Shown here piece after piece: positions 1 through 25,540 of a DNA stretch of 25,540 nt. A program made the position numbers and the translations under genes. Every line of letters starts with the position of its first letter. Position 1 is the first letter of the stretch. The notes below the pieces were generated by a model. That model did no database searches and had not been told where the DNA came from. It worked only from the letters and a program-made list of their open reading frames with translations. The DNA lies in the IMG/VR virus record IMGVR_UViG_3300015371_000157, positions 1-25,540 of that record; one strand, written 5' to 3'. The DNA comes from a virus.

Positions 1-27
1 CTGGGACGGGTCGGCGGGGTAGATGTC
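1..27. repeat. Left copy of 27-bp terminal direct repeat (circle overlap)
   Basis: These 27 bases are identical to 25514-25540. This is what an assembler leaves when it walks round a circular or circularly permuted molecule. Collapsing the overlap gives a 25,513 bp circle, and the tail terminator gene then reads through the joint in frame. A genuine 27-bp terminal repeat of a linear phage is possible, but would be unusually short. Confidence 0.93.
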
Positions 28-135
28 AAGCGAGGGGCCTGTGGGGTTCGTCCAGAACCGTGGGACGACTTGCAGCTCGGTCACGTCGACGGCCTCGAGG
101 GCGGCGCCGAGTTGGTCGGCGATCTCGACCAACAT
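1..135 (-). CDS. Tail terminator-like protein, N-terminal part (continues at 25540)
   Basis: This is the first part of a gene that crosses the contig junction. The ATG at 135 lies 2 bp after the stop of the head-tail connector gene. Codons 1-36 (135-28) are unique to this end. The next codons lie in the terminal repeat and continue at 25540, ending at 25217, for a total of 143 residues. The start reads MLVEIADQLGAALEAV, an amphipathic helix, followed by a beta-rich region. Its size, its place between connector and tail tube, and its fold pattern (helix, then strands ending in a CEWRVRV strand) fit tail-terminator or tail-completion proteins of siphoviruses. These cap the tail tube and join it to the head. 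The family call rests on context and overall look, not on catalytic residues. Confidence 0.75.
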   Translation of the reverse strand, partial: MLVEIADQLGAALEAVDVTELQVVPRFWTNPTGPSLDIYPADPSQ

Positions 136-137
136 GA

Positions 138-818
138 TCAGGCGATCCCGAACACTTTGATCTCGTCGTCGGTGACGAGGTTGCCTTGGCCTTTGAGCGG
201 CTTCAGCTTCAGATGGTGCCGGTACCAGCTGTCGCGGGCTGCGACGACGGGGAGGACGTCGCCGCCCAACCCGATGATCCCGAACGGTGATTGGCCCTGC
301 TGCCAGTGCTCGACGGCGCGTTCGTAGTTCACCTCGACGACGAGAGGCGGGTACGGGGGCGTGCTCGGCGGCGGCGTCCACACGGCTGTGCCGTCCAGTT
401 CCCAGTTGATCTCCTGGGCGGCGGGGTCAAGGCACAGTTGCATCGCCTCGGTCTGCGCGACGGTGGGACTGGTGATCTTCAGCCGGCGGGCGAGCTCGGC
501 GATGGTGCCGTAAGCGGTGACCGTGGGGATCGTCGCGCCGGTGATGTTTTGCACCGGGCTGGTTGGCTGGCTGGTGTCGCCGGTCGCGTCGGCGAAGCGG
601 ATCCGGTACCAGTATTCGGGTGCGGTTCCGAGTTCGGTCGTGAACGACCGGAGTTGCGGCGCTGCTGGGTCGGCGTCCAAGGGTGAGAGCACGATCGTCT
701 CGAGCAGCGTGTAAATGCCGTCGATTGCGGCGGCCTCTTCGATCCGGACGGTCGTCCAGGGGAGGTCGTCGTACCGTGGTGGCGGCCGGTAGTTGACGAA
801 CGTGATCACTTCAGCCAT
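138..818 (-). CDS. Head-tail connector (gp6-like adaptor) with N-terminal FN3-like domain
   Basis: The protein has 226 residues. The ATG at 818 has a GGGAGGA ribosome site 7 bases upstream and overlaps the end of the repeat-protein gene (ATGGCTGA); a longer in-frame extension would be coded inside that gene and is unlikely. The C-terminal half is typical of HK97 gp6/SPP1 gp15-type adaptors in actinophages. It has GTIAELARRLKI, a helix ending EINWEL, and near the end a SPFGIIGLGG segment followed by ARDSWYRHHLKLKPLKG. This ring sits under the portal and links it to the tail. The first 90 or so residues are different: a beta-rich stretch with paired strands (TVRIEE, YWYRIRFADATGD, SQPTSP) that looks like a fibronectin type III domain, which is not normal for an adaptor. 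The next gene, the tail terminator, starts 2 bp downstream. Confidence 0.8.
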   Translation of the reverse strand: MAEVITFVNYRPPPRYDDLPWTTVRIEEAAAIDGIYTLLETIVLSPLDADPAAPQLRSFTTELGTAPEYWYRIRFADATGDTSQPTSPVQNITGATIPTVTAYGTIAELARRLKITSPTVAQTEAMQLCLDPAAQEINWELDGTAVWTPPPSTPPYPPLVVEVNYERAVEHWQQGQSPFGIIGLGGDVLPVVAARDSWYRHHLKLKPLKGQGNLVTDDEIKVFGIA

Positions 819-2715
819 TGCTGATCCTCCCGGTCGTCGCGCCGACGAGGACGCCCTGGTCGGGGTCGCGGATCTCGCCGGAGCTCGTGATCGCATAGCG
901 TCCCTGGGCGGTCACGGCCTGGGTTCCGGCCCAGGGTGCTGCGAGCACCGGTGCGGGCAGCGGCACCCCGGCGGTGCCGGTGCTGTAGACGGTTGCGGTG
1001 AGCAGGACGTCGCTGCTGGTGACTCCCTGCCGGACACTGTCGATGGTGACCTGGACGGCCTCGCCGACCGTGGCGGTGCCGTACTGGAGCCGTGCCCCCC
1101 GCGTCGTGATCGTGGCGACAAGGAGCGAGGTCGTCGACGCCAGCCGGGTCCTCTGCCCAGCGACGGTGATCGTCGCGGCCAGGGGGGTTGTGCTGCTCGA
1201 GCGGGCACCGACCCGGCCGTTGGTGGTGCGAGCGTCGACGAGGTCGCTCGTCGACGTGCCGAGCTGGACGCGGCGGCCGAGCGTGGTGACCGTCACGACC
1301 GGGCTGGTGGTCGTTGAGCTGGTGGCGCCGACGCGTCCGGCGGTGGTGCGGTTGTCGGTCAGCGTGACGGTGATGGTGGTGCGGGCGGTGCGCCGGCCGG
1401 CGGTGCTGATCGTGAGGGCGAGCTGGGTGCTGGTGCCGCCGATCTTGCCGGTCGCGACCGTCCCGTTCGCCCCCACCTGAACCAGTTCCGCCGTGGCGGT
1501 CGCGGCTTTCGCCGTTAGCCTGCCGGCGACGACACGGCTGTCGGTCAGCGCGACCGTCGTAGCGGCGAGGGCGACGCGACGTCCGGCCGTGGTGCGGTTC
1601 GCGACCAGCGGGGTCGCGGTCACGCCGGTGGTTTTGCGGGTTCCGCTGGTGGTGCGGTTCGCGGTGAGCGTAACCGTCGATGCTGTTCGTGCTGTGCGTG
1701 TCCCGGCAGCGGTGACGGTCGCTACAGCGGTGACGGTCGCTGACCCGAGCTTCACGCCGGCGGTGACGACACCGGCAGTTGTGACCCCGACGGTCTCGGC
1801 GACTGTCGCGGCTGAGATTGCTTTGCGTGCCCCGCTGGCGGCAACACCGGCGACGAGCGCGACGGTGGCTACGCTGGTGGTTGTTCGGATGCCGCCGGTC
1901 TGGCGGATGTCGGCTTCGGAGATGACCGCGACACCGAACGTCTTGCGGGTGCCGTTGGTGGTGCGCGTGTCGGTCAGCGAGACGGTCGCCGCACCTGTCC
2001 AGGTCGTCGGACCGCCGGGCGCGTAGACACCCGCAAGCTCGGCGAGCGTATTGACGGTGGACGACATGTTCGCGTTGAGGACCCCATCGCCTGACTGGGT
2101 GGCGAGCGAGACAGCCCATCCGATTGCGCCGTTGATGTTCGTCGCGGCACCAGATCCGGTTGTCCCGTTGTCGGCCCCGACCGCTCCGCTCGTCTTGGCA
2201 GCCCCGTTCTTGTAGTCACAGAAGAACCGCCCGCCGGTGAAGGTGTTCTCCTCGGCGGCACCGAAGACCAGGAGATCCCCCGTGGTGTACGACGCCGTCG
2301 AGGTGATCGGCGTGACGGTGGTCGTCGTGTTCACCCCGTAGGTGGCGCGTTCAGTACCGACGCCTGAGAACCACATCAGGAAAACACATTTCGCCGTGAT
2401 GCTCGTCGTCCACGAGATCGTCACGGAAGTGACGGTTCCGGCACCGGTGACAGTGCCACGCCAGAGTTGCGTCCTTGCCCCCGACGTGCCGGAACCGTTG
2501 AGCTGGTCTTTCCTCTGCGACCAAGTGATGGTCGCGGTGCCTGCGTGCGTCACCCCGAACGCGCTTCCCGCCGGGTCGCCCGCGTAGACGACGAACAGGT
2601 CGTCGCCGCTGGCGACCGTGAAGCTGGTCGGGGTAATTGTCAGCGACGTTCCGGCAGTCTTCGACTGGTTCGAGGCGCCGCTTAACCCGCCGATCAGATT
2701 CCTGACGATCGCCAC
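811..2715 (-). CDS. Large repeat virion protein (20-residue repeats), probable head fibre or decoration
   Basis: The protein has 634 residues and a GTG start at 2715, 22 bp after the preceding stop. Residues 1-235 form a beta-sandwich-like domain of a type common in phage surface proteins (SGDDLFVVYAG, ATITWSQRKD, TSVTISWTTS, VFLMWFSGVG, TTGDLLVFGAAEE). Residues 242-583 are about 17 tandem units of close to 20 residues. A typical unit reads like ATVTLTDNRTTAGRRVALA, with a near-invariant Gly in the turn at 338, 358, 378, 398, 440, 460, 480, 500, 520 and 540. The last 50 residues form a separate cap. Thr, Val and Ala dominate and there is only one Lys per several units, so an extended beta structure is likely. 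The gene sits between capsid and connector genes, where head fibres and decoration proteins are often coded. It shares no enzyme motif that I recognise. A tail-associated role is the alternative. Confidence 0.8.
   Translation of the reverse strand: MAIVRNLIGGLSGASNQSKTAGTSLTITPTSFTVASGDDLFVVYAGDPAGSAFGVTHAGTATITWSQRKDQLNGSGTSGARTQLWRGTVTGAGTVTSVTISWTTSITAKCVFLMWFSGVGTERATYGVNTTTTVTPITSTASYTTGDLLVFGAAEENTFTGGRFFCDYKNGAAKTSGAVGADNGTTGSGAATNINGAIGWAVSLATQSGDGVLNANMSSTVNTLAELAGVYAPGGPTTWTGAATVSLTDTRTTNGTRKTFGVAVISEADIRQTGGIRTTTSVATVALVAGVAASGARKAISAATVAETVGVTTAGVVTAGVKLGSATVTAVATVTAAGTRTARTASTVTLTANRTTSGTRKTTGVTATPLVANRTTAGRRVALAATTVALTDSRVVAGRLTAKAATATAELVQVGANGTVATGKIGGTSTQLALTISTAGRRTARTTITVTLTDNRTTAGRVGATSSTTTSPVVTVTTLGRRVQLGTSTSDLVDARTTNGRVGARSSSTTPLAATITVAGQRTRLASTTSLLVATITTRGARLQYGTATVGEAVQVTIDSVRQGVTSSDVLLTATVYSTGTAGVPLPAPVLAAPWAGTQAVTAQGRYAITSSGEIRDPDQGVLVGATTGRISNG
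967..1992 (-). repeat. About 17 tandem 60-bp coding repeats (20-residue units)
   Basis: This region codes residues 242-583 of the large repeat protein. The conserved Gly of the TTxGR turn recurs every 20 residues (60 bp) with only two or three units of 22-24 residues. The DNA copies have diverged, sharing short blocks such as ggtggtgcggttg, so the period is clearer in protein than in DNA. This suggests old duplication followed by selection on structure rather than recent expansion. Confidence 0.85.
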
Positions 2716-2737
2716 CTAGGCGGCCCTCGATCCCTTG

Positions 2738-3133
2738 TTACGCCGCCACCGGTGTGACCGCCAGCGTCAACGATCCGGTGGGGATGGTGAAGTTGTCGCC
2801 GACCGCCACCGTCCGCGATACGTTCAGGTCGTCGCTGCCGAGGAACGTCCCGGCTGTCGACGCGGTCCAGAACGACACGTGCGAATACGTTTCGGCGTTC
2901 GGCACTGAGGTCCAGTTCAGGTCGGCAGTGTTCGCGATCGACCCGCCGGATGCGGCGGCGCCGAACGTGGCTTGGACACGGGTGGTGTTCAACGCAGCGT
3001 TGTTCGCGCCGGCGGAACCCGGATCGCCGAGGTGCAGCTTGACCCAGAACGCTGTCGGGGCGGTGTAATTCACCGCCCGGCACAGCGCGTCGAGCCAGCC
3101 GTTCAAAACAGCTGCTGCGAGCCCGATCGCCAT
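2738..3133 (-). CDS. Conserved virion structural protein (131 aa)
   Basis: The ATG at 3133 overlaps the stop of the upstream gene by one base (TGATG). The protein starts with a helix (GLAAAVLNGWLDALCRAV) followed by a beta-rich body with NYTAPTAFWVKLHLGDPG, GGSIANTADLNWTSV, and TYSHVSFWTASTAGTFLG. Proteins with this layout are common in actinobacterial phages and prophages near the head or tail-fibre genes. They are usually annotated as hypothetical or tail-fibre-like. The short helix plus beta-sandwich would suit a trimeric surface protein. Here it lies between the capsid and the repeat protein, so it may be a partner or base for that protein; this is inferred from gene order only. Confidence 0.75.
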   Translation of the reverse strand: MAIGLAAAVLNGWLDALCRAVNYTAPTAFWVKLHLGDPGSAGANNAALNTTRVQATFGAAASGGSIANTADLNWTSVPNAETYSHVSFWTASTAGTFLGSDDLNVSRTVAVGDNFTIPTGSLTLAVTPVAA

Positions 3134-3387
3134 CAGCTCTCGCCCCCCTCCGCTTCGTCAATCGCAGCCCGGAGCTCTTCCTTGGTCATGTCGTTGTTGG
3201 CTGGGCTGATCCCCTTCGACTTGGCATAGTCGAGGAGCTGGGCTTTTGTCATCGAGTCCAGCTCTGACGTTTGTTGGGTGCCGCCGCCGGTGCCTTCTTC
3301 CCAGGGTGCGGACTGGTCCTCGCGGACGGTCTGCTGGTTGGGAGCGTCCCAGACGGTGCCGCCCGGCTTGGGCTTTTCGGTGCTCAT
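3133..3387 (-). CDS. Small head-region protein with C-terminal HeH/LEM-like domain
   Basis: The protein has 84 residues and its ATG overlaps the capsid stop (ATGA). Residues 1-42 are a flexible, Pro/Gly/Gln-rich acidic arm. Residues 43-80 carry a helix-extended loop-helix motif: LDSMTKAQLLDYAKSKGI, then MTKEELRAAIDEAE. This resembles the HeH/SAP/Rho N-terminal family of small DNA- or RNA-binding modules. Such proteins commonly follow the major capsid gene in actinophages. The role is not established; head-tail joining or capsid-DNA contact are the usual suggestions. Confidence 0.75.
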   Translation of the reverse strand: MSTEKPKPGGTVWDAPNQQTVREDQSAPWEEGTGGGTQQTSELDSMTKAQLLDYAKSKGISPANNDMTKEELRAAIDEAEGGES

Positions 3388-4589
3388 GTGACCGTGACCT
3401 TGATGATCCCGGTCGCCTCGATCACGACATACGCGAAGTAGCCGGCGTACGCGACCTGCACACCGAGCACGCTGGGCTCAACGACGCTGAGAGCACCGAC
3501 GCGGTCTTCGTAAACCTCACCGGCAGCGGTCGACATGACCATCATCCGCTTCGCGGCGCCGAACCCGTTCGTGACGACGATCGTGATCCCGGCAACCGAT
3601 CCGGCGACACCGGTCCCGTAGGCGTTGGCGTTGAACCCGGTCGACTGGGCGTTCTGCGGGTTGACGGGGTTGAACAGCGGGCCGAGCAGTCCGAGCACGT
3701 CGGGGCTGACGGCGGCGACGAGCCGGCCGCCGCCCTTGGTGGCGGTGTACGCCTGCCCGGCGGCGCCCCAGAGCGCGGCGGCGACGTTGTCGGCGGTCGG
3801 GGTGGCGGGGATCGTGACCGTACCGGCGGTGCCGGCGGCGTAGAACGCCCCCACAGCCGTGCTCTCGGTCAGGATCGCGTACTGGGCGGCGAGGTCCTGG
3901 ATGATGATGTCCATCACCTGCGGCTGCGACCAGTCGATGTCCTGCCTCGACACGTTGACATAGCCGCCCAGCGTGCTCGTGGTCGGCGTCAGCTTCCCGA
4001 TCACCATCTTCTGCGACGTGAGCTCCGCCTTTTCCGCGGACTGCGCGGCGACGGCGGTGTGCTGGGTGATCTTCGGCCGTGAGAACGAGTTGCTCGGCAG
4101 CTGCCTGGGGCCGAGCTGGCCGACCAGCGGCCTCGAGGCATCAATAAAGTTTATTACCGGTCCCAAGATGGGCGACGGGATCAGGCCGGGGTTATCCGAG
4201 GTGGTCTGGTGGGCCGCGGCCCGGTTCTCACGCGCCCAGCGGTGCAGCCGTTCCTTGGCGGGTTCGACACCGAGTCCGGCCTGCCACATGTCCAATGCGT
4301 ACTCGCCGGCGGAGCGGTACTCGACCTGTTGCGGCTGCTGGTCGCCCTGCATGTAGGTGGCGAGCTGCCGGATCCGCTCCGCGCTGTCACCTGAGATTTT
4401 GCGGGCCTCCTCGAGCGGTTTCATCATCTCGTTCACCCGCTCGATCCGGTTGCGGGTCTCACGGACGAGCTCGGTCTGCTCCTCTGAGAGGTCTTTGCCT
4501 CCGGCGGCCTCGATGATCCCGTCCATGAACGTCTGCCGTTCCTCGATCTCCGCGACGTACCGGGCGAGCATTTGGTCTGTTGCCCCCAT
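3384..4589 (-). CDS. Major capsid protein, HK97 fold
   Basis: The protein has 401 residues. I chose the ATG at 4589 because GGAGGAA lies 7 bases upstream; a TTG at 4622 in the same frame would lack this. Residues 1-95 are a charged, coiled-coil scaffolding (delta) domain, with RYVAEIEERQTF and EEQTELVRETRNRIERVNEMM, likely removed by the adjacent protease. The mature part has the usual HK97 pattern: PSPILGPVINFIDASRPLV (N-arm and E-loop region), SRQDIDWSQPQVMDIIIQDLAAQYA (spine helix), and a closing beta-rich P/A-domain ending in YAYVVIEATGIIKVTVT. It follows the protease after a 145-bp gap, the largest gap in the head module, which may hold signals for higher expression. Confidence 0.93.
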   Translation of the reverse strand: MGATDQMLARYVAEIEERQTFMDGIIEAAGGKDLSEEQTELVRETRNRIERVNEMMKPLEEARKISGDSAERIRQLATYMQGDQQPQQVEYRSAGEYALDMWQAGLGVEPAKERLHRWARENRAAAHQTTSDNPGLIPSPILGPVINFIDASRPLVGQLGPRQLPSNSFSRPKITQHTAVAAQSAEKAELTSQKMVIGKLTPTTSTLGGYVNVSRQDIDWSQPQVMDIIIQDLAAQYAILTESTAVGAFYAAGTAGTVTIPATPTADNVAAALWGAAGQAYTATKGGGRLVAAVSPDVLGLLGPLFNPVNPQNAQSTGFNANAYGTGVAGSVAGITIVVTNGFGAAKRMMVMSTAAGEVYEDRVGALSVVEPSVLGVQVAYAGYFAYVVIEATGIIKVTVT

Positions 4590-4734
4590 CAGGGGTTCCT
4601 CCATTTCGGGTAGCGCGAACAATTGGGAAACGGGACTGTCCCTAGTGCTCGAGCGCCTCTCCCGTCTACACCGGCCCCCGTCCTACGGGTTTGGTCTCTA
4701 GCCGGTGAGGAGGAGCAATCGTGCGATCAGGATC
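4590..4734 (-). promoter_or_regulatory. Non-coding gap before capsid gene with two short inverted repeats
   Basis: This gap lies between the protease stop and the capsid start in a region where all other genes overlap. It holds CCCGT-CCT-ACGGG at 4677-4689 and a perfect 11-base inverted repeat GGGAC-T-GTCCC at 4632-4642. It ends with the capsid ribosome site. Neither hairpin has a T tract on the minus strand, so it is not a standard terminator. A capsid-specific promoter, an RNA processing site or an operator are possible; I see no convincing -35/-10 pair. Confidence 0.4.
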
Positions 4735-5355
4735 TTACACCGCGTAGCGGCTGTTTATCGCCTCCATCTGCGCCCGGAGCAGTTCGATCTGCAACCGGTC
4801 GCGGTTCGGTGTTTCCGTCACAGTTGGCAGCTCGGCTGTGAACGCGTCACGGACGTCGAGCACGGTCGCCCCGTCATAAGCCGGGTTCGGGACGAACGCA
4901 ACATGGTCAAGCCAAAGCTCGTTCAGCCGACGGACGGTTCGGCTCCGCTCCCACACCTCCGCGCCGCGTTTGACCGGGCCGACGGCGCCGCCTTCGCGCA
5001 TCAGCCCGAACCCCGCGCTGGCGGACAGGCCGTCCTCGGAACACAACTCCAACGTTTCCTGGCCGGTGCCGGTACTGAACATCTTCACGTCCGCGACCAA
5101 CCCTTCGTCACGGTCCGGGTAGAGGGCGCTGACCCGGCCCGCGAGCTGCCGCCAGTCATGGTCACGGTTCGCCCGGATCGACCCCGACCGGCGTTGCACA
5201 CCGTCGTAGGCGCCGCGGCTGATGATCTCCGTGAACGCTTTCGTCGGCGTGTGGATCACCGTCGGCGTCTCGTAGGGGGCGACGATCACCGTCACCGTCC
5301 GTTTCGGATACGACACCTCAACAACTTCTGCCTTCCGGCATTCGATCTCGCTCAT
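4735..5355 (-). CDS. HK97-family prohead protease
   Basis: The protein has 206 residues and its start overlaps the portal stop (ATGA). It is the serine protease that trims the capsid scaffolding domain during head maturation. Visible family signs are the N-terminal strand VTVIVAPYETPTVI, the sequence EIISRGAYDG, the catalytic His in NRDHDW (H66) and the catalytic Ser in LSASAGF (S113), followed by RRLNELWLDHVAFVPNPAYDGA. The length is normal for the family. The last 30 residues are helical and charged (RDRLQIELLRAQMEAINS). It sits in the standard order portal, protease, capsid. Confidence 0.92.
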   Translation of the reverse strand: MSEIECRKAEVVEVSYPKRTVTVIVAPYETPTVIHTPTKAFTEIISRGAYDGVQRRSGSIRANRDHDWRQLAGRVSALYPDRDEGLVADVKMFSTGTGQETLELCSEDGLSASAGFGLMREGGAVGPVKRGAEVWERSRTVRRLNELWLDHVAFVPNPAYDGATVLDVRDAFTAELPTVTETPNRDRLQIELLRAQMEAINSRYAV

Positions 5356-6611
5356 TTCAGCACCCCGCTCGCTAAGTCCTCCGGGCTCGAGTTGTTCAAC
5401 CGCTCCGCCGCTTGCATCTGCTCCACCGTCATCACCGGGTTCCCCTGCGCATCAACGATGCTGTTGAGGATCTGGTACGTCTGGGCTCGCTCCAACGGCC
5501 CAGGCTGGATGTACTGATCGGTGTTCACCTCGATCCTGGTTCCACGCGGAACAGCCCACTCCGACATCGCGCCCATCACCGCATACGCCTTCGGACGTAG
5601 GCCGACGTTCCAGTGCTGCTCCCGGATCTGCTGCGTCGTCGAATACGTCAGCGAGTCCTTGCCGCCGGGCAGGCCGACCATCTCCGGTGGCACCCCCAAC
5701 AGGATCGCGATCCGCGACTCGTTGAACGTCGACAGGTCCAGCAACGCCATCTCCGCTGGGTTCAGTTGGGTCGGCTTCCACGTCAACCCGCCGGACAGGA
5801 CGGCCGGCTCGCCGATCGACGAAACTCGCGCTTGGACCCACTGGGCTTTCAACAGATCCGACTGTTCCGCCGACAGCTCCTCCGGATGCTCCAAGACACT
5901 GGCCGGGATCCCGCCGCCAGCAGCCAAATTGGTCGCGTACTGGGCGAGCACCCGCGCCGCGACAAGCCGGTAACGGCCGGCCTCCAACGGGCCGGTGCCA
6001 TGGGCGTTCCCAACCGAGCTCGTGTAACGGATGTGGAGCATGTCCTCGGTGACGTCCATGCCGCCGATCGTGTACGAGCGGACACCGTCACGGAAATCAA
6101 CCTCGACGCTCCACGGCGGCGCAACATGAAACCGGGCAGGCCAGCCCGTCGCGTACCTGGCCGTCGCGAGCACGAACGCTTCGCCGACACACTGGTAATC
6201 CCAGAACAGCTGTTTCGCGAACTCCTGCCAATCGGTGTAGACCATCGGGTCGGGGTTCCGTAACCAGTCCGCCTGCAACGACGGGGCCGCGTTCACCAGA
6301 TACGGCGGCATGCTCGACAACACCGAGCTGTTCAAATCCAAACACGCCCAGGCGGTGTCGGTCAGATCTGGGCTCATGCCCATCGTCCAGCTCGTGTCCC
6401 AGCCGGCCGGCCAGCCCGACCAGGCCGCCGGTGCGCTGATTCTTGGCGGCGGCGGCACCACCGCCGCGTCCTCGACGATCACCCCGTGGGGGTCGCCGGG
6501 AACCGCCGAGGGGGGACCGACGGTTCCCGGCGCGGCCTCTTCCGGCGTGTTGTCGTTCGGTATCTCCGCGCTGTTGCCGGTCGGCCTGAGTGAGCGTGTG
6601 AAAAGTCCCAT
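5352..6611 (-). CDS. Portal protein (HK97-like)
   Basis: The protein has 419 residues. I chose the ATG at 6611, which shares one base with the terminase stop (TGATG); the frame is open further back but only inside the terminase gene. The portal is the dodecameric ring at the capsid vertex through which DNA enters. Family features are TDTAWACLDLNSSVLSSMPPYLV near the start, QLFWDYQCVGEAFVLA (wing), a stem-crown region with LDLSTFNESRIAILLGVPPEMVGL, then the STTQQIREQHW helix and TDQYIQPGPLERAQTYQIL. Residues 8-60 are a Pro-rich, low-complexity extension that is probably disordered. Confidence 0.93.
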   Translation of the reverse strand: MGLFTRSLRPTGNSAEIPNDNTPEEAAPGTVGPPSAVPGDPHGVIVEDAAVVPPPPRISAPAAWSGWPAGWDTSWTMGMSPDLTDTAWACLDLNSSVLSSMPPYLVNAAPSLQADWLRNPDPMVYTDWQEFAKQLFWDYQCVGEAFVLATARYATGWPARFHVAPPWSVEVDFRDGVRSYTIGGMDVTEDMLHIRYTSSVGNAHGTGPLEAGRYRLVAARVLAQYATNLAAGGGIPASVLEHPEELSAEQSDLLKAQWVQARVSSIGEPAVLSGGLTWKPTQLNPAEMALLDLSTFNESRIAILLGVPPEMVGLPGGKDSLTYSTTQQIREQHWNVGLRPKAYAVMGAMSEWAVPRGTRIEVNTDQYIQPGPLERAQTYQILNSIVDAQGNPVMTVEQMQAAERLNNSSPEDLASGVLK

Positions 6612-8374
6612 CAGTGGACCGCCGGGACTGGCGTCGGACGGTGGGCGGCGTTCACGGCCCACACCAGCGCCCTGATCAGATGCGTCGGGCCTCGCGGCAC
6701 CAGCTGCAGCCCGCCCGTCACGGATTCGCGAACCTGGGCCATCAGCAGCGCCTTGTCGAGCTCCTCGGTCGTCTCATCGTGGACGAGCGCTCCGGCGGCG
6801 GCGAGGTCACGGAACAGCGCCAGCCCAACACGGGTCTCCGCGCCGGCCGCGGCCTGCGGCATTGGAACAGTCCCCTGCGGAACCGAGTCCCTCATCGTCG
6901 CGCCGACCAGCAGTTGGCGGATCCGCCGGTGCAAACCCAAAACCTGCATCTCCCGGATCGCACTGTCCCAGCCTTCGGGGCACGTCCACGCGTCAACCTC
7001 GATCCGGTCGTCAGCGGTCCGCCCGGCGACAGCGACCGCGGCGCCATTGCCGTAATCGTCCTCCAACGCGACCCAGACCGGCCCGACCGTCATCACCCCC
7101 GGCTCGGCCAGGTCAGCCCACAAGCCGGCCGGCAACAGTTCGGTGATCCCGGTCGTGACCTGCTGCCTGCGCGGCCACTGGTTCAAGCACTGGGCCTTGA
7201 ACGCCTCGATCGGATCCGGCTCGTCCGGGTCGTCCTCAGCCTCCCCCGCCCGTGCCGCCTGCAGCTGCTTCCCGACCCACCGTTGCCGCTGCGCCGTCCA
7301 GTGCGGCGACGCTGACCGCCACGCTGCCACATCATCAAGCTCGGAGCCGCGAGGCGCGGACCACTCGATCAGTAGATCCCCGTCGCCCTGCTCGAGCTGC
7401 TCCAACGCCATCCGCCGCCGCGTCAACATCAGCGACGTCGCCGCCCGATGCGCCGTCGACAACAACCACAGCTGCGGCTGCTCCCGCTCGACCATCGTCG
7501 GCGTCAACCCCTCATCGACGACCTTCGGACTGACCTTCCACGCCTCGTCGACCGCGCCGACCGACACCGAATAGCCGTACACGCCGCCACGCGACCGGAG
7601 CATCCACCGTGACCCGTCAGCGACGAGCTCGATCATCTGCTCGCCGTTCACCTCCCGAACCCGATACCCGTCCTGCGACCGAGCCCACGCCAACGCCGGC
7701 CGCTGCACCTCCTTGCACGCCGGCAGATCCTTCGCCGTATGAAGCACATCCTGCGGCTCGCCGAACCGATCACCCTGATGGATCCGCCACAACACCAGGT
7801 CACGCAACAGCCACGACTTCCCGACCTGCCGGGCCGTCGACATCACGAACGTCTCCCACACCAACCGGCCCTGATCGTCGACCTCGAGCAAACGAGTCGC
7901 GGCCAACCGCTGCCACCAGCGCAACTCCCTGCCGGCCCGCCGGCTAGCCCAACGGCAAAACTCCGCACCCAGCGAGCCCACAGCGGCAGGATGCGGAACC
8001 GTCATGTACCGCGGCCACGTCGCGTCCTTCGGTGGCCGCCTCAGCCCCCGCAGCCACGGAACCTGCCACCGCGGGTCGTCCGCCGGCAGCCCTTGCGGCT
8101 CCGGCTCGTCCTCGTCAACCGGCTCCCACCACGGCCGCCGCCCATTCGTCGCCCGGTTACACCGCGCATGCTCCGGCCCGCTGTACCGATGCCGGTCGCC
8201 GTCCAGATGGCCGAGGTCCCACGGCTCGCCAGGGCGGATCAGCTCACCGCAACGAGCACACCGGCACTGACCAGACGCCACGAACGGCACCAGCCGCTCC
8301 CTTCGCGCCTGATGCTCCCGACCGTACCGCTGGTCGCCTCCTCTCGGCCTTGATCGCGTCGCTACCGCTGACAT
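6611..8374 (-). CDS. HNH nuclease-terminase large subunit fusion
   Basis: The protein has 587 residues in one uninterrupted frame. Residues 15-80 are an HNH endonuclease domain of the type usually coded as a separate gene beside the terminase: RYGREHQARR, CARCG (C39, C42), DLGH (H56) and PEHARCN (H69, C72, N73). An acidic Pro-rich linker (about 82-100) leads into TerL. The ATPase shows ARQVGKS (Walker A, about 181-187), GAVDEAW (Walker B, D276/E277) and LWLLSTA (coupling motif). The C-terminal nuclease domain starts near VWVALEDDYGNG. TerL cuts and pumps DNA; in HK97-type phages a separate HNH protein helps it at cos. The start at 8374 lacks a good ribosome site, and a GTG at 8290 has one (AGGGAG), but it would drop the conserved YGxxHQ motif. 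No small terminase gene was recognised. Confidence 0.92.
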   Translation of the reverse strand: MSAVATRSRPRGGDQRYGREHQARRERLVPFVASGQCRCARCGELIRPGEPWDLGHLDGDRHRYSGPEHARCNRATNGRRPWWEPVDEDEPEPQGLPADDPRWQVPWLRGLRRPPKDATWPRYMTVPHPAAVGSLGAEFCRWASRRAGRELRWWQRLAATRLLEVDDQGRLVWETFVMSTARQVGKSWLLRDLVLWRIHQGDRFGEPQDVLHTAKDLPACKEVQRPALAWARSQDGYRVREVNGEQMIELVADGSRWMLRSRGGVYGYSVSVGAVDEAWKVSPKVVDEGLTPTMVEREQPQLWLLSTAHRAATSLMLTRRRMALEQLEQGDGDLLIEWSAPRGSELDDVAAWRSASPHWTAQRQRWVGKQLQAARAGEAEDDPDEPDPIEAFKAQCLNQWPRRQQVTTGITELLPAGLWADLAEPGVMTVGPVWVALEDDYGNGAAVAVAGRTADDRIEVDAWTCPEGWDSAIREMQVLGLHRRIRQLLVGATMRDSVPQGTVPMPQAAAGAETRVGLALFRDLAAAGALVHDETTEELDKALLMAQVRESVTGGLQLVPRGPTHLIRALVWAVNAAHRPTPVPAVH

Positions 8375-8430
8375 CGTCCAAGGGGGGAAAATTTCGGGAG
8401 AGGAACGAGGGTCAGCACGGGTCGCAAATC
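8375..8430. other. Gap upstream of terminase: candidate cos site and late promoter
   Basis: These 56 non-coding bases lie between the early terminator and the terminase start. They contain a G run followed by the inverted repeat GAAA-A-TTTC at 8387-8395. cos or pac sites of HK97-type phages are normally close to the terminase genes, and the HNH domain of the terminase supports a cos mechanism. I cannot define an overhang from one sequence. A late promoter must also lie near here if the terminator works, but no clear boxes are visible. Confidence 0.3.
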
Positions 8431-8455
8431 AAAAAACCGGCTCATATCAGGCCGG
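8431..8455 (-). terminator. Rho-independent terminator of the early operon
   Basis: On the minus strand a CCGGC/GCCGG stem with a 9-base loop is followed by TTTTTT. The stop codon of the 117-residue gene lies in the loop. This is the only strong terminator between the leftward early genes and the terminase, so it probably separates early from late transcription. Confidence 0.8.
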
Positions 8456-8795
8456 GGATGGTGACGAGGAGGGGTGAGCCGTTGGGTGGTTCGGTGCCGG
8501 TGGGGCTGCCAGCGTGGGTTTTGACGGGGATGATCCAGCAGTCGCCGTTGAGGGCGGGCCTGCCGGTGCTTTGGTAGCGGTGCCAGCTCGAGGCGGCGGT
8601 CTTCTGCTGAAGGTAGATCACGTTTTGGGGTGTGAGCCGCATCAGGTTGCCGCTGCGGTCGGTGTTGTTCGAGTCGAGCCGATGCACGTAGAGCTGGGTG
8701 GCTTGGCTTGGTTCGTCGTGGTTGACGCCGATCTTTCCGGCTTGTGCGAAGGGACCGTCGATTGCTGGTCGTTGCCAGTTCCATTCGGCGTTCAT
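8442..8795 (-). CDS. Hypothetical protein, last gene of early operon (117 aa)
   Basis: The ATG at 8795 overlaps the stop of the small membrane protein (TAATG). I do not recognise the family. The sequence has a plausible globular composition: NWQRPAIDGPFAQAGKIGVN, TQLYVHRLDSNNTDRSGNL, VIYLQQKTAASSWHRYQSTG and DCWIIPVKTH. It has no membrane segment and no Cys pairs. It ends inside the hairpin of a terminator, which supports it as the last translated gene of the early transcript. Confidence 0.6.
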   Translation of the reverse strand: MNAEWNWQRPAIDGPFAQAGKIGVNHDEPSQATQLYVHRLDSNNTDRSGNLMRLTPQNVIYLQQKTAASSWHRYQSTGRPALNGDCWIIPVKTHAGSPTGTEPPNGSPLLVTIPGLI

Positions 8796-8884
8796 TAGCC
8801 GAAGCCGTGGAAGAGGGCGATGACGAGGACGACGGCGATGACGACGAGCGCGAGGCCTGGCAGGTTGATGCCAACGCCGTTCAC
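8795..8884 (-). CDS. Very small membrane protein (29 aa)
   Basis: A GTG at 8884 gives a 29-residue peptide that is almost one hydrophobic helix (LPGLALVVIAVVLVIALF) with a short polar start and an HGFG tail. Its stop shares two bases with the next ATG (TAATG), which argues for coupled translation. No clear ribosome site precedes the GTG, so the start is uncertain. The function is unknown; small inner-membrane effectors or holin-like peptides look like this. Confidence 0.45.
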   Translation of the reverse strand: MNGVGINLPGLALVVIAVVLVIALFHGFG

Positions 8885-8909
8885 TACGCTTGGTGGTCGC
8901 GGTGCGGGG

Positions 8910-9479
8910 TCAGGGGCGCGAACCTCCTGGTGTTCGGAGTGGAGCTCGGTTCGCGCGCGATCTGTGAGACGGAACGGTCCGTTCTGCAGACGGATCGTCC
9001 TGCGGGGAGTATGCACGCCGCGTCTGTTGTCGGTCAACCGATGTGAGCTCGTAGACGGTCGTGCGCATCCCGGGTGAGCCGTACAGCTTGTCGGCGGTGA
9101 CCATTGCGATCTGGGAGTCGTCCTGCCAGATGATTCCTTTCGCGGCGTCGCCGAGCGCGCGGAGGAGCTTGTCGAGGTCGGGCACTTTCGTGTGATAGGC
9201 CGGCGCCGAGGGTTTGAGGGTGCCAACGTTGCGGCCGGTGCCGTAATGCGATCTCGGACGCGGGAACCAGAAGACGGCCGAGAGCAGCAGCGGCCCCGCG
9301 ATCGGTGGCGTGCCGGCCATCGCTGTGTGCGCGGCCGCGGCGACGGCGTTCCGCCACGGCTCGAGCTGCGGGTTGCTCTCGCGGACCCAGGTGCGGCGGG
9401 CGCTGCGCCCAATCGTCTTTGATCCCTGCGGTTGCGGGAGTCCGTGCACGGTGAACTGGCAGACGAGGGTGAGCGTCAC
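8910..9479 (-). CDS. rusA: RusA-like Holliday junction resolvase
   Basis: The protein has 189 residues and its ATG overlaps the replication gene stop (ATGA). RusA is a dimeric metal-dependent endonuclease that resolves four-way junctions made during phage recombination and replication. The motif VHGLPQPQGSK near the start, the acidic cluster PDLDKLLRALGDA (D101, D103, D111) and GIIWQDDSQI (D120, D121) are all present. The family core ends near residue 150; the last 40 residues (RQQTRRAYSPQ onwards) are polar and probably disordered. It pairs with the RecT-like protein two genes upstream. Confidence 0.88.
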   Translation of the reverse strand: MTLTLVCQFTVHGLPQPQGSKTIGRSARRTWVRESNPQLEPWRNAVAAAAHTAMAGTPPIAGPLLLSAVFWFPRPRSHYGTGRNVGTLKPSAPAYHTKVPDLDKLLRALGDAAKGIIWQDDSQIAMVTADKLYGSPGMRTTVYELTSVDRQQTRRAYSPQDDPSAERTVPSHRSRANRAPLRTPGGSRP

Positions 9480-10183
9480 CAGTCGTCCTCGTCGTCGGCC
9501 GCCTCCCCGTCACCGTTCAGCCGACGTGCCAGACGGCCGAGCTCCGTGCGCTCGCGCTCTTCGAGACGGTACTGGGCGAGCTCCTCCTGGAGCGTGGTCG
9601 GCTCGTACTGGAAGCCGCCGTTACGGACCATCGCCTCGGCTTTCGTCAGGTCGGACGGGCGGCGGCGCTTCCGCGCGACCTCACGCAGTGACGAGCCCGC
9701 CTGGCGCGGCGTCGCGCCGCACGTCCGGCACCGCTTGCCTGGCTCGACCGGGTCGCCGCACTGTTTACAGCGAAGCTGCTGATCCCCCTCTTCGAGGGGT
9801 AAGGGGTCCTCTAGTTCTTCTTCTCCTTCTACGCGCGCGCGCGGGGAGCTATAGACCTCCTCTAGACGCCGCTCTAGAGTTGCTCTAGAGCAGAACTCGA
9901 TGAAACCCGCATCACTGAGCGCATCGAGTGTGACTCTCGTGAGTCTGAGGCCGAGCCTGTCGGAGAGTTGTCGGGTATCTGTCGAGAGTCTGCCGAAGGT
10001 CCGTGCGAAGGCTATGCGGAGGTCGTGGAGCACTCCTCGCTGGAACGCCGACAGCTCCAGGTACCGCTCGTCGTCGAGCTGCTTCGTGTAATCCTTGATC
10101 CACGCGGGGGCACGATCGCGCTCGGGCCGGTAGTGCTGGAAGTCCTGCCAGCGGTAGATCCAGATGTAGTCGTCGGCGCTCAC
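9476..10183 (-). CDS. Replication initiator-like protein with zinc ribbon
   Basis: The protein has 235 residues, and its GTG at 10183 has GAGGAGG 6 bases upstream. The N-terminal 95 residues resemble the winged-helix domain of phage replisome organisers: YIWIYRWQDFQHYRPERDRAPAWIK, AFQRGVLHDLRIAFART, TRQLSDRLGLRLTRVTLDAL and AGFIE. An acidic, low-complexity linker follows (about 100-135). It holds the CTCTAG repeats in the DNA. Then comes a CKQCG...CRTCG zinc ribbon (C139, C142, C152, C155), a basic stretch ARKRRRPSDL and an acidic tail ending DDEDDW. It probably binds the origin and recruits host helicase. It is the only replication protein seen in the genome. Confidence 0.72.
   Translation of the reverse strand: MSADDYIWIYRWQDFQHYRPERDRAPAWIKDYTKQLDDERYLELSAFQRGVLHDLRIAFARTFGRLSTDTRQLSDRLGLRLTRVTLDALSDAGFIEFCSRATLERRLEEVYSSPRARVEGEEELEDPLPLEEGDQQLRCKQCGDPVEPGKRCRTCGATPRQAGSSLREVARKRRRPSDLTKAEAMVRNGGFQYEPTTLQEELAQYRLEERERTELGRLARRLNGDGEAADDEDDW
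9809..9890. repeat. CTCTAG repeat cluster, candidate replication origin
   Basis: CTCTAG occurs at 9809, 9860, 9872 and 9883. The last two are palindromic CTCTAGAG copies in a GCTCTAGAG direct repeat with an 11-bp step, about one helical turn. Next to them are a pyrimidine tract (9812-9830) and an alternating CG tract (9831-9842). All this lies inside the linker-coding part of the replication gene, as the lambda origin lies inside gene O. CTAG is a rare word in high-GC bacterial DNA, so the cluster is unlikely to be chance. Confidence 0.5.
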
Positions 10184-10367
10184 CGCCGCCTCCTCGGCCT
10201 CGGCAGACGCTCGCCGGCGAGCGCCTGCTCGACCATCCGGACGACCGCCTGGGCGTGCCGATCAAGCCCAGCCTCGCCGCCGAGGCCGTGGAACGGACAG
10301 CAGGCGGAACGGACCCGGGCCTCGAGACCGGGATCGTGGCGGCGACGGGTGTCTCGTGCCGGTGCCG
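10184..10367 (-). other. Gap with open frame lacking a usual start codon
   Basis: This 184-bp stretch separates the RecT-like and replication genes in an otherwise overlapping operon. One minus-strand frame stays open and ends at a TGA overlapping the next GTG, exactly like the real genes around it. Its end reads SACCPFHGLGGEAGLDRHAQ, then VVRMVEQALAGERL. No ATG, GTG or TTG precedes this part; the first ATG would give only 18 residues. It could be a small gene with an unusual start, or a decayed gene. Confidence 0.35.
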
Positions 10368-11306
10368 CTAGAACCCCTCCGGGAGCGGCTCCGTCTGCGG
10401 GTTCGACGGGTTGTACTCGATCAGGTCGTAGATCACCTTCGTCGCCTCGGCCTTCGTCAGGTCGGACGAGCTCTTGACCTCGCGGCCGAGGATGCGGCCG
10501 ACGAACGACAGCCGCTCGTCCCTGCCGCTGATCTTCTTCTCGCGGAAGAGCTCGCTGATCCGGTCGCGCTGCCGCTTCTCGATCGGCTCCGGCGTGTAGA
10601 AGTGCTCGTCGGCCTCGCGCATCGCCGCCTCCGAGGGACGCTCGGCCCGCGCCTCCGCGGCCGTCGGGCGTTCCGTCGGGTCGGGCGGCGGCGGCTCGTC
10701 CGACAGGTCGGTGAAGTCGGCCTCCTCGACGTCGTCGGCCGGCTCCGGCTCCGGCTCCGGCGGCGGCGCCGGAACGCCGGTGATCTCGGCGAGCTCGTCC
10801 TCCTGCGTCTGCAGGCCGAGCGTGACCTCGGGCGCGTAGTCGTCGAGCACGTACTTCGACGCGCGTGCCCAGAGCATCCGTGCCGGGTGCGTCTGCCACG
10901 CCGACCTGTCGCGGACGAGACCAGCGGTCTTCGCCTGCTCGAACGTGAACGTCGAACGGCCGATCTCTCGGCCGGTCGCGCTGTCTTCGAGGACGGCGGT
11001 GCAGGTGGTTTCGTCCGAGTCGACGCGGCGGACGCGGTACCCGGCACGCGCCGCGAGGGCGCGGAGCAGCTTCGCCTGGACGAACAGCTTGCCGTGGATC
11101 ACCGAAAGCTCGGACGCGGCCATCGGCGGCAGCCCGAGCTCCTGGGCGTAGAACATCCGCAGCGCGGCCGCCGCGCCGAGCGCACGCGGACTCCCGTCGC
11201 CGCCCTCCGACAGCGCGAGCCAGGTGCCGAGCCGCGCGAAGCGGTCGAGCTCCGGATCGCGCACTGCGATCTCCGTCGACGGTGTTGCAGGTGCAGGGTC
11301 AGCCAT
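10368..11306 (-). CDS. RecT-like single-strand annealing protein
   Basis: The protein has 312 residues. I chose the ATG at 11306, which shares a base with the previous stop (TGATG) and has GAGAGGA 9 bases upstream. Residues 15-165 look like the RecT-type annealing proteins of actinophages: LGAAAALRMFYAQELGLPPM, SELSVIHGKLFVQAKLL, AARAGYRVRRV and a GREIGRSTFTFEQAKTAGL segment followed by WQTHPARMLWARA. A Pro/Glu-rich linker (about 180-245) follows, then a C-terminal helical domain (RDRISELFREKKISGRDER, GRILGREVKSSSDLTKAEA). It would pair complementary single strands in recombination-dependent replication with RusA downstream. No partner exonuclease was found. The family call is by motif resemblance. 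Confidence 0.65.
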   Translation of the reverse strand: MADPAPATPSTEIAVRDPELDRFARLGTWLALSEGGDGSPRALGAAAALRMFYAQELGLPPMAASELSVIHGKLFVQAKLLRALAARAGYRVRRVDSDETTCTAVLEDSATGREIGRSTFTFEQAKTAGLVRDRSAWQTHPARMLWARASKYVLDDYAPEVTLGLQTQEDELAEITGVPAPPPEPEPEPADDVEEADFTDLSDEPPPPDPTERPTAAEARAERPSEAAMREADEHFYTPEPIEKRQRDRISELFREKKISGRDERLSFVGRILGREVKSSSDLTKAEATKVIYDLIEYNPSNPQTEPLPEGF

Positions 11307-11779
11307 CAGAAGTAGTCCTCTCTCTCGACCGTGACCCGCCACGGCGCCGGCACGACCTGGCTGTGCCGCTCAAGCGCCTCGGCATAGCGCGGGTTCGTGG
11401 CGACCGACTTGGCGACCCGCCGGTCGACTCGGTAGTTGACGGTCTCGACGATCAGCTCGCCGATCCGGTGCTCGGGCAGGCCGAGCTTGCGGAGCTCGTC
11501 GGCCAGTTCGAGCGTGTCGTATTCGACCTTCTCGCCGCCGCTGACGACGGCCTTGAAGCCGTCGAGGTGCAGCGTCTTCGTTCCCTGTCGTTCCGCTTCC
11601 AGCCGGAGCGCGTCCATCAGTACGCTCCGGACGTCGTCCAGCTGCTTCTTCGCCTCCTGCAGCCGTTCGAGCGCTTCGGCGACCTGCTCCGGGTCGGCGA
11701 GCGCGATCAGCTCGCCGGTCAGCGGGATCACGACCTCGGCACGCCGCTCGAGCTCGCTATCAGGCTTCTTCGCGGTCAC
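11306..11779 (-). CDS. Conserved phage protein upstream of RecT (157 aa)
   Basis: The GTG at 11779 overlaps the previous stop (GTGA). The protein starts with a long helix or coiled coil (about 27-65: PEQVAEALERLQEAKKQLDD, VRSVLMDALRLEAERQGTK), then a beta-turn pair (TLHLDGFKAVVSGGEKVEY) and a helical DELRKLGLPEHRIGELIVE segment. The end is VNYRVDRRVAKSVATNPRYA. Proteins with this layout sit beside recombination genes in other actinophages, from my memory of the family. The biochemical role is not known; a nuclease partner or inhibitor would fit the place, without direct support. Confidence 0.75.
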   Translation of the reverse strand: MTAKKPDSELERRAEVVIPLTGELIALADPEQVAEALERLQEAKKQLDDVRSVLMDALRLEAERQGTKTLHLDGFKAVVSGGEKVEYDTLELADELRKLGLPEHRIGELIVETVNYRVDRRVAKSVATNPRYAEALERHSQVVPAPWRVTVEREDYF

Positions 11780-12006
11780 GTCGTGCGCCGCCAGTCGTTC
11801 GCGTGCGGGCAGGTCACGAAGTGACTGCGGTAGAGCGGCTCGCCCTCGAACGCGCCGGGCGAGACCGCGATCGCGACGTCGTCGCGGAGCACGAACAGCC
11901 CGCCGGGCTCAGGCCCGGTGTACGGCTCGGGGTCGAGCGGGATGCGGCGGCCGCGCTCGGTGCGCGCCCAGAGCAGCGGCGCGTCGCAAGAGCGGCAGCG
12001 GCTCAC
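11776..12006 (-). CDS. Small zinc-ribbon protein (76 aa)
   Basis: The GTG at 12006 overlaps the previous stop (GTGA). The protein begins SRCRSCDAPLLWARTERGRR and ends YRSHFVTCPHANDWRR. One CxxC and one C/H pair could hold one zinc. The IPLDPEPY turn and the SHFxTCPHA end are typical of a small family found in actinobacterial phages and hosts. The function is unknown. It is translationally coupled to genes on both sides. Confidence 0.75.
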   Translation of the reverse strand: MSRCRSCDAPLLWARTERGRRIPLDPEPYTGPEPGGLFVLRDDVAIAVSPGAFEGEPLYRSHFVTCPHANDWRRTT

Positions 12007-12380
12007 GCGCGCGCATCCTCGATCTGCCAGACGTGGAAGACGTGATCCTGCGCGGGCACGTTGACGTACTCGTCGGGTGGCGGCAGCAGCATCCCGAAGG
12101 TCAGGTCGAGCGGCAGCAGCCGGTAGCGCATCGCCTTGATGTCGTCCCAGGACGGGTGGCGGTTCCGGCGGGAGATCGTCGCGTGCCAGAGAAGTGAGCC
12201 GCCCGGCCCGGCAGGCTCGCGTGCGACGAAGATCGTCGCCTGCCCGAGCGAGTAGCGGCTGGCGTACAGGCCAACCGCCGCGTTGCCCATCCTCTCCGAC
12301 GCCGTGAATGGGCGCGCGACGGGCACTCCGGGATCCTCGTGTTCCCAGGTGCCCGGAACGTCTGGCGAGGTACGGCTCAT
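12003..12380 (-). CDS. Conserved phage protein of unknown function (125 aa)
   Basis: The ATG at 12380 overlaps the transglycosylase stop (ATGA); the frame is open further back only as a shadow. A GGGAG lies just upstream. The C-terminal half reads LLWHATISRRNRHPSWDDIK, AMRYRLLPLDLTFGMLLPPP, YVNVPAQDHVFHVWQI. I recall similar proteins, with a W-x-HxSIS...PSWDEMK...Y.LLP pattern, as common in phage early regions with no known role. The first 35 residues are Pro-rich and variable. No catalytic motif can be assigned. Confidence 0.75.
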   Translation of the reverse strand: MSRTSPDVPGTWEHEDPGVPVARPFTASERMGNAAVGLYASRYSLGQATIFVAREPAGPGGSLLWHATISRRNRHPSWDDIKAMRYRLLPLDLTFGMLLPPPDEYVNVPAQDHVFHVWQIEDARA

Positions 12381-12901
12381 CGGCACTCCCATTCGCTGCC
12401 GCGGCCCTGCTCGTGCATCCAGCCGGCAGCCAATGCGTTCGCGTACGGGGACCAGATCGAGAAGCGAGCGAACGGCGTCGACGCCCAGGTACTCGGCAAG
12501 AATTGAAAGAGTCCGGACGCGCCGGACGCGTTGTGCGCGGTCGGGCTGAAGGTGCCGCCGGTCTCGCACTCGGCTTTCCGCCACAACGTGGAGCACCACC
12601 CGTAGACGGCACAGGTGAGGTTGATCGCCTCGACGGCGCTCGAGCGGTGCAGAAGCTCGCGACGCAACCTGCGGGTTGCGGCGAACGCCCCCTGTAGCTG
12701 CCGGGTGCGGCGCCTGAATTGCCACGCCCAGAAGGCAGCGCTGTGGCCGCGGTACGTCGACGCGACTGTCCCTGTCGCGTCGTGGCGGCCGTCGGCGTTC
12801 GCAACACTGATCGCGCCGGCCAACAGGAGGCTGGCGAGGAGGGCGACGGCGGTTGAGCGGCGGCTGATCCTATAAGTGGCCTTAGGTTGCGTTGTGATCA
12901 C
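12377..12901 (-). CDS. Exported lysozyme-like / lytic transglycosylase domain protein
   Basis: The protein has 174 residues with a GTG start at 12901, overlapping the previous gene by 20 bp. Residues 10-36 form a signal peptide: ISRR, a hydrophobic core AVALLASLLLAGAISV, then ANA before a likely cleavage. The mature part has a helical arginine-rich segment (55-90) and a lysozyme-like domain with CETGGTFSP (probable catalytic Glu 113) and NASGASGLFQFLPSTWAS, as in SLT and Rpf-type transglycosylases. Four cysteines (97, 103, 112, 173) suit two disulfides outside the membrane. It would cut peptidoglycan. It is oddly placed in the early operon, 4 kb from the lysis genes, so a role in wall remodelling in lysogeny or early infection is as likely as lysis. 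Confidence 0.8.
   Translation of the reverse strand: MITTQPKATYRISRRSTAVALLASLLLAGAISVANADGRHDATGTVASTYRGHSAAFWAWQFRRRTRQLQGAFAATRRLRRELLHRSSAVEAINLTCAVYGWCSTLWRKAECETGGTFSPTAHNASGASGLFQFLPSTWASTPFARFSIWSPYANALAAGWMHEQGRGSEWECR
12872..12898. repeat. 27-bp imperfect direct repeat at gene start, copy 1
   Basis: This copy matches 13047-13073 at 23 of 27 positions; the shared core is GTGGCCTTAG. It covers the first codons of the exported lysozyme-like gene. The two proteins therefore begin alike: MITTQPKATY here and MTTHAKATY in the 63-residue gene. The spacing is 175 bp. Confidence 0.7.
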
Positions 12902-13073
12902 GCTCCCACTCAGCGAGAGCCTTCTGAGCGATTAGGTGAACGTTGCCGATGATCCGGGTGCGGTTAGCGCGAACGTCCGAGAGCCGCTCGCACTCACGCG
13001 CAGCGGCTTGTAGTGCCCCCACGAGCTTGTCCACCCGCTCCCGGTCATAGGTGGCCTTAGCGTGCGTTGTCAT
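12882..13073 (-). CDS. Small helical protein (63 aa)
   Basis: The ATG at 13073 overlaps the preceding gene by 17 bp. The sequence is helical and charged: DRERVDKLVGALQAAARECE, RLSDVRANRTRIIGNVHLIA, QKALAEWERDHNAT. I do not recognise the family. Its first nine codons lie in a 27-bp repeat shared with the start of the next gene. It has no HTH signature, though its size would suit a small DNA-binding or regulatory protein. Confidence 0.6.
   Translation of the reverse strand: MTTHAKATYDRERVDKLVGALQAAARECERLSDVRANRTRIIGNVHLIAQKALAEWERDHNAT
13047..13073. repeat. 27-bp imperfect direct repeat at gene start, copy 2
   Basis: This is the partner of 12872-12898. It covers codons 1-9 of the 63-residue gene. 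It may mark a past duplication of a translation start region or a bound control site. Confidence 0.7.
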
Positions 13074-13305
13074 GGCATTCACACGCGCAGAGGCCGAGGT
13101 AGTGGTTGTTCGTGGCGTCCATGACACCCTGGGTGCACTTGTCGCAGGCGGGAAGCTGGAGTTGCTTGCGCTGGTCGGCGATCCAGTCGCCTTCGGGGTC
13201 GTGGCAGACGAAAGCGTCGATCTCGGCCCTCCTCGCTCCGGCGTTGACCCAGTTACCACGCGAGGCAGTTTCTGCGCCTTCGTTCGGAGGGCCGAGCTTG
13301 TTCAC
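13057..13305 (-). CDS. Cysteine-rich small protein (82 aa)
   Basis: The GTG at 13305 is 42 bp left of attP, with AAGG about 10 bases upstream. The C-terminal half has ACDKCTQGV and LCACECHD, a CxxC and CxCxC set that could bind zinc. The middle holds FVCHDPEGDW. I do not recognise the family. It is the first gene after attP in the leftward direction, so in a prophage it would be the first phage gene next to host DNA at that end. Confidence 0.6.
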   Translation of the reverse strand: MNKLGPPNEGAETASRGNWVNAGARRAEIDAFVCHDPEGDWIADQRKQLQLPACDKCTQGVMDATNNHYLGLCACECHDNAR

Positions 13306-13341
13306 GAACGCACGCCTTCACGGCTTATGGCGCTTTGAGCT

Positions 13342-13353
13342 TTTTCCCTGCTA
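13342..13353. repeat. 12-bp direct repeat at attP, left copy
   Basis: TTTTCCCTGCTA here recurs exactly at 13405-13416, 63 bp away. The likeness extends to 20 of 26 bases (through CGGG). The left copy enters the tRNA anticodon loop; the right copy begins just after the tRNA end. They could be integrase-binding arm or core sites. Confidence 0.7.
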
Positions 13354-13404
13354 AGCGCGTTTTCGGGTTGGCACGGAACGCGGGTTCGATTCCCGCCGCC
13401 TCCA
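13348..13404 (+). other. attP: attP: 3' half of a tRNA-Ser(GCU) gene
   Basis: The anticodon loop CTGCTAA (13348-13354, anticodon GCT) is followed by stem strand GCGCG. Next is a long variable arm, TTTCG/CGGAA with an 8-base loop (13361-13378). Then come the T arm GCGGG-TTCGATT-CCCGC (13380-13396) and an acceptor strand CGCCTCC plus A. The 5' half of a tRNA is absent: no matching GGAGGCG acceptor strand and no D arm. This is the normal form of a phage attachment site that rebuilds a host tRNA gene after insertion. It lies one small gene from the integrase. The type II variable arm and GCU anticodon identify serine. The discriminator A is unusual for tRNA-Ser, where G is normal. Confidence 0.9.
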
Positions 13405-13416
13405 TTTTCCCTGCTA
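13405..13416. repeat. 12-bp direct repeat at attP, right copy
   Basis: This is the exact partner of 13342-13353, starting at the base after the tRNA discriminator position. Together the repeats bracket the tRNA half. Confidence 0.7.
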
Positions 13417-13439
13417 TTCGCAACGTCGGGATGGAACAT

Positions 13440-13616
13440 TCAAACTTCGCCCTCTGCGTAGGTGTCCCAAGCCATCTCGAGCCAGCCATCGGCGAGGCGC
13501 AGGAACGAGTCGGCGAAGTGCAACGACCAGGCGTCACCCTCGACGATCGCCCTGGCCGCCCGCTCTTGGCATTCCACGGTTTTCGCGAGTGCTGTCAGGA
13601 TCAACTGAGGCGTCAC
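13440..13616 (-). CDS. Small protein between integrase and attP (58 aa)
   Basis: The GTG at 13616 overlaps the integrase stop (GTGA). The protein is helical: TPQLILTALAKTVECQERAA, RAIVEGDAWSLHFADSFLRL, ADGWLEMAWDTYAEGEV. Excisionases are often small, lie beside int and attP, and are co-translated with int. This one lacks a visible winged-helix or MerR-like motif and is acidic at the end, so that role is only a possibility. I recognise no family. Confidence 0.65.
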   Translation of the reverse strand: MTPQLILTALAKTVECQERAARAIVEGDAWSLHFADSFLRLADGWLEMAWDTYAEGEV

Positions 13617-14800
13617 TCGTCGTCCTCCTCGTCCCTGTCCATCGCCCTGAGCGCAGCGGCAAGATCGACCGTGTCGAGGTCTGCGTAGATCGACGTCGTT
13701 CGGATGTCCTTGTGACCCAGCAGACGCTGGGTGAGCTTCAGGTCGTGGTGGGCGCGTTGGACGGCCCGGCCGGCGGTGTGGCGGCCGCGGTGCATGTTCG
13801 CCCCGGCGGTGACGCCTTGCTCGACGAACCCGGAACGGGCGAGACACCGGTACCACCAGCGGTGAACCGTCTGCACGCTTGGCCGCTGGTCGCTATGCGT
13901 CCGGGTCATCACGTTCGCGTATCCGACCGGGGCGCCCTTAACCAGCAGGATCTCCTCCGCGTGCTCGAGGTCGACGCGGCGGCGGCGGGTGTCCTGCCGG
14001 TAGACGAGAAAGTCGTCCGGTTGGAGACCGACCTCCGGTAGCTCGAGTTCGCCGAGGCGACGCCAGAACGACGGTTCGACGATCGGCACCGGGTACACCC
14101 GACCGTCCTTGGTGTGGACGGTCAGCTCGCGGAGCTCGAAGTCGAAGTGCTTCAGCTGGATGTTCCAAATCCCGGAGCGGCGGAGGCCGTAGTAGAGGAT
14201 CAGGAACGCGAGTAGCCAGTCGACGACGTAGTCCTGCGCGGCCAGCACCCGTTTGATGAAGTCGTTGTTGAACGTCTTCCGGTCAACGTCCCTCATCTTC
14301 GGGATCGTCAGCGCCCTGGCGGGGTTGCCTGGGATCAGCCCTTCGCTGATCGCCCAGTCGAAGAAGGTGACCCAGATCGACCGGATCTTCTTCTTCGTCC
14401 TGGCGCTAGTCGGTGTGCCCTGCGGGGTCGTCGCCCAGTGACGGGCGAGACAGGTGCGGAGCAGCTTGATCCCGGCCGGCGGCGCGAAATCGACGACGTC
14501 GAGGGTGGGATTGTCGAGGGCGATGTGGGCCAAGGGCGGCTCGTAGTCGCGGAGGCTGTCGGGGCGGGCGCCTCTCTCGTGTTCGAACCAGTCCATGAAC
14601 TCGGCGACGTGGGCGCCGAACGGTGTTTGCTGGTACCGCTTGTCAAGCACGGGGTTGTCCAGGATCGCCCTGGCCTCCGCGAGCGTGAACCGCTGTTTCG
14701 TAAGATCCGCAGTGCATAGGAGCTGATTCCTCCTGTGTCGTGCCCCGGGCGTTTCGGCGCTGCGGGGCTTTTTGTTGTTGTTCAGGAGGTTACCGCTCAT
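13613..14800 (-). CDS. int: Tyrosine-family integrase
   Basis: The protein has 395 residues. I chose the ATG at 14800, which has CTGGAG 7 bases upstream and overlaps the zinc-finger gene; longer extensions would overlap three small genes. Residues 35-165 form the SAM-like core-binding domain (HVAEFMDWFEHERG, KKIRSIWVTFFDWAISEGL). The catalytic domain shows Arg in YYGLRRSGIW (R207), Lys in HTKDGR (K231), HRGR (H337, R340), LLGHKD (H363) and the nucleophile in SIYADLD (Y372). It integrates the circular genome at the tRNA-Ser gene. It is coded in the leftward series that starts at the Cro-like gene, with no promoter of its own visible. Confidence 0.95.
   Translation of the reverse strand: MSGNLLNNNKKPRSAETPGARHRRNQLLCTADLTKQRFTLAEARAILDNPVLDKRYQQTPFGAHVAEFMDWFEHERGARPDSLRDYEPPLAHIALDNPTLDVVDFAPPAGIKLLRTCLARHWATTPQGTPTSARTKKKIRSIWVTFFDWAISEGLIPGNPARALTIPKMRDVDRKTFNNDFIKRVLAAQDYVVDWLLAFLILYYGLRRSGIWNIQLKHFDFELRELTVHTKDGRVYPVPIVEPSFWRRLGELELPEVGLQPDDFLVYRQDTRRRRVDLEHAEEILLVKGAPVGYANVMTRTHSDQRPSVQTVHRWWYRCLARSGFVEQGVTAGANMHRGRHTAGRAVQRAHHDLKLTQRLLGHKDIRTTSIYADLDTVDLAAALRAMDRDEEDDE
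14742..14773 (+). terminator. Plus-strand terminator hairpin inside the 5' end of int
   Basis: GCCCCG and CGGGGC (14742-14747, 14763-14768) form a perfect stem followed by TTTTT on the plus strand. It lies antisense to integrase codons 11-20. No plus-strand gene ends here. After integration, transcription of the host tRNA-Ser gene would enter the phage on this strand at 13405, so this hairpin could stop it before the immunity region. Confidence 0.6.
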
Positions 14801-14969
14801 CCTGCTCCAGCGCCTCATGGCCGCGGTTCCAACACTCCTCGCACCACGGGTTGCCCCATGCATCCGTCGTCTCCGTCTCGGCGCCGCACCTCGAGCAGAA
14901 GTCGGTACCCCAAGCGAGCGGATAGAGGTCGTCGAGGTCGATGACGCGATGCGGGTCCGAGCTACCCAC
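14790..14969 (-). CDS. Zinc-finger microprotein (59 aa)
   Basis: The GTG at 14969 overlaps the end of the RMF-like gene. The frame reads MGSSDPHRVIDLDDLYPLAW, then FCSRCGAETETTDAWGNPWC, then EECWNRGHEALEQDER. CSRC and CEEC make a complete four-cysteine zinc finger, with acidic flanks. It overlaps the integrase start by 11 bp and so is likely translated from the same transcript. The function is unknown; protein-protein contact or promoter control are possible. Confidence 0.65.
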   Translation of the reverse strand: MGSSDPHRVIDLDDLYPLAWGTDFCSRCGAETETTDAWGNPWCEECWNRGHEALEQDER

Positions 14970-15138
14970 GTTCGAGTTCTTCCCGTGCCTCGCGGCCGCG
15001 CCGCCACGCGGCTTGGTAGACGGCGTTGAACTGGTTGGCGGGCCGGCCGTGGTAGCCGTCGTCGTAGCCCTGGACGCGCAATGCTTGGTCTTGGCGTTTC
15101 TGGTCGTCGCGCAACCTGACTTGTTTGAGCCAGTTCAC
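14962..15138 (-). CDS. RMF-like microprotein (58 aa)
   Basis: The GTG at 15138 overlaps the previous stop (GTGA). The frame reads MNWLKQVRLRDDQKRQDQAL, then RVQGYDDGYHGRPANQFN, then AVYQAAWRRGREAREELERG. The pattern GYxxGxxGRP...Y..AWRRGREA matches the family of ribosome modulation factor-like phage proteins, and the length is that of RMF (55 residues in E. coli). RMF pairs 70S ribosomes into inactive dimers in Gammaproteobacteria. Whether this protein binds ribosomes is unknown; only the motif is seen. Confidence 0.6.
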   Translation of the reverse strand: MNWLKQVRLRDDQKRQDQALRVQGYDDGYHGRPANQFNAVYQAAWRRGREAREELERG

Positions 15139-15293
15139 CGGCGGATGGTCTTGATCGTCGCGGCGTGGTCACGGGCCGCCTGTGGGGTCGGGAACTCCCA
15201 TAGAGCCTCGTGGCCGCAGCGGTGGCATTCGTCGGGCTGGGATGGTTGGCGCCAGAGGTGGCCGCAGAGGTCGCAGACGTAGAACCGGATCAC
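15135..15293 (-). CDS. Zinc-ribbon microprotein (52 aa)
   Basis: The GTG at 15293 overlaps the Cro-like stop (GTGA). The frame reads MIRFYVCDLCGHLWRQPSQP, then DECHRCGHEALWEFPTPQAA, then RDHAATIKTIRR. CDLCG and CHRCGH give a compact rubredoxin-like zinc ribbon that fills most of the protein. The C-terminal helix is basic. The function is unknown. It is the second gene after the leftward promoter and so probably expressed early. Confidence 0.65.
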   Translation of the reverse strand: MIRFYVCDLCGHLWRQPSQPDECHRCGHEALWEFPTPQAARDHAATIKTIRR

Positions 15294-15511
15294 TTCGGCT
15301 GGCCACCGTTGAAGTAGCTGGGGGGCCGGCCGAACACCGCGCCGAGCAGCCGCCGATATTTCGGGCCTGGCAGGTTGCGACCGTGTTCCCAGCGTTTGAC
15401 CATCCGCGGCGACGTCTTGAGGATCCGGGCGAGCTCGGCTTGGCTCAGATCAAGGTCGTGGCGAGCGTCCTTGATCCGGTCTGCGATGGTTTGCGGGTCC
15501 CCCCCGACCAT
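15290..15511 (-). CDS. Cro-like XRE-family regulator (73 aa)
   Basis: I chose the ATG at 15511. An earlier ATG (15538) lies in the middle of the operator and a TTG at 15577 lies beyond it. The helix-turn-helix fills most of the protein: IADRIKDARHDLDLSQAELA, RILKTSPRMVKRWEHGRNLP. The recognition helix PRMVKRWE is close to VRTVKRWE of the divergent repressor, so both probably read the same site. Position, direction and size suit a Cro-type control gene heading the leftward operon with int. Confidence 0.8.
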   Translation of the reverse strand: MVGGDPQTIADRIKDARHDLDLSQAELARILKTSPRMVKRWEHGRNLPGPKYRRLLGAVFGRPPSYFNGGQPK

Positions 15512-15522
15512 GATGGGGCCAG

Positions 15523-15528
15523 AGACTA
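15523..15528 (-). promoter_or_regulatory. Candidate -10 box of the leftward early promoter
   Basis: TAGTCT on the minus strand fits TAnnnT and lies 11 bases before the ATG at 15511, giving an almost leaderless message. It abuts the palindromic operator (15529-15550), which would cover the -20 to -35 area. No standard -35 box is clear. Confidence 0.45.
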
Positions 15529-15550
15529 TGTCCCCCATAATCCGGGGACA
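15529..15550. promoter_or_regulatory. Palindromic operator between the two regulators
   Basis: TGTCCCC and GGGGACA face each other across 8 bases (near-symmetric CATAATCC). A third half site TGTCCCC sits at 15635-15641, directly before the repressor GTG. The site is where a Cro/repressor pair with matching recognition helices would bind to control both leftward and rightward starts. Confidence 0.75.
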
Positions 15551-15629
15551 AGGGGTCCGTTTCTGTTTCGTCCGCAAAGAGCGCGAAGCTCGTGCTGGGC
15601 CTTAACACACCCGCCAACCTGTTTGTCAC

Positions 15630-15635
15630 TAGAGT
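15630..15635 (+). promoter_or_regulatory. Candidate -10 box for leaderless repressor transcript
   Basis: TAGAGT is followed by 7 bases and then the GTG at 15643. This is the spacing of leaderless messages common in actinobacteria. The operator half site TGTCCCC overlaps its end, so binding would block initiation. A TTAACA at 15602 is 22 bases upstream, too far for a standard -35. Confidence 0.5.
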
Positions 15636-15642
15636 GTCCCCT

Positions 15643-16116
15643 GTGACCGCCGAAGAGGAGCTTCTGCGGCTTCCGATCGGTGACCGTATCCGTTATGTGC
15701 GGCGTGAAATGTTGGGCGTCAACCAGGAGGCATTCGCGAAGCGTGTCGGCGTGTCGGTGCGTACCGTGAAGCGCTGGGAGGCCAGCTTCATCGCCCCGAC
15801 CAGGGACAAAGCGGAGAAGATCGCTGCCCTAGCGAATCTCGCGAGCGAGTTGTTTTACCCGGACGAGAGTGTCGAGGCGGAGCCGATCGTCGAGATCCGG
15901 GAAATGCTGACGACGCTGGGCGAGACGATCACCAGCCTCGAGGAGACGTTTACCGCCGTGTCAGAGCGGATGGTCGGAACGCTGGCCGAAATGGAGACTC
16001 AGCTTGCTCAGCAGACCAGTCTTCTTGCTCGTCAGACCGCCCTCCTGGAATTACTCGAAGCGAAGGTTGCGGCGGATCAGCCGAAACCACGGCGAGCACG
16101 GAGGCAGAAGTCGTAA
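15643..16116 (+). CDS. Putative immunity repressor: XRE domain plus coiled coil
   Basis: The protein has 157 residues from the GTG at 15643; the frame is open to 15592 but there is no ribosome site there and the -10 box fits a leaderless start. Residues 10-65 are an XRE helix-turn-helix (IRYVRREMLGVNQEAFAKRV, GVSVRTVKRWEASFIAPTRD). Residues 80-142 are a long amphipathic helix, IREMLTTLGETITSLEETF then MVGTLAEMETQLAQQTSLLA, likely for oligomerisation. The end is basic (PKPRRARRQKS). There is no LexA/S24 peptidase, so it would not be inactivated by RecA-stimulated cleavage. It is divergent from the Cro-like gene across a shared operator and is the only regulator on the plus strand. Confidence 0.8.
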   Translation: MTAEEELLRLPIGDRIRYVRREMLGVNQEAFAKRVGVSVRTVKRWEASFIAPTRDKAEKIAALANLASELFYPDESVEAEPIVEIREMLTTLGETITSLEETFTAVSERMVGTLAEMETQLAQQTSLLARQTALLELLEAKVAADQPKPRRARRQKS

Positions 16117-16386
16117 GTCCTGCGTCGATCTCGTCGAGGTGCTCGAGCAGGCATTCGAGCCACTCTCGCTGGATCATCGAACGCTACTCCTACCCTATTG
16201 CCAACTCGGAATCACCCCTTTCCATCAGGGATCCGGCGCAATTTGCGGGAGACGCTGACCTAACCGGAAGTGACCCGTTTGGGGGATACGACCTGGCCGT
16301 CGACGGGCGTAGACTCGTTGGTCTTATTAGTTGCCCTGGCGCCGCGTCAACGGCCCAGGGCGCGGACACAGGAGAACAGGCTCCCC
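16117..16386 (+). other. Intergenic region with hairpin before small membrane genes
   Basis: About 270 bp lie between the repressor and the first small membrane gene. I see no convincing gene: short frames on both strands here look like shadows. GCCCTGG at 16333-16339 pairs with CCAGGGC at 16355-16361 across 15 bases, without a T tract. TAGACT at 16310 could be a -10 box. AGGAGA lies 12-13 bases before the next ATG. Confidence 0.4.
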
Positions 16387-16491
16387 ATGTCACCTCACAT
16401 GATGCTCCATCTGGCGATCAGCGTGGTCGCTGTCGTCGTGCTGATGCTGCTCTTGGCTGAAACCCTCGCCCGGTGGGCGACCAACTCCTAG
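16387..16491 (+). CDS. Very small membrane protein (34 aa)
   Basis: The protein is MSPHMMLHL followed by one hydrophobic helix (AISVVAVVVLMLLLAETLA) and a short polar end RWATNS. GGAG stands 12 bases upstream. It lies on the repressor strand, so it may be made by lysogens. The function is unknown; superinfection exclusion peptides are of this kind, but no sequence motif supports that directly. Confidence 0.6.
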   Translation: MSPHMMLHLAISVVAVVVLMLLLAETLARWATNS

Positions 16492-16506
16492 AAAGGGCTT
16501 ACCACC

Positions 16507-16773
16507 ATGAAAGCTTGGATAACGGGCGCTGACGAAGCGTTGACTCCCGAGGAAGCGACGCGCCGAGCCAGCCGCGCTAACCGCCGTGCCGTGATCTGGG
16601 TCGTCGTGATTCTTGCGGTGATCGGGATCGGGAAGGCGTGGTCGGTCGGGACGTTCGACAACTTCCTCTGGCGGGTCGGGCTGAACGCGAAGCCGTGCGC
16701 GACGAATGGGTTCGGCGCGACGTTCTGCGGCGACGACCTCGAGCGGTACAACAAGCGGTTCAACACGCCCTAG
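16507..16773 (+). CDS. Small membrane protein with external Cys pair (88 aa)
   Basis: AAAGGG stands about 9 bases before the ATG, 15 bp after the previous stop. Residues 1-27 are charged (EEATRRASRANRR), residues 28-46 a membrane helix (VIWVVVILAVIGIGKAW), and the rest ends CATNGFGATFCGDDLERYNK. The last motif is common in small actinobacterial membrane proteins, as I recall. By the positive-inside rule the C-terminal part with two cysteines would be outside. Its TAG shares CTAG with the stop of the convergent lysis-region gene. Confidence 0.7.
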   Translation: MKAWITGADEALTPEEATRRASRANRRAVIWVVVILAVIGIGKAWSVGTFDNFLWRVGLNAKPCATNGFGATFCGDDLERYNKRFNTP

Positions 16774-16982
16774 TCGTCCCGGTCGAAGCCGCGCTCGAGT
16801 CGCTCGTTCAGTTCGTCGTGCTCGGGGCCGAACCGTTCCCGTTCGAGGAACAGGCCGACACGGACACGGCGCCAGCTCGGGTCGCGGCGGATGATCCAGA
16901 GGGCGACGAGCGCGGCGACGACGAGCAGGGCGACGAACGCGAGCCATGTTGGCCATGACGTGCCGCCGGCCGCGGCGGTCAC
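16770..16982 (-). CDS. Second small membrane protein of lysis cassette, holin candidate (70 aa)
   Basis: The GTG at 16982 overlaps the previous stop (GTGA). The protein begins TAAAGGTSWPTW, then one membrane helix LAFVALLVVAALVALWII, then RRDPSWRRVRVGLFLERERF and an acidic-basic tail. A single helix followed by arginines suits an N-out, C-in class III holin or a spanin-like helper. It follows the endolysin and the 52-residue membrane protein, all coupled by overlaps. This is the last gene of the late operon. Confidence 0.65.
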   Translation of the reverse strand: MTAAAGGTSWPTWLAFVALLVVAALVALWIIRRDPSWRRVRVGLFLERERFGPEHDELNERLERGFDRDD

Positions 16983-17137
16983 GGGTCGTGTCGCTTCTGG
17001 GCCTGTTCGCCTTCCATGTGTGCGATCCGTTCGCGGAGCTTGCTGACGGCGATCGCGAGGTAGATGATGCCGAGGATTTCGAGGCTGTTGATCGTGATCA
17101 GCGCTTCGTCGGGGATCGTGGTGACGAAGACGGTCAC
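16979..17137 (-). CDS. First small membrane protein of lysis cassette, holin candidate (52 aa)
   Basis: The GTG at 17137 overlaps the endolysin stop (GTGA). The frame reads MTVFVTTIPDEALITIN, then SLEILGIIYLAIAVSKL as a membrane helix, then RERIAHMEGEQAQKRHDP. It would sit with its short N-terminus outside and its charged tail inside. Holins often lie directly beside the endolysin and may be this small. Which of the two membrane proteins is the holin cannot be told from sequence. Confidence 0.65.
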   Translation of the reverse strand: MTVFVTTIPDEALITINSLEILGIIYLAIAVSKLRERIAHMEGEQAQKRHDP

Positions 17138-18075
17138 GGCTCGGCGACGCGGACGAATACGGTTGCTTGTTCGCCCATGTAGCGGACACGCCGCATCACC
17201 TGGCCGCCGTTCGAGTCACTGGACGTCGACGTGTTCCCTTCGATCGCTTGGAACTCGTAGCCGCCGGTCCATTTCTCGAACAGGCCAACGTGGTCGTACT
17301 CGCCGTCGTATGACCAGTCGTAACAAACGAGATCACCGGGTATGGGCTCCTCGACGGTCTTCAGTCCGTTTTTGCGTTCGCGGGCATCGGCGACGATGTA
17401 CGGGACGTAGCTGTACCGGCTGCCCTTGAGGAACGAGGGGGATGAGCCGACGCCGTTCGTCTCATAGCACCAGGTGGCGAAGATCGCGCACCAGGGCTGG
17501 TAGTTGAACATGCCGTACCAGACGGCATATTTGTTGTTGTTCGACCCGGCCGGGCTTTCGGTGTAGCCGAGCTGTGTGCGAGCCAAAGCGAGGGCGGCCT
17601 CGCGGACGGTTCCCTGCGCCGGCGTGGGTTCGTGGCCTTGGAAGAGTTCCCAGGCTTCGTTGATCAAGTTGACGGCGACGGCGTCCATGGCGTGCTCACC
17701 GGGGTGCATGAATTCCGGCGAGTCTGGGATGAGGGCGTAGCAGAGCGCGTTGAAGGTGTTTTTGCCGAGCCAGCCGGTCGCGTCGATGTGCTGCTGCCAC
17801 TGGAACCCCTCCACCCCGCTCGTCTTGCGTTTCTTGGGGTTGGCGATGCCGTGGGCGAAGTCGTTCCAGTACCCGTCGTCCCAGCTGGCGGGGTCCCAGT
17901 CGCCCCAGCGGCCCAGCCGGCAGATCGTCCTCTTGTATGCGATGACGTCGGGCCCGCGGGAGGAAGGCTGCTTCGAGTAGGTGGCCGCGTCTGGTGGGTA
18001 CAACGGCCGCGGAAAGCCCTTGATGTCCCGTTCGGGTTTCGCACCGTGGTACGGCTGGGTCCACCAGTCGCTCAT
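17134..18075 (-). CDS. Endolysin: peptidoglycan-binding domain plus CHAP domain
   Basis: The protein has 313 residues, starting 1 bp after the fibre gene stop. Residues 40-118 form a peptidoglycan-binding-like domain (DVIAYKRTICRLGRWGDW, FQWQQHIDATGWLGKNTFNAL). Residues 155-310 form a CHAP (NlpC/P60-like) domain with Cys in QPWCAIFATWCYE (C196), His in EYDHVGLFE (H262) and Glu in AIEGNTS (E279). This order, binding domain first, is unusual but seen in actinophage lysins. CHAP enzymes cut peptide or amide bonds in peptidoglycan. There is no signal peptide, so release needs a holin; two small membrane proteins follow directly. Confidence 0.88.
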   Translation of the reverse strand: MSDWWTQPYHGAKPERDIKGFPRPLYPPDAATYSKQPSSRGPDVIAYKRTICRLGRWGDWDPASWDDGYWNDFAHGIANPKKRKTSGVEGFQWQQHIDATGWLGKNTFNALCYALIPDSPEFMHPGEHAMDAVAVNLINEAWELFQGHEPTPAQGTVREAALALARTQLGYTESPAGSNNNKYAVWYGMFNYQPWCAIFATWCYETNGVGSSPSFLKGSRYSYVPYIVADARERKNGLKTVEEPIPGDLVCYDWSYDGEYDHVGLFEKWTGGYEFQAIEGNTSTSSDSNGGQVMRRVRYMGEQATVFVRVAEP

Positions 18076-18076
18076 T

Positions 18077-19084
18077 TCAGCTGAGTCCCCAGATCACGAG
18101 CCGGGAGCCGGCGTCGATGTTTCCGCTCGTGGCGTGGAGCGAGATTCTGGTGATGGCGGCCGTGTTACGCCAGGTGCCGGCGATACTCATGATGCTCGCC
18201 GCGTTGTTGTTGGTGGTGTCGGCGGAGCCGCCTGTGCCGCTGATGGTTTTTCGGTAGGTGGTGCCGTCGTAGTTGGGGACGGTCAGACGCCAAACCCCGA
18301 ACGTCCCGGATGCGCCGCTGCCACCAGGGGCGTAGATCAGAACACCGTTGGCGGCCAGCTGCAAACCCGATGAGGGAGTGCCGCCGGTGGCGTATTGGCG
18401 CATGTAGTCGTAGGTGGCGGTCGCGTCGGCGTTGAAGCGGAGATCCATGGCGGCAACGAAACCTGAGCTGTTGCGGAGGTAGGCGACGATGTCGAGGGCG
18501 ATGTACCCGCCGGCGATCCCGCCGGCGCCGGTGTCGATCGAGGCGGCGGCTGCGCCGAGCGACCCTGAGTCATACAGTTTCGTCATGCCGCCGCCGCCGG
18601 CTGGGGTCGCCCATTTCACACCGAGCGTTTGGGCGCTGTCCGCTGTGAGGACCTGGTTGTTCGTGCCGACGGGGAGCCGGCCGCCGGTGTCGGCCGCCGA
18701 TCCGACTGCCAGGTCTCCTTTCGCGTCCCACAAGGTGTCGGCGACCATCCCGCCGGCTGCAGCAGCCCATTTGATCCCGGTCGCCTGCGCACTGTCGGCT
18801 GTTAGGACTTGGCCGTTCGTGCCGACAGCGAGCTTCGAGGCTGTGTCAGCACCGGTGGCGGCGACCAGGTCGCCTTTGCTGTCCCAGATCGGGTCGGTCG
18901 CGACGATCGCAGTCCCCGCCGCCACGCCGAGCGTGGCGTAATCGACCCAGGCGCCCGAGACGATCCGTTCGATCTTGTTGTGGGTGGTGCAGACGTACAT
19001 CGTCCCGGCCGGGAGCGTCCCGACCGCCGGCCGGTTGGCGTGAGTGTCGGGGCCGAGGAAATGCCCTACGAAGGTGGTTCCCAT
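18077..19084 (-). CDS. Tail fibre-like protein with two repeat units
   Basis: The protein has 335 residues. After a short N-terminal part ([18 protein letters not shown], then [10 protein letters not shown]) come two units of about 46 residues (67-112 and 119-164) with the pattern WDxKGDLxxxxxADT, then [16 protein letters not shown], then GxKWA. These are typical of phage tail fibres and baseplate proteins. Residues 165-335 form a beta-rich C-terminal domain ([45 protein letters not shown]), likely the trimeric receptor-contact head. The gene lies between the LamG protein and the endolysin, the usual place for host-recognition proteins. Confidence 0.8.
18593..18886 (-). repeat. Two tandem fibre repeat units
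   Basis: Units at 18749-18886 and 18593-18730 code similar 46-residue segments, both with [14 protein letters not shown]. The DNA copies are clearly alike but not identical. Confidence 0.8.
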
Positions 19085-19093
19085 CGTCGCCTC

Positions 19094-20428
19094 CTAAGGC
19101 AAGGGGGTCAGGGTCGGGATCAGGTCGCCGTTATCGTCGAGGACGAGCGTGCCGTCGCTGTCGGCGAGCGGGAACCACCAGGTTGTTGCGCTGGCCGGGT
19201 CGAACGTGCCCGTAACCGTGACGCTGCTGGCGGCTGTGAGACGCCCGTCGGCGTCGACGGTGAACCGGCCGACGTGGGTGCTGTCCCCGTAGGTGCCGGC
19301 GCTGACAGTGGTCGAGGCGAGCTCGGACGTGCCGACGGCGTTCGCGGCGATCTCGTTCGCGGTGACCCCGTCCGCTTTTACCCTTAGCGTGTCCGCCGCG
19401 ATCTCGATCGTCGAAGCGTCGACGTTGACGGAAAGCACATGGCTGGCCTCTGACAGGCCGGCACCGGCGACCGTGGCGGCGAAGCCGGGGTTCGGGTAGC
19501 TGCCGTCGAGGACGCCGCCGGCGGGACCGGACGGCGGGCTGGCGGGACCGGATCCTGCGGTTACGAACCCGGCGATCTCGCTGGCCGTCAGCGCCTCGTT
19601 GAAGAGGGCGACCTCGTCGACGGCGCCGTAGAAGAAACAGGGGTAGTTGCTGCCACCGGAGGGCTGGTCGCCCATCCCGATGAACAGGTTGTGTGGGCTG
19701 GCGACGAACGCGGCGGCGTCCGTGTCGATCTCGACGCCGTTGAGGTACAGGGTGACGGTGTCGGCGGTGTTGTCCCAGACCAACGCGAGGTGATACCAGG
19801 TGTTGAGCGGCAGGCCGCTTGTGGGGCCGAGCGTGATTTCGGAGCTGCCGTTCCGCCAGACACCGGTGATTGTTTGGTCGTACGGCTTGTAGTAGAACGC
19901 GGCGCCGCCGGAGGGTGTGCCAGCGTAGTTCCAGCAGCCGAACGGGATCGAGATGTAGCCGCTGTAGCTGGGTAGGGTGCCGCCGACCAGGGCGAGCCAG
20001 GCGGCAACGACGTCGCCGGGGTTGATGAACCCGGTCAGGGTCCAGCCGGTGTCGCTTCCCGAGGGTGGGTAGCTGGGATCGTAGAACGCGGACGGTCCGC
20101 CGACCGGGGTGGTCGTGACCAATTGGGGGCTGTTGAACATGGTGGCCTGGTCGTCGTCGTCTCCGAGCTCGGTGTGGTCGACGCGGCTGGGGGTGAGCGC
20201 TCCGAGGTGGCCGGTCAGGTCGAGGCTGTGCCCGGACGAGTCCAACGCCTGCGAGAAGTCGGGCGGGTCGCCTGTGCCGAGCCTGTACCAGGCTTGGAGG
20301 GAAGGGAAGCTGGTGACGTAGTCGGCGAACCCGGGGTTGGAGACGAGCAGGCCCGGGATCGGGTCTGAGCCCCAGGGGAGGTGCTGGTCGGCGTGCAGGG
20401 CCGGCTGGGCTGTTTTGATCAGGCCCAT
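19094..20428 (-). CDS. Minor tail protein with LamG/concanavalin-like domain
   Basis: The protein has 444 residues. The ATG at 20428 overlaps the previous stop by 10 bp; an open extension further back is a shadow of that gene. Residues 42-292 form a LamG-type beta sandwich: LQAWYRLGTGD, DTGWTLTGFINPG, LNTWYHLALVWDNTADTV, TLYLNGVEIDT, YGAVDEVALFNEALTASEIA. Such domains bind carbohydrate. Residues 295-444 are a fibre-like stalk (GSYPNPGFAATV, LRVKADGVTANEIAANAVG, ADGRLTAASSVTVTG). It is probably part of the adhesion device at the tail tip, acting with the next fibre gene. Confidence 0.82.
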   Translation of the reverse strand: MGLIKTAQPALHADQHLPWGSDPIPGLLVSNPGFADYVTSFPSLQAWYRLGTGDPPDFSQALDSSGHSLDLTGHLGALTPSRVDHTELGDDDDQATMFNSPQLVTTTPVGGPSAFYDPSYPPSGSDTGWTLTGFINPGDVVAAWLALVGGTLPSYSGYISIPFGCWNYAGTPSGGAAFYYKPYDQTITGVWRNGSSEITLGPTSGLPLNTWYHLALVWDNTADTVTLYLNGVEIDTDAAAFVASPHNLFIGMGDQPSGGSNYPCFFYGAVDEVALFNEALTASEIAGFVTAGSGPASPPSGPAGGVLDGSYPNPGFAATVAGAGLSEASHVLSVNVDASTIEIAADTLRVKADGVTANEIAANAVGTSELASTTVSAGTYGDSTHVGRFTVDADGRLTAASSVTVTGTFDPASATTWWFPLADSDGTLVLDDNGDLIPTLTPLP

Positions 20429-21885
20429 GGGTTGTGCTCGTAGAAGGTGGCTGGGCTGACTTCGAGCTCCAACACGATGTTGGGCATGTCGGCTCGCATC
20501 GGCTGTGCCTGGTAGCGGATCTGCTCGACGTAGAAGTCTTCGCCGAAGCCGCCGCCACCCATGTGGCCGGTGGTGAGGGTGATGACGTCGCCGAGCTCGA
20601 CGCCGCACATCAACGCCCACAACGCCGGCCCGCCGACCGAATCGACGGACCTGGAGCGGAACCGCAATGTCTGGACGCGGGTGTGGGGGTTCTTGTAGTT
20701 GCCGACGTAGTAGTCGGCGAACCGGTTGCATTCCTCGACGGCGGTGGTCGGGTCGTCGGCTTCGTCGTGGCCGCCGGCGGTCAAGAGGTTCTCGAAGTTC
20801 AACGACCGGTACCCGTACTTCGTCTGTGACGTTGTGTCGGTCGCGATCACAACGCCGCCGTCCGTTGGCTGGACGCCTTGCGGCAGGCACATGCAGCTGT
20901 TGAAGACGTCGTCCTTACTGCGGTAGAACCGCAATGGCCCGGTCAGCGGGACGACGTCGGGGTCCAATGCGGCTTCGGCCATCCCGCCGACGTACCACTG
21001 GTTGATCCCGTAACCGGCGGCGGCGGGGTGGAAGCGGGCGTAGCGGCCGTGGAACGTGACGACGCCGGCTTTGCTGACGAAGATGTTCGCGATCCCGCCG
21101 GGGAACTCGGCGTCGGCGGCGTCGAACAACGCTTGTAGGAGGCTGTCGACGCGGCCGTAGACGGAGAGCTGGACGGTGACGTTGCCGCTGAAGATGTTCC
21201 GCAGACCGGCGGGTGAGCCTGGGCGGCCGGTGTTGCCGGTGCCGGGCCAGCCGGCGTCGTCGAGGAGTTTGACGATCCGCCCGTCGCAGTGGACCTCGAC
21301 GTCGTTGCCCAACCCAAAGAACGGCGAGCCTGGTAGGGCGGTGCCGTTGTAGACGATATTCGGGAACGTCGCGAGGCCGGTCGCGGTGTGCCCGTGGTGG
21401 CCGGGAGTCAAGACGACGTTGGCGAACACGTCGAACGCGTCGACCAGATTCCAGGTGACGGTGTTCAACCCCCGGTCTGCGGCCTGCCACATCTCGAGCT
21501 CCATGTCCGGCCCGGCGACGAACCCACGAAACAACGTGGACCAGTCGCCGGTGTCAGGGTTCAACAACCCGATCGCGGCTTGTTTCATCGGATCGAGCTG
21601 GCCGGTCCAGGGGCTCGAGGGGTTCGTCGGGTCGAGGTCGCCGGTCAGGTCGTCGAACGTGACCGTCGCTGTGCCGGTGACTGTTTTGTCGGTCTCTGAT
21701 TGGCGGCCCCGGGTGATCGTCCACCCGGTCGCGAGCCTTACCCCGTCGGGGTCGTCCATCCGCACCCAGGTCGCGTCCTCCTCCAACGCCGGGTCGGTCG
21801 GTGACCAGCACACCCCGTGGGGCGGGTCGCCGGGGGTGAACGTGTCGCCGCCCGGGTCGAGCACCACCCGCGGGCTAATTGCCAA
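20419..21885 (-). CDS. Minor tail protein (tail tip / baseplate)
   Basis: About 488 residues from a TTG at 21885, which overlaps the tape-measure stop by 11 bp. An ATG at 21957 is in frame, but the extra 24 residues look like a shadow of the tape measure end, so the start is uncertain. The protein has an early region with WTITRGRQSETDKTVTGTAT and FDDLTGDLDPTNPSSPW, the usual opening of siphovirus tail-tip proteins in actinophages. The middle contains SVYGRVDSLLQALFDAADAE and FVSKAGVVTFHGRYARF; the end has VELGDVITLTTGHMGGG and YVEQIRYQAQP. It lies directly after the tape measure, where the distal tail and hub proteins belong. Confidence 0.8.
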   Translation of the reverse strand: MAISPRVVLDPGGDTFTPGDPPHGVCWSPTDPALEEDATWVRMDDPDGVRLATGWTITRGRQSETDKTVTGTATVTFDDLTGDLDPTNPSSPWTGQLDPMKQAAIGLLNPDTGDWSTLFRGFVAGPDMELEMWQAADRGLNTVTWNLVDAFDVFANVVLTPGHHGHTATGLATFPNIVYNGTALPGSPFFGLGNDVEVHCDGRIVKLLDDAGWPGTGNTGRPGSPAGLRNIFSGNVTVQLSVYGRVDSLLQALFDAADAEFPGGIANIFVSKAGVVTFHGRYARFHPAAAGYGINQWYVGGMAEAALDPDVVPLTGPLRFYRSKDDVFNSCMCLPQGVQPTDGGVVIATDTTSQTKYGYRSLNFENLLTAGGHDEADDPTTAVEECNRFADYYVGNYKNPHTRVQTLRFRSRSVDSVGGPALWALMCGVELGDVITLTTGHMGGGGFGEDFYVEQIRYQAQPMRADMPNIVLELEVSPATFYEHNPWA

Positions 21886-23776
21886 TGTACGACCCGATCG
21901 ACGTTGGTACCCCGGCTTGCCGTCCCCGTCGTGACGCTGCGGAGGTGGCGCCGGCACGGCTGCCGGCCATGTGAATCACAACGTTCCTCGCCTGGATGTC
22001 CGCATGCGCGATCTGCTGCGTCACCTTCTCGCGTTCCTGGAACGACCGGATCAGGCTGCGTAGCTGCCGTGGGTGACGGGCCAACCCTTGGACGAGCCCG
22101 GTGGCGTCAGGGCCGAGGCCGCGGAGCTGCTCGACCAGACCGGCTGGGGCGCCCATCCTGCCGATTCGCGCCAAGCTGTTGTAGAACCCGACGAACGTTT
22201 TGGTCTGGGTGGCATACGCGGAAGCGACCCCGCCGGCGGTCTGGCCGCGGACACCGAGGATCCCTGCTGGTGTTGGTTGGAACGGCAGTTGGCCGAACTC
22301 GGAGCGGACAGCTTCGGTTGCCTGCCGGATCTTCGCGAGTTGTTCCTGCCAGGCGGCTCGCATCTTCCGGATGTGGTCCCGGTGGGTTTCCAACCGTTTC
22401 TTCTCGGCGTCACGTTCTTTCTGTTTCGCTTCTTTCTCTTTTTCGGCGGCGTCCTGCGCGACCTGTGCTTTGTCGTCGTCGATGCTCGTGATCTGGTCTT
22501 GGACGGACGCGAGTTGCTGGTAGAGCTGGCGACGGAGCTTCCAGTCTTTGGTGTGGGCGAGCCACCGTTCGATCAGGTGTTTCTGCAGGACGAGGATCGA
22601 CCGGTCGTCGGCCCTGGACACGGTCGTCAACGCTTCGGCCAAACGGACCTCGAGTTGGTTCATCTGCCCCTGAAAAGACGTCTTGCCGCCGGCACCGCCG
22701 GCGACGGGCCCGGTGCCGGTTCGTGCTCCGGCGCCGCGTAGGCCGACGTCTTCACCGGTGAGCGGCTGCTGGTTCATGATCCCGATCAGCCGGATCTGTT
22801 CGGTGCCCAGGTCGTGAACGGCCTTGGTGGCGCCGACCATGTTGGCGGTGAAGTCGGAGGCGAGGTTCCGGCCGAAGTCGGTGATCGTCTCGTTGAGGTG
22901 TTTGGCGGCGTTCCACCAGCGGACGTACTCGCCGGCGGTCTTCGCGGTCGCCTCGCCGGCGGTCTTGATCGCTTTGCCGGTGTCTTCGGCGGCGTGCTGA
23001 ACCTTGCGTTGGTTGTCGGGGTTGTTCAGCCATTTCGCCATCTGGCCGAGCAGATCGTTGATCGTCGGCAACAGGGCCGTGCCGATGATCTCTTCCATGT
23101 TCTTGAACGCGGCGTTGAACCGTTCCTGGGCGGTGGTGCCAGCCTCGGCCTGCCCACGGAATTTCGCACCGACGTAGTCGAGGGCGGCCATGCCTTTGAC
23201 GGCGGTGGGGATCACGATCCCCAACCGGCGGAGGCCGGTGGTCTGGCCGGCGAACGCTTTGGTCAGGGCGAGCGTGGCTGTTTGCAGGTCGATGTTGCGG
23301 CCGCGAGCGACGTCGGCGGCAATCGTCTGGATCCGCAGGGCGGTCGTCACGTCGTTGCTGCCGCGGAACGCGGTGATGAACGCTTGTTTGAGTTCGTCGT
23401 CTTCGATCCCGGCGAGCCTCGACACGCTGCTCGTCGCCTGGTCGATCCGTTGCTGGTACAGACCCAGGTCCTGCCCTGACGCTTTGAACTGGGCGGCGAG
23501 TTTCCGCTGCACCGCTTCGGCCTGGTTGGCTTGTTCGACTGAGCCGCGGATCAGGTCGGTGACACCGGCGAACGCCAAAAACCCACCCGAGGCGAACGCG
23601 ATCGACCGTCCCATCGTCCTGAACACACCGGAACCGGCGGCGACACCACGGGTGGCTTTGCCGAGTTGCCGCTCGAAGTGGGCTGTTTCAGCAGTGGCGG
23701 TTTTCAGGGTGCGCGAGTACTGGCGGTCGTCACCGATGATCTCGACATACAGCTGGCGTGCGTCTCTACCCGCCAA
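21875..23776 (-). CDS. Tape measure protein
   Basis: The protein has 633 residues. The TTG at 23776 overlaps the previous stop by 11 bp. Typical features: AGRDARQLYVEIIGDDRQYS and a long helical start, an early hydrophobic segment SIAFASGGFLAFAGVTDLI (residues 57-76), ATLALTKAFAGQTTGLRRLG (as in many phage tape measures), a helical middle, and a strong coiled coil near 430-500 (AAEKEKEAKQKERDAEKKRL). The C-terminus ends SIGSYIGN. By the usual rule of about 0.15 nm per residue it sets a tail of roughly 95 nm. This is short for the class and fits the small genome. Confidence 0.93.
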   Translation of the reverse strand: MAGRDARQLYVEIIGDDRQYSRTLKTATAETAHFERQLGKATRGVAAGSGVFRTMGRSIAFASGGFLAFAGVTDLIRGSVEQANQAEAVQRKLAAQFKASGQDLGLYQQRIDQATSSVSRLAGIEDDELKQAFITAFRGSNDVTTALRIQTIAADVARGRNIDLQTATLALTKAFAGQTTGLRRLGIVIPTAVKGMAALDYVGAKFRGQAEAGTTAQERFNAAFKNMEEIIGTALLPTINDLLGQMAKWLNNPDNQRKVQHAAEDTGKAIKTAGEATAKTAGEYVRWWNAAKHLNETITDFGRNLASDFTANMVGATKAVHDLGTEQIRLIGIMNQQPLTGEDVGLRGAGARTGTGPVAGGAGGKTSFQGQMNQLEVRLAEALTTVSRADDRSILVLQKHLIERWLAHTKDWKLRRQLYQQLASVQDQITSIDDDKAQVAQDAAEKEKEAKQKERDAEKKRLETHRDHIRKMRAAWQEQLAKIRQATEAVRSEFGQLPFQPTPAGILGVRGQTAGGVASAYATQTKTFVGFYNSLARIGRMGAPAGLVEQLRGLGPDATGLVQGLARHPRQLRSLIRSFQEREKVTQQIAHADIQARNVVIHMAGSRAGATSAASRRGRQAGVPTSIGSYIGN

Positions 23777-24041
23777 AGCCGCCCAACCCGTGTTTCTCGA
23801 GGTCTTCGCTCATCAGCCCGATCTCCCGGAACGTGTACCGGCCCATCTCCCACGGCCGGATCCCGTACACCCGCAGAAACAACGGGTGCCAGCGGTTGCG
23901 AGAACCGCGCCGGCGGGTCTGTTGCCCGTCGAGCATTTCCGGGTGGGTTTCACGGAGCCGGGCCGCCCACTCGTCGAATTCAGTCCGGGCCGGCAGCGGT
24001 GTTCCCGTTCTGGTCGAACAGGGACTGGCGTCTGATCGCAC
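23766..24041 (-). CDS. Second tail assembly chaperone frame (GT-type part)
   Basis: The frame has 91 codons from a GTG at 24041, overlapping the first chaperone gene by 62 bp. The conserved part is at the end: FDEWAARLRETHPEML, then HPLFLRVYGIRPWEMGRYTF and REIGLMSEDLEKHGL. In most siphoviruses this frame is joined to the first by a programmed frameshift. Here it is one base ahead of the first frame (a +1 or -2 shift). No ribosome site precedes its GTG. Independent start is possible, but the pattern fits a frameshift pair. Confidence 0.7.
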   Translation of the reverse strand: MRSDASPCSTRTGTPLPARTEFDEWAARLRETHPEMLDGQQTRRRGSRNRWHPLFLRVYGIRPWEMGRYTFREIGLMSEDLEKHGLGGFGG

Positions 24042-24249
24042 CGATCTGTTCGATCGTCACGTCAGGGTCGTCGCGTTTCCGGAGGATGTACGCGAACGCC
24101 TTCAACACCTTGGAACGGCCGAACCGGAGCTCCTCCAAGGGGACGCCGCCGCACATCTCTTCGATCTCGTCGGCCTCGTCCAACGTGAGGTCGGCGATGT
24201 CGTAGGGTTGGCCTTCGATCATGAACAGCAGCCGGTCGTCGTCGCTCAT
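23980..24249 (-). CDS. Tail assembly chaperone (G-type)
   Basis: The protein has 89 residues. The ATG at 24249 overlaps the previous stop (ATGA) and has GGGAACG upstream. The sequence is short, acidic and helical: DRLLFMIEGQPYDIADLTLD, EADEIEEMCGGVPLEELRFG, KAFAYILRKRDDPDV. It lies directly before the tape measure region, as the lambda G gene does. It keeps the tape measure soluble during tail building and is not part of the virion. The end (QSLFDQNGNTAAGPD) overlaps the second frame. Confidence 0.82.
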   Translation of the reverse strand: MSDDDRLLFMIEGQPYDIADLTLDEADEIEEMCGGVPLEELRFGRSKVLKAFAYILRKRDDPDVTIEQIGAIRRQSLFDQNGNTAAGPD

Positions 24250-24638
24250 ACGCGTTCCCACTGGTTGCCGACACTGGCGAGCATGTGTTCGAGACCACGG
24301 ACGACGTCGTCCTTGCGTGAGTTGAGGGCGGGGATCATCGCCCGGTCCAACAACAGCGTTTTCAGGTTTGGCCGGCGGAGGTTCCTGTTCTGCCGTGACC
24401 GGCGCCCCTTCTGTTTCGGGACGATGTAGACGACGGAGCGTTTCTGGCCGATCCGCATGGCCGCCCAGGCGGGGCTCATCTTCCGGATCCGTCCCAATGC
24501 CATCCCTTCGGCGGCGCGTTGCACCGGCACCGCGGCGGTTTTCAGCTCCTGGCGTAGGAGTTTCTGCTCGCTCTTGTCGGCGAGCCTGAACGCCCGTTCG
24601 AGCTCGCGGATACCGCGGACACGGACCGCTTCGGCCAT
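24246..24638 (-). CDS. HK97 gp10-like head-tail joining or tail completion protein
   Basis: The protein has 130 residues and its ATG shares a base with the tail tube stop (TGATG). It is basic: VRGIRELERAFRLADKSEQK, KTAAVPVQRAAEGMAL, RIGQKRSVVYIVPKQKGRRS. Its start (RGIRELERAF, then a long helix to the AAxPVxxAA turn) is typical of the HK97 gp10 family, which lies at the head-tail interface. In the standard order it comes before the tail tube; here it comes after. The family call is by pattern. Confidence 0.65.
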   Translation of the reverse strand: MAEAVRVRGIRELERAFRLADKSEQKLLRQELKTAAVPVQRAAEGMALGRIRKMSPAWAAMRIGQKRSVVYIVPKQKGRRSRQNRNLRRPNLKTLLLDRAMIPALNSRKDDVVRGLEHMLASVGNQWERV

Positions 24639-25060
24639 CAGGGGGTGACGTCCAGTGTTGGCGCTCCCGTCAGCCGAAACGTGACCGGGTTCGTTGACGC
24701 GGCACCAACCTCACCCTGGAGAAACCGGTAGCCGAACAGCTTCACGGTCCCGGTGAAGATCGGGTTGTCGGTGGCGGCGGTTGCACCCTTGGGGCCGATC
24801 GCCAATGCGAACGCTTCGTTGGTTTGCGACAGCGGCCAGAGTGTTTCGTGGACGCCGCTCGCGTCGAACCCCTGGTAGAACTCGACCTCGATCGTGCCGG
24901 CGTGCAGGCCCGGTTCGAACTCGCGCCAGCCGTCACCGCCGAACGCGGTCACGTCGACCTCGTCCGCCGAGGTGTCGATGGTGACGGAACGGGCGCTCTC
25001 GGTTAGGTCGGTGCTGTCCACCGACACCGACACGTCACGCAAAATCAGCTTCTCAGGCAT
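24638..25060 (-). CDS. Major tail tube protein
   Basis: The protein has 140 residues and its start overlaps the 55-residue gene end by 8 bp. The sequence is beta-rich with the features of short tail tube proteins: LILRDVSVSVDSTDLTESA, SADEVDVTAFGGDGWREFEP, GLHAGTIEVEFYQGF and GTVKLFGYRFLQGEVGAA. The DVTAFGGDGWREFEPGL loop is characteristic of the actinophage family, as I recall. It stacks as hexameric rings to form the tail tube. It lies between the tail terminator and the chaperones as expected. Confidence 0.88.
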   Translation of the reverse strand: MPEKLILRDVSVSVDSTDLTESARSVTIDTSADEVDVTAFGGDGWREFEPGLHAGTIEVEFYQGFDASGVHETLWPLSQTNEAFALAIGPKGATAATDNPIFTGTVKLFGYRFLQGEVGAASTNPVTFRLTGAPTLDVTP

Positions 25061-25220
25061 CGGTGGTCTCCTCTTCCTCCGTTGGTTTCGCTCTGCTCTT
25101 GCTGATCGCCCCGCGCTCGAGTGCGCGGCGCTCCTGGTTCTCGTCCAGGTCGGCTTCGAACACCTCGCCCGGCTGGTGGCCGGCGTAGGGGACGCTGCCG
25201 GTCACTTTGTACGTCGTCAC
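25053..25220 (-). CDS. Small virion-region protein (55 aa)
   Basis: The GTG at 25220 overlaps the tail terminator stop (GTGA). The frame reads TTYKVTGSVPYAGHQPGEVF, then EADLDENQERRALERGAISK, then an acidic tail KPTEEEETTDA. The YKVTGSVPYAGHQPGE... and ERRALERGAI pattern is frequent in very small actinophage proteins near head-tail genes, whose role is unknown. The acidic end overlaps the tail tube start. Confidence 0.7.
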   Translation of the reverse strand: MTTYKVTGSVPYAGHQPGEVFEADLDENQERRALERGAISKSRAKPTEEEETTDA

Positions 25221-25540
25221 CCGACACCTCCTCCGTTCGTGAACACACGGACCCGCCACTCACAGCCGAGGTAGTTGCCGGTCCCGTCGACGGCGGGGTA
25301 GACGGTGAACCCCGACGGCGGGTCAACGTCCATCCCTTCGGCGAGCCCGTTCAGTGTTTTGTCTGCGAGTAGTGCTGTGCGGACGCTGGTTGGCCCCTGT
25401 GGCTCCAGAAGCTGTAGGAGCAGCTCTTGGTTCGCGTCGTGGTCTACGGTCGACACACGCGCTCTCACGGTCCACAGGGTGAGCCGCGAGCTGGGGCCGA
25501 ACGCCGCCTCGTCCTGGGACGGGTCGGCGGGGTAGATGTC
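25217..25540 (-). CDS. Tail terminator-like protein, C-terminal part (continues from position 28)
   Basis: This is the second part of the 143-residue gene whose ATG is at 135. The frame is open to the end of the window and joins codon 36 at position 28 when the 27-bp overlap is collapsed. The part here has DIYPADPSQDEAAFGPSSR, LTLWTVRARVSTVDHDANQE, LLADKTLNGLAEGMDVD and YLGCEWRVRVFTNG. The alternation of WTVRARV strand, helix and CEWRVRV strand resembles tail terminators. Its stop overlaps the next GTG. Confidence 0.75.
   Translation of the reverse strand, partial: DIYPADPSQDEAAFGPSSRLTLWTVRARVSTVDHDANQELLLQLLEPQGPTSVRTALLADKTLNGLAEGMDVDPPSGFTVYPAVDGTGNYLGCEWRVRVFTNGGGVG
25514..25540. repeat. 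Right copy of 27-bp terminal direct repeat (circle overlap)
   Basis: These bases are identical to 1-27; see the left copy for what the overlap means. Confidence 0.93.

Follow-up and report, generated by a model that had tools for sequence, protein, structure and literature searches.

In the account given of the Islander database, the attP of an integrative element carries part of the RNA gene that it targets and thereby restores this gene, while the fragment displaced from the host lies at the other end of the element; tmRNA is described there as more enriched among integration targets than any tRNA isoacceptor type (PMC4383910). The Bifidobacterium breve prophages Bb447phi1 and Bb1192phi1 are reported to have inserted at the 3' end of tmRNA; their common core, 26 bp long, takes in the T arm (PMC6109161). 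For mycobacteriophage Ms6, which targets a tRNA-Ala gene, the description gives a 26-base core running from the T loop to the 3' end, the 7-base T loop as the likely site of exchange, and A as the discriminator base (PMC1762012).

The virus record IMGVR_UViG_3300015371_000157, analysed here over its whole length of 25,540 bases (the window), shares 27 identical bases between its two ends, from which the genome is most likely complete and circular. It encodes the large terminase, portal, protease, major head and tail proteins, an endolysin, a tyrosine integrase and HTH regulators, a gene content that fits, as expected, a temperate tailed phage of 25.5 kb. The tyrosine integrase (13613–14800, minus strand; 395 aa with the ATG taken as start; PF00589, E 3.7e-12; phrog_1 integrase, E 1.4e-28) shows R, K, HxxR, H and Y motifs at residues 206, 229, 337, 361 and 370, which we presume to have the roles of these motifs in such enzymes. 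Further on lie a repressor-like HTH protein (15290–15577, minus strand; HTH_3 and phrog transcription regulators) and a divergent HTH regulator-like protein (15592–16116, plus strand; HTH_3). The integrase gene adjoins a segment, 13342–13437, which we hold with high confidence to be the attP of this temperate tailed phage, whose core duplicates the 3' end of the tmRNA gene of the host and so allows insertion without breaking that gene. Just to the left of it is a perfect 11-nt inverted repeat (13222–13232 and 13286–13296), possibly a terminator or a binding site.

The attP core and its flanking repeats

The common core (13378–13404, plus strand) comprises two bases, then the T stem and T loop, the 3' acceptor strand CGCCTCC and the discriminator A; it is not followed by CCA. 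A cmscan search with positions 13342–13404 placed the tmRNA family RF00023 at the top of its clan (E 2.3e-9), a rank that refers to the best of the clan, as lower-scoring matches of the tmRNA clan were left out of the output. At the Rfam gathering thresholds the whole window gave no RNA match, as expected of a fragment. In a sample of 299 genomes from the class of Gaiella sp. FR_16 (Thermoleophilia), BLAST with the 63 bases of 13342–13404 found matches in 162 genomes, and among the matches listed most start at query position 37 or 38 and reach position 63, which corresponds to 13378 or 13379 to 13404 of the window. In many Thermoleophilia genomes the tmRNA 3' end agrees with the core at 27/27 positions. 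ARAGORN identified tmRNA in 17 of the 20 BLAST loci fetched and tRNA in none; of the other three, L044 resembles the 3' part of an uncalled tmRNA, and L046 and L048 resemble displaced fragments. The core is derived from the 3' end of a bacterial tmRNA (ssrA) gene, and only 13378–13404 is derived from host RNA. Halomonas phage vB_HmeY_H4907 contains, at 40376–40403, 28 unannotated bases that match the core region with 96% identity and are perhaps another attP of the tmRNA type.

The core is bordered by two direct copies of a 33-nt repeat, the left at 13342–13374 and the right, beginning TTTTCCCTGCTA, at 13405–13437, directly abutting the core (both on the plus strand). The copies are identical at 25/33 positions, and among 25,444 positions compared at a spacing of 63 this is the only one that reaches 25. 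A corresponding pair is found in related viruses, at 26/33 in G001, 21/33 in G004 and, weakly, 15/33 in G003; G002 resembles an attL, in which only the right copy is visible. The heptamer TCCCTGC follows the core at equal distance in four viral and four genome loci, all of these loci having been chosen with patterns that include the heptamer. The repeats most likely serve as arm sites for integrase binding. One locus (L007) that matched a pattern for the repeat only, without the core and without an integrase match, was dropped as a chance match.

Competing identities of the RNA fragment

The preliminary description had taken the fragment for the 3' half of a tRNA-Ser(GCU), 57 nt long and beginning at the anticodon loop. 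It had read the letters correctly (CTGCTAA at 13348–13354, the T arm GCGGG-TTCGATT-CCCGC, the acceptor strand CGCCTCC and the final A at 13404), and its statement that the 5' half is missing holds as well: ARAGORN finds no gene, and the 400 nt upstream contain no 5' acceptor strand of the GGAGGCG type. That an attP with a 3' fragment of an RNA gene lies beside a tyrosine integrase is, very probably, also right; the gene that it named is not, since the fragment is of tmRNA. The resemblance behind the name is real, for CTGCTAAG and the T arm resemble those of a tRNA-Ser(gct) of the class (in L077), which aligns with the whole 57 nt with 42 identities over 56 aligned bases and four gap positions. 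The same tRNA is identical to the core at 20/27 positions, compared with 27/27 for tmRNA, and the common core extends over 27 nt, not 57. The remaining stretch, 13348–13377, which had been read as anticodon loop and long variable arm, matches a Gaiella tmRNA at 13/30 positions and serine tRNA poorly too, and therefore belongs to neither RNA; most of it is contained in the left repeat, and CTGCTAAG in the window is replaced by CTGCTGAG in the relatives G001 and G004 and by CTGCAAAT in G003. As judged from these alignments, its tRNA-like look is a chance resemblance within a phage repeat, and T-arm similarity and a phage repeat may together mimic half a tRNA. The discriminator A, considered odd in the preliminary description, stands where a serine GCU tRNA should have G; A is normal for the alanine-type acceptor of tmRNA and hence ordinary here, the fragment being of tmRNA and not of serine tRNA. 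A tRNA-Ser(GCU) pattern with the window T arm and the acceptor CCGCCTCC, in which CTGCTAAG is followed after 20–45 nt by GGGTTCRANTCCCGCCGCCTCC, was present in 0/299 class genomes, although a looser tRNA-Ser(GCU) pattern, used as a positive control, was present in 88/99. By the criterion that the preliminary description itself had set, the serine GCU reading is thus already refuted for the sampled class, and we consider it extremely improbable overall; the predicted host site is corrected from a serine tRNA to tmRNA.

A target in tRNA-Ser(UGA), whose 3' end is close to GCCGCCTCC in some Thermoleophilia, would account for the weaker BLAST matches, which contained tRNA-Ser(tga) in five of the six regions fetched (84–90% identity over 30–38 nt), the sixth being a displaced fragment in G205. 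These matches, however, stop before the final A and have several mismatches, as opposed to 27/27 for tmRNA, and we give this target almost no credence. Both serine readings are also at odds with the position of the related integrases that adjoin the core: the integrated relatives expected at tRNA-Ser(GCU) are located at tmRNA instead. A different kind of alternative is that the fragment is not, or not only, an attP, but a small phage RNA consisting of the tRNA-like domain of tmRNA alone and acting as a decoy. There is a precedent in mycobacteriophage DS6A, which is described as carrying little beyond the tRNA-like domain, and a similar molecule is reported to inhibit tmRNA (PMC4131195). In the window and three relatives (4/4 phages), however, no GGAGGCG-type strand that could pair with CGCCTCC occurs within 400 nt upstream, and the predicted fold, in which the acceptor strand stays unpaired, scores no better than shuffled sequences do (z -0.57), on which grounds the decoy was rejected. 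The location beside the integrase is, moreover, explained by an attP, and a decoy seems to us a most implausible reading of the fragment.

Related integrases, integrated elements and the host

With the fragment read as the attP core of a tmRNA-targeting phage, its counterparts can be followed in other genomes. Homologous integrases were found in four related viruses (74, 68, 49 and 49% identical), each of which has the same 26-nt core close to the integrase, and in G002 tmRNA-like host sequence lies upstream of the core. The exact 56-mer of the window gave no matches in the viral and genome contigs searched. An ARAGORN tmRNA call in locus L002 was judged spurious, as the called gene combines the fragment with upstream sequence of no relation to it and has a tag unlike those of the host tmRNAs. 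We also observed that the provirus IMGVR_UViG_3300005529_000081, which has tmRNA sequence at its left end, contains at its right end (L020, 1000–1497) a second tmRNA-like gene, cut by the contig end, with the acceptor end GGCTCCA and what looks like a tag of 32 residues (ANDNDRS...NVLVAA); this second gene is possibly phage-encoded.

Thermoleophilia genomes, a Gaiella among them, have related integrases directly downstream of tmRNA genes. Four loci on genome contigs matched the core with TCCCTGC, and in three of them an ARAGORN tmRNA ends at the core. When the 299 class genomes were searched with an integrase profile and loci were taken for the best match of 30 genomes, the core was present in six of the nine best loci (L059, L061, L062, L063, L066 and L067 among L059–L067) and in none of the next 21 (L068–L088). 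G008 was itself among the six rows of the profile, so its match is not independent. ARAGORN found tmRNA in five of the six core-bearing loci, and a second integrase gene of G185 (L097) adjoins both tmRNA and core. The family is not always found at tmRNA, because another, fairly close G185 integrase (on C234, 254 bits) adjoins tRNA-Cys; as further exceptions, no core was found near the G182 integrase, and in G236 the core is about 2.4 kb away from it. Some more distant integrases are located near other tRNAs (Cys, Glu, Met, Gly, Lys and Ser). Integrases of the wider family in L060 and L071 lie beside tRNA-Cys, which suggests target switching between tRNA-Cys and tmRNA.

Four genomes carry both the tmRNA-side core and a displaced copy on the same strand: G008 (174911/180428, 5.5 kb apart), G234 (103222/107068, 3.8 kb), G274 (22821/17013, 5.8 kb, the far copy having one mismatch) and G012 (43190/1149, 42 kb). 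In all four ARAGORN detects a tmRNA at the near end, so that these related integrated elements display a restored tmRNA together with a displaced fragment. The G012 element is a prophage, as seen from its genes for a portal of the Mu type, a tape measure protein and an F-like protein, the last with a match just below the curated cut-off. In Gaiella sp. FR_16 the last gene of the 5.5-kb stretch between the two core copies encodes a methionyl-tRNA synthetase (L038, 10888–12402), which would be an unusual cargo if this stretch is a mobile island. Another pair of core copies, 2.1 kb apart in G205 (L096; C25, 26437 and 28567), has near-identical terminator-like sequence after each copy, and suggests a small or decayed element at tmRNA.

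We propose tentatively, with less than even confidence, that in Thermoleophilia one tyrosine-integrase lineage has specialised on the T arm of tmRNA and is common to quite different elements, namely the 25-kb phage, the 42-kb prophage with a Mu-type portal and islands of about 4–6 kb. In its phages the attP would be unusually compact, with a repeated integrase site immediately on each side of the 27-nt core. Our literature searches, which were not aimed at this lineage, found no description of it.

The host is likely a member of Thermoleophilia and probably Gaiellales-like. Searched against 396 genomes of the phylum, the window integrase has only two matches that pass 1e-20, in G008 and G012, which also belong to the Thermoleophilia sample. 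As the portal protein has only weak relatives in the class (9/299 genomes, 33% identity at best), the host assignment rests on the integrase and the core. Phage-host links in Thermoleophilia seem scarce, and attP and integrase together would tie uncultured soil phages to this class.

Proposed integration and comparison with described systems

We infer that this phage itself integrates; no integrated copy of it was seen in the genomes and viruses searched. The integrase would recombine the core with the same sequence in the host chromosome. Strand exchange would most likely take place in the 7-base T loop, a placement (the exact crossover base included) that we base on analogy with mycobacteriophage Ms6, in which the core of 26 bases and the 7-base T loop are both important. 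The 5' part of the host tmRNA would then be completed by the 3' end borne by the phage, so that trans-translation would survive, and the displaced 3' fragment of the host would come to lie at the opposite end of the prophage. In the predicted integrated junction, TTTTCCCTGC follows an intact tmRNA whose last base is 13404; the identity of the attP provides a ready test for lysogeny.

The arrangement is like that of the tyrosine-integrase islands and prophages at tmRNA described in Islander, with the gene restored and a displaced fragment at the far end; it differs from the cases described there in its integrase lineage, which is found in Thermoleophilia and soil viruses, and in the 33-nt repeats on both sides of the core (PMC4383910). 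With Bb447phi1 and Bb1192phi1, as they are reported, it shares an actinobacterial setting, the tmRNA 3' end as target and a core that contains the T arm, but the host class is another (PMC6109161). As in the description of Ms6, the core runs from the T loop to the 3' end and the discriminator is A, whereas the target is tmRNA instead of tRNA-Ala (PMC1762012). Integration at tmRNA is already established, and the present phage is a further case of this known habit.

Follow-up and report, generated by a model that had tools for sequence, protein, structure and literature searches.

A block of three overlapping microprotein genes between regulator and integrase of a temperate phage: probable accessory cargo, including a protein with a distant resemblance to ribosome modulation factor

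Three very short open frames lie between a Cro-like regulator gene and the integrase gene in the virus record IMG/VR IMGVR_UViG_3300015371_000157, whose 25,540 bp constitute the window analyzed in this study. Are these frames genes at all and, if so, what might they contribute to the phage? A sequence-only reading described them as a zinc ribbon, a protein resembling ribosome modulation factor (RMF) and a zinc finger, which would be made first on infection and might act on host machinery or on the lysis-lysogeny choice. Based on the analyses below, we are fairly confident that they are real genes and that they make up an accessory block, coupled in translation, which occupies a variable cargo slot in an operon of a temperate phage, in the order HTH regulator, cargo, integrase (int).

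Gene layout of the regulator-integrase region

The block is encoded on the minus strand at 14790-15293; its genes comprise 52, 58 and 59 codons and all start with GTG. The first one, zr1 (15135-15293, 52 aa), carries a CxxC...CxxC zinc-ribbon pattern; the second, rmf-like (14962-15138, 58 aa), encodes a basic, two-helix protein; and the third, zr2 (14790-14969, 59 aa), encodes an acidic protein with the spacing CxxC-x14-CxxC. Four nucleotides are shared by zr1 and rmf-like (15135-15138) and eight by rmf-like and zr2 (14962-14969). In the positions, sizes and overlaps of the three genes, as well as in their location between the Cro-like HTH gene and the integrase, the sequence-only reading proved accurate. 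The overlaps at the two ends of the block were absent from it: the stop codon of the HTH gene overlaps the GTG start of zr1 by 4 nt (15290-15293), in the same GTGA arrangement that joins the zr1 stop to the GTG start of rmf-like, and zr2 overlaps the integrase gene by 11 nt. Alignment with two relatives, which keep the N-terminal extension (conserved N-terminus MSG.LL.NNKKP...ARHRR), moved the start of the tyrosine integrase gene (13613-14800, minus strand) to ATG 14800. With this start, and with overlaps of 4, 4, 8 and 11 nt, the run HTH - zr1 - rmf-like - zr2 - int is a single unbroken series of stop-start overlaps.

The Cro-like HTH (Xre) gene (15290-15577, minus strand; likely true start ATG 15538 or ATG 15511) is the first gene of this operon. 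A divergent HTH repressor-like gene (15592-16116, plus strand; start possibly GTG 15643) occupies a CI-like position, and between the divergent HTH genes lies a perfect palindrome, TGTCCCC-N8-GGGGACA (15529-15550), a candidate operator with a third half-site at 15635-15641. A consensus scan found no sigma-70 promoter-like site. Nearly the whole window is coded on the minus strand, except for 15592-16116 and 16507-16773. Because a 27-bp direct repeat is found in exact copies at both termini (1-27 and 25514-25540), the genome is probably complete and circular, and the block would then head the minus-strand array.

Immediately beyond the int gene, on its 3' side, positions 13378-13404 (plus strand) resemble the 3' end of the tmRNA gene ssrA (cmscan RF00023, E 5.8e-11, below the gathering score). 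This site is flanked by direct repeats, CA[AT]CCCGA...CGC...TAGCAGGGAAAA, and is conserved in both integrase relatives. It is a probable attP core, and the phage likely integrates in ssrA.

Coding signal and selection

The microprotein genes had been described as easily missed behind longer shadow frames, and longer frames do cover the block: two on the plus strand (14941-15282, 113 aa; 14772-15029, 85 aa) and the integrase frame, which stays open in the 5' direction as far as 15172. A codon-usage model was trained on undoubted genes of the same phage, and the LLR per codon was compared over the six frames. The frames of zr1 (0.17-0.18), rmf-like (0.47-0.49) and zr2 (0.20-0.22) are each the best of six, against at most 0.07-0.11 for competing frames; the codon scores of the shadow frames lie at zero or below (+0.01 to -0.71). 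When windows of this size were taken from undoubted genes and scored leave-one-out, the true frame came out best of six in 90-91% of cases. A score of 0.18, as for zr1, is attained by wrong frames in up to 15% of windows for the worst frame class; 0.49, as for rmf-like, is attained in at most 1.9%. The coding signal of rmf-like is hence strong on composition alone, with homologues as additional backing; that of zr1 and zr2 is moderate by composition, and the overlap chain and the paired CxxC motifs add support.

A related endolysin is encoded by 62 contigs, and homologues of the RMF-like protein were found among these. One soil-phage contig, L058, encodes a homologue with 58% identity over 33 aa (E 1e-7). 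With a profile of two members, a further homologue was found in a second soil-phage contig, L070 (E 7e-10); the match in L071 is weak (E 0.002). A direct IMG/VR search with the window protein gave no matches, and three matches in Achromobacter phages were rejected as chance, as they fall within large tail or hypothetical genes. Compared with L070, the window shows codon-position identities of 0.67/0.58/0.27, and 14 of the 18 shared residues are encoded by different codons; the rmf-like frame is therefore, by this comparison, evidently under protein-level (purifying) selection. The similarity in the sense frame also exceeds that in every other frame, the next-best of which contains stops. Codon-level conservation in relatives, whose absence would have refuted the sequence-only reading by its own account, is thus seen for rmf-like against L070; for zr1 and zr2, the searched collections hold no relatives.

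In L058, the rmf-like gene lies about 3 kb downstream of int within a run of GTGA-coupled small genes (18806-19597), in the order CxxC zinc microprotein, 72-aa protein, RMF-like protein, phrog_5984 protein, followed by a methyltransferase-like gene (a label assigned by eye). The window itself contains at 11776-12000 (minus strand) a Cys-containing C-terminal stretch, CRSCDAPLLW...EPLYRSHFVTCP, which by eye resembles the phrog_5984 protein of L058.

Could the three frames nevertheless be chance open frames in GC-rich DNA? The DNA of this phage yields many long shadow frames, and zr1 and zr2 have no relatives that would speak for them. Against such an origin stand the best-of-six codon usage of all three frames, the unbroken stop-start overlaps from HTH to int and the paired CxxC motifs; for the middle gene, it is largely refuted by homologues that diverge at third codon positions. 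We regard a chance origin as very improbable and conclude from these sequence features that all three frames are real protein-coding genes.

Relationship to RMF and to known zinc proteins

How far the label RMF-like is justified depends on the method of comparison. The Pfam RMF model (PF04957) does not match the window protein even at E 10, and the homologue in L058, although aligned in the right register, scores 9.9 bits (E=1) against a cut-off of 27.9 bits; membership in PF04957 is thereby not attained. When the window protein alone is compared directly with RMF of E. coli, the observed score is attained in 309 of 1000 shuffles and is not significant. Profile comparison gives a different picture: with hhalign, a four-member phage profile scores 28.3 against an E. 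coli/Vibrio RMF profile, and the maximum in 200 column shuffles is 22.3. When L071 is left out, the score is 22.7 versus at most 18.3 in shuffles, and a two-member profile is borderline (1/200 shuffles). The alignment spans the GY..G..GR...W core, and we take it as distant profile similarity. What remains of the earlier label is this distant similarity, a score that none of the 200 shuffles reached, but not a match to the Pfam RMF model.

The likeness to RMF (PF04957; 6h4n, 4v8g, 2jrm) extends to size, basic charge, the GY..G..GR...W core and two predicted helices. Structure prediction proposes a two-helix hairpin (pLDDT 71), for which Foldseek found no match; the predicted fold was used for the helix count only and never as evidence of homology. 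In contrast to RMF, the phage protein is about seven residues shorter between the core motifs, lacks the CPY motif, and is phage-borne and coupled to zinc microproteins. Could it still be a genuine RMF, which shuts down the 70S ribosomes of the host by making them dimerize? A profile-profile score above all 200 shuffles, the shared core, the basic charge and the two helices would fit, but the missing residues and CPY motif, together with the failure of the window protein and of its best homologue at the Pfam model, make this unlikely in our view. The relationship is better described as a distant resemblance, reflecting either remote common ancestry or shared design, and not as membership. In L071, a 121-aa protein (128-490) has an N-terminal spacing closer to that of canonical RMF (GFNDGLAGREKRPPY...). 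With E. coli RMF as query, no isolate phage is found, and in the open-access subset of the literature we found no account of phage RMF-like proteins or of the slot between HTH and int.

Both zr1 and zr2 possess two CxxC pairs with ribbon-like spacing, which gives them zinc-ribbon character. Paired CxxC motifs are common to known ribbons such as FmdB, rubredoxin-like and TFIIS proteins (compared with zr1) and to CxxC-x17-CxxC type zinc proteins (compared with zr2); the matches, however, are partial or below threshold. For zr1, the TFIIS Zn-ribbon model (PF01096) gives 23.1 bits at a cut-off of 21, over 15 residues and profile positions 25-39 of 39. This match covers one half of the ribbon only and not both CxxC halves of a complete TFIIS ribbon, and we rejected zr1 as a TFIIS member; several rubredoxin/FmdB models match weakly. 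A direct IMG/VR search with zr1 gave no matches. The single weak IMG/VR match of zr2, in L003 (45% over 31 aa, gapped), was treated as convergent Cys spacing, and neither protein has homologues in any searched collection. Searches of GTDB genomes with zr2 and the integrase, and of isolate phages and plasmids with the microproteins, yielded nothing useful. The predicted structure of zr2 is poor (pLDDT 63). We claim neither homology of zr2 to the zinc microprotein of L058, a weak similarity reached by 43 of 1000 shuffles, nor a duplication relating zr1 to zr2, whose similarity (5/1000 shuffles) reflects the common CxxC pattern. Cys-rich coupled microproteins recur in this phage group according to a pattern scan run with no null model.

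A variable slot and its possible function

The sequence-only reading also suggested a search for a conserved neighborhood. In the nearest integrase relatives, two IMG/VR contigs with 74% and 66% identity, the HTH and int genes are kept in place, but the three-gene cassette is missing. The first (L004/L002, 74%) has a single unrelated gene of 61 aa between HTH and int; in the second (L005, 66%), HTH and int follow each other directly with a GTGA overlap and no cargo. Among contigs with distant integrases, L062 contains genes of 71 aa and 56 aa at this place, L048 a Cys-rich gene of 66 aa, and L049, L059 and L058 none. Between fixed flanks, the content thus ranges from zero to three unrelated small genes, as expected of a cargo slot. 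Because the integrases of the latter five contigs are distant, the slot may reflect a widespread tendency in this phage group and not one homologous locus. Taken together, sequence comparison suggests that the block probably represents exchangeable accessory cargo and that its place in the regulator-integrase operon is a variable slot. A classical moron would have its own promoter and terminator; by consensus scan the block has no promoter-like site, and the one terminator-like match nearby (14751-14768, plus strand) is located inside int. The block is coupled to the surrounding operon.

A known case for comparison is the host takeover module of phage SPO1, whose genes are mostly small and made early (PMC6873191). 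In common with this module and with 'moron'-type cargo, the window has clustered small genes that are coupled or in an operon. Unlike the SPO1 module, the block consists of only three genes, belongs to a temperate phage and lies between regulator and integrase.

According to the model that we propose, the block would share a transcript, begun in the divergent operator region, with the Cro-like gene and the integrase, and translation would proceed mainly by stop-start coupling at the GTGA overlaps; zr1 and rmf-like are preceded by little or no Shine-Dalgarno sequence. Early expression is plausible, because the block heads the minus-strand array beside the palindrome between the divergent HTH genes. 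Most likely the products are small proteins with which the phage binds RNA or proteins of the host once infection has begun. Contact with RNA, perhaps rRNA, is probable for the basic hairpin of the RMF-like protein; the two zinc proteins, judged by their motifs, may attach to nucleic acid or to a protein of the host. Action on the host is likewise plausible. The block itself would be dispensable for integration and gained or swapped as cargo.

Two other roles deserve consideration. Stop-start coupling to int through the 11-nt overlap and the place between regulator and integrase could point to a direct helper of the integrase or of the lysis-lysogeny switch, e.g. an excision factor or an Int cofactor. 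Yet relatives with 66-74% identical integrases and the same att layout do without all three genes, and none of the three proteins matches an HTH or excisionase-like family; such a helper is quite unlikely, and a required role of the block in integration is unlikely because of these same relatives. The lysis-lysogeny function proposed earlier has thereby become improbable as a required function.

Somewhat better placed, although still the less probable reading, is expression of the block in the lysogen together with regulator and int, to the benefit of the host through superinfection exclusion, immunity or anti-defence and not of early lytic growth. Operons of this regulator-integrase type can be expressed in lysogens, and cargo that varies between close relatives in a fixed slot would suit exclusion or defence genes. 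On the other hand, PADLOC gave no match for the three proteins, and a place right after the Cro-like gene would be just as natural in a lytic operon. We favor exchangeable cargo, the products of which target RNA or proteins of the host or serve the lysogen. A more far-reaching extension is that the RMF-like family, present in several unrelated soil-phage neighborhoods, might bind host ribosomes early and retune translation with zinc-ribbon partners, the slot between HTH and int serving as delivery site; this is speculative, and we give it little weight.

For the biology of this little-known soil phage group, the results suggest that the regulator-integrase stretch is a swappable slot of overlapping microproteins, which gene callers can miss. 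They also point to a family of small phage proteins that has no match of usable score in PHROGs, Pfam or NCBIfam and is distantly similar to RMF; its member in the window, with 58 residues, is amenable to tests at the bench.
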